Part shown: positions 1 through 64,000 of the stretch, piece after piece
Layout of the letters: every line of letters starts with the position of its first letter
How positions within the stretch are numbered: position 1 is the first letter of the stretch
NCBI RefSeq assembly: GCF_030332225.1
Contig: NZ_JAOWIF010000028.1
Location: 868,001-932,000, forward strand
DNA from: Citrobacter sp. Cu233
GTDB lineage: Bacteria > Pseudomonadota > Gammaproteobacteria > Enterobacterales > Enterobacteriaceae
Direction of reading: 5' to 3'
DNA: 64,000 nt
Notes under the pieces: model-generated
What the model was told of the DNA's origin: nothing
The model's input: only the letters and a program-made list of their open reading frames with translations
The model's database searches: none
Translations under genes and position numbers: made by a program

Positions 1-381
<381 letters not shown>

Positions 382-410
382 ATCTTCAGGCCACTTCCTT
401 ACAAGGAAAT

Positions 411-1496
411 ATGATGAAAGGATATCTGAGCGGAGTGGCTTTACTGCTCCTTTCCGGCTACACCGCAGCAACCCAGCTTGAAATAAAGAACATTGAGTAC
501 CGCTATCCCAACAGCACTGAGATGCAGTATCGCCTGCCGTGGTTTAGCTCGGCGGATAACCCGACAGTCGCTAAACGCATTAATGATTATATTTTCGCTA
601 GCTTTATCAACCAGCTACCGGGTAATAATCCGCAGGCTACAGTGAATCAGTTTGCGAAATCAGAGAGGAATCCCACCGCAAACCTTGACTACACGGTTGA
701 GTATCGCGACGCCAAGGTTCTGACCCTGAATATGTTTGTCGAAGGCTGCGGGGCGTATTGCGAGTCGTACAATGTACCGCTGAGCTTCGATTTAGCCAAC
801 GGCGCCGCTATTACCCTTAACGATCTGTTTTCCCGCGCCACGATGGCCGAATTAAACACCCGCATCAGAAAAGATATCCGTGGCCAAATCGATGCCTTCG
901 TTGCGGCGCATAAATCACAGACGCCCGAGCAAATAAAAGAAGAAAAAGGTGAGGATTTTGACTATGCCGATTTCTACGCTTCATGCGCTACCTACACTGA
1001 AGGGTTGTACTACATCGACAAATTCTCCCTGCAAAAAGACCACCTGGCTTTTCTGAACGGACGCTGTAGCAACCACGCCAGTCGTGCGCTCGACGATCTG
1101 GGCGATTTCACCACGAAAATACCTACCGCAGAACTGCATAATCAGTTCACGCCGTACGGCCACTATCTGACTGGCGCAAAGAGTACAACACCGGTTGAGC
1201 CAGCGCCCGGCATTGACGGCAAGGTGATGTACGGCACACTGGGAAAAAGCATGCGTATTGTGCTGAAGGTGGACTGCAAATACGGTGATTCTTTTGAAGG
1301 GGCTTACTTTTACCAGAAATTTGGCGCACCGATTGAATTAACCGGCAAGTGCGACGTTGAAAACAATCAACATTATGAACTGAAGACATCTGCCGCTGAA
1401 CAAACGCAAGAGAAGATAACGCTGGATTTAAAAGACGGGGTTTATCAGGGCGTCTGGGAATCGAACGGGAAAACGCTCCCCGTGCGTTTTGAATAA
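411..1496 (+). CDS. Secreted DUF3298-like protein, function unknown
   Basis: This 361-residue protein is not one I can name. It starts with a short basic and hydrophobic stretch (MMKGYLSGVALLLLSGYTAA) that looks like a Sec signal peptide; there is no lipobox cysteine, so a periplasmic location is likely. The segment around residues 40-75 (NPTVAKRINDYI) and the later PLSFDLANGAAITLNDLF resemble the paired motifs of DUF4163/DUF3298 proteins such as the RsiV extracellular region. Several cysteines (ECGAYC-like pair near residue 112, then singles in ASCATY, GRCSNH, VDCKYG, GKCDVE) suggest disulfides after export. ATGs at 411 and 414 follow the purine-rich AAGGAA, so either could be used. It lies 29 bases after yajL and may be read through from it. 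It is absent from this place in E. coli. Confidence 0.75.
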   Translation: MMKGYLSGVALLLLSGYTAATQLEIKNIEYRYPNSTEMQYRLPWFSSADNPTVAKRINDYIFASFINQLPGNNPQATVNQFAKSERNPTANLDYTVEYRDAKVLTLNMFVEGCGAYCESYNVPLSFDLANGAAITLNDLFSRATMAELNTRIRKDIRGQIDAFVAAHKSQTPEQIKEEKGEDFDYADFYASCATYTEGLYYIDKFSLQKDHLAFLNGRCSNHASRALDDLGDFTTKIPTAELHNQFTPYGHYLTGAKSTTPVEPAPGIDGKVMYGTLGKSMRIVLKVDCKYGDSFEGAYFYQKFGAPIELTGKCDVENNQHYELKTSAAEQTQEKITLDLKDGVYQGVWESNGKTLPVRFE

Positions 1497-1508
1497 TATC
1501 GTTATATT

Positions 1509-1541
1509 GCCGGATGGCGGCATAGTTCTTCGCCATCCGGC
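1509..1541. repeat. REP-type palindrome
   Basis: GCCGGATGGCG at 1509-1519 and CGCCATCCGGC at 1531-1541 form a perfect 11-bp inverted repeat with the sequence signature of enterobacterial REP units. It sits between the convergent DUF3298-like gene and the molybdoenzyme operon, where it can stabilise 3' ends of mRNA. Confidence 0.8.
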
Positions 1542-1581
1542 GTGCAACACACTGGGTTTGAAGAGGGAAAAATATCCCCAC

Positions 1582-2370
1582 TTAGAACCATGGCGCTCCG
1601 CTCATGACATTACTGTAAAACAGCATTCTTCCCGCCAGTTCGCCAGTCAAAATAACAGCCCCCCAAACGTAAGCGCTCACCCCAACATTCCGGCGAGAAA
1701 TGCACCATACCGCAACGCCAATACTGGCAAATAGCTGCCACCAGAACAGAGGACTTGAGGCATCAGATCCTGGAACCTGAAAGCGAATCCACAACGCACC
1801 TGCGCTTAACAGAATTCCGATGATGGCCCCAGCTTTGCATAAGGTCGAGGATGAGTTATGCCAGTAACCAAATGCCGCGGCCACACTTATAAAACCGAGC
1901 AAAATAGCCGTTGCCAAAAAGCCGACCGGTGTGGCAATCGAAGACCAGAGCGGATGCAGCGTCATCTGATAATAAACCTGAGAAGTCACCAAAATTGACG
2001 CCAGCCCAATAAGCGCCGTCATCCCCCCCAGAGGGTTAACAGCCCAATGCTGAGGCTTAAACCAACATAACCCCATCCAACAAAATATCATTGTATTCAG
2101 CGCAATAAACATAACCACTTCCCTGCTAAGCCAGGATATTCCCAACCCTGCCAGTGCACGGTATGCTCCGGTGGGTGTTCCCAGATGCGCCAGAGATGCT
2201 AATGACCCCAACACTGTGATGCTCCAAAAAAGCAATGCCAACATACGATACTGGTTTGCACTGAATTTAGTTGTACTGAAACTCTGACACAGCGTAAGCG
2301 CCAATACCCCGCCAACCCCCCATTGCGCAAAGACCGTGAAAAAAACGAGTGGTAGTTCATAATGTTCCAT
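1582..2370 (-). CDS. DmsC-like membrane anchor subunit of molybdoenzyme
   Basis: This 262-residue protein is the third gene of a three-gene operon and resembles DmsC, the quinol-oxidising membrane anchor of DMSO reductase complexes. It is almost entirely hydrophobic, with about eight predicted membrane segments, beginning MEHYELPLVFFTVFAQWGVGG, a typical DmsC start. In the family, the anchor takes electrons from menaquinol and hands them to the iron-sulfur subunit. The start follows the B-subunit stop by nine bases, so the two are translationally linked. The true electron acceptor cannot be read from this subunit. It ends shortly before a REP palindrome. Confidence 0.85.
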   Translation of the reverse strand: MEHYELPLVFFTVFAQWGVGGVLALTLCQSFSTTKFSANQYRMLALLFWSITVLGSLASLAHLGTPTGAYRALAGLGISWLSREVVMFIALNTMIFCWMGLCWFKPQHWAVNPLGGMTALIGLASILVTSQVYYQMTLHPLWSSIATPVGFLATAILLGFISVAAAFGYWHNSSSTLCKAGAIIGILLSAGALWIRFQVPGSDASSPLFWWQLFASIGVAVWCISRRNVGVSAYVWGAVILTGELAGRMLFYSNVMSGAPWF

Positions 2371-2379
2371 TTTTTCACC

Positions 2380-2928
2380 TCAGTCCTGTGCCGGAATAAT
2401 CACAATATTGGGCTTACTGATGTTATGGTCAGGTAGGTTGTAGCGTTTTTCCAACACAGTCCATTGAGTAGTGTATTCTTTGCGTAGCGCCGCTATATCC
2501 CCAAAACGTAATACTCCCGCAGGGCAAGACTCGACACATCGCGGCTGCAATCCCTCATCTAATCTTTCTGCACACAGATTGCATTTGCTGGTTTTTCCCT
2601 CATTAGGATCATAAACCGGCGCACTCCAGGGACAGGCCATGATGCACATTCGACACCCGATACATCGTTCGTGGTCCTGCACAACAATACCGTCCGCCCG
2701 TTTAGTATATGTTCCTGCCGGGCACACTTTCATACACTGAGGGTCGTCGCAGTGGTTACATGACATGCTAATAAATGCCTGGGTGTTGGGCTCATCCGTA
2801 CGACATTCGCGAACCCGACGCCATAGCACCCCGAGCGGCGTCATATTTTCCGATTTACAGGCCATGCTGCAGGTCTTGCAGCCATAACAGTTTTGCATAT
2901 CAATAAGAAATCCATACTGCTTTATCAT
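2380..2928 (-). CDS. DmsB-like four-cluster ferredoxin subunit of molybdoenzyme
   Basis: This 182-residue subunit carries the electron-transfer chain. Four cysteine groups are visible in order: CYGCKTCSMAC near residue 14, CNHCDDPQCMKVCP near 57, CIGCRMCIMACP near 90, and CNLCAERL followed by CVESCP near 115-135. That is the pattern of the DmsB/PhsB/NrfC family with four [4Fe-4S] clusters. It has no signal sequence of its own; in this family it is carried across the membrane with the Tat-tagged catalytic subunit. Its ATG overlaps the stop of the catalytic subunit gene by four bases (ATGA), a classic coupled junction. Confidence 0.9.
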   Translation of the reverse strand: MIKQYGFLIDMQNCYGCKTCSMACKSENMTPLGVLWRRVRECRTDEPNTQAFISMSCNHCDDPQCMKVCPAGTYTKRADGIVVQDHERCIGCRMCIMACPWSAPVYDPNEGKTSKCNLCAERLDEGLQPRCVESCPAGVLRFGDIAALRKEYTTQWTVLEKRYNLPDHNISKPNIVIIPAQD

Positions 2929-5264
2929 GATTGAGCCTCCCTTCTGACATCAACCAGCGTACTGTTACAGCAGTGACCATTTCCCAGCAATTCCACCTGA
3001 TCGTTGGTGACATGACTACTGCTTCCGCCCTGCTGTTCCCACCAGCCGTTATCCAGACTGACAACACCTCGTTTAATATGCGTTGTAACATCAGCAATGG
3101 CGCGGTGTTCCCCACGATGATTGAAGACGACAACCCATTCTCCTGCTCGTATCTGGCGATGTTGGGCATCTTCCGGGTGAATCATAACGTTCGGGCGGTT
3201 GCGCTGAACTTCAAGGATCCACTCATTCATGCCGTGGCTGGAATGCACACTGCGCGCCAGCTTCCGCTGTACCGCCATAAGGGGATACTTATGGGCAAGT
3301 TCAGGCGAACCTTTCACCGATTCCGTCACCTGTTTCCAGGTCACCACAGGCATAAATTTCTTTTTCGCCCACTCTTCTATATAAAAATGTGCTTTGCCAG
3401 TCGACGTGCGGAACTGACCATCTTTAAACGGGATCCAGTCCTCTTCAACAGGGCACACAGGCCCTTTTTTCAACATTTCACGGGTAATACCCGAGCCTTT
3501 AAGACAAGTATCGATGTAGTGCTCAATGGGCTGGTTAAAGACGTCGCCAAAGCCAAAGCGCTCGGCCAGGCGGGCAAAAATCCAGTAATCGGGTTTTGCT
3601 TCTCCCGGCGGTTCCACCGCTTTTTCCATCAACTGAACATAATGGCTGCGCACGCCAGCCATCAGGCTGATGTCCTCAAAAATCGTCGTGACAGGCAGCA
3701 CCAGGTCGGCATACAACGCGGATGAACTCATCAGGTTGTCCGCAACCACAACAAACGGAACTTTTTTAAATGCTTCTCTGACCTGGTTAGTATTAGGAAG
3801 CTGCGTCATCGCGCCCAGCGTCATATTCCACCAGAACTTAACAGGATGAGGCTTTTCGTTAACAAGCCAGTCGCCAATTTTAGAAATGGGAATGGAGGGA
3901 ATTTTTTCCACATGAGGTGCTGGTGGAATAATCGGTGAAAATTTAGCCATCTGCCGGACGCCTCCAGCATCACAGACACCCGCTCCACGTTTTCCGATGT
4001 TGCCGGTAATCAGTGCCAGATAAAACTGGCTTGCGGCCACGTACGTTCCAAACTCGGTTCTCTGTGCACCGGACATATTCTGAACAATCATGGCGGGCTG
4101 TGTGGAAGCGTAATCGCGCGCCAGACGTAACACGGTCTGTGCAGGAACATCGGTTTCCTCCTCAACCTTCTTCGCCGACCAGGGTTTGGCCTGCGCCCAA
4201 ACGGTATCCAGCACAGTCATAAAGTGACAATCAACGGGTAGTTCATCGCTCAGTAACGCAGGGATTACACCAGGCTCATCATGTCGTTTCAGCGTCTGAG
4301 TTCGCGTATCAAAAACCAGGTAGCTGTCAATATCCAGGGGATCTGCACGCATCAGTTGCTGCTGGTCATCAACCAGGTAGACGGCTCCTGTATGTGCTCG
4401 CAAAAAATCAGCGTCATAACGTTTTTCTTCCATAATGATGTTGATCATCCCCAGCGCCAATGCGATATCCGTACCGGGCACGATAGGAACCCATTCATCT
4501 GCTTTGGCTGCTGTTTCGTTAAAGCGTGGATCGATAACGACTATCCGCGCTCCGTTATGCTGCGCCTGTGAATAATATTTGAAGTACGCGTGCATAGTGA
4601 CAGCAGGGTTATTTCCCCAGCACAGGATATATCGACTATCGGCTATCGTATCCCGGGTATCCGCGTACCTTAATCCCACCATTGGCATCATGGCGGCAGT
4701 TACCGCCGCACAGCATAACGATCCAGCGTGTTTCGTTGCTCCACCGAGATAATCAAAAAAAGCCTTACCCATATCATTTTTAATAGAATCCATATTTCCG
4801 GATGCTGCGGTAAGGAATAGGCCTTTATTACCGTCAGTTGCGATAGTTTCTCTGATTTTTTTTTCAATCAAATCCAGCGCGGCGTCCCAACCGATCGGCT
4901 TAAACTTACCTTCTCCCTTTTCTCCTGTACGGAGCAGAGGCTGCGTTAAACGCAAAGGGTGGTAGACCCATTTCGTTCGGCTAATCCCTCGTAAACAACA
5001 CTTCACATTGAAATCTTTCGTCGCTTCAATTTTCATTAAGCGATCTTTCCAGACATAGGCTGTGAGATTGCAGTGCAAACACTCCATCGCACAGGTAGAA
5101 CGAAACGTCTGGTAATCCGCTTGCTTTAGACGAAATCGGGGCAGCGGTGAGCCATTGGCCTGTCGTAACGTTAAAAAAACGCCCCCCAGAGAAGACAATC
5201 CCACCACGCCCAGCCCTTTTAGCAGGGTTCTTCTTTTTAAACGTATCTTATTTAATGTTTCCAT
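2925..5264 (-). CDS. Tat-exported molybdopterin oxidoreductase catalytic subunit, DmsA/PhsA-like
   Basis: This 779-residue protein is a molybdopterin-guanine-dinucleotide enzyme of the DMSO reductase superfamily. The N-terminus has a twin-arginine signal (LKRRTLLKGLGVVGLSSLGG, residues 9-28), so the enzyme faces the periplasm. Cysteines at 58, 62, 65 and 89 or 90 (CAMECLHC, then KCCLRG) form the N-terminal [4Fe-4S] site. By position relative to DmsA (GGY..GDYS), the molybdenum ligand falls in GGATKHAGSLCC, giving Cys184 or Cys185 rather than the serine of true DMSO reductases; that fits the PsrA/PhsA/TtrA-type ligand. The substrate is therefore open. It leads an operon with B and C subunits, and a divergent IclR-type gene lies upstream. 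No dedicated TorD/DmsD-type chaperone gene is next to it. Confidence 0.88.
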   Translation of the reverse strand: METLNKIRLKRRTLLKGLGVVGLSSLGGVFLTLRQANGSPLPRFRLKQADYQTFRSTCAMECLHCNLTAYVWKDRLMKIEATKDFNVKCCLRGISRTKWVYHPLRLTQPLLRTGEKGEGKFKPIGWDAALDLIEKKIRETIATDGNKGLFLTAASGNMDSIKNDMGKAFFDYLGGATKHAGSLCCAAVTAAMMPMVGLRYADTRDTIADSRYILCWGNNPAVTMHAYFKYYSQAQHNGARIVVIDPRFNETAAKADEWVPIVPGTDIALALGMINIIMEEKRYDADFLRAHTGAVYLVDDQQQLMRADPLDIDSYLVFDTRTQTLKRHDEPGVIPALLSDELPVDCHFMTVLDTVWAQAKPWSAKKVEEETDVPAQTVLRLARDYASTQPAMIVQNMSGAQRTEFGTYVAASQFYLALITGNIGKRGAGVCDAGGVRQMAKFSPIIPPAPHVEKIPSIPISKIGDWLVNEKPHPVKFWWNMTLGAMTQLPNTNQVREAFKKVPFVVVADNLMSSSALYADLVLPVTTIFEDISLMAGVRSHYVQLMEKAVEPPGEAKPDYWIFARLAERFGFGDVFNQPIEHYIDTCLKGSGITREMLKKGPVCPVEEDWIPFKDGQFRTSTGKAHFYIEEWAKKKFMPVVTWKQVTESVKGSPELAHKYPLMAVQRKLARSVHSSHGMNEWILEVQRNRPNVMIHPEDAQHRQIRAGEWVVVFNHRGEHRAIADVTTHIKRGVVSLDNGWWEQQGGSSSHVTNDQVELLGNGHCCNSTLVDVRREAQS

Positions 5265-5293
5265 AATTGCCCCTCACAAAGTTCATCATCAGT

Positions 5294-5332
5294 GAACCAA
5301 AGGACACCATTGGTTAACTTGCGGTGTATCAA
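5294..5332. promoter_or_regulatory. Candidate operator and FNR-like site upstream of molybdoenzyme operon
   Basis: Within the 170-base gap between the divergent catalytic-subunit and IclR genes, AACCAA (5295-5300) and TTGGTT (5310-5315) form a six-base inverted repeat that could bind the IclR protein. On the minus strand, TTGATACACCGCAA (5319-5332) matches eight of the ten fixed positions of the FNR consensus TTGATnnnnATCAA. It lies about 55 bases from the catalytic-subunit start, compatible with activation. No strong -10 could be assigned. Confidence 0.35.
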
Positions 5333-5434
5333 GTTCTAATCATTTAGGAGTAGAGTTGTTTTTTAAAATTGCGAAGGCAGTAATGATTTAAAGCACAGTG
5401 ATATAATTGAGAGGATCTTAAATAGAGAAGAAAT

Positions 5435-6121
5435 ATGACTGAGACATCTCAAGGGGTAAATTCGGTTGATATCGCCGTCGGCATTCTGACTTTTGTTGCG
5501 CGTTACGACGGCCAGGCAAGAGCTATCGATATCGCTAATGGATGCAATCTGTCCAAAAGCCGCCTGCATAAGTATCTGATTTCATTGTGTAGAACAGGGA
5601 TGCTGAGCCAGAATGAGAAAGGAATTTACTCACTGGGGGCAACTCTTCATCAGTTGTCCGGAAACGGCTCAGGCGAAAGCGATCCGATCAGCAAACTCAA
5701 TGACGTACTCACCGCTTTTCGCGATAAGTTTAACTATTCTACGGGGGTGGTTGTCAGCACTGGCGAAGGACTCATACTTAAGCACTATAACCGTAGCTTT
5801 CGTAATGTTGATATTGATTTTCTCCCCAACACCCCTGTACCGCTTCATCACAGCGCTGCCGGGCAGATTTTCATGGGCTTTACAGACCATCCGCAAGATG
5901 ATCAGCATGCTTCACTGATTGCTCAAATCCGGCTACAGGGTTTTGCTGTGCGTTATCAACCTACCCACGGCATTCCAGGGGCGCAGTCTATTGCCTGCCC
6001 ACTGCTGGATAATAAAGAGAAGTTGATTGCAATTGCTGTGACGATGGGTTTTTTTTGTACAGAAGACATTCCACAGATTGCGGTACAACTTATGAACACT
6101 GTGGGTTCGCTTAGCCGATAG
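5435..6121 (+). CDS. IclR-family transcriptional regulator
   Basis: This 228-residue protein has an N-terminal winged helix-turn-helix (residues about 10-65: VDIAVGILTFVARYDGQ, then CNLSKSRLHKYLISL) and a C-terminal effector domain with GQIFMGF and GAQSIACPLLDNKEKLIAIAV, the layout of the IclR family. It is divergently transcribed from the molybdoenzyme operon across a 170-base gap and is the obvious candidate to control it, with the ligand probably the enzyme's substrate or a metabolite of it. The family is usually near 250 residues, so this is slightly short at the C-terminus. It is not part of the E. coli backbone at this position. Confidence 0.85.
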   Translation: MTETSQGVNSVDIAVGILTFVARYDGQARAIDIANGCNLSKSRLHKYLISLCRTGMLSQNEKGIYSLGATLHQLSGNGSGESDPISKLNDVLTAFRDKFNYSTGVVVSTGEGLILKHYNRSFRNVDIDFLPNTPVPLHHSAAGQIFMGFTDHPQDDQHASLIAQIRLQGFAVRYQPTHGIPGAQSIACPLLDNKEKLIAIAVTMGFFCTEDIPQIAVQLMNTVGSLSR

Positions 6122-6127
6122 ACTTAT

Positions 6128-6156
6128 GTTGCCCCGGCACCTAAAGCCAGGGCAAC
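6128..6156. terminator. Hairpin between IclR gene and thiI
   Basis: GTTGCCC (6128-6134) and GGGCAAC (6150-6156) form a perfect seven-base stem between the convergent IclR and thiI genes. Neither strand has a good U-run after it, so termination is plausible but weakly supported. Confidence 0.4.
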
Positions 6157-6164
6157 AAAAGGGA

Positions 6165-7613
6165 CTACGGACGATACACCTTCACGTTTTCAAAGCCCTG
6201 TTCGCGCAGATAAAGCGCCTGCAGACGGCTCATCACACCGCGTTCACACCACAGCAGCCAGGTTTTATTCTGGTCCAGATCGCCGAATTTAGTGCTCAAC
6301 TTGTAGAACGGCAGAGAAACCACGTCCACACCTTCCACCTTCAGCGGTTTGTCATCCTGTTCATCCACGGAGCGAATATCCAGAATCACATCGTTCGGGC
6401 CAAAGCCGCTCACGGTTTCGACTTCCACCACGGTCTGCTGCGTCTGCTGGGCGATGTCGCGAATGTCAATATTGTTCGCTTCTTCAACCACTTTATCGAG
6501 GATCGAGAAATCGAAGTTTTCTTCTTCGGCCTCAATCTTCGCTTTAATCGCTTTCACCGTCGGGCTTTTCGAGATCACCCCGCAGTATTCCGGCATGGTA
6601 CGGGCGAAGTCTTCAGTACCGATTTCACGCGCCAGATTAATGATGTGCTCTTTATCATGAGAGATTAGCGGACGCAGGATCAGCGTATCAGAAACGTTAT
6701 CGATCAAACGCAGGTTGGTTAGCGTCTGGCTGGAGACCTGGCCCAGCGCTTCACCGGTTACCAGCGCCTGTACGCCATAGCGCTCAGCGACTTTAGACGC
6801 CGCGCGGACCATCATGCGCTTAAGGACCACGCCCATCTGACCGTCGTCGACTTTTTCCAGGATCTCACCGACTACCGGCTCAAAGTTGATAGCAACAAAG
6901 CGTACGCGATGTGAGCTACCAAAGCGGTTCCACAGATAATGCGCCACCTGGCGAACGCCGATTTCATGTGCAGCGCCGCCGAGGTTAAAGAAACAGTAAT
7001 GTACGCGGCAACCACGACGCATCAGCATGTAGCTGGACACACCTGAGTCAAAACCACCGGAAATCAGCGACAGAACGTCTTCTTGTGTACCAATCGGGAA
7101 ACCGCCGATACCTTCATAGCGGCCTTTTACCAGCAGCAGACGGTCATTTTCGATTTCAAGATTGACGGTAACATCCGGCTTCGTCAGCTTCACGCGTGCA
7201 GATTCAATATGCTGATTCAGTCCGCCGCCAACATAACGTTCCACCTCGATGGAGCTAAACTCATGCTTACCGCGGCGCTTGACGCGCACACAGAAAGTTT
7301 TTCCTTCCAGTTGATCGCGGTATTGCACCAGTGCTTTCTCGAAAATGTCGTGCATATCGGTAAACGGCACGTCTTCTACTTCGAGAATATGGTGGATCCC
7401 CGGAATACGGGTCAGCGCGTCACGAATATCCAGACGCTGGGTTTCATCTTTGGCGCGAACCTCAACGTGATCCCAGTGACGGACAACGGCAAGGTCTTCA
7501 TCGTAGTGCTTTAAAACGTTACGGATGTTCCCTGTCAGAATTTTTATAAAGCGCAAACGCACAGATTGGCTTTTGATGGTGATTTCTGGGAACAATTTAA
7601 TGATAAACTTCAT
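6165..7613 (-). CDS. thiI: tRNA uridine 4-sulfurtransferase / thiamin thiazole sulfur carrier ThiI
   Basis: This 482-residue protein has the same length as E. coli ThiI. It activates U8 of tRNA with ATP and transfers persulfide sulfur to make 4-thiouridine; the same sulfur relay serves thiazole formation for thiamin. Visible parts are the N-terminal ferredoxin-like and THUMP domains (to about residue 165), the PP-loop ([14 protein letters not shown]), Cys344 in [10 protein letters not shown], and the C-terminal rhodanese domain with catalytic Cys456 in [11 protein letters not shown]. The last residues are VKVYRP as in E. coli. It is divergent from xseB across a 196-base gap. Confidence 0.98.
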
Positions 7614-7809
7614 GGCGGCAATGGTTCTTAGGCAAGTCTGAACGACTTGTAATGGAAAAAAATACAGCAGCCCATACCCGCGACTGCATCCAGGCGCGCA
7701 AGTATATCACCATCACACGGCTACTGTGCACATTGCGCGTTATTTGCTTATCAGTGCGAGTCCGTTACCATAGTCTTGTGCTGCCAATACAGAGAGTCAG
7801 ACATTCATT

Positions 7810-8052
7810 ATGCCGAAGAAAAATGAAGCGCCCGCCAGTTTTGAAACAGCGCTGAGCGAGCTGGAACAGATTGTTACCCGTCTGGAAAGTGGCGACCTGC
7901 CGCTGGAAGAAGCGTTGAACGAATTCGAACGTGGCGTACAGCTTGCACGTCAGGGACAGGTTAAACTGCAGCAGGCTGAACAGCGCGTGCAAATCCTGCT
8001 GTCAGAAACTGAAGACGCCGCCCTCACGCCTTTTACACCGGATAATGAGTAA
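7810..8052 (+). CDS. xseB: Exodeoxyribonuclease VII small subunit
   Basis: This 80-residue protein matches E. coli XseB in length and in [19 protein letters not shown] and [10 protein letters not shown]. It is a helical-bundle partner of XseA (not in the window) in exonuclease VII, which degrades single-stranded DNA from either end. It leads the xseB-ispA-dxs operon: ispA's ATG follows the xseB TAA with no gap, so translation is probably coupled. Confidence 0.97.
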
Positions 8053-8952
8053 ATGGATTTTACGCAGCAGCTACAGGCTTGCGTTGAGCAGGCTAACCAG
8101 GCACTGAGCCGTTTTATCGCGCCACTGCCCTTTCAGAACACTCCCGTGGTCGAAACCATGCAATATGGCGCATTATTAGGCGGCAAACGTCTGCGCCCAT
8201 TTTTGGTTTATGCTACCGGTCAGATGTTTGGTGTGAGTCTGAGTACGCTTGATGCCCCCGCCGCAGCGGTTGAGTGTATCCATGCCTATTCGCTGATGCA
8301 CGACGATTTGCCCGCGATGGACGACGATGATCTGCGACGCGGCCTGCCAACTTGCCACGTCAAGTTTGGCGAGGCGAATGCGATTCTGGCCGGTGATGCT
8401 CTGCAAACGCTGGCATTCTCTATTATCAGCGACGCCCCGATGCCAGAAGTCACCGACCGTGACCGCATCGCCATGATCTCTGAACTGGCTCAGGCCAGCG
8501 GTATCGCCGGTATGTGTGGCGGTCAGGCGCTGGATCTGGCAGCAGAAGGTCAGCAGGTAGAACTGGCGGCGCTGGAGCGTATTCACCGCCATAAAACCGG
8601 CGCACTGATTCGCGCGGCCGTTCGTTTGGGTGCGTTAAGTGCCGGCGATAAAGGGCGAAACGTCCTGCCGATACTCGACAAATACGCCGAAAGTATCGGT
8701 CTGGCCTTCCAGGTTCAGGATGACATACTGGATGTGGTAGGCGATACTGCAACATTGGGTAAACGCCAGGGTGCCGACCAGCAGCTTGGCAAAAGTACCT
8801 ATCCTGCACTTCTGGGTCTTGAGCAAGCCCGGAATAAAGCCCGGGATTTAATTGAGGATGCCCGCCAGTCGTTAAATTTGCTGGCCGCACAATCTCTCGA
8901 TACCTCGGCACTGGAAGCGCTAGCGGACTACATAATCCAGCGTGATAAATAA
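8053..8952 (+). CDS. ispA: Farnesyl diphosphate synthase
   Basis: This 299-residue all-helical prenyltransferase condenses isopentenyl diphosphate with dimethylallyl and geranyl diphosphates to make farnesyl diphosphate, the precursor of undecaprenol, quinone side chains and heme O. The first aspartate-rich motif is in HDDLPAMDDDDLRRG (about residue 80-95) and the second in QVQDDILDVVGD (about residue 222). LLGGKRLRP is the conserved substrate-binding segment. The gene sits directly between xseB and dxs, so this operon joins the first step of the MEP pathway with its downstream product elongation. Confidence 0.98.
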   Translation: MDFTQQLQACVEQANQALSRFIAPLPFQNTPVVETMQYGALLGGKRLRPFLVYATGQMFGVSLSTLDAPAAAVECIHAYSLMHDDLPAMDDDDLRRGLPTCHVKFGEANAILAGDALQTLAFSIISDAPMPEVTDRDRIAMISELAQASGIAGMCGGQALDLAAEGQQVELAALERIHRHKTGALIRAAVRLGALSAGDKGRNVLPILDKYAESIGLAFQVQDDILDVVGDTATLGKRQGADQQLGKSTYPALLGLEQARNKARDLIEDARQSLNLLAAQSLDTSALEALADYIIQRDK

Positions 8953-8976
8953 ACCAACATATCCCATGAGCTTGCG

Positions 8977-10839
<1,863 letters not shown>

Positions 10840-10848
10840 TCCCCCCCT

Positions 10849-10890
10849 CGCTCCTGCTATGCTTAATGAATAACACGCTAAGCAGGAGCG
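10849..10890 (+). promoter_or_regulatory. Hairpin enclosing the yajO ribosome-binding site
   Basis: CGCTCCTGCT (10849-10858) pairs perfectly with AGCAGGAGCG (10881-10890), a ten-base stem with a 22-base loop. The right arm contains AGGAG, the Shine-Dalgarno sequence for the yajO ATG at 10896. When folded it would block ribosome entry; it also follows the dxs stop by only nine bases. There is no U-run, so it is not a standard terminator. Confidence 0.6.
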
Positions 10891-10895
10891 AATTT

Positions 10896-11870
10896 ATGCA
10901 ATACAACACATTAGGAAAAACAGACCTTCGGGTCTCCCGCCTTTGCCTGGGCTGCATGACGTTTGGCGAACCCAACCGCGGCAATCACGCCTGGACGCTA
11001 CCGGAAGAAAGTAGCCGCCCGATTATCAAACATGCCCTTGAGGGTGGTATTAACTTTTTCGATACCGCAAACAGTTACTCCGCAGGCAGCAGTGAGGAAA
11101 TTGTCGGCCGTGCGCTGCGCGATTTCGCACGTCGTGATGACGTCGTAGTAGCCACCAAAGTTTTTCACCGTGTTAACGACCTGCCGGAAGGATTATCCCG
11201 TGCGCAAATTCTGCGTTCTATTGATGACAGTCTGAAACGTCTTGGTATGGACTATGTCGATATCCTGCAAATTCACCGCTGGGATTACAACACGCCGATT
11301 GAAGAAACGCTGGAAGCGCTTAATGACGTCGTGAAAGCCGGAAAAGCGCGCTACATCGGCGCATCATCCATGCACGCTTCGCAGTTTGCAGAGGCACTGG
11401 CCTTACAGAAGCAACACGGCTGGGCGCAGTTCGTCAGCATGCAGGATCACTACAACCTGATCTATCGCGAAGAAGAACGCGAAATGCTGCCGCTTTGCTC
11501 TCAGGAAGGCGTGGCGGTGATCCCATGGAGTCCGCTGGCGCGTGGTCGCCTGACACGTCCCTGGGGGGAAACCACCGCACGTCTGGTATCCGATGAAGTC
11601 GGTAAAAATTTGTACAACGAGAGCGATGAAAACGACGCGCAAATTGCTGCACGATTGACTGGCGTCAGTGAAGAACTGGGCGCTACACGAGCGCAGGTCG
11701 CTCTGGCATGGCTGTTAAGCAAACCCGGCGTCGCCGCACCGATTATCGGCACATCGCGCAAGGAACAGCTTGATGAGTTGCTCAATGCGGTGGATTTAAC
11801 ACTCAAGCCGGAGCAGATTGCTGAGCTGGAAACGCCGTACAAACAGCATCCGGTAGTGGGATTTAAATAA
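10896..11870 (+). CDS. yajO: Aldo-keto reductase YajO
   Basis: This 324-residue aldo-keto reductase matches E. coli YajO in length and sequence pattern. An upstream in-frame ATG at 10866 is available but the E. coli-like start is the ATG at 10896, preceded by AGGAG. The (alpha/beta)8 barrel shows the catalytic Asp and Tyr in INFFDTANSYSAG (about residue 50-60), Lys in VVVATKVFH, and His in LQIHRWD, the AKR tetrad. E. coli YajO reduces 2-carboxybenzaldehyde-type aldehydes with NADPH and has been proposed to act on 1-deoxyxylulose-related sugars; the natural substrate is unsettled. It lies after dxs in the same direction. Confidence 0.96.
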   Translation: MQYNTLGKTDLRVSRLCLGCMTFGEPNRGNHAWTLPEESSRPIIKHALEGGINFFDTANSYSAGSSEEIVGRALRDFARRDDVVVATKVFHRVNDLPEGLSRAQILRSIDDSLKRLGMDYVDILQIHRWDYNTPIEETLEALNDVVKAGKARYIGASSMHASQFAEALALQKQHGWAQFVSMQDHYNLIYREEEREMLPLCSQEGVAVIPWSPLARGRLTRPWGETTARLVSDEVGKNLYNESDENDAQIAARLTGVSEELGATRAQVALAWLLSKPGVAAPIIGTSRKEQLDELLNAVDLTLKPEQIAELETPYKQHPVVGFK

Positions 11871-11880
11871 GTCTCGGTTG

Positions 11881-11911
11881 GCCGGATAAGGCGATTACGC
11901 CACCATCCGGC
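11881..11911. repeat. REP-type palindrome
   Basis: GCCGGATAAGGCG at 11881-11893 and the facing CACCATCCGGC ending at 11911 form an imperfect REP unit between the convergent yajO and pgpA genes. Confidence 0.75.
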
Positions 11912-11919
11912 AAACCCAT

Positions 11920-12438
11920 TTAAATAATCCCTATCGGCCAGTGATGGCCGATAAAATACAGGATCCCGGCAGAAAGTATCCCGGCCACAATATCGTCGAT
12001 CATGATCCCCGTGCCGCCATGTACGTTACGATCGAACCAGCGAATCGGCCAGGGTTTCCACATATCCAGAATACGGAAAATCACAAATCCAGCGGCAACC
12101 CACTGCCAGTCGTTGGTCGGCAGCGCCATCAGGGTTATCCACATTCCGACAAACTCGTCCCAGACAATGCTTCCGTGATCGTGCACGCCCATATCTTTTG
12201 CCGTTTGATGGCACAGATAGACGCCGATACAGATCGACAGCATGACCACCAGTGAATAGAGTTGCCACGGCAGAAATGTCATTAAATACCAAAATGGGAT
12301 CGCCGCCAGCGATCCCATGGTGCCCGGTACAATCGGGCTCAATCCGCTGCCAAATCCGGTAGCCAGCAGGTGCCACGGATTGCGCATGCTCAAACGGCTT
12401 TTTGCGACATCTTTTTTAAGGCGCGGCAAAATGGTCAT
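11920..12438 (-). CDS. pgpA: Phosphatidylglycerophosphatase A
   Basis: This inner-membrane phosphatase removes the phosphate from phosphatidylglycerophosphate to give phosphatidylglycerol. Taking the ATG at 12438 ([15 protein letters not shown]) gives 172 residues, the E. coli length; a longer in-frame start at 12498 would run 60 bases further into thiL and is not needed. The family motifs are [34 protein letters not shown] and IMIDDIVAG. Its start overlaps the 3' end of thiL by 23 bases, so it is the last gene of the nrdR-ribD-ribH-nusB-thiL-pgpA cluster. Confidence 0.96.
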
Positions 12439-13393
12439 ATCCTTTCCAGTCAAACGTGACGGGTTTTCCATCACGCGTAAAATGAATGCCTTCCACATCC
12501 GCGCTCATCTGCCCAATGCAGGTAAACGGTGTGCCGAGATGTCCCAGCGCGACGTCCAGCGCCCCACGATTCATTTCCGGTACGGTAAAGCATAACTCAT
12601 AATCTTCACCGCCCGAGAGCGCCCAACGCAACGCCTGTTCAGGCTCGACGTGTTGGGTAAACGCTGTGGAATATGGCAGCGCATCGACGTTAATCCGTGC
12701 GCCGCAGCCACTGGCATTAACGATATGCCCCAGATCTGAAATCAGACCGTCCGAAAGATCGATAGCGGCGCTCGCCAGGTCGCGCAGGGCTTGCCCTTGT
12801 AAAATTCGCGGCGTGGGACGCAGGTGGCGCTTGAGCAGATAGTCAGCATCTTGTGCATCGGCAACCTGCAACCGCTGCTGCAAAATTGCCAACCCGGCGG
12901 CACTGTCGCCCGGCGTACCGGTAACGTAAATCCAGTCACCCGGCTTCGCACCGGAGCGTTTTAAGGCCCGTCCAACCGGGACGTAGCCATGAATCCCCAG
13001 CGTCATTGACAACGGCCCACGTGTGGTGTCACCGCCAATCAGCTGCATATCATAATAATTCAGGAGCTCAAACAGGCCATCACTGAAAGCTTCAAGCCAG
13101 GCTTCATCGACATCAGGCAATGTAATGGCCAGCGTCAGCCATGCAGGATCGGCCCCCATCGCCGCCAGATCGCTCAAGTTCACCGCCAGCGCTTTCCAGG
13201 CAAGGTCTGTGGGATCGATATCGGGGAGGAAGTGGTTGCCTGCCACCAGCGTATCGGTGCTGATCGCCAGCGTCTGTTTTTCAGGGATGTTCAGAAGTGC
13301 GCAATCGTCGCCAATACCGGTTTCGACATCAAGACGAGAGCTTCTTACGCGGTCAAAATAACGGGCAATCAGGGAAAACTCGCCACATGCCAT
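12416..13393 (-). CDS. thiL: Thiamin-monophosphate kinase
   Basis: At 325 residues, this ATP-dependent kinase makes thiamin diphosphate from thiamin monophosphate, the last step of cofactor synthesis and one that supplies Dxs encoded nearby. Mg-binding aspartates are visible in [25 protein letters not shown] and AIDLSDGL, as expected for the PurM/ThiL fold. It follows nusB with a 76-base gap and overlaps pgpA. Confidence 0.97.
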
Positions 13394-13469
13394 ACGTTAT
13401 GCCTCAGCAGGAAAAAAGAAAAAGCCGGGGACAGTGGAAACAGGTTCCACCATCCAGCCGGCCTCGGGA

Positions 13470-13889
13470 TCACTTTTTGTTGGGGCGAATCACAGGTGCT
13501 GCTTTATCCAGTACGCCGTTGACGAATTTGTGGCTATCTTCAGCGCCGAAGGTTTTCGCCAGTTCAATCGCTTCGTTAATGGCCACTTTATACGGCACAT
13601 CACTACGCTTAGACAGTTCAAACAGCGCAATACGCAGCACGGCTTTTTCTACCTGACCCAGCTCTTCCAACAGGCGAGACAGGTAAGGCTTCATTAGTCC
13701 ATCCAGGTACGCGCTGTTAGTCGCCACCCCGGACAGCAGTTCACGGAAATACAGAACGTCGACATCTTTTACGTCCTGTTCCGCCAGGAACTGGTATTCA
13801 ACATCAGCGATGTCGTTCTGGGACAACTGCCAGGAGTAGAGCGCCTGGACGGCACACTCACGGGCGCGGCGACGAGCAGCAGGTTTCAC
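13470..13889 (-). CDS. nusB: Transcription antitermination factor NusB
   Basis: This 139-residue all-helical protein binds boxA RNA with NusE (S10) to prevent premature termination in rRNA operons. [18 protein letters not shown] at the N-terminus is the RNA-binding arginine-rich helix, and [20 protein letters not shown] is the conserved C-terminal segment. It lies 19 bases after ribH and leads into thiL. Confidence 0.98.
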
Positions 13890-13908
13890 GGATTTCCCCT
13901 TACAAAAA

Positions 13909-14379
13909 TCAGGCCTTGATGGCTTTCAATACATTAATCATTTCAAGCGCAGTCAGTGCAGCTTCTGCGCCTTTGTTGCCGGCTTTGGTGCCAGCACGTT
14001 CGATGGCTTGTTCAATACTTTCGGTGGTCAGAACACCGAAGGCTACCGGAATGCCGCTGTCCTGAGCGACATGCGCCAGGCCATTGCTTGCACCGCCAGC
14101 CACATATTCGAAGTGTGCGGTACCGCCACGGATCACCGTACCTAACGCAATCACCGCGTCATATTTACCGGTTTTTGCCAGTGCGTCAGCCGCCAGCGGC
14201 AGCTCATACGCGCCTGGAACCCAAACGACGGTAATATTTTCATCTTTAACCTGACCAATACGTTTCAGGGCGTCGATCGCACCTTCCAGCAGGCTGTCAT
14301 TGATAAAGTTGTTGAAACGCGCAATGGTGATGGCGACGCGAGCGTCCGGGGTAGCAACGTTAGCTTCAATAATGTTCAT
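13909..14379 (-). CDS. ribH: 6,7-dimethyl-8-ribityllumazine synthase
   Basis: This 156-residue enzyme (named ribE in some E. coli annotations) condenses the ribityl-aminopyrimidine with dihydroxybutanone phosphate to make lumazine, the direct precursor of riboflavin. The substrate-binding [23 protein letters not shown] and [14 protein letters not shown] segments are all present. The family assembles as a 60-mer capsid. It lies between ribD and nusB, 86 bases after ribD. Confidence 0.98.
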
Positions 14380-14465
14380 ATTCTTCCTTCGGATTCACTA
14401 GACCCCGCAGGGGGGCGGATTTTATCATAATAATCTGTGCGCTGCTTCCCTTTCGAACCGGGAGA

Positions 14466-15569
14466 TCATGCGCCCACTAAATGCAGGCAAAGGTCCGGAC
14501 CTACATGGCGTATTTCGTTGAATTTGAAATGGGGGGCGTCAGCCAGTTTCTCAAGGCCTGGAAGCACACATAATCCTCGGGCATCGCTCCCTAACAGTTT
14601 AGGCGCAACATAGACGATTAGCTCATCCACCACGCCGGCCTGTAATAACGCACCTGCAAGTGTTGGCCCCGCCTCAACCCAAATACTGTTAATTTGCTGC
14701 TTGCCCAACTGCATCATCAACACCACCAGATCCAGATGCCCGTTATGTTCCGGAACCTTCAGGCTATGAACCGTTTCCGGCCAGCTGCGAGGATCGTCCT
14801 GGGTACGGACAATCCAGGTTTCTCCGGGCTGTTGCACAATACGATGCGCCGGTGTCACCTGGTTTTGGCTATCAAGTACAATACGGATCGGCTGACGCAG
14901 ATTTTCCTGCGGATAACTCGCCTGGGTTGATTCCCCCAGTTCTTCCCAACGGACGGTAAGCTGAGGGTCATCCGCCAGTACCGTGGCACTGCTGGTTAAA
15001 ATGGCATGACTTTGCGCACGCAGGCGCTGAACATCGCGACGTGCCTGCGACGAGGTGATCCACTGGCTCTCACCACTGGCCATTGCCGTGCGGCCATCAA
15101 GCGAGGCCCCCAGCTTGAGCTGGACGTAGGGGAATCCGGTACGCATCCGTTTGAGAAAGCCCTTATTGAGTTGCTCAACTTCGCTCATCATCAGGCCATG
15201 GCTGACGTCAACGCCCGCCTGCTGCAAGCGATAAAGCCCGCGGCCAGCGACCTGTGGATTAGGATCCTGCATAGCGGCAACAACACGCGTCACACCGGCG
15301 GCGATCAGCGCATCGCAGCACGGCGGCGTGCGACCATGATGACTACAGGGCTCAAGCGTAACGTAGGCGGTTGCCCCCTGTGCTTTTTCTCCCGCCATAC
15401 GCAGAGCATGGACTTCGGCATGAGGCTCGCCCGCGCGATGGTGATACCCCTCACCAACGATTTCCCCATCTTTAACAATCACACAGCCCACGTTGGGATT
15501 GGGGTGAGTAGTAAAACGTCCGCGCGCAGCAAGCTTCAACGCTCGCGCCATGTACAATTCATCCTGCAT
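14466..15569 (-). CDS. ribD: Bifunctional riboflavin deaminase/reductase RibD
   Basis: This 367-residue protein carries out two consecutive riboflavin steps. The N-terminal zinc deaminase (residues about 1-145) has HAEVHALRMAG and PCSHHGRTPPCCDAL. The C-terminal NADPH-dependent reductase (from about 147) has LKLGASLDGRTAMASGESQW and VEAGPTLAGALL. It begins three bases after nrdR's stop, so the pair is cotranscribed. Confidence 0.98.
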   Translation of the reverse strand: MQDELYMARALKLAARGRFTTHPNPNVGCVIVKDGEIVGEGYHHRAGEPHAEVHALRMAGEKAQGATAYVTLEPCSHHGRTPPCCDALIAAGVTRVVAAMQDPNPQVAGRGLYRLQQAGVDVSHGLMMSEVEQLNKGFLKRMRTGFPYVQLKLGASLDGRTAMASGESQWITSSQARRDVQRLRAQSHAILTSSATVLADDPQLTVRWEELGESTQASYPQENLRQPIRIVLDSQNQVTPAHRIVQQPGETWIVRTQDDPRSWPETVHSLKVPEHNGHLDLVVLMMQLGKQQINSIWVEAGPTLAGALLQAGVVDELIVYVAPKLLGSDARGLCVLPGLEKLADAPHFKFNEIRHVGPDLCLHLVGA

Positions 15570-15572
15570 GGC

Positions 15573-16037
<465 letters not shown>

Positions 16038-16176
16038 TTAGTGGTTCGCAGAAATCTATTTTACCCTGAACTGGCGTGACAACAAAGGCGGAGCGCTTTT
16101 GAGACAAAGGATCGATGCCTTCGAGCTCTGCGCACACTACCATTATGCTATCGCGACAATGAAGGAAGTAATCACA

Positions 16177-16716
16177 ATGACAAGACGTTACCTAAGAATT
16201 CTCCTGGTGGGAAGCCTCTTTAGCCTCAGCGCCTGTGCACAGCAAAGCGAAGTACGCCAGATGCATCAAAGCGTTAGTACGTTGAGCCAGGAGATGACGC
16301 AGCTGAATCAGGAAACGGTAAAAATTACGCAACAAAATATGTTGAATGCAAAATCGACCAGCGGAGCCTACCTGCTACCCGGTTCCAAAACGCCTGCCCG
16401 GCTGGATAGTCAGATCGGCACATTGCGTATGTCTCTGGTGAATATTGCGCCAAATGCGGCTGGAACGCGCCTGACACTGCGTATTCAGGGGGAATCGAAT
16501 ACCCCGCTCCCTGCCTTTAGCGGTACTGTAGAGTACGGACAGATTCAGGGCACCACAGACAACTACCAGGAAGTGAATGTACAGAATCAGTTGATAAACG
16601 CCCCGGCGAGTATCCTTGCCCCCAGCGATGTAGACATTCCGTTGCAGTTAAACGGACTGTCTCCTGACCAGTTAGGTTTTATTCGCATCCACGACATCCA
16701 GCCTGTTAGCCAATAA
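16177..16716 (+). CDS. yajI: DUF3251 lipoprotein YajI
   Basis: This is a 179-residue lipoprotein of unknown role. The ATG at 16177 is preferred over the upstream in-frame ATG at 16099: it is preceded by GAAGGAAG and gives a clean lipoprotein signal MTRRYLRILLVGSLFSLSAC with lipidation Cys20 (LSAC). Residues 25-55 form a short Gln/Ser-rich coiled coil (VSTLSQEMTQLNQETVKITQ). The rest is a beta-rich domain matching E. coli YajI in length. It precedes tsx in the same direction. Confidence 0.9.
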   Translation: MTRRYLRILLVGSLFSLSACAQQSEVRQMHQSVSTLSQEMTQLNQETVKITQQNMLNAKSTSGAYLLPGSKTPARLDSQIGTLRMSLVNIAPNAAGTRLTLRIQGESNTPLPAFSGTVEYGQIQGTTDNYQEVNVQNQLINAPASILAPSDVDIPLQLNGLSPDQLGFIRIHDIQPVSQ

Positions 16717-16721
16717 ACTTT

Positions 16722-16749
16722 TTGCGGAACGTTTTTGTGCGTTCCGCAA
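16722..16749. terminator. Hairpin after yajI
   Basis: TTGCGGAACG (16722-16731) and CGTTCCGCAA (16740-16749) form a perfect ten-base stem five bases after the yajI stop. No U-run follows, so it may protect the 3' end rather than terminate by itself. Confidence 0.5.
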
Positions 16750-16879
16750 CACCAGCCCACCTCATTTTGTTACTCCTCTGACATAAACGATATTTCTGGT
16801 AAAACTTGGCAACATTCACTGGAGCCAGTACAATTCGCCGCCTAAAGTACGCAAACGTGAACGCAATCGATTACGTGAA

Positions 16880-16930
16880 TGATAGAACTGTGAAACAAGA
16901 CATATTTTTGTGAACAATGATTTTTATAAT
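16880..16930 (+). promoter_or_regulatory. tsx promoter with CRP/CytR-type sequences
   Basis: TATAAT at 16925-16930 is a consensus -10 about 85 bases before tsx. Just upstream, CTGTGAAAC and TTTTGTGAACAATG repeat the TGTGA half-site expected for CRP, in the same arrangement I recall for the CRP/CytR-controlled E. coli tsx promoter. No clear DeoR palindrome was seen. Confidence 0.55.
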
Positions 16931-17014
16931 AGGCTCCGAAGAAATACGAAATATTTAGAAACGCAATTTGCGCCTTTTTCACTCCCGAAAGGGATTTCAA
17001 ACAGTGGCATACAT

Positions 17015-17896
17015 ATGAAAAAAACATTACTTGCAGCCGGTGCAGTGCTGGCGCTCTCCTCGTCATTTACTGTTGCAAACGCGGCAGAAAATGACAAACC
17101 GCAATATCTTTCCGACTGGTGGCATCAGAGCGTTAACGTTGTGGGTAGCTACCACACTCGCTTCGGACCGCAGCTCCGTAACGATACCTACCTGGAATAC
17201 GAAGCGTTTGCCAAGAAAGATTGGTTCGACTTCTATGGTTACATGGATGCACCGGTATTCTTCGGTGGTAACACCGATGCGAAAGGTATCTGGAACCACG
17301 GCTCTCCGCTGTTCATGGAAATCGAACCCCGTTTCTCCATCGACAAACTGACCGGTACCGACCTGAGCTTCGGTCCGTTCAAAGAGTGGTATTTCGCGAA
17401 CAACTACATCTACGACATGGGTCGTAACAAAGATGGCCGCCAGAGTACCTGGTACATGGGTCTGGGTACCGACATCGACACCGGCTTGCCGATGAGCCTG
17501 TCCATGAACGTGTACGCTAAGTACCAGTGGCAGAACTACGGTGCTGAGAACGAAAATGATTGGGACGGCTACCGTTTCAAAGTGAAGTACTTTGTACCAA
17601 TTACCGAACTGTGGGGCGGTAACCTGAGCTACATCGGTTTTACCAACTTTGACTGGGGTTCCGATCTGGGTGATAAGAGCGCCTACGCTGAGAATGGCAT
17701 TAAACAGCGTACTAACAACTCTATCGCCTCCAGCCACATTCTGGCGCTAAACTATGACCACTGGCATTATTCTGTCGTTGCCCGTTACTGGCACAACGGT
17801 GGTCAGTGGAACGATAACGCGGATCTGAACTGGATGAATGAAAACGTTCGTTCTACCGGTTGGGGTGGTTACCTGGTTGTAGGTTACAACTTCTAA
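17015..17896 (+). CDS. tsx: Nucleoside-specific outer-membrane channel Tsx
   Basis: This 294-residue beta-barrel takes up nucleosides and is a receptor for phage T6 and colicin K in E. coli. An in-frame start at 16910 would add 35 non-signal residues; the ATG at 17015 gives a proper Sec signal ([23 protein letters not shown]) and mature [16 protein letters not shown], matching E. coli length. Alternating aromatic barrel strands run to the terminal YLVVGYNF, an outer-membrane insertion signal ending in Phe. It is followed by a good terminator. Confidence 0.97.
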
Positions 17897-17918
17897 TCCA
17901 GTAAATTAATCAAAGACA

Positions 17919-17943
17919 AGCCAGCTTAACCGCTGGCTTTTTT
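17919..17943 (+). terminator. Rho-independent terminator of tsx
   Basis: AAGCCAGC and GCTGGCTT flank a six-base loop and are followed by six T residues (17938-17943). It overlaps the last bases of the convergent WYL regulator gene. Confidence 0.85.
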
Positions 17944-18634
17944 ATGGCCGATCTTCACAGCGTACTTTACGTAAAAAGTCACTTAGCGAACGATCTGCGG
18001 ATTCGCGGAAATGCCTGTCGAGCGGCGTGATCTTCAGACAACGATCAACGCGAAAACAGCGATAATCGTCACGATTCTCACACCATGCAACCAGTAGCCA
18101 GTGCTCGCCCCAGAAAAATAACCCCAACGGCTGAACATCTCGCCAGGAGAGATTCCCGGACTCATCGCGATAATGTAGCGCCAAAATCTGCTGCACCGAA
18201 ACCGCGCGATGAATAAGATCGAACGCACGGCGTGAATGCGGCTGATTGCCAAAATCAGGTGCGTAAATCCGCGCTTGTTCGGCCCTGCGCCGACTCTCTG
18301 GCGGCAATATCGCCAGCACTTTTTCCTGCGCAGATTCCAGCGCCTGTGAGAGTGAATCCCCACCCCATGTTTTCAGTAGCCGAATAGCCACCATCAACGC
18401 TTCTGATTCGTGCTGCGTTAACATCAACGGCGGCAGATCATATCCGGCCATTAAGCGATATCCACTGCCCGCTTCGCCTTCAATGGGCACACCGGATAAA
18501 GAGAGATCGCGGATATCGCGATAAATCGTGCGTTCAGAAACCTCAAGACGTTCTGCCAGCAGCGCCGCCGTTGTCACTCGCCTGCCACGCAGGATTTGTA
18601 CAATCTGAAACAAGCGGTCGGCGCGTCTGGTCAT
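17942..18634 (-). CDS. WYL-domain transcriptional regulator (YafY/DeoR-like helix-turn-helix)
   Basis: This 230-residue regulator has an N-terminal winged helix (TRRADRLFQIVQILRGRR, then ERLEVSERTIYRDIRDLSL, residues about 2-50) and a C-terminal WYL domain (VSVQQILALHYRDESG, then DVQPLGLFFWGEHWLLVAWC, FRVDRCLKI). Such proteins sense small ligands or nucleic acid ends. It is the second gene after a VOC-family gene, 22 bases apart, and a perfect palindrome lies upstream of the pair, suggesting self-regulation. E. coli has yajD at this place instead. Confidence 0.85.
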   Translation of the reverse strand: MTRRADRLFQIVQILRGRRVTTAALLAERLEVSERTIYRDIRDLSLSGVPIEGEAGSGYRLMAGYDLPPLMLTQHESEALMVAIRLLKTWGGDSLSQALESAQEKVLAILPPESRRRAEQARIYAPDFGNQPHSRRAFDLIHRAVSVQQILALHYRDESGNLSWRDVQPLGLFFWGEHWLLVAWCENRDDYRCFRVDRCLKITPLDRHFRESADRSLSDFLRKVRCEDRP

Positions 18635-18656
18635 CTTTACTCTCTCTCAGGAATTA

Positions 18657-19022
18657 TTACGCAGGCTGATGTAAGCCAACACGATTGCCTTCGCTGTCGG
18701 TAAATAACGCAATCGTGCCGATATCCTGCCCCAGTTCAAGTGGCCCAAACACACATTTGCCACCCGCCGTTGTGACACGATCGAGCGTTGCCGCCAAATC
18801 GTCCGTATGCAGGTAAATAATAGCGCCCTGCTGCGAAGGTATCATTCCGTCAAATTTTGCCAGTGCGCCGCCGGGAGCCGGATCCTGATGCGGAAATACC
18901 GCCAGATCGGCACAATCCATCTTCTCCCGGCGCAGCGAAACCTGCATCACCGGCTCATAAAATGCAACGGCGCGATCCATTTCCACTACTGGAATTTCAA
19001 ACCAGTTAATGACATTTTTCAT
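18657..19022 (-). CDS. VOC (glyoxalase/bleomycin-resistance fold) family protein
   Basis: This 121-residue single-domain protein has the vicinal-oxygen-chelate fold signature: N-terminal INWFEIPVVEMDRAVAFYEPVM, central ALAKFDGMIPS and IIYLHTDDLAATLDRVTTAGG, and C-terminal FTDSEGNRVGLHQP with the metal-ligand glutamate. The reaction cannot be named; members include glyoxalases, dioxygenases and binding proteins that sequester antibiotics. It shares an operon with the WYL regulator immediately downstream. Confidence 0.85.
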   Translation of the reverse strand: MKNVINWFEIPVVEMDRAVAFYEPVMQVSLRREKMDCADLAVFPHQDPAPGGALAKFDGMIPSQQGAIIYLHTDDLAATLDRVTTAGGKCVFGPLELGQDIGTIALFTDSEGNRVGLHQPA

Positions 19023-19069
19023 ACATCCTCCTGCCTTAATGAGTAAGTTCAGGAGGACTATAAAACAGG

Positions 19070-19095
19070 ACTACTGACAGCATACTGTCAGTAGT
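19070..19095. promoter_or_regulatory. Perfect palindrome, likely operator of VOC/WYL operon
   Basis: ACTACTGACAG (19070-19080) and CTGTCAGTAGT (19085-19095) are exact inverted copies around CATA. The site lies 48 bases upstream of the VOC start, where a promoter would be, and a DNA-binding dimer such as the adjacent WYL protein could occupy it. Confidence 0.6.
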
Positions 19096-19114
19096 ATTGT
19101 GACGATATACAAAC

Positions 19115-19144
19115 AAAAAAAATCCCGACCTTGCGATCGGGATT
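19115..19144 (-). terminator. Rho-independent terminator of the secDF operon
   Basis: On the minus strand AATCCCGA and TCGGGATT form a stem followed by a run of eight T residues, 23 bases beyond the secF stop. Confidence 0.85.
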
Positions 19145-19167
19145 CCAGTTCTTTTGCTCTTCGTCGA

Positions 19168-20139
19168 TTAAGGCAGAATTGACGGCTGATCCGCCCCTTC
19201 TTTCTCAACCTTCTGCTGCAGCATGTGTTCACGCTTCATACCCAGCTTCAGCGCCAGCGCCGATGCTACGTAGATAGACGACGCCGTACCGATGGACACA
19301 CCGATCAGCATGGTCAGCGAGAAACCTTCCAGTACCGGGCCACCGAACAGGAACAGCATCAAAATAACCATCAACGTGGTACCGGATGTAATCAACGTAC
19401 GGTGCAGCGTCTGGGTCAATGACACGTTAAAGATTTCGTAAGGCGTACCGCGACGGATCTTGCGGAAGTTTTCACGAATACGGTCAGATACCACGATACT
19501 GTCGTTCAACGAGTAACCGATTACCGACATCAGTGATGCAACGATAGTCAGGTCAATCTCAATATGGAACAACGACAGGATCCCGAGCGTAATGATAACG
19601 TCGTGCGCCAATGCGATAACCACACCTGCCGCCAGTCGCCACTCGAAGCGGAAACCAACATATACCAGGATGGAGATCAGCGCCGCCATCAGCGCCATCG
19701 CACCGGTTTGTGCAAGATCGGCCCCCACGCTCGGCCCAACGAATTCAATTCGCTTCACCGCCGCGTTCTGGTTGGTGGATTCGTTAATCACACTCAACAC
19801 TTTGCTGCCCAACACCTGGCCGCCGTTTGCCCCTTCAGTTGGCGGCATACGCACCATAATGTCGTGGCTACTGCCGAAGTTCTGCAGCAGCGGATCCACA
19901 AAGCCCGCTTTCTCCAGCGCATCGCGCATCACGTCCATGTCCGCTGGTTTTTCCAGCGTAATTTCAATCACCGTACCACCGGTGAAATCGAGCCCCCAGT
20001 TAAACCCACGCACGCCCATCACAATGATGGCCGCAATCAGCAGGAAACCAGAAATGCCGAAAGCCCAGTAGTCCCAGCGCATAAAGTCCCAGACTTTACG
20101 GCCGTGGTTCAATTGTTCAACAGTATATTCCTGTGCCAC
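19168..20139 (-). CDS. secF: Protein translocase accessory subunit SecF
   Basis: SecF pairs with SecD to pull translocating proteins into the periplasm using the proton gradient. The start is the GTG at 20139 ([26 protein letters not shown]), preceded by GAGGAG; this gives 323 residues as in E. coli, whereas the frame is open further upstream into secD. Six membrane segments and a periplasmic loop ([12 protein letters not shown]) are apparent, with the RND-like helix [12 protein letters not shown]. It follows secD by ten bases. Confidence 0.97.
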
Positions 20140-20149
20140 ATCGCACTCC

Positions 20150-21997
20150 TCAGATTGACAGCTTTTTGACGCGCTTGCCGCCATACAACAGGTTTACGAT
20201 GGCACGTGTACCGACAATCGCGGTAAACATCGACGTCGCCACACCAATACCAGTAGTAATCGCGAACCCTTTAATTGCCCCGGTGCCGACTGCGTACAGG
20301 ATGATGACCTTGATCAGCGTCGTAATGTTCGCATCGAAGATGGAGCTAAATGCACCCGCATAACCTTCATTGATGGCTTGCTGCACCGAACGTCCGTTGC
20401 TCAACTCTTCTTTGATACGTTCGTTGATCAGTACGTTAGCATCGACCGCGACGGCAAGGGTTAAGACGATCCCCGCAATACCCGGCATACTCAACGTCGC
20501 CCCCGGCAACAGTGACATAATGCCGACAATCAATACCAGGTTGGCAATCAGCGCGCTTGTCGCAATCAGACCGAACTTCTTATAGAAGAAGATCATGAAC
20601 AGAATTGAAACCACCAGACCAGCCAGACACGCTTCCAGACCCTGTTTAATGTTCTGCATACCCAGGGTTGGGCCGATTGTCCTTTCTTCAACAATCTGAA
20701 TCGGCGCAATCAATGCACCGGCACGTAGCAGCAGGGAAAGCTGACGCGCTTCGTTCGGGTTGTTGATACCGGTAATACGGAAGCTGTTGCCCAGGCGAGA
20801 CTGGATGTTGGCAATGTTAATCACCTCTTCCTGTTTCACCAGCACGGCACGACCGTTGGCATCTTTCTTACCGCTGTCTTTGTACTCCACGAACAGGGTC
20901 GCCATCGGTTTACCGATGTTGTCCTTGGTGAAGTTAGACATGATGTTACCACCTGCACTATCCAGCGAGATGTTAACCTGCGGCTGATTGTATTCGTCCT
21001 GGCTGGAAGTGGAGTCGGTAATATGGTCACCGGTCAGGATCACGCGCTTGTACAGCACTACTGGCTGACCTTCACGAGATTGTTTCACTTCCGAATCACC
21101 CGGAACACGTCCGGATGCCGCAGCAGACTGGTCAACGTTGGTATTTACCAGACGGAATTCCAGCGTCGCGGTTGCGCCCAAAATTTCTTTCGCACGCGCG
21201 GTATCCTGGATACCAGGCAGTTCGACGACGATACGGTCAGCACCCTGACGCTGAACAACAGGTTCAGCAACACCCAGTTGGTTAACACGGTTACGCAGGA
21301 TGTTGATGTTCTGCTGGACCGCGTATTCACGAGCTTCACTCAGGCGCGCATCGGTCATCACCGCACGCAGCGCATTGCTGCCCTGGCTGGAAATCACCAG
21401 ATCCTGGTGACGCTTGCTCAGGTAAGAGATAGCTTCATCACGGGCATTTCCATCACGGAAGGTGATGCTCAGACCGTAGTTATCTTCTTTACGAACGGTG
21501 GTATAAGGAATGCCTTTTTCACGCAGATCGCTGCGCAGGCTATCGATATTTTGTTCCTGCAATTTACCCAGTGCGGTGTCCATATCCACTTCCATCAGGA
21601 AGTGAACGCCGCCACGCAGATCAAGACCGAGTTTCATCGGTTCTGCATGAATGGCTGCCAACCAACGGGGTGTTGCCGGAGCAAGGTTAAGCGCCACGAC
21701 ATATTGATCACCCAGCACGCCCATCAACACTTCACGTGCGCGCAGTTGGGTATCGGTGGAGTCAAAGCGCGCAAGAATAGCGCCCTCTTCCAGAGCCACA
21801 GACTTAGGTGTGATTTTATCTTCTTGTAACGTTTTCTGGACCTGGATCAGCGTTTGCTCACTGGCGGCGGCACCGCGCACGCCAGTGATTTGAACAGCCG
21901 GATCCTCACCATACAGGTTGGGAAGTGCGTAAAGCAGGCCGACGATAATAACGACGACCAGCATAATGTACTTCCACAAAGGATAACGGTTTAACAC
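20150..21997 (-). CDS. secD: Protein translocase accessory subunit SecD
   Basis: At 615 residues this is a complete SecD. It has an N-terminal membrane segment ([20 protein letters not shown]), a large periplasmic P1 domain beginning near [15 protein letters not shown], and five C-terminal membrane segments with the proton-path aspartate in [14 protein letters not shown]. It acts with SecF and YajC at the SecYEG channel. It lies in the operon queA-tgt-yajC-secD-secF. Confidence 0.98.
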
Positions 21998-22024
21998 GGC
22001 AGTTCCCTTTGGGAAAACAATAAA

Positions 22025-22357
22025 TTACAGCGCCTTCATCGTGCCTTTCGGCAGAACGGCAGCTACGAAATCACGTTTGATAACCACTTCAGTGGTGTCG
22101 TTCAGCGCGATAGCGATGTAGCCAGTTTCTGCTACTTTGGTCACGCGACCTACCAGGCCACCGTTAGTCAGCACTTCATCACCCTTGGCAATGGAGTTCA
22201 TCAGGTTTTTATGTTCTTTGGTACGCTTTTGCTGTGGGCGCAGAATCATGAAGTAGAAAATCAGACCAAACACCACCAGCATCAGAATCAGAGACATCGG
22301 GCTGCCCTGCGCCGGAGCACCTGTTGCCGCTACCGCATCAGAAATAAAAAAGCTCAT
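22025..22357 (-). CDS. yajC: Sec translocon accessory protein YajC
   Basis: This 110-residue single-span inner-membrane protein copurifies with SecDF and, in E. coli, with AcrB. One membrane segment is visible (SLILMLVVFGLIFYFMILRPQQKR, residues about 20-42) followed by a cytosolic SH3-like tail with KGDEVLTNGGLVGRV. It is between tgt and secD. Confidence 0.97.
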   Translation of the reverse strand: MSFFISDAVAATGAPAQGSPMSLILMLVVFGLIFYFMILRPQQKRTKEHKNLMNSIAKGDEVLTNGGLVGRVTKVAETGYIAIALNDTTEVVIKRDFVAAVLPKGTMKAL

Positions 22358-22379
22358 TCAAATTCCCTCATTATTAAAA

Positions 22380-23540
<1,161 letters not shown>

Positions 23541-23582
23541 TTAAACTTTCCCCATGGATTCACTCCACGGAGTAAAAATATT

Positions 23583-23700
23583 TTAACCCACTGGCGAAGG
23601 CGCAATCGGCGCAGCCAGTTTGGGGGCGACCAGCGCACAACCACCGGAGCGTACATGCAGTACGTGAGGATGGCGAGCACTGCCCGCCATCAAAATGGCA
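23583..23700. repeat. Possible boxC-like intergenic repeat between queA and tgt
   Basis: The 208-base queA-tgt gap holds GGAGCGTACATGCAGTACGT (CGTAC..GTACG palindrome) followed by GAGGATGGCGAGCACTGCCC, a GC-rich form that resembles the boxC repeats of enterobacteria from memory. The upstream part (CGCAATCGGCGCAGCCAG) may belong to it. I could not compare copies, so the identity is tentative. Confidence 0.4.
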
Positions 23701-23715
23701 AGTGAGATAGCCTTC

Positions 23716-24780
23716 TCACGGTCGCTCAGAAATAGCCTGCGGATTGTACGTGATAAACATGGCATCCCCGTAACTAAAAAAGCGATATTCCGCTTTTACC
23801 GCTTCATGATAGGCGTGCATGGTGTTTTTGTAGCCAGCAAAGGCGGAAACCAGCATGATCAGCGTCGATTCCGGCAGATGGAAGTTGGTCACCAACGCGT
23901 CTATCACTTTGTATTGATAGCCGGGATAGATGAAGATCTGCGTATCGCCGAAGAACGGTTCAATAAGGTCGTTTTTGGCTGCTTGCGCTGCGCTTTCCAG
24001 CGAACGAACTGACGTCGTCCCTACCGCAATAACGCGATTGCCGCGCGCTTTCGCCGCCAGCACTGCATCAACGACATCCTGCGGCACTTCGGCATATTCG
24101 GAGTGCATGATGTGATCTTCAATGGTGTCTACACGCACCGGCTGGAACGTCCCCGCCCCAACGTGCAGCGTCACGAACGCCATCTCAATGCCTTTATCAC
24201 GCAGTTTTGCCAACAGCGGATCGTCAAAGTGCAGGCCCGCGGTCGGCGCGGCGACGGCGCCCGGTTTTTCGCTATACACGGTCTGGTACAGTTCGCGATC
24301 GGCATCTTCATCCGGGCGATCGATATACGGCGGCAGCGGCATATGGCCGATGGCGTTGAGGATATCCAGCACGCTGCGTTCGTCGTTAAACTCAACTTCA
24401 AACAGCGCGTCATGACGAGCAACCATCGTCGCTTTAATACTTTCGTCGTCACCCAGCAGCAGTTCAGCGCCAGGTTTCGGCGCTTTCGAGGCGCGAATAT
24501 GCGCCAGAATACGTTTGTCATCCAGCATACGCTCGACCAGCACTTCAATCTTGCCGCCGCTAGCTTTACGGCCAAACAGACGTGCCGGGATCACGCGGGT
24601 GTTATTAAAGACCAGCAGATCTCCAGGGTTGAGCTTATCGAGCAAATCGGTGAAAGTACCGTGCGTCAGCGCGCCCGTCGGCCCATCCAGTGACAGCAAG
24701 CGGCAACTGCTGCGCTCAGCCTGCGGATAATGAGCAATCAGGGAATCGGGTAATTCAAAGGTGAAATCGGTAACGCGCAT
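23716..24780 (-). CDS. queA: S-adenosylmethionine:tRNA ribosyltransferase-isomerase
   Basis: At 354 residues, QueA moves the ribosyl moiety of S-adenosylmethionine to preQ1-tRNA, giving epoxyqueuosine. The start [20 protein letters not shown] and the motifs [25 protein letters not shown] and [13 protein letters not shown] are family hallmarks. It is the first gene of the queA-tgt-yajC-secDF operon and is divergent from acpH across a 90-base gap. Confidence 0.98.
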
Positions 24781-24870
24781 GACACTGACTCAGACTAAAA
24801 TAAGAGGCGGGTAGTCTAGTGCCGGGGCGTCCTCCCTGCAACCTTTACCCCTCTGGATAAACGTTTAACT

Positions 24871-25452
24871 ATGAATTTTCTTGCACACCTGCACTTAGCA
24901 CATTTAGCAGACAGCTCGCTTTCCGGCAATCTGCTGGCGGATTTTGTCCGGGGTAATCCGGAAACGCACTACTCGCCTGACGTGGTGGAAGGCATTTTTA
25001 TGCATCGTCGAATCGACGTCATGACCGATAACCTGCCACAAGTCCTTGAAGCCAGAGCGTGGTTTCGTAGCGAAACGCGTCGCGTCGCACCGATTACGCT
25101 GGACGTCATGTGGGATCACTTCCTGTCCCGACACTGGTCAGAAATCTCTCCCGATTTCCCGCTGACGGATTTTGTTCGCTACGCGCACACCCAGGTTGCC
25201 ACTATTCTGCCAGAATCACCGCCGCGCTTTATTAATCTGAACAATTATATGTGGTCAGAGAAATGGCTTGAGCGCTATCGCGACATGGATTTTATCCAGA
25301 ACGTACTCAACGGGATGGCCAGTCGTCGTCCACGTCTCGATGCCCTGCGCGATTCATGGTACGACCTGGATACCCATTACGATGCGTTAGAAGAACGTTT
25401 CTGGCAGTTTTACCCGCAGATGATGGAACAGGCACGCCGTAAAACGCTTTGA
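24871..25452 (+). CDS. acpH: Acyl carrier protein phosphodiesterase
   Basis: This 193-residue metal-dependent hydrolase removes the 4'-phosphopantetheine group from holo-acyl carrier protein. It begins [20 protein letters not shown] with a histidine-rich entry and contains [12 protein letters not shown] and [12 protein letters not shown], in keeping with a relaxed HD-type fold. Length equals E. coli AcpH. A REP unit follows it. Confidence 0.96.
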
Positions 25453-25471
25453 TTGCAGCATGTGTTGTAGG

Positions 25472-25499
25472 GCCGGATAAGGCGAGGCCACTATCCGGC
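25472..25499. repeat. REP-type palindrome
   Basis: GCCGGATAAGGC and the facing CTATCCGGC form a REP unit between acpH and the peroxiredoxin gene. Confidence 0.7.
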
Positions 25500-25620
25500 G
25501 AACATTGATAGTCAAAACCTGTCTCATTGATTGCCAGCGCCTCTTTGTCTTATTCCCAAACACTCTCTATACTGGCCCGCGTTGCGTTCCAAAACCCCTT
25601 AACTTTGCAGGAGAATTTAT

Positions 25621-26223
25621 ATGGTACTGGTAACTCGTCAGGCTCCGGATTTCACAGCAGCTGCGGTACTGGGTAGCGGTGAGATTGTTGAAAACTTCAA
25701 CTTCAAACAGCATACCAACGGTAAAACCACCGTTCTGTTCTTCTGGCCAATGGACTTCACCTTCGTTTGCCCGTCTGAACTGATCGCATTCGACAAGCGT
25801 TACGAAGAATTCCAGAAACGTGGCGTTGAAGTGGTTGGCGTTTCTTTTGACTCTGAATTTGTCCACAACGCATGGCGTAACACCCCTGTCGACAAAGGCG
25901 GCATCGGTGCAGTGAAATACGCAATGGTTGCTGACATCAAACGCGAAATCCAGAAAGCCTACGGCATTGAGCACCCGGAAGCGGGCGTTGCTCTGCGTGG
26001 TTCTTTCCTGATCGATGCTAACGGCGTTGTTCGCCATCAGGTTGTTAACGACCTGCCGCTGGGCCGTAACATCGACGAAATGCTGCGCATGGTTGACGCG
26101 CTGCAGTTCCACGAAGAGCACGGTGACGTTTGCCCGGCGCAGTGGGAAAAAGGTAAAGAAGGTATGAACGCATCTCCGGACGGCGTAGCAAAATACCTGA
26201 CCGAAAACGTTTCCAGCCTGTAA
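25621..26223 (+). CDS. tsaA: Typical 2-Cys peroxiredoxin (TsaA/AhpC-like)
   Basis: This 200-residue protein reduces hydrogen peroxide and organic peroxides. The peroxidatic Cys50 is in DFTFVCPSE and the resolving Cys171 in HGDVCPAQW, the arrangement of typical 2-Cys peroxiredoxins of the AhpC/Prx1 class. No AhpF partner gene is nearby, so thioredoxin is a likely reductant. The high use of common codons (for example CTG, GGT, CGT) suggests strong expression. E. coli lacks it at this locus; Salmonella has a tsaA gene beside malZ, which is the reason for the symbol. Confidence 0.88.
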   Translation: MVLVTRQAPDFTAAAVLGSGEIVENFNFKQHTNGKTTVLFFWPMDFTFVCPSELIAFDKRYEEFQKRGVEVVGVSFDSEFVHNAWRNTPVDKGGIGAVKYAMVADIKREIQKAYGIEHPEAGVALRGSFLIDANGVVRHQVVNDLPLGRNIDEMLRMVDALQFHEEHGDVCPAQWEKGKEGMNASPDGVAKYLTENVSSL

Positions 26224-26235
26224 TTGGCATGAATC

Positions 26236-26266
26236 GAAAAAAGGCTCGCATTCGCGAGCCTTTTTT
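26236..26266. terminator. Bidirectional terminator between tsaA and the amidohydrolase gene
   Basis: AAGGCTCGC (26241-26249) pairs with GCGAGCCTT; an A-run lies before and a T-run after, so it can stop transcription from both convergent genes. Confidence 0.9.
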
Positions 26267-26289
26267 ATTTTCTGTCGCCAGAACCTGGA

Positions 26290-28158
26290 TCAGAACGCAA
26301 AGCACGAACATCCCAATGCGCCCCAGAACGCCCGGTCATCTGATACCGGAATCCCTGATTTACGCGCAATATCATGCTGATGACCATGCACACCACAGCT
26401 TCCGCAGCACTGATGCATCTGAACCATCGCCCCAACCTTCGCGGCAGCTGGCGGCGCTGAACGATAATGTCCCGGTACTTTCACAACGGGCGACCAGTCA
26501 GGAACAACCGGAATCGCTGGGGGGGCTAGCGGGGTGAAATGTCCAGCCGCATAAACCACTTTGCCATCGACAATGGTCATCACTGACTCAATGCCTTTGA
26601 TCTCTTCTTCCGGCACACTGAAATAGTCTTTTGACAGTACCACCAGATCTGCCAGTTGATCCTTTTCAATACGCCCTTTCTTACCCTGCTCGCTGGAGAA
26701 CCAGGCGCTACCAGCGGTCCACAGTTCCAGGGCAACATCTCGCGCCAGGCGGTTGTTATCATCGTACATCGCCATACCGCCAACGGTGCGTCCTGATACC
26801 AGCCAGTACAAGGCTGTCCACGGGTTGTAACTTGCCACACGCGTAGCATCGGTACCCAGACCAACCGGTACATCAGCCGCCAGCATTTTTGCGACCGGCG
26901 GCGTATGTTTAACCGCCTCTTTGCCATAGCGATCGATAAAATATTCGCCCTGGAATGCCATACGATGCTGAACGGCAATGCCACCGCCCAGCGCTTTTAC
27001 CCTTTCGATGTTGCGTTCGGTAATCGTTTCGGCGTGATCGAAGAACCAGTGCAGGCCATTGAATGGGATGTCACGGTTCACCTTCTCAAACACGTCGAGC
27101 ATACGGCTGATCGATTCATCATAGGTGGCGTGCAGACGGAACGGCCAGCGATGTTCCACCAGGTGGCGCACCACGCGCTCCAGTTCATCTTCCATGCCTT
27201 CCGGTAAATCCGGGCGCGGCTGCAGGAAATCTTCGAAATCTGCCGCCGAAAATACCAACATTTCCCCCGCCCCGTTAGCACGATAGAAGTCGGTTCCCTG
27301 CCCGGGTTTGAGCATATCCGTCCAGCGCTCAAAATCCTCCAGCTCCTGCTTTGGACGCTGGGTAAACAGGTTATACGCAATACGCACCGTCATCTGCTGG
27401 TTCGCGTGCAGTTGCTCGATGATCTCGTAATCTTCCGGATAGTTCTGGAAGCCGCCGCCGGCATCGATGGCGCTGGTCAACCCGAGGCGGTTCAGCTCAC
27501 GCATAAATTGGCGGGTCGAGTTAACCTGCATCTCCAGCGGGAGTTTTGGCCCTTTCGCCAGCGTCGAATAGAGGATCATGGCATTCGGTTTGGCTATCAA
27601 CATTCCGGTTGGATTACCATTGCCGTCACGCACAATCTCTCCCCCCGCCGGATCCGGTGTGGCTTTGGTGTAGCCAACGGCTTTCAGCGCCGCGCGATTC
27701 AGCAACGCCCGGTCGTAGAGGTGCAAAACAAATACCGGTGTATCCGGTGCAGCATCGTTGAGCTCTTCCAGGGTCGGCATACGGCGTTCGGCAAACTGAA
27801 ACTCGCTCCAGCCGCCGACCACCCGCACCCATTGTGGAGACGGCGTGCGGTCAGCCTGCTCTTTGAGCATACGCAGTGCGTCCGCCAGTGACGGGACCCC
27901 TTCCCAGCGCAGCTCCAGGTTGTAGTTCAACCCACCGCGAATGAGGTGCAGGTGCGAATCATTTAAACCCGGGATCACGGTGTGTCCCTGCAGATCGACA
28001 ATCTGCGTACCATCGGTCGCAAAGCTCATTACCCGATCGTGACTACCCGTTGCGAGGATCTTCCCGTTGGCGATCGCCACCGCCTCTACCTGCGGGCTTT
28101 GCTTTTCGAGAGTATGAATTTTTCCGTGCGTCAGAATCAGTGTGGCAGTTTGAGGCAT
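26290..28158 (-). CDS. Amidohydrolase-3 family metal-dependent hydrolase (YtcJ-like)
   Basis: This 622-residue protein belongs to the amidohydrolase superfamily. The metal-binding HxH is in VIPGLNDSHLHLIRGG (about residue 70), further barrel histidines in RLHATYDES and GLHWFFDHAETIT, and the C-terminal catalytic aspartate in PVGLGTDATRVASYNPW. There is no signal peptide, so it is cytosolic as drawn. Unusual is a C-terminal tail rich in Cys and His (MHQCCGSCGVHGHQHD and ALGCSCFAF). It is the last gene of a three-gene operon with an ABM-domain protein and a YcaC-like hydrolase. Family members hydrolyse exocyclic amides and related bonds; the substrate here is unknown. Confidence 0.85.
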   Translation of the reverse strand: MPQTATLILTHGKIHTLEKQSPQVEAVAIANGKILATGSHDRVMSFATDGTQIVDLQGHTVIPGLNDSHLHLIRGGLNYNLELRWEGVPSLADALRMLKEQADRTPSPQWVRVVGGWSEFQFAERRMPTLEELNDAAPDTPVFVLHLYDRALLNRAALKAVGYTKATPDPAGGEIVRDGNGNPTGMLIAKPNAMILYSTLAKGPKLPLEMQVNSTRQFMRELNRLGLTSAIDAGGGFQNYPEDYEIIEQLHANQQMTVRIAYNLFTQRPKQELEDFERWTDMLKPGQGTDFYRANGAGEMLVFSAADFEDFLQPRPDLPEGMEDELERVVRHLVEHRWPFRLHATYDESISRMLDVFEKVNRDIPFNGLHWFFDHAETITERNIERVKALGGGIAVQHRMAFQGEYFIDRYGKEAVKHTPPVAKMLAADVPVGLGTDATRVASYNPWTALYWLVSGRTVGGMAMYDDNNRLARDVALELWTAGSAWFSSEQGKKGRIEKDQLADLVVLSKDYFSVPEEEIKGIESVMTIVDGKVVYAAGHFTPLAPPAIPVVPDWSPVVKVPGHYRSAPPAAAKVGAMVQMHQCCGSCGVHGHQHDIARKSGIPVSDDRAFWGALGCSCFAF

Positions 28159-28179
28159 AACAATCTCCTGAGAAACCGG

Positions 28180-28725
28180 TCAGGCTTTTTTCAGCCATCC
28201 GGCAAACAGACGGGTTACGATGGGCATCCACAACCAGACCACCAGCGCAACCACACAGGCATCATTAATCAGATGCAGGAGTAACGAGCCTTTCATTGAA
28301 GGCAGCAGAAAACCGGTCAGCCACGGCACCAGGTTGGTACTGGGGAAAATCACCAGCAGCGTTATCAAAAACTGCTTCCAGCGTTTGGGCTGGCGTACAT
28401 GGGGGGCTGGCGGCGTAAACCAGAAGGCCGCTTCGGTGCGCACTTCTGTTTTATCGCCTTCGGCCAGCAGCGGTGCAATTTCCTCAACCAGCTCCCGACG
28501 TGTATCGGATTGAGTCCAGTTATACAGATGCTCAAGGCTGTCGAAACGGATAATGATGTTCCACAGGTTTTGTCCATCTGTGGGTCGAATGACATTCGCC
28601 CCAAGATGCCCGGGAAACTCGGCGGCCAGCGGCATGATCTTCCCCAGCCACTGCTCATAACGCTGCGCCTGTTCAGGCTGCAGGGTGTGAGTAATTACCA
28701 ACGTCACATGTTTGTTCTGCGCCAT
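28180..28725 (-). CDS. ABM-domain protein with C-terminal membrane segments
   Basis: This 181-residue protein has an N-terminal antibiotic-biosynthesis-monooxygenase (ABM, ferredoxin-like) domain, residues about 5-100: VTLVITHTLQPEQAQRYEQW, then EFPGHLGANVIRP and IIRFDSLEHLYNW. From about residue 118 two hydrophobic segments follow (FLITLLVIFPSTNLVPWLTG and LLHLINDACVVALVVWLWMP), so it is probably anchored in the inner membrane. ABM domains of this type bind or oxidise small aromatic or quinone compounds. It lies 21 bases before the amidohydrolase gene. Confidence 0.8.
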   Translation of the reverse strand: MAQNKHVTLVITHTLQPEQAQRYEQWLGKIMPLAAEFPGHLGANVIRPTDGQNLWNIIIRFDSLEHLYNWTQSDTRRELVEEIAPLLAEGDKTEVRTEAAFWFTPPAPHVRQPKRWKQFLITLLVIFPSTNLVPWLTGFLLPSMKGSLLLHLINDACVVALVVWLWMPIVTRLFAGWLKKA

Positions 28726-28773
28726 GAAGGGTTCCTTGATGAAGGGAAACAGGCCCGCTTAGGCCACGGAAGC

Positions 28774-28899
28774 AATACACAAAATCATTCATGGTGCATC
28801 GAGGGGCAAGGTTGTGTATCCCCGGGAGCTTACATAAGTAAGTGACCGGGGTACGCAAACGAAGCCAACAAAGAGGCAACATGAAGGATGACGTGTATT
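28774..28899. repeat. Full-length ERIC element
   Basis: This 126-bp element contains the ERIC core GGGAGCTTACATAAGTAAGT followed by GACCGGGGT. Its ends, AATACAC...ATCATTCATG and CATGAAGGATGACGTGTATT, are inverted relative to each other over 20 bases with few mismatches, the expected ERIC terminal structure. It sits in the gap between the YcaC-like and ABM genes and touches the former's stop codon. Confidence 0.93.
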
Positions 28900-29540
28900 T
28901 AGGCTTTGCGCTCAGGCGCGCCATGCACCATGGTATACGCGTAATCCACACCCATACCGTAAGCACCGCTGTGTTCACGCACTAAATCCATGACGGCGTC
29001 GTAGGTTTCTTTACGTGACCAGTCACGCTGATACTCCAACAAAACCTGCTGCCAGGTGACCGGCACGGCACCCGCCTGCACCATACGGTCAATAGAACGT
29101 TCATGGGCATCCACAGAAGTACCGCCAGAAGTGTCGGTCACCACATACACTTCATAACCTTCTTCCAGCGCCATTAACGCCGGGAAGGTCAGACAAACTT
29201 CCGTCCATAACGCAGAGATAATCAGTTTTTTACGCCCGGTCGCTTTCACCGCTTTCACAAACGCGGCATCTTCCCAGGAGTTCATCGACGTGCGTTCAAT
29301 GGGCTTCACATCAGGATGCACGGCTAATAATTCCGGCCAGATATAACCACTAAAGCTTTTGGTTTCAACTGATGTATAAATGACGGGGACATTAAATATT
29401 TTCCCGGCTTTAGCTAATGCGACGGTATTATTTTTCAGCGTCTGGCGGTCAATATTCGCCACGCCAAATGACATTTGTGGCTGATGATCAATAAAAATAA
29501 GCGTTGAGTTTTGTGGGTCAATCAGTTCCCGGATAGACAT
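28899..29540 (-). CDS. YcaC-like isochorismatase-fold hydrolase
   Basis: This 213-residue cysteine hydrolase of the isochorismatase/nicotinamidase fold resembles E. coli YcaC (208 residues). The catalytic aspartate is in STLIFIDHQPQMSFG (about residue 18), the lysine region in NVPVIYTSVETKSFSG to VKAVKATGRKKLIIS, and the nucleophile cysteine in ALWTEVCLTFPALMALEEG. The substrate is unknown. It is first in the operon and reads away from a LysR regulator. The ERIC element after it may affect distal expression. Confidence 0.85.
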   Translation of the reverse strand: MSIRELIDPQNSTLIFIDHQPQMSFGVANIDRQTLKNNTVALAKAGKIFNVPVIYTSVETKSFSGYIWPELLAVHPDVKPIERTSMNSWEDAAFVKAVKATGRKKLIISALWTEVCLTFPALMALEEGYEVYVVTDTSGGTSVDAHERSIDRMVQAGAVPVTWQQVLLEYQRDWSRKETYDAVMDLVREHSGAYGMGVDYAYTMVHGAPERKA

Positions 29541-29723
29541 AGCACACCTTCTTAATCAATGAGTTAAAAGGTAACAGCCTGTAACTGCCGTCAGTAGCAG
29601 GATCCTGAATCAGAAAGCTTGTTGAGTATAGCGGGAAATTTCTAACGAGTTATTAAAGAAAACTTACCATCCCGTGAAACTATTAATTCTGTATTGCGAT
29701 ATATCCTAAACAACATCAAAAAA

Positions 29724-29738
29724 ATGAGCATGACTCAT
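29724..29738. promoter_or_regulatory. Short dyad in LysR/hydrolase divergent promoter
   Basis: ATGAGCATGACTCAT has inverted arms ATGAG/CTCAT and lies in the AT-rich 273-base gap between the divergent LysR and hydrolase genes. It is a candidate LysR-type binding site only by position. Confidence 0.3.
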
Positions 29739-29813
29739 CTAATTTATTCACTGGTATTGTTTTTCTCATTTCGGTACAACAGAGGGGTTTAATTATCAGG
29801 ATATTTTCTGCTT

Positions 29814-30716
29814 ATGCGCCTCAATCTGGATGTTCTGCTGATCCTCGATGCACTCGACAAGCACGGCTCTTTTGCCGCAGCGGCCGAATCGCTATTTAAA
29901 ACACCTGCAGCACTCAGCTATATGATTCAGAAGCTGGAAAGCGATCTGAACATTGAATTGCTTGACCGTTCCGGACACCGGGCAAAATTCACCGACACCG
30001 GACGGATGATGCTGGAAAAGGGGCGTCTACTGTTGAATGCGGCAAAAGATCTCGAAAAGCAAGCAATACAGCTAAGTTCCGGCTGGGAAAAGGAGCTGGC
30101 AATAGCGCTCGATGACTCCTTCCCCTTTGCCACATTGCTACCCATTATTGATGAATTTCATGCGCTTAATAAACAAACCCGTCTCAACTTTACCCACCAT
30201 ACGCTGGCGGGTTCATGGGAGGAACTGACCCACAACGGGGCAGATATTATCCTCGGCGCAATTAATGAACCGCCCACATCCGCCGCCTGGTCCTACAAAA
30301 TGCTCGGCACGCTGGACAATGTCTTTGTCGTCGCCCCAGGACACCCGCTGGCGAGCGCGCCTGATGACCTGACGAATGAGCAATTGTGCCTGCACCGGGC
30401 AATTGTTATCAGCGACAGCGCTCGCTTTTGCCATCCGTTACAGACCAACCTGATGGATGAACAGGCGCAAATTCGCGTCGATGATTTCCACAGTAAGGTG
30501 ATGCTGTTGCGGGCGGGAATGGGCTGCGGATTTCTCCCCCGCCACATTGCCAGCCCATGGCTTGCAACGGGCGAGTTGGTAGAAAAAACGGTTATCTCAT
30601 TTCGCCAAAAAGACGTCGCCTATATGGCATGGCGCAATAGTAGCGAAGGACTGGCGCAGCGCTGGTGGCGAGAAACGCTGCTGGCCAGTGAGGAAATTAC
30701 GCTTTTGTATCAATGA
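29814..30716 (+). CDS. LysR-family transcriptional regulator
   Basis: This 300-residue regulator has an N-terminal winged helix-turn-helix ([38 protein letters not shown] in outline, residues about 4-40) and a C-terminal periplasmic-binding-type effector domain. It is divergent from the YcaC-like/ABM/amidohydrolase operon and so is its likely regulator. Its last seven bases overlap the 3' end of the convergent malZ remnant. I do not recognise a specific named homologue. Confidence 0.87.
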
Positions 30717-32526
30717 CTCATCCAGACTGAAGCCGATATTGCGGGCAGCATCAGGATATCATCGACGAGTTGGCCTTTGCCCTCTTTGTGCTGCCATTGA
30801 CTGACATCAAGCAACGGTGAGGCTGGCAGCACGACTTCACAAGCGTGACCGCGATTGATCGCCACCAGCACGCGCTGTCGGTTCAGTACCCGCACAAACA
30901 CCACCACGTTGTCCTCGGCATAAATCACCTGACAACCGCCATGGCGTAACGCCTGGTTACCGTGACGCATTTTTGCCAGCCGTTGGTATAACGCCAGCAG
31001 CTCGCTATCCTGTTTTTCCTTTTGCCACGGGAACGTCTTGCGGCAAAACGGATCGTTATTCCCGTCAAGCCCCACTTCATCACCGTAGTAAATACAAGGA
31101 ACGCCAGGCCACGTGAACAGCCACACCACCGCTAATGGCAGGCGGGCGACATCTTTTCCGAGCAATGATTTAAAGCGGGCGGTATCGTGACTATCGAGCT
31201 GGTTGAACATGCGCAACTGCTGCTGATGCGAAAGACCCGCGCGGTAGTTATCCATCCACGCCATACAGGTCTGGGCGTCAATAAACTGCGGATCGTAAGA
31301 GATATCGGTGTTGGCGAGAAAGCCCCAGACAGGAAAGGTAAAGCCGCGATAGTTCATGGCGGCATCTTCAGCATCAGCCTGTAGCCACTGACGGGCATCG
31401 CCAAAATGCTCACCCACCACATACGCTTCTGACTGCGTTTCTTTCGCCGCCTGGGTAATCCCGGCCACATGCTGCAAGTTGTTACGTGCGCCACCCGCCT
31501 CACCCAGCATATGCACGACATCCAGTCGCCAGCCGTCCATACTCCACGGTGCTTTTAGCCAGTGGCGAACAATACTGTCTTCGCCACGATAAATTTCATT
31601 CACCAGGCTTTCGGAGGAAAAGTCCAGTTTGGGTAGGCTTGAGTACCCCAACCAGTCCAGCGCAACCCCTTCATCAGAGAAATGGTACCAGTCGCGCCAG
31701 GGGGAATCCGGATTATGGCACGCTCCGTCCGTCCCGCGATGATGCCGGTCAAACCAGGCATGTGAGTCGCCGCTATGGTTAAAAACACCGTCAGAATCAG
31801 GCGCATCCCCTGCTGTTGCGTGTTCTGCCGCAAACGCAGCAACGCCCGATCGCCGCCAAACTGCGGATCAACATGGCGATAATCTTCGGTATCGTATTTA
31901 TGTACACTTGGTGCGGTAAATACCGGATTCAGGTACAGCGCCGTTACCCCTAACGTTTTCAGATACGGCAGTTTCTCGCTGATGCCGTCCAAATCTCCGC
32001 CATAAAACGTCGAACCACCCGCCTGAGCAGTGAGAGGTTCATCCCAGTCACGTCGCACAATATCCTGCCCAGCGGCGTGGTGATAATAGACGTTATCCTG
32101 CCCCGCATCACGCGACTGGCTGCGGGCAAAGCGATCCGGGAAAATCTGATAGAAAACCTGGTCAGCCACCCATTGCGGACCGTTGTCCGGTACATCGACA
32201 GCAAACTGCTCCAGACGCGCAGGCGGAAAGCGGTTAAATCCCTGCGGGGTGAACCACAACTGGCGATCGAGCCAAAGCAATTTAAAGCTATAGCGTCGAC
32301 GGGGCTGCCCGCTGGTAAGATCGAGCGCCGCGCGCCATGCGGTGACACCTGGGTGCGGTTGACTGCGCTGTTTGTGCATGCACAGGGAAATTTCTTCGTT
32401 ATCGTTTTCAGCGCGAAGCGTCACGCGCTGAGGAGGATTTTCCCCTGCCAGCCATATCGTAATCGTCAGTTGATCTTTGTTTTGCTTCACAAATGGGGCA
32501 ACCGGAAGGTGCCAGGCGTTCAACAT
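30710..32526 (-). pseudogene. malZ: malZ maltodextrin glucosidase, frameshifted
   Basis: MalZ removes glucose from the reducing end of maltodextrins in the cytosol. The frame from the ATG at 32526 ([20 protein letters not shown]) matches E. coli MalZ until MRLIL, where the DGVFNH motif should follow. At about 31792 one base is missing: the minus strand reads CTGACGGTG where CTGGACGGTG is needed. Translation then runs out of frame to a stop after 31600. The correct frame resumes and is complete to 30710, including [21 protein letters not shown] and [12 protein letters not shown]. Restoring one base gives 605 codons, exactly the E. coli length. The rest looks undamaged, so the lesion is recent or a sequencing error. 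Confidence 0.88.
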
Positions 32527-32603
32527 CACGTATCCCCTTTGATGATAATGACGACACCTTGCCATAGCGAAGTGCAGGATCACTCATCATCTTAACGTTT
32601 ATT

Positions 32604-32626
32604 GGGGGAGGAGTTCGGGGGAGGAG
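32604..32626. promoter_or_regulatory. Two tandem MalT-box-like sites upstream of malZ
   Basis: GGGGGAGGAG occurs at 32604-32613 and again at 32617-32626, 13 bases apart in the same orientation. Each contains a close match to the MalT recognition core GGGGAGGA/GGGATGA. They lie 78-100 bases upstream of the malZ start, as expected for maltotriose-activated control. Confidence 0.65.
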
Positions 32627-32629
32627 ATG

Positions 32630-32661
32630 TTGCCGGGTGTCGACACTGTCTTACCCGGCAA
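32630..32661. terminator. Hairpin after proY
   Basis: TTGCCGGGT (32630-32638) and ACCCGGCAA (32653-32661) form a perfect nine-base stem five bases beyond the proY stop. It lacks a clear U-run and resembles half of a REP unit. Confidence 0.5.
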
Positions 32662-32666
32662 ACAAA

Positions 32667-34040
32667 TTACTGTACTTCAGCCAGTTGACGCTCGCGGCGG
32701 CGTTTGAATACCCAACCTGCCAGCAGCAGGATAATCCACGCAAAGCCAACATACAGCGAAATACGGGTATCCGGATGGTAGCCGATAAGCCCGATGATAA
32801 AGACCAGGAACACCAGCCCCACGATAGTGGTAACCACGCCGCCAGGCACTTTAAACGTCAGCGCTTTGACTTCTTCCGGCGGCAGACGACGACGGAAGGC
32901 AATCTGCGACAGCAGGATCATGATCCACACCCATACCGTGGCGAACGTTGCCAGCGAAGCGATCACCAGGAAGACATTTTCCGGCATGATGTAGTTTAGA
33001 TATACCGCAAACAGCAGCGCAATCGTCATCACCATCACTGTTACCCACGGCACGCCGCGGCGCGAGGTTTTAGCAAACATTTTTGGTGCGCTACCCTGCT
33101 CAGCCATACCGTGCAGCATACGGCCTACACCGAAGACATCAGAGTTAATGGCTGACAGCGACGCAGTCAGAACCACAAAGTTGAGAATGCCCGCCGCAAA
33201 GGTAATACCCATGTGCTGGAATGTCAGGACGAACGGGCTGCCGTCTGTGCCGACCTGGTTCCACGGGTAGATAGACATAATGACGAACAGCGTCCCCACA
33301 TAAAACACCAGAATGCGCATGGGGACAGAATTGATTGCGCGCGGAATAGATTTTTCCGGGTCTTTTGCTTCACCCGCGGTAATACCAATAATCTCAATCC
33401 CGCCGTAGGCGAACATCACCATTTGCAGCGACATCACCATCCCGAGCCAGCCGTTGCTAAAGAACCCGCCGTTACTCCACAGGTTATGGATGCCGGTCGG
33501 TTGCCCGCCGTTGCCAATCCCCCAAATGATAATGCCGAAACCAGCAACAATCATGATGATAATGGTGGCAACTTTGAAGAACGAGAACCAGAATTCCAGC
33601 TCACCAAACACCTTCACGCTCATCAGGTTAATAGCGCAGATAATCAGCACGACACTGAGTACCCAAATCCAGTGCGGTACGGCCGGGAACCAGACGCCCA
33701 TGTAAATACCGAAGGCTGTCACATCGGCAATGGCGACAATCAGGATTTCAAAACAGTAGGTCCAGCCGGTAATGTAGCCAGCCAACGGTCCGAGGTTTTC
33801 CTGCGCATAGCGCGAGAAAGAGCTGGCTGCGGGGTTATGGACTGACATTTCGCCCAGCGCACGCATAATAATGTACGCCGCGACGCCACCGATAATATAG
33901 GCCAGCAACACGCTCGGCCCCGCCATTTTGATGGCATCGGCTGAACCGTAGAACAACCCGGTACCAATTGCTGAACCTAGTGCCATAAAGCGAATGTGCC
34001 GGGTGCTCAGCCCACGCTTTAGCTTGTTATTACTTTCCAT
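32667..34040 (-). CDS. proY: APC-family amino acid permease ProY
   Basis: This 457-residue inner-membrane protein has about twelve membrane segments and the amino acid permease start [28 protein letters not shown]. It matches E. coli ProY in length and is described as a cryptic proline transporter. [26 protein letters not shown] is the conserved central loop of the family. It follows brnQ after a terminator. Confidence 0.94.
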
Positions 34041-34063
34041 CGATTCCTAACCTGTTAACACAA

Positions 34064-34100
34064 TAAAAAACCACGGGGCCATATTAATAGCCCCGTGGTT
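34064..34100 (-). terminator. Rho-independent terminator of brnQ
   Basis: On the minus strand AACCACGGGGC and GCCCCGTGGTT form an eleven-base stem followed by six T residues, about 20 bases after the brnQ stop. Confidence 0.88.
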
Positions 34101-34120
34101 AAAACTTATTGTCAGTGATA

Positions 34121-35440
34121 TTAGTGTGCGCTGGAGGTCACTTGTCGACCCGCTGCGCGATCCCAGATAACGGCCAGGACCACCATCACGACTGTTGGCA
34201 TCAACCACGCCAGCCCTTGTTCTGCCAGCGGTAAACGCTGGGTCCAGGCTGGTAAGACATCGCCAATTGCAGAAGCTTTAATGCCATCAAGGATACCAAA
34301 AATCAGGCTGATAAACATCGCAGGTGCAATGACGCGGGAAGAATTATGCCACCATGAGCGGGTAAAACTTAATACAACCAGTGCGATACATGGCGGATAG
34401 ATAGCCGTCAGCACTGGAATAGAGATCTGAATCAGATGGCTCAGGCCAAGGTTAGAGACCACCATGGAGAAGCCGCCAAGGATAAACACCAGCGTACGAT
34501 AAGACAGTGGAACATACTGTGCGAAGAACTCGGCGCACGCACAGGTCAGGCCAACCGCAGTCACTAGGCAAGCGATGAAAATCAACGCCGCCAGCAGGAA
34601 GCTGCCTGCACCACCGAAGGTGTGCTGAACATACGCATGCAGAATTGCCGCACCGTTAGCAGATTGATCGACCAGCGTCGCACTGTCTGAACCCAGACGG
34701 AACAACGCGAGGTACAGCAACGTTAAGCCGATACCCGCCATCAAACCCGCCCAGACGGTATAACGCGTCAGCAGACGTGCTTCGGTAACGCCACGCGAGC
34801 GAGCGGCGTTCACAATAACAATACCAAAGACCATCGCACCCAGCGTATCCATCGTCAGATAGCCGTTCACAAAGCCATTCGAGAATGCTGCGTTTTGATA
34901 GGCTTCCATCGCATTGCTGATCGGACCCGCGGGCCAGACAATCGCCGCCACGGAAAGCACAACCAGTGCCAGAATTTTCAACGGAGCAAGGAAGTTGCCC
35001 ACGGTATCCAGCAGTTTGCCGGGGTACAGTGAAACCAGAATCACAATCGCGAAGTACACCACGCTGTAGATGAACAGCGGCAGCGCGGAATCACCGGTCA
35101 GCGGTGCAATCCCAACTTCGAACGAAACCGTTGCGGTACGCGGCGTGGCGAATAATGGCCCCACGGCCAGATAGCAGACGGTAGCCAGCAGCAGACCGGC
35201 AACTTTACCGATAGGCGTGCTCAGGCTGTCCACGCCGCCGCCTACTTTCGCCAGTGCGACCACGGTAAGTACCGGAAGGCCAACGGCGGTAATCAGGAAG
35301 CCAAAGGCTGCAGTCCAGACGTGTTCGCCTGCCTGCAAACCAACCATTGGGGGGAAAATAATGTTACCTGCACCAACGAACAGTGCAAATGTCATAAATC
35401 CCAGAGCGATAATATCGCGCGATTTTAACTGATGGGTCAT
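34121..35440 (-). CDS. brnQ: Branched-chain amino acid transporter BrnQ
   Basis: This 439-residue protein of the LIVCS family imports leucine, isoleucine and valine with a cation. About twelve membrane segments are visible, beginning [20 protein letters not shown] and including [20 protein letters not shown]. It equals the E. coli length. A 407-base gap separates it from phoR; it ends at a strong terminator before proY. Confidence 0.95.
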
Positions 35441-35847
35441 AAAGTCTTACAGCCTGTGGATGTGGTGTTGAAAACGTTTAATTTTCTGCCTTTCCCCGCG
35501 GGATGATACAGCGGAATTTTTAAGCAATTCCAGCGGGAAATTCTCCCTGCATGGCGCGGCGAAGAATAGTTTTTCGATTTACCGCGTAAATGCAGTCGGT
35601 ATGACAGCATTTGATGCGCAATTTAAACGCTTATAACGTTTTAAAGCAAGGTGGGATCTAAAAACCAGAACAATATAGCGATATGAAAAATTGAGCCAGC
35701 ACAAAACACCATTCCCGGGAAAAAGACATGGGTAATCATGCGAACAAAAAACAATCAAACGTCGTAAAATTCAGGATCTGTTTATTGACTACAACAAAAA
35801 AAGCCAGCTTACGCTGGCTTTTGGAAAGATAAGCTTACGAATACGTT
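35441..35847. other. Intergenic region brnQ-phoR, no gene found
   Basis: This 407-base AT-rich stretch holds the brnQ promoter region and, at its far end, the phoR terminator. A short mirrored patch (GGAATTTTTAAGCAATTCC) lies about 70 bases upstream of brnQ. I see no convincing open frame or known RNA; E. coli has a gap of similar size here. Confidence 0.6.
35796..35822 (-). terminator. Rho-independent terminator of phoBR
   Basis: AAGCCAGC (35801-35808) and GCTGGCTT (35813-35820) form the stem; the A-run at 35796-35802 reads as a U-run on the minus strand. It lies 25 bases after the phoR stop. Confidence 0.85.
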
Positions 35848-37143
35848 TCAACCGTTATTTTTGGCAATTAAACGTTCCGCAAGCACAAAACTAAAACGTG
35901 TTCCTTTGCCTGGGGTGCTGTCAATATTCAAACGGCTGTCGTGATGATGCAGAGCATGCTTCACAATCGCCAGTCCTAATCCGCTCCCCCCCGTTTGTCG
36001 GGATCGTGCTTTATCTACACGATAAAAACGCTCAGTCAGACGTGGAATATGCTCAGCAGCAATACCCGGACCGTTATCTTCCACGCTAAACTCCGCTCCC
36101 GACGCCACATGCTGCCAGCGTACGGTAATATGCGTTCCCGCAGGCGTGTGATTCACTGCGTTATACACGAGGTTTGAGATTGCGCTACGCAGTTGTTCTT
36201 CGTTGCCCCGCACGTTCAGTTGGCTATCAACATCAAAAGTAAAGGAGTGTTTATGCTGGCTCAGCGTTTGTGCTTCGTGTTCAACCACGCGCAGCATCAT
36301 CGGCACATCCACCTTTTCATTGAGCATCATCGTCGGTGCAGCTTCAATTTTCGACAGTGTCAGCAACTGCTTCACCAGCCCTTCCATACGGTAGGTTTGC
36401 TCACGCATGGTATGCAGCGCTTTTTCTCGCGTCGTCCCTTCCAGCGGATGCTCCTGCATCATCTCCAGATAACCTTGCAACACCGTCAGCGGTGTGCGCA
36501 GCTCATGGCTGGCGTTGGCGAAAAAATTACGTCGGGAACCTTCCAGCTGGTGCATTTGCGTAACATCACGCGCCACCATCAGCAATTGCTTATCGGTGTA
36601 GGGCATTACACGAATTTCCAGATGCCGTCCGGTGTTGAGTACCAGATTAATTGGCCGACTAAAGTCGCGTGTTTTCAGATACAGCGTAAATTCCGGATAG
36701 CGCAGCAGGTTAAGAATGTTTTGCCCGCTATCATCCGGCCAGCGTAATCCTAAAACCTGCTGTGCCAGTCCGTTACACCAGAAAATCCCGCCTTCTTCAG
36801 TGGTCAGCACCACTGCGTCGGGCAGTGATTCGGCACCGCTGCGAAAACGTTTAATCAGGTTACCCAATTCGCGACGGCGCTTTTTGTTACGCAACTGCAT
36901 TTGATGCAGGCCGTAGAGCAGTGGCTCCCAACTGCCACGACCCGGTGGAGGCGTCATACTCCTGTCGACCCACAGCCACCAGGACAAACGCAATAAATTC
37001 CAGAAATGCCAAATAAGCAGGCCCGTTACCGACGCCAGTAAAAACCAGGGTAGATAACCCAAAAAAGCGCTAAGGATAAAAGCCGGTATGCAGCAGAGGA
37101 TCAGCTCCAGTACCAGCCTTTTCCATGACAATCGTTCAAGCAA
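35848..37143 (-). CDS. phoR: Phosphate-regulon sensor histidine kinase PhoR
   Basis: This 431-residue membrane kinase responds to phosphate status through the Pst transporter and PhoU, phosphorylating PhoB when phosphate is scarce. Two membrane segments lie in residues 10-60, a PAS domain around 95-195 ([22 protein letters not shown]), the phospho-accepting histidine in [20 protein letters not shown] (about residue 213), and ATP-binding N and G boxes ([30 protein letters not shown]). It follows phoB by 50 bases. Confidence 0.98.
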
Positions 37144-37193
37144 ACGTCATACTCCATTTACAGCCTAATCCCTCAGGCTCTTATTACCTGCAG

Positions 37194-37883
37194 TCAGAAG
37201 CGAGTCGAAAAGCGATATCCCGTCCCGCGTACCGTCTGCACCATACGATCGTGTCCACTATGCTCCAACGCTTTACGCAACCGACGAATATGCACATCGA
37301 CCGTCCGGTCCTCTACATATACGTTGGTTCCCCACACATGATTGAGTAATTGCTCGCGGCTGTAGACACGCTCAGGATGGGTCATAAAGAAATGGAGCAA
37401 TTTGAATTCGGTAGGTCCCATATCCAGCGGGTCCTCACCGGTCATCACACGGTGCGAGGTAGGGTCAAGACTCAGCCCCTGCATCTCGATAATCTCTTCC
37501 ACCGCCATGGGGGAAATACGTCGTAATACGGCTTTAATACGCGCCACCAGCTCCTTCGGAGAGAACGGCTTAGTAATATAGTCATCCGCGCCGGTTTCCA
37601 GCCCCCGCACACGGTCTTCTTCTTCACCGCGCGCCGTCAGCATCATCACGGGGATATCCCGCGTCATCGCTTCCCGCTTGAGGTGTTTAATAAACTGTAG
37701 ACCCGAGCCGCCGGGAAGCATCCAGTCAAGCAGGACAAGATCCGGCCAGGGTTCATTAAGTTGGTTCACAGCACTGTCATAGTCTTCGGCTTCTACGGGT
37801 TGAAAACCGTTTTGCTCGAGCACGAAGCAGACCATTTCACGAATTGGAGCTTCATCTTCTACGACCAGAATACGTCTCGCCAT
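37194..37883 (-). CDS. phoB: Phosphate-regulon response regulator PhoB
   Basis: This 229-residue OmpR-class regulator activates phosphate-starvation genes; phoA and psiF in this window are known targets in E. coli. The receiver domain has the acidic pocket in [10 protein letters not shown], phospho-acceptor aspartate in [14 protein letters not shown] (about residue 53) and the lysine in [12 protein letters not shown]. The C-terminal winged helix ends [11 protein letters not shown] Pho box precedes it, consistent with self-activation. It is divergent from sbcD. Confidence 0.98.
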
Positions 37884-37936
37884 GATTTGCCCTGTTTATA
37901 ATTAAATCGTTTGCCATCAATACCGTGGCATTATGC

Positions 37937-37964
37937 GTCACTTTTATGACAGATTTATGAAAAG
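37937..37964 (-). promoter_or_regulatory. Pho box upstream of phoB
   Basis: The minus strand reads CTTTTCATAAAT then CTGTCATAAAAGTGACGC, i.e. repeated (C/T)T(G/T)TCATA units matching the PhoB-binding consensus CTGTCATA. It lies 54-81 bases upstream of the phoB start. Confidence 0.85.
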
Positions 37965-38073
37965 ATAGTCCAGGTTTAACGCAGCCAGGCGAATTATGAC
38001 AGCCCGGAAACAAGATATTACCGCCCTTGCAAGGTTATAATCTCCGCCATCGTTTTTTTGTCATGGAACTCTT

Positions 38074-39276
38074 ATGCGCATCCTCCACACGTCTGACTGG
38101 CATCTGGGCCAAAATTTCTACAGCAAGAGCCGCGCCGCTGAACATAAGGCCTTTCTCGACTGGCTGCTGGAAACGGCACAATCCCATCAGGTGGATGCCA
38201 TTATTGTGGCAGGTGATATTTTTGATACCGGTTCACCGCCAAGCTACGCCCGCGAGCTCTATAACCGTTTTGTTGTCAATCTACAGCAAACAGGCTGTCA
38301 TCTGGTCGTGCTGGCAGGAAACCATGACTCCGTTGCCACACTCAATGAATCCCGCGATATTCTGGCGTTCCTCAACACCACCGTCGTGGCCAGCGCGGGC
38401 CATGCACCGCAAGTGCTACTTCAACGCGACGGCATGCCGGGCGCGATCCTCTGTCCGGTTCCTTTTTTACGCCCACGTGACATCATTACCAGCCAGGCGG
38501 GGCTAACCGGTCACGAAAAACAGCAGCATGTATTAGGTGCAATCACCGACTATTACCAACAGCAATATCAGGACGCCTGCGTGCTGCGTGGCGACCAGAA
38601 TCTGCCGATTATTGCGACAGGACATCTGACCACCGTCGGTGCCAGTAAAAGTGACGCCGTACGTGATATTTATATTGGGACGCTGGATGCTTTTCCGGCA
38701 CAAAATTTCCCACCAGCGGATTACATCGCGCTGGGACATATTCACCGGGCACAGGTCATCGGCGGTACAGAACATATTCGCTATTGCGGCTCCCCAATTG
38801 CACTCAGTTTTGACGAGTGCGGCAAAAGCAAATGCGTCCACCTGGTGAGCTTTGAAAACGGTAAGCTGAGCGCCGTTGAAAACCTCATCGTGCCAGTAAC
38901 CCAACAGCTTGCCGTGTTGAAAGGCGATATAGCGACGATTAGCGCACAGCTGGAACAATGGCGTGACACGCAACAGGAACCGCCGGTGTGGTTAGATATA
39001 GAAATCGCAACCGATGACTATCTGCACGATATGCAGCGCAAAATCCAGGCCCTGACCGAGGATTTACCGGTAGAAGTCTTATTGGTGCGTCGTAGCCGTG
39101 AACAACGCGAGCGCATCATGGCCAATGAACGACGTGAAACGTTGAGTGAATTGAGCGTGACAGAGGTATTTGACCGCCGTCTGGCGCTGGAAGAACTCGA
39201 CGATCCACAGCGTGAGCGCCTGAATCACCTGTTTAACACGACCTTACACACGCTCGCCGGGGAGACCGAAGCATGA
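38074..39276 (+). CDS. sbcD: SbcCD nuclease subunit D
   Basis: This 400-residue metallophosphoesterase is the nuclease subunit of SbcCD (bacterial Mre11), which cuts DNA hairpins and protein-blocked ends. Metal-site motifs are [11 protein letters not shown] (start), [23 protein letters not shown] and GHIHRAQV. Its stop overlaps the sbcC start by four bases (ATGA). It is divergent from phoB over 190 bases. Confidence 0.98.
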
Positions 39277-42200
39277 AAATTCTCAGCCTGCGTCTGAAAA
39301 ACCTCAACTCCCTGAAAGGGGAATGGAAAGTTGATTTCACGGCAGAGCCTTTTGCCAGCAACGGGCTGTTTGCCATCACCGGTCCAACCGGTGCCGGGAA
39401 GACCACCCTGCTGGACGCCATTTGCCTCGCGCTGTACCACGAAACACCACGACTCAATACCGTATCGCAGTCGCAAAATGACCTGATGACTCGTGACACG
39501 GCGGAATGTCTTGCCGAAGTTGAATTCGAGGTCAGAGGCGAAGCCTATCGCGCATTCTGGAGTCAGAACCGCGCGCGCAATCAACCAGAAGGTAATCTGC
39601 AGGTTCCGCGTGTCGAACTGGCTCGCTGCGCCGATGGCAAAATTCTCGCCGATAAAGTTAAAGACAAGCTGGAAATCACTGCCGAACTTACCGGGCTGGA
39701 CTACGGACGCTTTACCCGTTCTATGCTGCTGTCTCAGGGACAGTTCGCTGCTTTTCTCAATGCCAAACCGAAAGAACGCGCCGAACTATTGGAAGAACTG
39801 ACGGGGACCGAGATTTATGGACAAATCTCCGCCATGGTGTTCGAAAAACATAAAGCGGCGCGCACTGCGCTGGAAAAGCTACAGGCGCAGGCCAGCGGTG
39901 TTGCCCTGCTCGCCACAGAGCAGGTGCAGTCCCTGACAGAAAGTTTGCAGGTACTTACTGACGAAGAGAAACAGCATCTTACCCGTCAGCAAATCCAGCA
40001 ACAGCATCTTAATTGGCTCACCCGACAAAATGAGCTGCAGGCAGAAATACGCCGCCACCAGCAAGCATTACAAACCGCAAAAGAGGCACAAGAAAAAGCA
40101 CAGCCGCAGTTGGCGACACTCAGCCTGGCACATCCCGCCAGAGCGTTACGCCCGCACTGGGAGCGAATTCAGGAACAATCCGCCACGCTTAGCCGAACAC
40201 GACAGAATATTCAGGAAGTGAATGCTCGCTTACAAAGCAGCTTAACGCTGCGTGGGCGCATCCGTCAGCAGGCACAAAAACAGTCGGTGACCTTGCTCAC
40301 CGAACAGCAGACGCTAACCGACTGGCTGAACGAACATGACCGTTTCCGCTTATGGAGCAGCGAACTGGCAGGATGGAAAGCGCTATTGGCACAGCAATCT
40401 GACGCTAACGACCAGCTACATCAGTGGCAAAAACTACGCGACAGCGACGTACGCAAGCTGGATGCACTGCCGCTTCCCTCGTTGGCCCTTAACGCGCAGG
40501 AGGTCACGGTAGCACTGGCGCAGCACTCACAGTGGCGTCCATTACGCCAGCAACTGAGTAATCTGCATGGACAAATTGCGCCGAAACAAAAACAGCTGGT
40601 ACAGCTACGCAGCACAATTCAGCAGCGGCAGCAGGAGCAAGCTCAACGCAACGCGGCCCTGGCAGAAAAACGTCAGCGTTATAAAGATAAAAATCAGCAT
40701 CTGACCGATGTAAAAACGCTCTGCGAGCAGGAAGCACGGATTAAAGATCTGGAAAGCCAGCGTGCTTTACTGCAATCCGGACAGCCTTGTCCACTTTGTG
40801 GCTCCACGACGCATCCGGCCATTGAGCACTATCAGACACTCGAACTCAGCGTCAATCAGGCGCGACGGGATGCATTAGAAAAAGAGGTCAAAACGCTGGC
40901 CGATGAGGGGTCAACGCTACGCGGACAGCTCGACGCGATAACCCAACAGTTACAGCGCGATGAACGCGAGGTACAGACGCTTTCTCAGGAGGAGCAAGCA
41001 CTTACTAAAGAGTGGCAGGCGCTGACTACCCGTCTGAACATAACGTTACAACCGCAGGATGATATCGCCCCCTGGCTTGCAGCCCAGGAGGAACACGAAC
41101 AACAGCTTCACCAGTTGAGCCTGCGTCATGCCCTGCAGGCTCAAATTACTGCGCATTCCGAACAGATAACCCAGCTTCAGCGGCATATTGAAAAGCGGCA
41201 GACTACGCTTCTCGCTGAATTAACCCGCTACGGTCTGTCGCTTCCTGCCGATGACGATATCACCGCCTGGCTTAACGCACGTGCGGGCGAAGCGCAGATG
41301 TGGCAGCGTCGTCAGAATGAACTGACCGAGCTCCAGGCGAAAATGGCACAGCTTGCGCCATTGCTGGAAACATTGCCCGAAACCGGCACGAAGGAAGAAA
41401 CGACAGAAAGCCTGGCGCTGGAAAACTGGCGGCAGGTGCACGACGACTGCCTCTCATTACAGGGCCAGTGGCAGTCGCTGCAACAACAGGAAGCCCAGGA
41501 AGCTCAACGCGCAATTGAGATACAGGCACAATTTGATAGCGCATTGCAGGCCAGTGTTTTTGACGATCGCGACGCCTTCCTTGCTGCCCTGCTGGATGAA
41601 GAGGCATTTAACCATCTTGAGCAGCTTAAGCAGTCGCTGGAAGGCCAGCGACAACAGGCGCAAACACTGCTTAACCAGGCTCAGCAGGCGCTGGCAACGC
41701 ATCAGCAGCAACCGCCTGCTGGCGCGGATCTCACACTCACCGTGGAATATCTTCGCGATGCACTGGCACTGCTCACGCAACAACTGCGGGATAACACCAC
41801 GCGCCAGGGCGAAATTCGCCAGCAGCTCCGGCAGGATGCCGAAAACCGGCAGCAACAGCAGACCCTGATGCAAGAGATTGAAAAGGCCTCACAGCAGGTC
41901 GAAGACTGGGGCTATCTGAATGCGCTGATCGGCTCGAAAGAAGGTGATAAATTCCGCAAATTTGCCCAGGGACTGACGCTGGATAACCTTGTCTGGTTGG
42001 CCAACAATCAGCTGACCCGCCTGCACGGTCGCTATCTGTTGCAACGCAAGGCCAGTGAGGCGCTGGAACTTGAAGTGGTGGACACCTGGCAGGCCGATGC
42101 CGTACGTGATACCCGCACGCTATCCGGCGGCGAGAGCTTCCTCGTGAGTCTGGCGCTGGCGCTGGCGTTGTCCGATCTGGTCAGTCACAAAACACGCATT

Positions 42201-42416
42201 GACTCCCTGTTCCTCGATGAAGGCTTCGGTACGCTGGATAGCGAAACGCTGGATACCGCCCTCGACGCGCTGGACGCCCTGAACGCCACGGGCAAGACCA
42301 TTGGTGTGATAAGCCACGTCGAAGCGATGAAAGAACGTATTCCCGTGCAGATCAAGGTTAAAAAAATCAATGGATTAGGTTACAGCAAACTCGACAAGAT
42401 GTTTGCGGTGGAGTAA
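39273..42416 (+). CDS. sbcC: SbcCD nuclease ATPase subunit C
   Basis: This 1047-residue SMC/Rad50-type ATPase drives and gates the SbcD nuclease. Walker A is in [18 protein letters not shown] (about residue 32-48). Long glutamine-rich coiled coils fill residues 200-850, with the zinc-hook CxxC in [12 protein letters not shown] (about 505). The signature [20 protein letters not shown] and Walker [16 protein letters not shown] lie near the C-terminus. Length equals E. coli SbcC. Confidence 0.98.
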
Positions 42417-42441
42417 TCGACCAGTGGGTGCGATTTCGCAG

Positions 42442-42468
42442 GCCGGATAAGCGCAAGCACCATCCGGC
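42442..42468. repeat. REP-type palindrome
   Basis: GCCGGATAAGCG and the facing CACCATCCGGC form a REP unit between sbcC and araJ. Confidence 0.75.
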
Positions 42469-42610
42469 ATAATACATAGCACGATCGTGAATACACAAAG
42501 ACGGATATGAAATGGCAATCTCTCTTTCTTATCCGCAAGCTATCCCTTTATTGGCGGCGAGCATTCGGCGCTGTGGCGCATATCCTGCGTCTTTATTGTT
42601 GGCAGGTAGT

Positions 42611-43780
42611 ATGAAAAAAGTCATTTTCTCTTTAGCCCTCGGGACGTTTGGGCTGGGCATGGCCGAGTTTGGCATGATGGGCGTATTAACCGAACTGGCA
42701 CGTGACGTGGGCATTTCCATCCCCGATGCTGGCCATATGATTTCGTTTTACGCCTTTGGCGTTGTCATCGGCGCCCCCATTATCGCCGTGTTTTCCAATC
42801 GTTTTTCCCTCAAACATATTCTGCTGTTTCTGGTCACACTGTGTGTAGCCGGGAACGCTATCTTCACCTTCTCCTCCTCCTTGTTCATGCTGGCGGTAGG
42901 CCGGCTAATCTCCGGTTTTCCACACGGGGCATTTTTTGGCGTCGGCGCGATTATCCTGTCAAAGCTGGCGCGTCCTGGTAAAGTCACCGCCGCCGTAGCG
43001 GGTATGATTTCCGGCATGACCGTCGCCAATCTGATTGGCATCCCTGTTGGCACCTGGCTGAGTCAGACATTTAGCTGGCGCTACACGTTTCTGCTGATTG
43101 CCGTGTTTAACATCGCCGTTATTCTGTCGGTTATCTTTTGGGTACCCAACCTCCGCGACGAAGCAAAAGGCGGACTACGTGAGCAATTTCACTTTCTGAA
43201 AAGTCCCGAACCGTGGCTCATTTTCTCCGCCACCATGTTTGGGAACGCCGGTGTTTTTGCCTGGTTCAGCTACGTAAAACCCTACATGATGTACATCTCG
43301 GGATTCTCCGCAGCGCTGATGACTTTCATCATGATGCTGGTTGGGCTGGGGATGGTGTTGGGCAACCTGATGAGCGGACGACTGTCTGGTCGCTACACGC
43401 CGCTACGCATTGCGATAGTAACCGATTTTGTGATTGTCGTGGCCCTGCTGCTGCTGTTTGCATTCGGCGGCATCAAAGCCGCATCGCTGACGTTCGCCTT
43501 TATTTGCTGTGCAGGGCTATTTGCGCTATCAGCACCGCTGCAAATTTTACTGCTGCAAAACGCGAAGGGCGGTGAACTGCTGGGAGCGGCCGGAGGGCAA
43601 ATGGCCTTTAATCTGGGTAGCGCAATTGGCGCTTACTTCGGCGGCTTAATGTTGACGCTGGGCTTTGCCTACAACTACGTAACGATCCCTGCGGCGCTAC
43701 TGTCTTTTTCCGCGATGTCATCACTGCTGATCTATGGTCGTCTGAAGCGCGGTGTGCAACACGTTGCACCCGCGACGTAA
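42611..43780 (+). CDS. araJ: Major facilitator exporter AraJ
   Basis: This 389-residue transporter of the sugar-efflux branch of the major facilitator family corresponds to E. coli AraJ, an arabinose-induced protein not needed for arabinose use. The ATG at 42611 (MKKVIFSLALGTFGLGMAEF) is chosen; an in-frame ATG at 42512 would add 33 residues unlike any family N-terminus. About twelve membrane segments are visible with the loop VGRLISGFPHGAFFGVGA. I saw no clear AraC site upstream. Confidence 0.95.
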   Translation: MKKVIFSLALGTFGLGMAEFGMMGVLTELARDVGISIPDAGHMISFYAFGVVIGAPIIAVFSNRFSLKHILLFLVTLCVAGNAIFTFSSSLFMLAVGRLISGFPHGAFFGVGAIILSKLARPGKVTAAVAGMISGMTVANLIGIPVGTWLSQTFSWRYTFLLIAVFNIAVILSVIFWVPNLRDEAKGGLREQFHFLKSPEPWLIFSATMFGNAGVFAWFSYVKPYMMYISGFSAALMTFIMMLVGLGMVLGNLMSGRLSGRYTPLRIAIVTDFVIVVALLLLFAFGGIKAASLTFAFICCAGLFALSAPLQILLLQNAKGGELLGAAGGQMAFNLGSAIGAYFGGLMLTLGFAYNYVTIPAALLSFSAMSSLLIYGRLKRGVQHVAPAT

Positions 43781-43784
43781 AAGT

Positions 43785-44693
43785 TTATGCCTGCGGCCAC
43801 AGCCAGGCCGCGCCGCGCACGCCACTGGAGTCACCGTGTAACGCCTTGCGCAGAGGCGTTTCACACTCACCACCAAAAACAAACTGCTTAATCAGTGACG
43901 GAACGTTTTGGTACAGCCTGTCGACATTGCTCATTCCCCCGCCCAGCACAATCACATCCGGGTCGAGAATATTCACCACATGCGCTAACGATTTTGCCAG
44001 GCGTAATTCATATCGGCTCAGCGCCTGTTCCGCCAGCGCATCCTGTTCGTTAACCAGACGGATAATTTCACTGCCTTTTAGCGGGTTCCCACTCAGACGA
44101 TGATAATCAGTAGCAAAACCGGTCCCTGAGATAAAGGTTTCAATACAGCCTTGTTTACCGCAATAGCAAGGTACCTCTTGCCGATAGCGCAACTCATCAT
44201 CATCCATCCACGGCAGCGGATTATGCCCCCACTCGCCCGCCGTGCCATTACCACCGGTATGCACCCGACCATTGAGCGCCACGCCGGAACCACAGCCGGT
44301 ACCAATTATCACCGCAAACACGGTCTGCGCCCCCGCTGCTGCGCCATCGACCGCTTCAGACACCGCCAGGCAGTTAGCATCGTTTGCCAGGCGGACTTCA
44401 CGGTTCAGTCGCGTACTCAGGTCTTTGTCAAAGGGTTGTCCATTGAGCCAGGTCGAGTTGGCATTTTTCACCACCCCGGTATAGGGCGACAGCGATCCGG
44501 GGATCCCTATCCCCACAGTTCCCGCCTGCCCGGTGTCTTTTTCCGCCATCTCCACCAGCGCGGCGATGGTTTCTATGGTTTGTCGATAATCATCACGCGG
44601 CGTCGGCAGGCGATAGCGAAAAAGCTGTTCACCCGCATCGCCAAGCGCGATAACTTCCGTTTTCGTACCGCCTAAATCGATACCAATACGCAC
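43785..44693 (-). CDS. mak: Fructokinase Mak (ROK family)
   Basis: This 302-residue sugar kinase phosphorylates fructose (and, in E. coli, mannose) with ATP. The ROK phosphate motif is [17 protein letters not shown] at the N-terminus, the catalytic-region [13 protein letters not shown] near residue 105, and the zinc-binding [15 protein letters not shown] near 175-190. It is convergent with araJ (four bases apart) and divergent from rdgC. Confidence 0.96.
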
Positions 44694-44784
44694 GGTTTAC
44701 TCCTCTTCCCGATTAACAATGCAAGCATAGCGACAATTCGCTATCATGCCCGCTGGATTTAACGACAAGGCCGTGGAAATTATC

Positions 44785-45696
44785 ATGCTGTGGTTCAAAA
44801 ATTTAATGGTTTACCGTCTTAGCCGCGATGTTTCTTTGCGTGCCGAAGAGATGGAAAAACAGCTGGCATCAATGACGTTCACCCCTTGCGGTAGCCAGGA
44901 TATGGCAAAAATGGGCTGGGTTCCGCCGATGGGATCGCACAGCGATGCATTAACGCATACCGCCAATGGCCAAATTATTATCTGCGCCCGCAAAGAAGAA
45001 AAAATTCTGCCGTCGCCGGTTATCAAACAGGCGCTGGAAGCAAAAATAGTCAAACTGGAAGCTGAGCAGGGTCGCAAGCTCAAAAAGACCGAAAAAGACT
45101 CGCTGAAAGATGAAGTGTTGCACTCATTGCTGCCGCGCGCCTTTAGCCGCTTCAGCCAGACAATGATGTGGATCGACACCGTCAATGACCTGATCATTGT
45201 CGACTGTGCAAGCGCAAAGAAAGCAGAGGACACGCTGGCTCTGCTGCGTAAAAGCCTCGGTTCACTGCCGGTTGTCCCGCTGACGATGGAAAACCCAATC
45301 GAACTGACGCTGACCGAATGGGTCCGTTCCGGCACGACGGCGCAAGGTTTCCAGTTACTGGATGAAGCCGAACTGAAAGCGATGCTGGAAGATGGCGGCG
45401 TGATCCGCGCGAAGAAACAGGATCTGGTTTGCGATGAAATTGCCGTACACATCGAAGCAGGCAAACTGGTCACCAAGCTGGCTCTCGACTGGCAGCAGCG
45501 TATTCAGTTTGTCATGTGCGACGACGGTTCCATTAAGCGTCTGAAGTTCAGCGATGAACTACGCGATCAGAATGAAGACATCGACCGTGAAGACTATGCT
45601 CAACGTTTTGATGCCGATTTCATCCTGATGACGGGTGAACTGGCCGCGTTGATTAAAAGCCTGGTGGAAGGATTAGGCGGCGAAGCACAGCGCTGA
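44785..45696 (+). CDS. rdgC: Recombination-associated DNA-binding protein RdgC
   Basis: This 303-residue protein forms a ring dimer on double-stranded DNA and restrains RecA. The ATG at 44785 ([18 protein letters not shown]) gives the E. coli length; the upstream in-frame ATG at 44746 is not used in the family. [15 protein letters not shown] and [17 protein letters not shown] are conserved. It is followed by a pair of REP units. Confidence 0.96.
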
Positions 45697-45709
45697 GTGG
45701 CTTTGTTTT

Positions 45710-45779
45710 GCCAGATGTCACCCTTGCGACTTATCTGGCCTACGCATATTGTAGGCCAGATAAGTGAGTATTATCAGGC
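45710..45779. repeat. Two head-to-head REP units (BIME-like)
   Basis: The first unit (45710-45743) has GCCAGAT...ATCTGGCCTAC; the second, inverted, is GTAGGCCAGATAAGTGAG at 45751 onward. Between them ACTTATCTGGCCTAC (45729-45743) and GTAGGCCAGATAAGT (45751-45765) make a perfect 15-base stem with a seven-base loop. It lies between convergent rdgC and ppnP and could also slow readthrough. Confidence 0.85.
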
Positions 45780-45788
45780 ACTAAACAA

Positions 45789-46094
<306 letters not shown>

Positions 46095-46144
46095 TTAAGT
46101 TGATAACCAATATAGGGGCCTGATGTTGTACCTGTCACGCAAAA

Positions 46145-46822
46145 TTAAGCGAGCAACTCGGATGCCAGTCGGGCAATCAGTACGTTAGACAGAAGAACCG
46201 GGACATCCAGCGACGTTTGCAGTAAATCACGATGGCGTTGGTTAAAACCCAAACAATCCAGCATAATCACATCCGCGCCTTGCTCAAGCAGATCTTTTCC
46301 TGCATCAATCAGCTGTTGTTCAGAACCGTGAATCGGGTTTGCCACGGCATAGACGGGGGACGTCTGTAGCACCTGCCACTTTTGTTCCTGGGCCTGGAGC
46401 AATTCGGCGACCGGCACAATCACCCCAACCTGATGCCCTTCCACAATTGAGGCCACCAGGGGAGGAATTATTCGTAAAGGCTCCAGCAGGATACTATTGC
46501 GGGCCGTCAGGCGGGTAATTGAGGCCGTGCTCATCAGCAAAATAACGTCAAACCCCTGGTTATCCAGCACTTCAACAATACTTTGCAAATCGCGCTCGAC
46601 TTTCTGGCGCGAGACATGAGCCAGTTGATGATCGCTCAGCAGCGTTAATAACACATCTTCGCCGGGCGAGACCGCATACTCGGCCATCACATCTTCCCGC
46701 CGCATCTGTCCCAGCAGGCTGTGGTGAGTAATGTGTTGTTCCTCAATATATTCCGTCAGGAGCGGTAATACCTCACATATCGGCACAACACCAATCGTGA
46801 GGATAGCCAACGACGTACTCAT
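46145..46822 (-). CDS. aroM: AroM family protein
   Basis: This 225-residue protein has the AroM fold, distantly like the Asp/Glu racemase superfamily; the role is unknown although in E. coli it lies in a TyrR-controlled operon with aroL. It begins [20 protein letters not shown], and the [19 protein letters not shown] segment holds the conserved cysteine. Here it lies 278 bases after aroL, without yaiA between. Confidence 0.93.
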
Positions 46823-47100
46823 TTATTGCTCCACCGTCTTCTTACTTTGCTGTGAATTCCCGGACAAATGCCGGGTACTGACCTGCGCTACAAATGCTCA
46901 AAAGCGTAGCAGCAGATCGGTGATGCATAGTGTAAAGATTCCAAATCATTCCAGTATTATATTGTTATCGTTTAACTTTCAATTTCCGCGGTATACCGGG
47001 AGGTTCGAAAATTGTGATACAGGCACGCTCCGACAGAGGACAGATAATTTGTCTGCGCGCCCGGGATTGAGTGGAAGGGTTGGTCTATATCGGGAAGCCC
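46823..47100. other. aroL-aroM gap where yaiA is missing
   Basis: In E. coli a 63-codon gene, yaiA, lies here. I read all minus-strand frames of this 278-base gap and found no matching product or open frame of that length. The minus strand has ACAATATAATACTGG, which contains a consensus TATAAT, and then TTTACACTATGC, so aroM may have its own promoter. Confidence 0.6.
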
Positions 47101-47646
47101 TTAACAATAAGCTCCGCCCTGTAGTCGTGACCGGGCTTGCGACAGTATCGCAAGAATATCGGCCACAACCTGCGAAGGTTCATTCGTCGCATCAACAATA
47201 TAATGTGCCGCTTCACGATACAGTGCATCGCGCTGCTCAAGAACTTCCTGCACTTCTTCGGTTAATGGTTTACCGGTTAAGGTCGGGCGCAATCCTTCCT
47301 CAGGCGCCACTTCCAGGCGGTTTACCAGTACCGATACTGGTGCACTTAAATAGATGACCATGCCGTGACTACGCATGTAGTGACGATTATATTCAGTAAG
47401 AATAATACCGCCGCCGGTCGCCACGACTGTTGAGGGGGCCGTAACGGCCTGCAAGGCGGTCGTTTCCTGGGCGCGAAAACCTTCCCATCCTTCTCTTTCA
47501 ACAATTTCAGCCACGGTCATCTGCACGTGTGATTGCAACCAACGATCGGTATCAACGAACTGAAAGTCGATGGCTTTCGCCAGTGCCATACCGGTTGTCG
47601 TCTTACCACACCCCCGGGGGCCAACAAGATAAAGCGGTTGTGTCAT
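47101..47646 (-). CDS. aroL: Shikimate kinase II
   Basis: This 181-residue kinase phosphorylates shikimate in the aromatic amino acid pathway. The P-loop is in [16 protein letters not shown], the shikimate site in DTDRWLQ and [10 protein letters not shown], and the glycine-rich [15 protein letters not shown] follows. The ATG at 47646 is used rather than the preceding GTG. The C-terminus ([16 protein letters not shown]) is about seven residues longer and different from E. coli AroL. A TyrR-type box lies upstream. Confidence 0.96.
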
Positions 47647-47734
47647 CACAGAAGTTCCCCAGAGAACCGCAGGTAAGCGGGATCTGATGCTGTTAAAGTT
47701 ATAATCATACCATCAAACTAGTACATCGCCAAAG

Positions 47735-47826
47735 CGTAAAGAATACGTTCCAGTAAGGCGATGAAATCGATTAAACCCTACTATAACAAGAATTCACCAC
47801 GAAGAAAGTGTAAAAAATAAATTACA
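47735..47826. promoter_or_regulatory. TyrR boxes upstream of aroL
   Basis: TGTAAAAAATAAATTACA at 47809-47826 matches the TyrR consensus TGTAAAnnnnnnTTTACA in all but one position. CGTAAAGAATACGTTCCA at 47735-47752 is a weaker second box. E. coli aroL is likewise repressed by TyrR through several boxes. Confidence 0.7.
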
Positions 47827-47830
47827 GTCA

Positions 47831-48286
47831 TTATTTTCTACGTTGAACTTCCAGCCACCATTTGTCCAGTTCAGCCGCAAAATGTTGCCTGTCACGCGGT
47901 GAAAGGCTATCAGGCCCTCCGGTCTGGATCCCGCTGGCACGCAGCGTATCCATAAAATCACGCATCGTCAGACGTTCACGGATTGTCGCCTCGGTATAGC
48001 GTTCACCGCGTGGGTTGAGTGCCGCAGCGCCTTTTTCAATGACTTCAGAAGCCAGCGGGATATCCGCCGTGATCACCAGGTCTCCAGCGCTGCACTGGCG
48101 CACGATTTCGTTATCGGCGACATCAAACCCGGCCGGAACACGTAAGGTGCGGATAAAACGCGAAGGCGGAACGCGCAAACTCTGATTTGCGACCAAAATG
48201 AGCGGCATCTGCATCCGCTCGGAAGCCCGATATAAAATTTCTTTAATCACATTCGGACACGCATCCGCATCCACCCAAATCGTCAT
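47831..48286 (-). CDS. yaiI: UPF0178 family protein YaiI
   Basis: This 151-residue protein is of unknown function with a PIN/Nudix-like N-terminus, [20 protein letters not shown], conserved across the UPF0178 family. The ATG at 48286 is preceded by GGAGG eight bases away and is chosen over upstream in-frame ATGs. The acidic DITADIP-like patch ([13 protein letters not shown]) hints at a metal-dependent nuclease fold. It is divergent from proC. Confidence 0.93.
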
Positions 48287-48401
48287 AACACCTCCAGACA
48301 CATGTGCAATTGCACATTGTCTCGTGCTTTTACTTTCAGGCAAAGCGCTGTTTCTCCTTCTGAACGCCTTCATTCCGCGCTAAGCTTAGCTTTCCCAGAT
48401 T

Positions 48402-48440
48402 TACCCTAACTAATTCAAGTTACTTGAAGGATGACGGGTA
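48402..48440. repeat. ERIC remnant with deleted centre
   Basis: TACCCTAACTAATTCAAGTT (one ERIC end) runs directly into ACTTGAAGGATGACGGGTA (the other end), with TACCC/GGGTA at the tips and a TTCAAGT/ACTTGAA dyad in the middle. The ERIC core is absent. It lies 36 bases upstream of proC. Confidence 0.65.
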
Positions 48441-48475
48441 TAAAACAATGAATATCACGCATAGGGAGTGACAAG

Positions 48476-49285
48476 ATGGACAAGAAAATTGGTTTTATCG
48501 GCTGCGGAAATATGGGTAAAGCAATTCTTGGCGGCCTGATCGCCAGCGGCCAGGTACTCCCCGGACAAATCTGGGTCTATACCCCCTCTCCCGATAAAGT
48601 CGCAGCACTGCACGATCAGTACGGCATAAATGCGGCGCAGTCTGCGCAAGAAGTCGCGCAGATCGCAGATATTGTCTTTGGCGCCGTGAAGCCTGGTATC
48701 ATGATTAAGGTGCTGAGTGAAATCACCTCCAGTCTGAACAAAGATTCTCTGGTGGTATCCATTGCCGCGGGCGTCACCCTCGATCAACTCGCCCGCGCAC
48801 TGGGTCATGACCGTAAAATTATCCGCGCAATGCCTAACACGCCGTCACTGGTCAATGCAGGAATGACTTCCGTCACCCCAAATGCGCTGGTGACACCGGA
48901 AGATACTGCTGATGTGTTGAATATTTTCCGCTGCTTTGGCGAAGCCGAAGTCATCGCAGAATCGATGATTCACCCGGTCGTTGGCGTCAGTGGTTCAGCC
49001 CCGGCCTATGTGTTTATGTTTATCGAAGCCATGGCGGATGCCGCCGTTCAGGGCGGCATGCCACGCGCACAAGCATATAAATTCGCGGCACAGGCGGTCA
49101 TGGGATCGGCGAAGATGGTACTGGAAACGGGTAAACATCCCGGAGAACTGAAAGATATGGTGTGCTCACCAGGTGGAACCACCATTGAGGCAGTGCGCGT
49201 CCTCGAAGAACGCGGCTTCCGTTCGTCAGTCATCGAAGCGATGGTTAAGTGCATGGAACAATCAGAGAAACTCAGCAAATCCTGA
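48476..49285 (+). CDS. proC: Pyrroline-5-carboxylate reductase
   Basis: This 269-residue enzyme completes proline synthesis, reducing pyrroline-5-carboxylate with NADPH. The Rossmann motif is IGFIGCGNMGKAILGGL at the N-terminus; RAMPNTPSLVNAGMT and GVSGSAPAYVFMFIEAMADAAV are family signatures, and KDMVCSPGGTTIEAV is the C-terminal one. It is convergent with dgcC by 14 bases. Confidence 0.97.
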   Translation: MDKKIGFIGCGNMGKAILGGLIASGQVLPGQIWVYTPSPDKVAALHDQYGINAAQSAQEVAQIADIVFGAVKPGIMIKVLSEITSSLNKDSLVVSIAAGVTLDQLARALGHDRKIIRAMPNTPSLVNAGMTSVTPNALVTPEDTADVLNIFRCFGEAEVIAESMIHPVVGVSGSAPAYVFMFIEAMADAAVQGGMPRAQAYKFAAQAVMGSAKMVLETGKHPGELKDMVCSPGGTTIEAVRVLEERGFRSSVIEAMVKCMEQSEKLSKS

Positions 49286-49299
49286 GTGCAAGTCGGACG

Positions 49300-50400
49300 T
49301 CAGGCCGCCGCTTCAGTACGGTTACGTCCGGCATTCTTTGCTTTGTAAAGCGCCATATCCGCTGACTTCAACCATTCCCGATAGTGCTCTGTTTCAGAAG
49401 TCAGCGGAGCAACACCGACGCTAATCCGCAGGGCTACTTGCGGAGCACAGGACAAGCGTAACTGGCTAAGTCGTTCATGGACGCGCGACATCGCTGCGAT
49501 TGCGCTGGTTGCAGGTGTACCGCACATAATTACCGCAAACTCATCACCACCAAAACGCCCAATCACATCACTGCCGCGCAGCGTCATTTGCAACTGACGC
49601 GTCAGCGCAACAATCGCCTGATCCCCAACGTCATGACCCCAGGTATCATTGATGCTCTTAAAATGGTCGATATCGATAATAAGCAGAGTGGCATCACGTT
49701 GTTGACGACGGCAATTATCAAATTCATTGCGCAGCAGTAGCTCCCAATGGCGCCGATTATAAACTCCGGTCATTCCATCCCGCGTACTCATTACCTGCAG
49801 GCGGCGTTTATGCTCCGCCAATTTGATCACCGTCTGGTAGCTAACCCAGGCAAACAGTAGCGGATAAATCACCAGTACCGGCAGCGACAACAACACGCTC
49901 AGTTGCGAACTGCTAAACACGACCGGAATATCCGTTAACTGTAGCGTCACCAGACATGAAACCACCATCAACACGACGCCAGCGATGAATAATCGCACCC
50001 CACCTGCGCCCATCAGGTTGATGCAGATAATCATCAGCAGCGCCGTGGATGGCAGCAGGTTTGCCCCCATGATCCCCATCCACATGCCAGCGAGGATCGC
50101 ATCGGCTTTAATATTCGTAAATTCACTGTACAGCGGATCTTCCGCTTTGCTCGCCAATTGCCACGCCAGGTGTGGCCAGACAAACGCCCACCCCACCAGT
50201 AATAGCCACCAACCTCCGGTTATAGGTTGCGAGACTAATACCGACGCGATGGGGAAAAACATTCCCCCCAGCCCGACTGCGCGAGGCAGCCTTATCCGTC
50301 GGGCAAATCGCAGACCGGAACGTTGGTGGTCGTTTTGATGAAGCGATATAAATGCTTCATTCGGTGCGGCCTTCTTTTGATAAAAGTTTTCATCATTCAT
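49300..50400 (-). CDS. dgcC: Diguanylate cyclase DgcC (AdrA/YaiC)
   Basis: This 366-residue membrane protein makes c-di-GMP and in E. coli and Salmonella turns on cellulose synthesis under CsgD. An N-terminal MASE2 domain gives about six membrane segments (residues 30-190), then a GGDEF domain with IGRFGGDEFAVIM and an inhibitory RxxD site (RGSD) five residues before GGDEF, so feedback control is intact. E. coli DgcC starts five residues earlier; here that codon reads ATA, so the ATG at 50400 is used. Confidence 0.95.
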   Translation of the reverse strand: MNDENFYQKKAAPNEAFISLHQNDHQRSGLRFARRIRLPRAVGLGGMFFPIASVLVSQPITGGWWLLLVGWAFVWPHLAWQLASKAEDPLYSEFTNIKADAILAGMWMGIMGANLLPSTALLMIICINLMGAGGVRLFIAGVVLMVVSCLVTLQLTDIPVVFSSSQLSVLLSLPVLVIYPLLFAWVSYQTVIKLAEHKRRLQVMSTRDGMTGVYNRRHWELLLRNEFDNCRRQQRDATLLIIDIDHFKSINDTWGHDVGDQAIVALTRQLQMTLRGSDVIGRFGGDEFAVIMCGTPATSAIAAMSRVHERLSQLRLSCAPQVALRISVGVAPLTSETEHYREWLKSADMALYKAKNAGRNRTEAAA

Positions 50401-50472
50401 CGTATTTGGGAATATTCTGAAACAAATTTCCCAAATTATAGAAAGGGGTCTGGCGGCGGAAGTATGATATTT

Positions 50473-50500
50473 CGGGTGAGCGATTTTATCCGCTCACCCG
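50473..50500. terminator. Hairpin after psiF
   Basis: CGGGTGAGCG (50473-50482) and CGCTCACCCG (50491-50500) form a perfect ten-base stem just beyond the psiF stop; the following bases are AT-rich but not a strict U-run. Confidence 0.6.
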
Positions 50501-50506
50501 TATGTA

Positions 50507-50827
50507 TTACGCAGCTTTTTTCAGGCAAGCGCTCATAAATTTTTTACGATCGTCGCCTTTCAGCGACTGCTCTGTTGCCTGAACATTGCATTCACGCATT
50601 TTCTGCTGCTGCGGCGTCAGACTCTTTTCATCAGGCGCAGACTTACTGTTTTTCAGGCAATCACTCATATATGTCTTCCGGGCATCCCCTTTTAAGGTCT
50701 GCGCCGTCGCCTGCTGGTTGCAGGTGGTCATACGCTGTTGTTGCGGGGTTAGCGTCTTCTCGGCAGCGCCGACAGTAGTTAAGAAAACCAGGCCAAACAA
50801 TAGGGTAACGAGCAATGTTATTTTCAT
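50507..50827 (-). CDS. psiF: Phosphate-starvation-inducible periplasmic protein PsiF
   Basis: This 106-residue protein has a Sec signal (MKITLLVTLLFGLVFLTTVGAA) and then two copies of a repeat: LTPQQQRMTTCNQQA...KGDARKTYMSDCL and LTPQQQKMRECNVQA...KGDDRKKFMSACL, each with a cysteine pair. The role is unknown. It is 147 bases downstream of phoA in the same direction and, in E. coli, is PhoB-induced. Confidence 0.95.
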   Translation of the reverse strand: MKITLLVTLLFGLVFLTTVGAAEKTLTPQQQRMTTCNQQATAQTLKGDARKTYMSDCLKNSKSAPDEKSLTPQQQKMRECNVQATEQSLKGDDRKKFMSACLKKAA

Positions 50828-50854
50828 AGCACCATCCTGTTGTGAGTATTCACT

Positions 50855-50910
50855 CTACACGTCACCTTTCAAGCGACCTCGATGTTGGCTGCCTGAAGGA
50901 TGACGTGTAG
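50855..50910. repeat. Short ERIC-related inverted-repeat element
   Basis: CTACACGTCA (50855-50864) and TGACGTGTAG (50901-50910) are exact inverted ends, and similarity extends inward (CCTTTCAAG facing CCTGAAGGA). The TGAAGGATGACGTGTA end is the same as in the full ERIC at 28774-28899, but the core is missing. It lies in the phoA-psiF gap. Confidence 0.65.
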
Positions 50911-50974
50911 TAAGTCTGGTTGCTGACGCAAAAATAGCCACCTCATAATTAAAATTAAGTGACCAAATAGCCGG

Positions 50975-52390
50975 TTACTTCAGCCCTAACGCCGCTTTCA
51001 TGGTGTAAAACAGGTCGGTCTGATCGGTCAGGCCGACCACATTCGCCGCATGCGGGCCATAGGCGGCAATACGCAACTGGCTGCCGGTATGCTCCTGTGA
51101 TTCCTCTTCCGAGTTGCCATAGCTGATAACCATCACCGCGCCATCTTTGGTATTCAGCGCCTGAGTCAGGCCAGGGGCTTTGGTGTCTGGCGCAACAATC
51201 TGGCTGGCATGCGCGTGGTCAGCAGTCACGACGACCAGCGTATTGCCGTCTTTCTTCGCGAAAGCCAGCGCGCGCTGCACGGCTTCATCCAGATCGACCG
51301 TTTCACCAATCTGACCACACGGGTTTGCGGCGTGATCCTGCTTATCGATGGACGCGCCTTCTACCTGCAGGAAAAAGCCTTTTTCATTCTTGCTTAATAG
51401 CTCAATCGCTTTATCCGTCATCTGCGCAAGCGTTGGTACCGTGTCGTTACGTTTTGGATTTGGCGTACAGGTCACGGCTGGCTTATCAAGGTTACCGTGG
51501 TAAGACGCTTTTGGCCCTTCCCAGCGTACCGGCATGTTGCCGTCAGAGAACAAGCCTAACAGCGGTTTATCCTGATTCGCTTCGGTAATGGCTGCAAGCG
51601 TCGCGGTATCACTGACCATCTGATAACCACGGGCCTGAGCCTGCTCACGCAGCGTTTTACCCTGCCACTCGCCCGCTGCAGCGGTCTCAGCAAAGGTTTT
51701 TGCCCCGCCACCCAGCGTAACATCAGCGCGGGCATTCAATAATTGTTCGGTGATTGACCCTTTTCCGCCTTTTTCCAGCGCATTCGTCGGGCATTTCTCA
51801 GCGGTGACGCTCGGACCATAACATTTACGCGACGTCACATGTGCAACCAGCGCGGCCGGGGTGGCATCCTGCAATTCAGCAGTGGATACGTTGCCTGTCG
51901 CCAGACCGGCAGCTTTGGCCATTTCCAGAATAGTAGCGTGATCTTTTTCGTGAATATCAACGCCCAGCGCACCGTTATATGTTTTAACCCCGGTCGTCCA
52001 TGCCGTCGCAGAGGCTGCAGAATCGGTCACATAGTCAGGTTTACCCGTTTTTTTATCCAACGCGTAGTGCGTGTATTGTCCGGTCAGAGGTAACGCATCA
52101 ATACCTTTAAAAAAACCACCCGCGCCTTCAGCATAATTTCGCGCAGCGGTAATTTCCGAGTCTCCCATACCATCACCGATCAATAAAATAATATTTTTGG
52201 CTGGTTTATCGCTCAAAGAATCTCGTAGTGCTGCCGTTTGATCAGTCGTTAATCGACGCGCGCCACCCGGTGTGGTGATATCTCCCTGTGCGGCACGATT
52301 ATCCATAGCCACTACGGTAGATGTTTCTGCATTAATAACCGGGGTAAACAGCAAGGGTAACAGGGCAATAGCGAGTGCGCTTTGTTTCAC
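50975..52390 (-). CDS. phoA: Alkaline phosphatase
   Basis: This 471-residue periplasmic enzyme releases phosphate from organic esters during phosphate starvation. It starts at GTG (52390) with signal [21 protein letters not shown]. Catalytic Ser102-equivalent is in [14 protein letters not shown]; metal-site regions are [33 protein letters not shown] and [12 protein letters not shown]. It is followed by psiF and preceded by a Pho box. Confidence 0.98.
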
Positions 52391-52434
52391 TTTATTTTCT
52401 CCATGTACAAATACGGTAAAATTAAAACAAAGCG

Positions 52435-52468
52435 ACTATAAGTATTTGATGTGACACTTTTATGATAA
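52435..52468 (-). promoter_or_regulatory. phoA promoter with Pho box
   Basis: On the minus strand TTATCATAAAAGTGTCACAT (52449-52468) matches the PhoB-binding pattern, and TATAGT (52435-52440) is the -10. There is no good -35, as expected where PhoB replaces it. Confidence 0.85.
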
Positions 52469-52494
52469 TTCGTGGATAAGTAACTGCAGATATC

Positions 52495-52737
52495 TCAACA
52501 CGTTTTGGGTAGGTTCTCGCCAGCACTTTGCATAGTCGTTAGAAATGCGGGCATTTGACTTACCCCTGCCAGCGCATCTTCTATTTGACGAATCAGCGTT
52601 TGCTGCTCATTTATTGCCATGTTGCGCAGCATTTCCATGATGACCCGCTCCAACGTTGCGACTTGCGCGGCCAGGTCTTGCGACTCTTCTTCTTTTTGGG
52701 CGAGCTTAAGTAACAACTCAGTGATGAGATTTTTCAT
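52495..52737 (-). CDS. iraP: Anti-adaptor protein IraP
   Basis: This 80-residue protein matches IraP, which binds RssB and protects RpoS from ClpXP during phosphate starvation. Residues 1-55 ([20 protein letters not shown], then [20 protein letters not shown]) form the expected helical start. The C-terminus ([21 protein letters not shown]) differs from the E. coli ending that carries LLRDYVKKLL. In another frame from about 52547 the DNA encodes [13 protein letters not shown], faintly like that ending, so a small frameshift or true divergence is possible. It lies upstream of phoA in the same direction. Confidence 0.82.
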
Positions 52738-52945
52738 TTTCGTATTCCCTTAACCAAATAAAGGCCACGTTATCACTAAGACTCACAACTTCCTAGAGGA
52801 TGAAAGTTGTATTTATTGCAGAAATAAAACGTTTTGCGAAAACAATCACAACACAAAATAAGGGGGAATGACGCTTACTGCAGAATAATTCAATATAAAA
52901 GGGTAAGGAGATTAATAGTCACCCTGATATATAATCTTCAATTAT

Positions 52946-52980
52946 GGATTAACAACGCTGGCAACCCGCGTTGTTAATCC
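52946..52980. terminator. Hairpin after MdtG-like gene
   Basis: GGATTAACAACGC (52946-52958) and GCGTTGTTAATCC (52968-52980) form a perfect 13-base stem with a nine-base loop, six bases beyond the stop of the MdtG-like gene. The sequence after it on the minus strand is AT-rich. Confidence 0.65.
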
Positions 52981-52985
52981 GCTAT

Positions 52986-54182
52986 TCAGCGAGCGAGACG
53001 CCGGCGTCGCAACGCGATAGCCAGTTGCCAGATGTTAATAAGCACAATGCTCGCGGTAGCAATAAAGACCCAGCGGAAACCCGCCATTGCCGATACGGTT
53101 GCGCCCATCAAGGGCCCAGCGACGTTTCCAAGATACATAAACGACTGATTATACCCAAAGATGCGCCCGGTAATCTGCTCACTGGAGTATTTCACTAATA
53201 GCGTTTGCACCGCAGGCAGCATTGCACCATCGGCAAAGCCGAGCAGAAAACGTAATATCCCTAACTGCAACGGAGTGGTAACCCATGACATGGCGAAAAA
53301 CAGCACCACGGCGAAGATAAGCGTTGCCATTAGAATCCGTTCAGTACCAATTCTGTCACCCAACTTGCCAAGACGTGGCGCTGAAATCAAAGCGGATATG
53401 CCGGGAACCGAGGCAATCAGCCCGCTAAGAAAAGCAATATTTGAGCTATCTGGCACCATCGATTTGATAAACAGCACCAAAATGGGGCCAATAGAGCCGT
53501 TACACAGTTGAATCACCATGGTGGTAAAAAACAGGCTAATAACCAGCGCTGGATACGGTAACGAAGCAAAAACAGCTTTTCCGCTTAAACGCTCGCTTTT
53601 TTTAATCGTCGGACGGACACCCTCTTTAATTAAGAACAGTGTGACCAAAAAACTCACCACCAACAGCGCGGCGGTAATGCAAAATACTGCACGTAAGCCA
53701 ACATGGTCAGCAATAAAACCGCCCATCAGCGGCCCGCCAATCACCCCACTAATTTGCGCCGTTGAGAGCGTACTCAACGCCCAACCACTACGCTCGCGCG
53801 GGACTTGCGACGCCACCAACGCCATCGCATTAGGAATATATCCCGATGTTAACCCCATCACTCCTCGCAGCAGAAAAAGCTGCCAGACGTTCGTTGCAAA
53901 TGCCTGCAGCAAAATGGCAATTGCCATACCCAGCGAGGCCCGTAACAGCATCAGCTTACGCCCTTTACGGTCAGCTAAACTGCCCCACATCGGTGAAACA
54001 ATGGCAGAAATAAGAAACGTGACGCTAAACGTTAACCCGGACCACATTGAGAGCGCTTCGTGCGAGGTGACGCCCAGTTGGGAGATATAGAGCGGTAGAA
54101 AAGGCAGGATTTGGCTGATCGCCAGGCCGGTGAAAAAGCAACCGAACCACACGGAAATAAGGTTAACTCTCCAGGATTCCAT
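52986..54182 (-). CDS. MdtG-like major facilitator multidrug exporter
   Basis: This 398-residue inner-membrane protein has about twelve membrane segments. It resembles E. coli MdtG throughout, for example [32 protein letters not shown], and [19 protein letters not shown], which carry the duplicated GxLADRxGRR-type loop of the family. It is a second, more distant copy rather than MdtG itself, whose gene lies elsewhere in E. coli. It is inserted between iraP and ddlA. The transported compounds are unknown. Confidence 0.85.
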
Positions 54183-54483
54183 AAGGACTCATAACGGTAA
54201 TTAGCTGAAAACTGCGAGCAGCTTAACAAATTACGCCTTCAAACGAGGGCCCAGAGGTGCGATGTTTCACAGTTTAGTATTTTATCTCCCCGCTCATCAT
54301 ATTTGTGACATTCATCACATCAAATCCACATTGTATGCAGGGGATTATGCTTCGAACATGACCTGTAGATTTGTGCGTATTCATTCCCGGGTAATCCACC
54401 AAAACAATCTGCCAGAAGCCGAGGAATCCTGCGTTTTGTCGTGGTAATGTATGTGCTTTGCATTCAAGGAATGGGTTTTTAAG

Positions 54484-55578
54484 ATGGCAAAGTTGCGAGT
54501 AGGAATCGTATTTGGTGGTAAATCAGCGGAACATGAAGTGTCATTGCAATCGGCAAAAAATATTGTCGATGCCATCGACAAGACTCGCTTTGACGTTGTG
54601 CTGTTAGGTATTGATAAACAAGGGCAGTGGCACGTGAGCGATGCCAGCAACTATCTGCTCAACTCTGACGATCCGGCACGCATTGCGTTGCGTCCTTCCG
54701 CGACCAGCCTGGCGCAGGTACCGGGTAAACAAGAACAGCAGTTGATCGATGCTCAAAACGGCCAGCCACTGCCTACGGTCGATGTTATTTTCCCTATCGT
54801 GCACGGCACGCTGGGTGAAGATGGTTCACTGCAAGGCATGCTGCGCGTGGCGAATTTACCGTTCGTCGGTTCTGATGTACTGGGCTCTGCGGCCTGCATG
54901 GATAAAGACGTCACCAAACGTCTGCTGCGCGATGCCGGATTAAACATCGCGCCATTTATTACGCTCACCCGCGCCAATCGCAATGCCATCAGCTTTGCTG
55001 AGGTCGAATCGCGTCTGGGTCTGCCGCTGTTTGTGAAGCCAGCCAATCAGGGATCATCCGTTGGCGTCAGCAAAGTCACCAGCGAAGCGCAATACGACCA
55101 GGCTGTTGCACTGGCGTTTGAGTTCGATCATAAAGTGGTGGTGGAACAAGGGATCAAAGGCCGCGAGATCGAGTGTGCGGTACTGGGTAACGATCACCCG
55201 CAGGCCAGCACCTGTGGCGAGATCGTCCTGAACAGCGATTTCTATGCTTACGATACCAAATATATTGACGATAACGGGGCCAAAGTCGTGGTTCCGGCGG
55301 CAATTGCGCCAGAAATTAACGACAAGATCCGTGAGATCGCTATTCAGGCTTACCAGACGCTGGGTTGCGCCGGGATGGCGCGGGTGGATGTGTTCCTGAC
55401 CGCAGAGAATGATGTGGTGATCAACGAGATCAACACGCTGCCGGGCTTTACCAACATCAGTATGTATCCCAAACTGTGGCAGGCCAGCGGCTTAGGCTAT
55501 ACCGATCTGATCACACGTCTGATCGAGCTGGCGCTGGAGCGCCACGCTGCCGATAGCGCGCTGAAAACCAGCATGTAA
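54484..55578 (+). CDS. ddlA: D-alanine--D-alanine ligase A
   Basis: This 364-residue ATP-grasp ligase makes the D-Ala-D-Ala dipeptide of peptidoglycan. The ATG at 54484 ([20 protein letters not shown]) gives the E. coli length; an ATG at 54451 is in frame but adds a non-family extension. The ATP-grasp parts [30 protein letters not shown] and [18 protein letters not shown] are present. The second isozyme, DdlB, is normally in the dcw cluster elsewhere. Confidence 0.97.
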
Positions 55579-55586
55579 AAGCAGAC

Positions 55587-55614
55587 AGGATGCCCGATAA
55601 CTATTGGGCATCCT
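55587..55614. terminator. Hairpin between ddlA and yaiZ
   Basis: AGGATGCCC (55587-55595) and GGGCATCCT (55606-55614) form a nine-base stem shortly after the ddlA stop; its right arm lies within the end of convergent yaiZ. Confidence 0.6.
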
Positions 55615-55822
55615 TGACATCTTCATCCTCATCGGCACGGCGACGAATAATAAGTCCGGCGAGCCAAAAGCTAATCACCCACGTAACCAGCCCCACCGCA
55701 TAGGTTTGCCATCCTTTCGCTTCAAAACCCAATAATCCCACCACGCCATTCAAAATAAAGATCAGCCCAATGGCAAACGCGTAATAGTGCCAGTCGCGGC
55801 GAATTTTTACAGGCAGATTCAT
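55601..55822 (-). CDS. yaiZ: Small inner-membrane protein YaiZ
   Basis: This 73-residue protein matches E. coli YaiZ (MNLPVKIRRDWHYYAFAIG start), with two membrane segments (YYAFAIGLIFILNGVVGLLG and YAVGLVTWVISFWLAGLI) and an acidic tail that is slightly longer here. The ATG at 55822 is used; an upstream in-frame ATG at 55858 is not conserved. The function is unknown. Confidence 0.93.
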   Translation of the reverse strand: MNLPVKIRRDWHYYAFAIGLIFILNGVVGLLGFEAKGWQTYAVGLVTWVISFWLAGLIIRRRADEDEDVKDAQ

Positions 55823-56086
55823 AACAGCTCCGGTGGAAGTACATCGTTGATGTAGCATCCTCGCACATTTCCCTGCGGGCGTCTGTGTCCTGTGCGGAAA
55901 TTCTGAAATGTGAGTTAATTTAACTTAAGGTTACATGTTTGTGGCGCTCAACAAAAAACCAAAATCCAGGAATAATCTCTACCTGAAATTACCATCATTC
56001 TGATATTGACAATCCCGATCACCTGTCAGACTCACTGTCAGTAACGGGTATGGCATCGACAACGCAGGATATTTCTGGAGGTCCCT

Positions 56087-56410
56087 ATGGCTGATTTTAC
56101 GCTCTCAAAATCCCTGTTTAAGGGCAAGCATCGGGATCCCTCCTCTCTGACCGGCAACATTGCGTATGCCGTTTTTGTGCTGTTTTGCTTCTGGGCCGGG
56201 GCTCAGGTTTTAAATCTGTTAGCCCATGCACCCGGTATCTATGAAGAACTGATGCAGCTACAGATGCAAGAGACCGGACGCCCGCGTGTTGAAATTGGCT
56301 TAGGCGTAGGCACCCTGTTTGGACTGATTCCCTTCCTCACTGGATGCCTTATCCTTGGCGTCATCGCGGCGGTGGTGCGCTGGCGCCATCGTCATCATAA
56401 CGATGACTGA
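56087..56410 (+). CDS. yaiY: DUF2755 inner-membrane protein YaiY
   Basis: This 107-residue protein corresponds to E. coli YaiY (102 residues), beginning [17 protein letters not shown] after the Shine-Dalgarno GGAGG. Two membrane segments are visible ([20 protein letters not shown] and [20 protein letters not shown]). The function is unknown. Its last 16 bases overlap the end of convergent yaiW. Confidence 0.93.
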
Positions 56411-57498
56411 CCCATACACTTCGCCCGACGATCGTCCACGCGTTTAGCAAACCATGCCGTGGTCAAATTACGCGTAATCTTCGGGCTTTCCAGTTGAATA
56501 CCTGGCAGCATTTCCCGTGGTAACGCTTTTCCTGCCTTTGCTTCCGCCAGCTTATACATCTTCTCGTACAGCGCCGTCTCCTCGAAGGCCAGGCTGTCGC
56601 CTTTTTGCAACTGACGATGGATATCGCTCTCACTCATCCCCAGCTTCCCGGCAAGCTTGCGTACCGCCAGCTCCGTTTTACCCGGTTCTTTGCTGTTGTA
56701 GAGAATCAAATCCCCATCCAGCGCCAGCTTTACACCACTGGCTTTGCTGACGGCATTCTGAAACGCCGCATTACGACTGGCGTACCATCCCGCATTAAAA
56801 TCTGCGAAACGGAAGATGGGCGCGCTATAGTTTGCCGGGTAATTCAGCAAGTGATACGTGCCGAACCAGAGTCCACCGCGCAGGGTGAAGACTTCCTGAC
56901 GTACCGTTCCTGCCATTTTCCACGGATACCCGGAAGTATGCTGTTCGGCAAACGCAATGCTGACCTGCATCGGTCCCCCGGTATGCACCGGGTTGAGCGA
57001 ACCAAACAATGTCTGTCCCATCGGCACCATATTGATGAAATCATCAAAAATAGCGCTAAGCTGCTTTTCCGTCTTTACCGAATCCAGACGCTCGCTGTAG
57101 CTTTTCCCATTTGGCGAGTTAATCTTCAGTGCGGTATGAACCAAAAACACCGGGATATGCATACGCTCGGCGCGACGGTCAATCTCTTTCCAGGCTATTT
57201 TACTTAAATTCGGGACCACCGGATCGGCCTGATAGTTGGACTCCTGCTGCGCCACCGCCAGCACCGAACAGATATTTTCAACCGTCGGTGCCAGCTTCTG
57301 GCTTGCAAACGTTGTTGCCAGGTCCTGTGCCCACGCGTCCCGGTCTTTCACACTGGCAGGCATTTTTTGCCGCACCACACTCGCCACATCAACGGCTTGC
57401 TCCCCTTTTTTTAATGGTTGCGCGGGTTGGCTACTACACCCCACCAGCACCAACGCCGCCAGACCAGACCAAGGGTAAAGACGGGAAACCGTCGACAT
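56395..57498 (-). CDS. yaiW: Outer-membrane lipoprotein YaiW
   Basis: This 367-residue lipoprotein is the partner of SbmA in uptake of proline-rich peptides such as Bac7 in E. coli, and is surface-exposed there. The signal ends at the lipobox LVGC (Cys21) in [17 protein letters not shown]. The rest is a DUF1615 domain with [14 protein letters not shown] and PGDNYQ-like conserved segments ([17 protein letters not shown]). It lies 14 bases after sbmA in the same direction, so the two are cotranscribed. Confidence 0.95.
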
Positions 57499-57512
57499 AA
57501 CATCTCCTTTTG

Positions 57513-58733
57513 TTAGCTAAGCGTATGGGTAACAGCCTGAATTTCCTGACCATCCAGTTCACGTTCGAAACTGCGCAGACGCTTATAGATAGACATCAGC
57601 TCAACCAGCGTCGTCCACGAATTAATCAAATACTGGAACGAGCCGCGTACCTGACCAAACACGTTGGTGATTTGCGTCATCAGACCGAGCGTAATCGTAC
57701 CGGCAACAATCGATGGAAACAGCAGGAACAAGCCGAAAACGTTATCAACCTGCAGGTAAAGAATACGGGCAATATTGAAGTACATATAGTGAAAATAGAG
57801 GCGAAAATAGTTTTGGCGCACCGCGTGGAACAGCTCGCGAACCGTCGGCGGCGTCGCGCGATTGCCATCATCTTCACCGTACACCAGCTCTTTACGGTAC
57901 GCCGCTTCCACCCGCTGATTTTTGAACTCCAGCCCAGGCAGTTTGATCCCCACCACGGCCAACAGCCCGGTCCCCATCAACGACCAGACAATCGCGGCAA
58001 TCACCAGACCGTAGGGAATATGTCCAACAATCGGCAGATCCGGGACATGCGCAGAGAGCGTAACCAGTACCGGCAGGAAGGCAATCAGCGTCATGATCGC
58101 GTTAATAAAACTCACGCCCATGTCTTCCAGCGTAGAAGCGAAACGCATGGTGTCTTCCTGCACACGCTGTGCCGCACCTTCGATATGACGCAGATGCTGC
58201 CAGTGCGCCATATAATGTTCGTTCATCGCGGTACGCCAGCGGAAGACGTAATGGCTGACGAAGAAGTTGTTCATCACGCCAATGACGACGGCTATCAGCG
58301 CAATCCCGAGAAAGATCCCCACTTCCTGATAGAACTGCTCAATTTTCACCTTATGCGGCGTGCTGAGCGCGGTTTGAATCAGGTCATAGAACGGCGCATA
58401 CCATGCGTTGACGGCGACGCCGACTTCAACCAGAAACCAGGTGACGAAGATAATCAGCGAGGTACCGAGTATCGACCAGTACTGCCAGCGGTGCGGGCTG
58501 TAGAGAAACCAGAACAGCGCGAACACGCCAACGCACAGAATGTAGTACGCATAAAAAATCAGATAATCCAGCGACCAGAATCGCGCGGCGCTAATCGGTA
58601 CATCCCCCGAAGCGCCGGTAATCTGTGCAACCCAGGCTCCCCCGCCAGCCTGCCAAAATACAACAGCGACCAGTGCCCAAATAAATGCCGAAATAAAGAA
58701 CGGCCCCGGCTTTGGGAAAAAAGACTTAAACAT
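57513..58733 (-). CDS. sbmA: Peptide antibiotic transporter SbmA
   Basis: This 406-residue inner-membrane protein imports microcins B17 and J25, bleomycin and proline-rich peptides using the proton gradient. It resembles the membrane half of an ABC exporter but lacks a nucleotide-binding domain. Conserved segments include [34 protein letters not shown] and the terminal [17 protein letters not shown]. It leads the sbmA-yaiW operon and is divergent from ampH. Confidence 0.97.
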
Positions 58734-59114
58734 AGTGCTCTCCTGCTAACTTCTTATCGTTATGACGACTGCTGTGCATTTGCCACGGTGGTTTACCGCG
58801 GCAAGACGGCTTACGCCCAATAAACACAAGCTGAAACCGACAATTGTGACCAGAACCGACGCACTTAGTTCGCTATCTGGTTTTGTAGAATTGTTTCTGC
58901 GGTTTTCACACCGACAGCGTTCCGGCATGTTCAGATTATTACAGCGTGAGATCACAAAAGCGAACATCCACTCTCCGGGAAAAACCCACGTTTACTCATC
59001 GTTACGTTTTTCCCACTATCATTGGCTGATAAGCGCTTTGCAATATGCCAACGAGTAGTATAAATACGCATACGCACGTCATCTTTTATTTCCTCTAACT
59101 CATGGACACCACCG
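58734..59114. other. sbmA-ampH divergent intergenic region
   Basis: This 381-base gap should hold the promoters of sbmA and ampH. On the minus strand GGAACGC at about 58920 recalls a sigma-E -35 (GGAACTT), but I could not pair it with a -10. No convincing gene or RNA was seen; longer open frames in it lack starts with ribosome sites. Confidence 0.5.
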
Positions 59115-60272
59115 TTGAAACGTAGTCTGCTTTTTTCTGCCGCGCTGTGTGCGGCGTCATTGACATCTGTCCAGGCGGCACAGCCTATAACCGATCCCGT
59201 CTTTGCCTCTGACATTGTCGACCGTTATGCCGACCATATTTTCTACGGCAGCGGAGCGACAGGGATGGCGCTTGTGGTGATTGATGGTAATCAGCGCGTG
59301 TTTCGTAGCTTTGGTGAAACGCGCCCCGGCAATAATGTTCACCCGCAGTTGGATTCCGTCATTCGCATCGCGTCGTTGACCAAATTAATGACCAGCGAAA
59401 TGTTAGTGAAATTACTCGATCAGGGCACAGTAAAACTCAACGATCCATTGAGTAAATATGCACCACCAGGCGCACGCGTTCCGACATATCAGGGAACGCC
59501 TATTACACTAGTGAATCTGGCGACGCACACCAGCGCACTGCCACGCGAGCAGCCTGGCGGCGCGGCAAAACGCCCGGTCTTTGTCTGGCCGACTCGCGAG
59601 CAACGCTGGAGCTATCTCTCTACCGCAACGCTAAAAGCCGCACCGGGCTCCCAGGCATCCTATTCGAACCTGGCGTTTGACCTGCTGGCCGATGCGCTGG
59701 GAACCGCGTCCGGCAAACCTTATCCGCAGTTGTTTGAAGAGAAAATCACCCGACCGCTCGGGATGAAAGACACCACCTTTACCCCATCACCCGATCAGTG
59801 CGCACGCCTGATGGTCGCGGAAAAAGGTGCCAGCCCGTGTAACAATACGCTGGCGGCCATGGGCAGCGGCGGCGTCTATTCTACGCCCGGCGATATGATG
59901 CGCTGGATGCAACAGTATCTCTCCTCTGATTTTTATCATCGTAGCCAGCAGGCCGACCGGATGCAGACGTTGATTTATCAGCGTACGCAATTAACCAAAG
60001 TGATAGGGATGGATGTTCCGGGTAGGGCCGATGCGCTAGGTTTGGGCTGGGTCTATATGGCGCCGAAGAATGGGCGTCCAGGAATTATTCAAAAAACCGG
60101 TGGTGGCGGTGGATTCATTACTTATATGGCGATGATCCCACAGCAAAACGTGGGAGCCTTTGTCGTGGTGACCCGCTCCCCGCTGACCCGCTTTACCGCG
60201 ATGAGCGACGGAATCAACAATCTGGTGAGCGAACTGAGCGGCAACAAACCGCAAGTGATCCCCGCTTCCTGA
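59115..60272 (+). CDS. ampH: AmpC-related D-alanyl-D-alanine carboxypeptidase/endopeptidase AmpH
   Basis: This 385-residue periplasmic penicillin-binding protein trims peptidoglycan peptides. It starts at TTG (59115), as I recall for E. coli, with signal peptide [22 protein letters not shown]. The SxxK motif is in [13 protein letters not shown], the YxN motif in [13 protein letters not shown], and the third KTG-like motif in [16 protein letters not shown]. It is divergent from sbmA. Confidence 0.96.
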
Positions 60273-60427
60273 TTCAGCACGCCACAGGCAACGGGTTGAA
60301 ATCTCCCGTTTGCCTGTGCTCACAAACGCTTTCCTGGCGGATGCGGCATAAAGGCAACTTTCATAAACTCCCTTGCATCAGGTTCGGGTATACTACGGCC
60401 TTCGATTTCACAAACATCAGGCATACC

Positions 60428-61402
60428 ATGACAGACCTAATCCAACGCCCTCGCCGCCTGCGCAAATCCCCTGCGCTGCGCGCTATGTTTGAAGAGACAA
60501 CACTGAGCTTAAATGACCTGGTGTTGCCGATTTTTGTTGAAGAAGAACTCGACGATTACAAAGCCATCGAGGCCATGCCAGGCGTGATGCGCATTCCGGA
60601 AAAACATCTGGCACGCGAGATTGAACGCATTGCCAACGCCGGAATCCGTTCGGTGATGACCTTCGGTATTTCCCACCACACCGATGACACTGGCAGCGAC
60701 GCCTGGAAAGAAGACGGTTTGGTAGCGCGTATGTCGCGCATCTGCAAGCAGACCGTGCCGGAAATGATTGTCATGTCAGACACCTGCTTTTGCGAATACA
60801 CCTCGCACGGCCACTGCGGCGTATTATGTGAACACGGCGTTGATAACGATTTAACCCTGGCCAATCTTGGCAAGCAGGCGGTGGTTGCCGCCGCTGCGGG
60901 TGCTGACTTCATCGCCCCTTCCGCCGCGATGGACGGCCAGGTACAGGCGATTCGCCAGGCGCTGGACGCGGCAGGCTTCACCGATACGGCGATCATGTCC
61001 TATTCCACCAAGTTTGCCTCTTCGTTCTACGGTCCGTTCCGTGAAGCCGCAGGTACTGCGCTGAAGGGCGATCGTAAAACCTATCAGATGAACCCGATGA
61101 ACCGTCGCGAGGCAATTCGCGAATCATTGCTGGATGAAGCTCAGGGTGCAGACTGCCTGATGGTGAAACCGGCAGGTGCCTATCTGGATATCCTGCGCGA
61201 TATCCGCGAGCGCACCGAACTGCCAATTGGTGCCTACCAGGTAAGTGGTGAATACGCGATGATTAAGTTCGCAGCCATGGCCGGTGCCATCGACGAAGAG
61301 AAAGTGGTGCTGGAAAGCTTAGGCTCGATCAAACGCGCGGGTGCAGATCTGATTTTCAGCTACTTCGCACGCGATCTGGCTGAGAAAAAAATCCTGCGTT
61401 AA
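60428..61402 (+). CDS. hemB: Delta-aminolevulinic acid dehydratase (porphobilinogen synthase)
   Basis: This 324-residue zinc enzyme joins two aminolevulinate molecules to form porphobilinogen in heme synthesis. The zinc site is [16 protein letters not shown]. The Schiff-base lysines are in [14 protein letters not shown] and [12 protein letters not shown]. The ATG at 60428 ([18 protein letters not shown]) is used; in-frame codons back to 60296 are not part of the family. A terminator follows. Confidence 0.98.
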
Positions 61403-61410
61403 TTCCTTTC

Positions 61411-61435
61411 AACGCCCCGCAATGCGGGGCGTTTT
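61411..61435 (+). terminator. Rho-independent terminator of hemB
   Basis: AACGCCCCGC (61411-61420) and GCGGGGCGTT (61424-61433) form a tight stem with a three-base loop, ending in a short T-run, nine bases after the hemB stop. Confidence 0.9.
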
Positions 61436-61514
61436 ATCATAAAACGTCACCAAACCGCCATCTAACCGACACATCGCCCTTCTACTGTCACAAAAGGACA
61501 GAGGAGGAGCCGCT

Positions 61515-63230
61515 ATGTTTAGTCTCGACAATGTCATCGACGACCTGTGGCCAGAGGCGAGGCCCGCCCCGTGGCAAAAAAAAGTACTGAGAAAACTGTT
61601 ACATGAAGAGGAATTCCAACAGTTTGCTGTTCGTCACCGCCATCTGAAAGGGTTAGATACCGTCGAACAGGTGCTGGAGCATCTCAACATTCACTGTCAA
61701 ATTCCGGTCCGTAGTCTGGAACAAATTCCCGAACAAGGGCCGCTGGTTATCATCGCCAACCACCCTACCGGCACACTCGACGGCCTGGCCCTGCTGTACG
61801 CCGTCTCGCGCGTTCGCCGCGATGTTAAAGTCGTCACCAACCGCATGCTCACCCATCTCGAACCGCTCAGTTCGCTGTTTATTCCGGTGGATAATGTCAA
61901 TGGCCGCACTGCTAAAGCGGCGCTACAGCTGATGGACCGACAGTTGCAAAACGGCGGTGTACTGATCTTCTTCCCGGCCGGTGAAGTTTCGCGCATAACC
62001 CGGCGTGGTATTCACGATAAAAAATGGCACTCCGGCTTTATTAAGCTCGCCGCCAAATACCGTGCACCGCTCTTACCTGCGTGGATTGAGGCACGTAACA
62101 GTACGCTGTTTTATGCCAGCACCCTGGTGTCGCAGAACCTGCCGATGCTGTTGTTAATGCAGCAGATGTTCCGCCGCCGGAACAGCAACCTGCCGGTGAC
62201 CATTGGCGAGCAAATTGCGTGGTCGACATGGTGCACCCCGCAAACCACGCCGCGAGAAATGACAGACAAGTGCTACCGACACGTTCAGCTACTGGGGAAA
62301 GGACTGCCGGGCATCTTTAAAACCGAAAGCGCGATCGCTCGCCCGGAACCCCGTGCCCTGCTCAAGCGCGAGCTACACCAGGCCGAGTGCCTGGGGCGTA
62401 CAGCAGACGGTAAGGTTATCTATCTTTGGCAACGTAACGGTCAGGAAGAGGTTCCGTTGCTACGCGAGCTGGGCCGTCTGCGGGAAATCGCCTTCCGCGC
62501 GGTAGGTGAAGGCAGCGGCAGACGCCGCGACATCGACAGTTATGACGATGACTACCTGCATCTGATCCTGTGGGATGAAGACGATTTGGAGATCGTCGGT
62601 GCCTACCGCTTTATGCCGACCGCCCTACAGATGGAAAAGCGCGGGCTGGACGGCATTTACAGCTATAGCCTGTTTCATTACGACGAACGGATGGACGATA
62701 TCCTCCAGCACGGCATCGAGCTGGGGCGCAGCTTTATTCAGCCACGCTACTGGGGACGCCGCGGGCTGGACTATCTGTGGTCCGGTATCGGCGCATATCT
62801 GGCGCGCCATCCCCACTATCGCTACCTGTTTGGCCCGGTTTCTATTTCCGGTGGGCTACCGCCTTCGGCCCGCGATTTGCTGGTTGCCTTTTATCGCCTA
62901 TGGTTTCCGGCAATGCATCCGCTGGCGGAGTCGCGCCGACCGTACCCGGCCTCGTTACCCGACGCACTGGCGCAGTTTGGCGGGGAAGATTACAGCGAAG
63001 ACCTGACGCGGCTGAAGTCGCTACTCGGCAACCTTGGTTGTGGTATTCCACCACTCTACAAGCAATATTCCGAAGTGTGTGAGCCAGGTGGCGTACAGTT
63101 TATCGACTTTGGCAGCGACCCGGACTTTAACAACTGCGTGGATGGCCTGGTACTGGTGGATTTAACGTATCTGAAGGCAAATCGCTACCAGCGGTATATC
63201 GAACCGCATTTGGTTTCGCAGGCAGAATAA
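61515..63230 (+). CDS. OlsF-like bifunctional acyltransferase (putative ornithine-lipid synthase)
   Basis: This 571-residue protein joins two domains. The N-terminal part (residues about 50-260) is a PlsC/OlsA-type O-acyltransferase: IANHPTGTLDGLALL carries the active histidine (His83) with aspartate six residues on, and LIFFPAGEVSR is the second motif. The C-terminal part (from about 290) is an OlsB/hemolysin-type N-acyltransferase (GNAT-related) with YLHLILWDEDDLEIVGAYRF and LFGPVSISGG. This is the fusion described as OlsF in Serratia, which makes ornithine lipids, phosphorus-free membrane lipids. It lies between hemB and tauD, where E. coli has nothing. It has a ribosome-binding site (GAGGAG) but no obvious Pho box. 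Confidence 0.8.
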   Translation: MFSLDNVIDDLWPEARPAPWQKKVLRKLLHEEEFQQFAVRHRHLKGLDTVEQVLEHLNIHCQIPVRSLEQIPEQGPLVIIANHPTGTLDGLALLYAVSRVRRDVKVVTNRMLTHLEPLSSLFIPVDNVNGRTAKAALQLMDRQLQNGGVLIFFPAGEVSRITRRGIHDKKWHSGFIKLAAKYRAPLLPAWIEARNSTLFYASTLVSQNLPMLLLMQQMFRRRNSNLPVTIGEQIAWSTWCTPQTTPREMTDKCYRHVQLLGKGLPGIFKTESAIARPEPRALLKRELHQAECLGRTADGKVIYLWQRNGQEEVPLLRELGRLREIAFRAVGEGSGRRRDIDSYDDDYLHLILWDEDDLEIVGAYRFMPTALQMEKRGLDGIYSYSLFHYDERMDDILQHGIELGRSFIQPRYWGRRGLDYLWSGIGAYLARHPHYRYLFGPVSISGGLPPSARDLLVAFYRLWFPAMHPLAESRRPYPASLPDALAQFGGEDYSEDLTRLKSLLGNLGCGIPPLYKQYSEVCEPGGVQFIDFGSDPDFNNCVDGLVLVDLTYLKANRYQRYIEPHLVSQAE

Positions 63231-63243
63231 GACGTTTGTGTCG

Positions 63244-63276
63244 CCATTCGGCACGGTGCCGCATCGTGCCGAATGG
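63244..63276. terminator. Hairpin between OlsF-like gene and tauD
   Basis: CCATTCGGCACG (63244-63255) and CGTGCCGAATGG (63265-63276) form a perfect 12-base stem between these convergent genes; no long U-run follows on either strand. Confidence 0.7.
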
Positions 63277-63288
63277 TGTAATTCTCTG

Positions 63289-64000
63289 TTACGACGCACG
63301 ATAGAACGGCTTATCCCCTAAAATCGTGGCCCGATGCATAATGCGCCGCTGCGGCAGATAATCCGCATTGGCGTAGTGCTGCGTCACGCGGTTATCCCAA
63401 ATCGCCACATCGTCAGGCTGCCAGCGCCAGCGCACCTGAAACTCTGGTTTAGTGACATGCGCAAACAAGAACCCGAGTAGCGCTTCGCTCTCTTTCTCCG
63501 TGACATCCACAATCCGCGTAGTAAATCCCTCGTTCACAAACAGCGCCTGTTTACCGCTTACCGGATGCGTTCGCACCACCGGATGCAGCAACGGGGGATG
63601 TTTGGCGACCGCTTCCAGCCAGCGCTGATGCTCTTCTTCCGTCTTACGGTATTTGTACTCCTGGAACGATTTGCGGAAATCATGCTCTGCCCGCAGGCCG
63701 CTCAGCAACTGACGAAACGGCTCAGAGAGCGCCTCATAAGCGGCAATTCCACTGGTCCACAGCGTATCGCCTCCGGTCGAAGGCAGCGTTTTTGCTGCCA
63801 GAATTGCCCCGGCTGGCGGCGTGTCGATAAAGGTCACATCGGTGTGCCAGTTATCGTTATCTGGCGGATTATCGTTGTGCGTATCCAGCACGATAATCTC
63901 CTCCACGTCCTCGGCGTGCGGGTAGACCGGATGAATATGCAGATCGCCAAAACGTAGTGCCAGCGCTCTCTGCTGCTGCGGCGTAATCCCCTGCTCACGC
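63289..64000 (-). CDS. tauD: Taurine dioxygenase TauD, 5'-truncated
   Basis: This is the C-terminal 236 residues of TauD, an iron/2-oxoglutarate enzyme that releases sulfite from taurine during sulfur starvation. The frame remains open to the window edge; E. coli TauD has 283 residues, so about 47 are missing. Iron ligands are visible: His and Asp of NWHTDVTF and the distal His in [10 protein letters not shown] (position 255 in E. coli numbering). In E. coli tauD also adjoins hemB; the rest of tauABC should lie just outside the window. Confidence 0.95.

What the first reader, a model, noticed from the sequence alone, without database searches (positions are those of the whole stretch)
17942..19095. 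VOC/WYL gene pair with a perfect 11-bp palindrome operator in place of yajD
The two genes form a compact operon and the palindrome (ACTACTGACAG/CTGTCAGTAGT) lies at the likely promoter. A WYL regulator controlling a VOC protein looks like a small detoxification or antibiotic-sequestration switch.
Basis: partly seen in the sequence, partly recalled or inferred. Interest (0 to 1): 0.5.

Follow-up and report, generated by a model that had tools for sequence, protein, structure and literature searches.

The report
Promoter switch for DNA-damage defence genes
Beside a Citrobacter secretion operon sits a two-gene switch whose DNA control site recurs across the Gammaproteobacteria with the same kind of regulator and, in some other bacteria, next to genes that repair alkylated DNA, which suggests a little-noticed DNA-damage response separate from SOS.

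Summary
VOC (18657-19022, -) and HTH-WYL (17942-18634, -) form an operon; the palindrome 19070-19095 is exact and the only such site in the 4.79 Mb genome. It is a real operator: all 27 of 198 sampled family genomes with a close VOC relative have it upstream, and only 2 of the other 171 have a comparable site. Its core TACTGACA-N6-TGTCAGTA recurs in 23 other genomes (31 sites) of 369 of the class; the reversed pattern in none; 22 of the 23 have a WYL relative. A -10-like hexamer lies 20 nt from the centre without a -35, the geometry of the WYL activator DriD. In the 23 class genomes, 7 of 22 tag and 4 of 11 alkC genes lie within 4 kb of a site. I propose a WYL activator sensing DNA damage that switches on genotoxin or alkylation defence; Enterobacteriaceae keep only VOC plus the regulator. 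A second inverted repeat, not in the finding, pairs the discriminator with the ribosome-binding site. Signal and VOC ligand are unknown.

The parts
18657..19022 (-). VOC-fold protein gene, 121 aa, first gene of the operon
   Evidence: ORF; Pfam Glyoxalase E 8e-9; AlphaFold2 model pLDDT 94.6, VOC structures on top in VIA-align
17942..18634 (-). HTH_11 + WYL regulator gene, 230 aa, second gene of the operon; no third (WCX) domain recognised
   Evidence: ORF; Pfam WYL E 1.6e-18 and HTH_11 E 7e-18; profile matches PafBC, PafC and DriD-type chains in the PDB
19070..19095 (.). palindromic operator; core TACTGACA-N6-TGTCAGTA is 19072-19093
   Evidence: conserved in relatives
19057..19062 (-). -10-like hexamer TATAGT, first base 20 nt from the palindrome centre
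   Evidence: at this offset 52 of 57 distinct enterobacterial rows match TATAAT at 4 or more of 6 bases
19080..19085 (-). place where a -35 hexamer would lie (17-bp spacer); sequence GTATGC, no -35 match
   Evidence: mean 0.95 of 6 matches to TTGACA over 57 rows
19050..19056 (-). 5' arm (CCTCCTG) of an inverted repeat, lying between the -10 hexamer and the expected transcription start
   Evidence: position read
19027..19033 (-). 3' arm (CAGGAGG) = Shine-Dalgarno of the VOC gene
   Evidence: position read
19049..19050 (-). expected transcription start (7-8 nt after the -10 hexamer); inferred, not mapped
   Evidence: inference from the -10 position
19121..19144 (-). stem of the likely secF terminator, followed on the - strand by a T run, upstream of the operator
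   Evidence: inverted repeat read; the same type of hairpin in many relatives

Best explanation
The palindrome is the operator of the WYL protein. A WYL dimer sits over the place of the missing -35 element and, when its WYL domain is loaded with a nucleic-acid signal of DNA damage (most likely single-stranded DNA, as in DriD, PafBC and SiwR), holds RNA polymerase on a promoter that has only a -10. This turns on VOC and the regulator's own gene (positive feedback). The VOC protein, which lacks conserved histidine ligands, binds or disarms a DNA-damaging small molecule. In other Gammaproteobacteria the same kind of regulator and operator also drive 3-methyladenine DNA glycosylases (Tag, AlkC), so the ancestral job is a defence against alkylation or genotoxin damage independent of SOS. 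A hairpin made only in read-through RNA hides the ribosome-binding site and keeps the operon silent until its own promoter fires. Shown by sequence: operon, operator, its conservation, co-occurrence with the regulator, fixed spacing to a -10, gene company, arm complementarity. Inferred: binding, dimer, activation, the signal, the VOC ligand, the transcription start, the lock.
For: Operator: 27 of 27 family genomes with a VOC match of E<=1e-30 have a site with 0-1 mismatch upstream of it, and 2 of the other 171 genomes have such a site anywhere. Class: 23 genomes besides this one, 31 sites, among 369; reversed control 0. Regulator: WYL at E<=1e-25 in 22 of 23 genomes with the site (the miss is 55% complete) and in 6 of 23 hand-picked genomes without; 3 of those 6 carry a variant site (Fisher P 1.7e-6). 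Spacing: -10-like hexamer at centre+20 in 52 of 57 enterobacterial rows and 27 of 37 order- and class-level loci; the next best offset has 12. No -35: 0 of 57 rows have 5 or more matches at offsets -4 to -2. DriD: same geometry, weak -35 (1-2 of 6), GAC/GTC half-sites, homodimeric activator (PMC12340889: section 11, section 12 part 1, passages). Arginine pairs needed by SiwR (R38/R42, R204/R207; passages) have same-spaced counterparts R35/R39 and R195/R198, present in all 76 aligned WYLs. Repair: in the 23 class genomes 7 of 22 tag and 4 of 11 alkC genes lie within 4 kb of a strict site, 0.07 and 0.04 expected; AlkC identity by PDB match E 8e-65.
Against: No experiment. Tag and AlkC were chosen after they were seen in the loci, so the Poisson values are after the fact and assume uniform placement; 13 of the 23 class genomes have neither gene near a site. 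For tag in G685 and alkC in G688 the site directly upstream is a variant of the strict motif, and for tag in G540 the -10 on its side is weak. The enterobacterial operon holds no repair gene. Some strict sites (L274, L275) have no clear target, and some WYL-led sites lack a -10 at +20 (L273, L276). Some of the 22 WYL matches are weak or far from a site (G677, 39%). Other WYL proteins (BrxR, CapW) are repressors. The left arm's CTGACA is itself 5 of 6 to a -35 consensus, though 23 bp from the -10. The WYL model is poor (pLDDT 60). VOC proteins bind many kinds of ligand.
Confidence: 0.55

Rival explanations
1. The WYL protein is an autorepressor: it covers the promoter and lets go when a small molecule (the VOC ligand) binds, a plain xenobiotic switch with no link to DNA damage.
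For: The site overlaps the core promoter; known WYL repressors exist (BrxR, CapW; passage, listing); the pair is compact like many repressor-plus-enzyme operons.
Against: A repressed promoter should be strong when free, yet none of 57 rows has a -35 at the right place (mean 0.95 of 6). The solved relatives found by profile include the activators PafBC and the DriD-type DeoR-family chain. Repair genes share the operator in other genomes.
Confidence: 0.22
2. The operator controls a defence against toxic metabolites or electrophiles (methylglyoxal, formaldehyde-like compounds); DNA repair genes joined because such compounds also alkylate DNA.
For: VOC, GFA-like (L155, recognised by eye), GyrI-like (L157 by Pfam) and GST-like (L193, by eye) neighbours; Glyoxalase Pfam hit; E. 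coli glyoxalase I is second among the VIA-align rows, Z 13.0, 18% identity.
Against: No histidine is conserved at 85% or more among 90 VOC sequences, so the metal site of glyoxalase I seems to be lacking; PafBC and DriD, the WYL proteins whose ligand I saw described, bind single-stranded DNA (passages).
Confidence: 0.3
3. The second inverted repeat is an RNA thermometer or an ordinary anti-ribosome-binding-site leader rather than a read-through lock.
For: Stem over the Shine-Dalgarno in most of 53 leaders.
Against: Its 5' arm begins at or within a few bases of the -10 hexamer in most leaders, so RNA started 7-8 nt after the hexamer would lack most of it.
Confidence: 0.3

Closest known systems
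DriD of Caulobacter crescentus (WYL activator)
   Same: HTH-WYL relative (a DeoR-family/WYL chain, 8tp8, profile E 3e-9; named DriD in PMC11804915, passage); palindrome with GAC/GTC half-sites centred on the -35 place; weak -35; DNA-damage regulon (PMC12340889, sections and passages read)
   Different: DriD site has 7 nt between GAC and GTC and flanks ATAC/GTAT, here 8 nt and TACT/AGTA; [quoted passage not shown] DriD targets include didA, bapE, recJ, dnaG, here VOC, and tag or alkC in other genomes; no WCX domain recognised here
SiwR of Mycobacterium smegmatis
   Same: WYL activator with a palindrome in its target promoter; genotoxic stress; in some actinobacteria a glyoxalase-like (PF18029) gene is the neighbour (PMC10693628, passages and section 12 read)
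   Different: 19-bp imperfect palindrome between the -35 and -10 regions; DinB-like targets; WCX domain present
PafBC of mycobacteria
   Same: WYL DNA-damage activator that replaces the usual -35 contact (PMC11804915, passages read)
   Different: heterodimer, binds a -26 motif through PafB only, WCX domains, most damage-induced genes of the cell under it
Ada/AidB adaptive response of E. coli (recalled)
   Same: regulated defence against alkylated DNA, includes a 3-methyladenine glycosylase
   Different: sensor is a methyl-accepting Ada protein, not a WYL protein
VOC antibiotic-binding proteins (TnmS1-3, mitomycin C-binding protein)
   Same: VOC fold; TnmS3 Z 12.3, 25% identity; mitomycin C-binding protein Z 10.6, 16% identity; their ligands damage DNA (recalled)
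   Different: no ligand shown here; sequence identity low

Membership tests
WYL transcription factors, class B (HTH-WYL) | N-terminal HTH plus WYL domain, no WCX | tested here: met
   Pfam HTH_11 7-60 and WYL 137-203, protein ends at 230; no C-terminal domain at E 0.001; class definition from PMC6789036, passages
WYL transcription factors, class B (HTH-WYL) | conserved arginines of the WYL pocket | tested here: met
   R192, R195, R198 in all 76 aligned sequences; aligned with the R..R stretch of the DriD-type and PafBC chains
DriD-type activator promoter | site centred on the -35 place at fixed distance from the -10, poor -35 | tested here: met
DriD-type activator promoter | activation of transcription with bound ssDNA | not testable with these tools
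   needs protein and reporter work
DriD-type activator promoter | consensus ATACGAC-N7-GTCGTAT | tested here: not met
   here TACTGAC-N8-GTCAGTA; so not filed as DriD
SOS / LexA regulon | CTG-N10-CAG LexA box (recalled) | tested here: not met
   the palindrome's CTG and CAG are 12 nt apart (read)
Glyoxalase I | metal ligands His/Glu (recalled) | tested here: not met
   no histidine among columns conserved at 85% or more in 90 VOC sequences
VOC antibiotic-binding proteins | VOC fold | tested here: met
   model pLDDT 94.6; VIA-align rows
VOC antibiotic-binding proteins | binding of an antibiotic | not testable with these tools
   needs protein work
Read-through-locked leader (T4 gene e, IS10/IS50 type; recalled) | Shine-Dalgarno paired with an arm just upstream of the own transcription start | tested here: inconclusive
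   complementarity shown, start site not mapped
BrxR/CapW WYL repressors | repression of an adjacent phage-defence operon | not testable with these tools
   the operon itself holds only VOC and WYL

The most novel reading that the evidence does not exclude
Gammaproteobacteria carry an unrecognised SOS-independent and Ada-independent DNA-damage regulon run by class B WYL activators through TACTGACA-N6-TGTCAGTA, with 3-methyladenine glycosylases (Tag, AlkC) and VOC genotoxin-binding proteins as core members; Citrobacter, Klebsiella and Enterobacter keep a reduced form, locked against read-through by an RNA hairpin that the operon's own start site cuts off.
Probability: 0.42. Interest if true: 0.78.

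Novelty: new variant of a known kind. Interest (0 to 1): 0.6.

Why it matters
[quoted passage not shown] An operator shared by a WYL gene, tag and alkC makes that question directly testable. It would also be an inducible DNA-damage response present in Klebsiella, Enterobacter and Citrobacter but not found in the E. coli collection, the organism in which bacterial DNA damage was mostly studied. Class B WYL proteins are found mostly in Proteobacteria (PMC6789036, passage); the passages that I saw of six papers (PMC10693628, PMC6789036, PMC11804915, PMC12340889, PMC12288472, PMC10957082) describe no class B operator.

Tried and rejected
LexA/SOS box: rejected, the spacing does not fit (read). Glyoxalase I activity: unlikely, no conserved histidine. 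The arms of the second inverted repeat as a second WYL site: rejected, because in L020, L022 and L024 they no longer resemble the operator although the operator is kept. A promoter with its -10 inside the palindrome (TATGCT): not excluded, but it has no -35 either. The palindrome as a MerR-type site (CTGACA with a 23-bp spacer): thought unlikely, spacer too long. NCBIfam: only hits far below the curated cut-offs. Search for the operator letters in papers: the 15 of 43 papers listed are about other subjects. Searches of papers for WYL with VOC, glyoxalase, alkylation or regulon: no paper on this pair or regulon among the rows shown (3 of 3, 18 of 18, 1 of 1, 20 of 361, 20 of 305, 10 of 14, 7 of 7). 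WYL structure model: too poor to use. The structure search of the VOC model was a second look at 998 chains only; families not listed there are not excluded. fold_alignment and the count of structure pairs were planned for the leader but not run; the loops differ in length and a partner-swap test was used instead, which does not correct for relatedness. Rows dropped: L008 from the swap test; only 20 of 53 leaders were aligned, and that alignment was not used further; from the VOC alignment for the model L074 (stop in frame), L073, L075, L080, L084, L086. My note gives 4 genomes for the order-wide reversed-pattern control; one search shows 3. The tally of repair genes near sites was read by me from the coordinates; only the expectations and P values come. 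The automatic operon table missed several operons because of overlapping reading frames, so targets were also read. The 23 genomes without the site were picked by hand, not drawn.

Full report
WHAT IS THERE. On the minus strand between secF and tsx lie a 121-aa VOC gene (18657-19022) and, 22 nt further, a 230-aa regulator with HTH_11 and WYL domains (17942-18634). Upstream, at 19070-19095, is ACTACTGACAG-CATA-CTGTCAGTAGT, an exact palindrome with 11-bp arms. It does not occur in 100 shuffles of the window at up to 3 mismatches, and its inner 24 bp occur once in the 4.79 Mb genome at up to 3 mismatches. Citrobacter contigs hold the nearest relatives (VOC 88-97% identical in L032-L038). Neither megablast nor blastn finds the locus in the E. 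coli collection; E. coli K-12 has yajD at this place. In the window's own genome yajD is on another contig.

THE PALINDROME IS AN OPERATOR. A palindrome of this kind lies within 160 nt of the VOC start in 64. The other two (L009 and L063, contigs of equal length, apparently one organism) have it 188 nt upstream (read for L009's genome). There are 18 distinct 24-mers; at eight of the ten arm positions 17 or 18 of the 18 keep the symmetry, at the third and the innermost 12 of 18, and the third position changes mainly in pairs (C-G in 38 rows, A-T in 14, G-C in 1, unpaired in 11). In a sample of 198 family genomes, 27 have a VOC match of E<=1e-30 and all 27 have a site with at most 1 mismatch before it; of the other 171 genomes only G003 and G155 have such a site anywhere. 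The WYL gene follows in all of the 66 loci but L028, whose genome G027 has no WYL match. Its frame holds a stop in G034 and is split in G028 and L066; in the last two secF is split as well, so sequence errors are likely there. Twelve of 17 sampled genomes of the window's genus have the WYL gene.

BEYOND THE FAMILY. Of 22 loci (L139-L160) with WYL relatives of 43-50% identity in other families of the order, 19 carry the core CTGACA-N6-TGTCAG upstream (L145, L150, L160 do not within the locus), and 17 have a VOC match, only 33-43% identical. In 295 genomes of the order the form TNCTGACA-N6-TGTCAGNA occurs exactly in 44; the reversed pattern in 3. In 369 genomes of the class the strict form TACTGACA-N6-TGTCAGTA occurs in 23 genomes besides this one, 31 sites; the reversed pattern in none. 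Of the 23, 22 have a WYL relative at E<=1e-25; the miss is a 55% complete genome. Of 23 genomes without the strict site that I picked by hand, 6 have one, and 3 of these 6 carry a variant site with a -10. Fisher P is 1.7e-6; the comparison set was not random, and some of the 22 matches are weak (G677, 39% identity, no site beside it).

PROMOTER GEOMETRY. In 57 distinct enterobacterial rows the hexamer that starts 20 nt after the palindrome centre matches TATAAT at 4.12 of 6 on average, and 52 of 57 have 4 or more; the hexamer at the -35 place (17-bp spacer) matches TTGACA at 0.95 of 6. At 37 order- and class-level loci (L177-L213) the same offset has 27 with 4 or more on the better strand, the next best offset 12 (the better-strand rule was applied to all offsets). 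So the palindrome centre sits on the -35 place. [quoted passage not shown]). SiwR needs its -26 region, HTH R38/R42 and WYL R204/R207 (PMC10693628: section 12 and passages); here R35/R39 and R195/R198 have the same spacings and are in all 76 aligned sequences. That these are the equivalent residues is inference.

GENES UNDER THE OPERATOR. By Pfam: Tag (PF03352) in L210, L159/L180 and L231; DNA_alkylation (PF08713) in three of four genes directly behind sites (L179, L198, L208; the fourth, L204, had no hit at 0.001 but is 53% identical to the L198 protein); DUF2461 (L196); TfoX_N (L211); GyrI-like (L157); a UvrA-like gene at a second site in G832. The L198 protein matches solved AlkC at E 8e-65. 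In G540 the site lies between divergent alkC and tag. In the 23 class genomes, 22 tag genes were found, 7 of them within 4 kb of a strict site (G540, G559, G565, G619, G685, G754, G832); 11 alkC genes, 4 within 4 kb (G489, G540, G666, G688). In G685 and G688 the site directly before the repair gene is a variant of the strict one. Expected by uniform placement: 0.07 and 0.04; Poisson 1.8e-12 and 6.6e-8. The two families were chosen after they had been seen, and 13 of 23 genomes show neither. Outside this class sample, alkC follows a site in G460 and tag lies in a site-led operon in G469. In this genome the operon is only VOC plus WYL.

THE VOC PROTEIN. Model pLDDT 94.6. VIA-align on 998 chains puts VOC proteins on top: 4qb5 Z 15.5, E. 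coli glyoxalase I 13.0 (18% identity), TnmS3 with tiancimycin 12.3 (25%), mitomycin C-binding protein 10.6 (16%). No histidine is conserved at 85% or more among 90 sequences, which speaks against glyoxalase I. A binding role for a DNA-damaging compound is an inference from the gene company.

THE SECOND INVERTED REPEAT. In the window CCTCCTG (19050-19056) pairs with CAGGAGG (19027-19033), the Shine-Dalgarno. The predicted stem starts at or within a few bases of the -10 in most of 53 distinct leaders (mean z of folding -1.8, 22 of 53 below -2). Own arms pair better than swapped arms in 52 leaders taken together (sum -509 against -442, sd 11; 0 of 20000 permutations; relatedness not corrected). 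L014, L015, L020 and L022 keep the pairing with changed letters; L012, L018, L019, L023 and L041 pair no better than swapped arms on average. With a start 7-8 nt after the -10 the RNA would lack the 5' arm, so only read-through RNA would fold. Outside the family the pairing is present only in some (9 of 54 rows with z below -2, mean -0.5, against mean -2.0 for 53 family rows).

LITERATURE. WYL activators are named as regulators of LexA-independent responses (PMC12288472, passages). For DriD and PafBC the part in methylation damage is called open, and a methylation reporter in Caulobacter was induced without driD (PMC10957082, passages). Paper searches listed no paper on this pair, operator or regulon; long lists were seen only in part.

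VERDICT. What it works like: a DriD-type WYL activator switch. What it is: a class B WYL regulator with its own operator, not DriD itself. That it serves alkylation or genotoxin defence is the best-supported function, unproven.

Noticed in passing
17015-17896: The neighbouring tsx gene is far more variable than its surroundings: Tsx is 59% identical to L032 where VOC is 97%, 61% to L034, 77% to L033. Tsx is a phage and colicin receptor (recalled).
   Followed up: no
L119:3013-3357 (G000:C27): yajD of this genome lies between a chitinase-like gene and yeaC-msrB-gapA-like genes (names by eye) instead of beside secF.
   Followed up: partly
19027-19056: Inverted repeat pairing the discriminator with the Shine-Dalgarno of the VOC gene, kept in most family leaders.
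   Followed up: yes
L147, L154, L157, L155, L159, L184, L211: Extra genes inside operator-led operons: GyrI-like (L157 by Pfam; L147, L154 by eye), GFA-like (L155), monooxygenase-like (L159) and isochorismatase-like (L184) by eye, TfoX_N (L211, Pfam).
   Followed up: partly
L281 (G540:C118): One operator between divergent alkC and tag genes.
   Followed up: partly
L290 (G832:C39): A strict operator with a -10-like hexamer before a UvrA-like gene whose frame stays open to the end of the fetched stretch.
   Followed up: no
upstream of the operator in many Enterobacter loci, e.g. L041, L043, L046: A further CTCCTGACA half-site starts 13 bp before the operator's own half-site; 15 of 57 rows have a 5-of-6 or better TTGACA match there.
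   Followed up: no
operator centre 19081-19084: The centre of the palindrome is not symmetric: A and G at two centre positions are invariant in 56 family rows, which suggests direction-dependent contacts.
   Followed up: no
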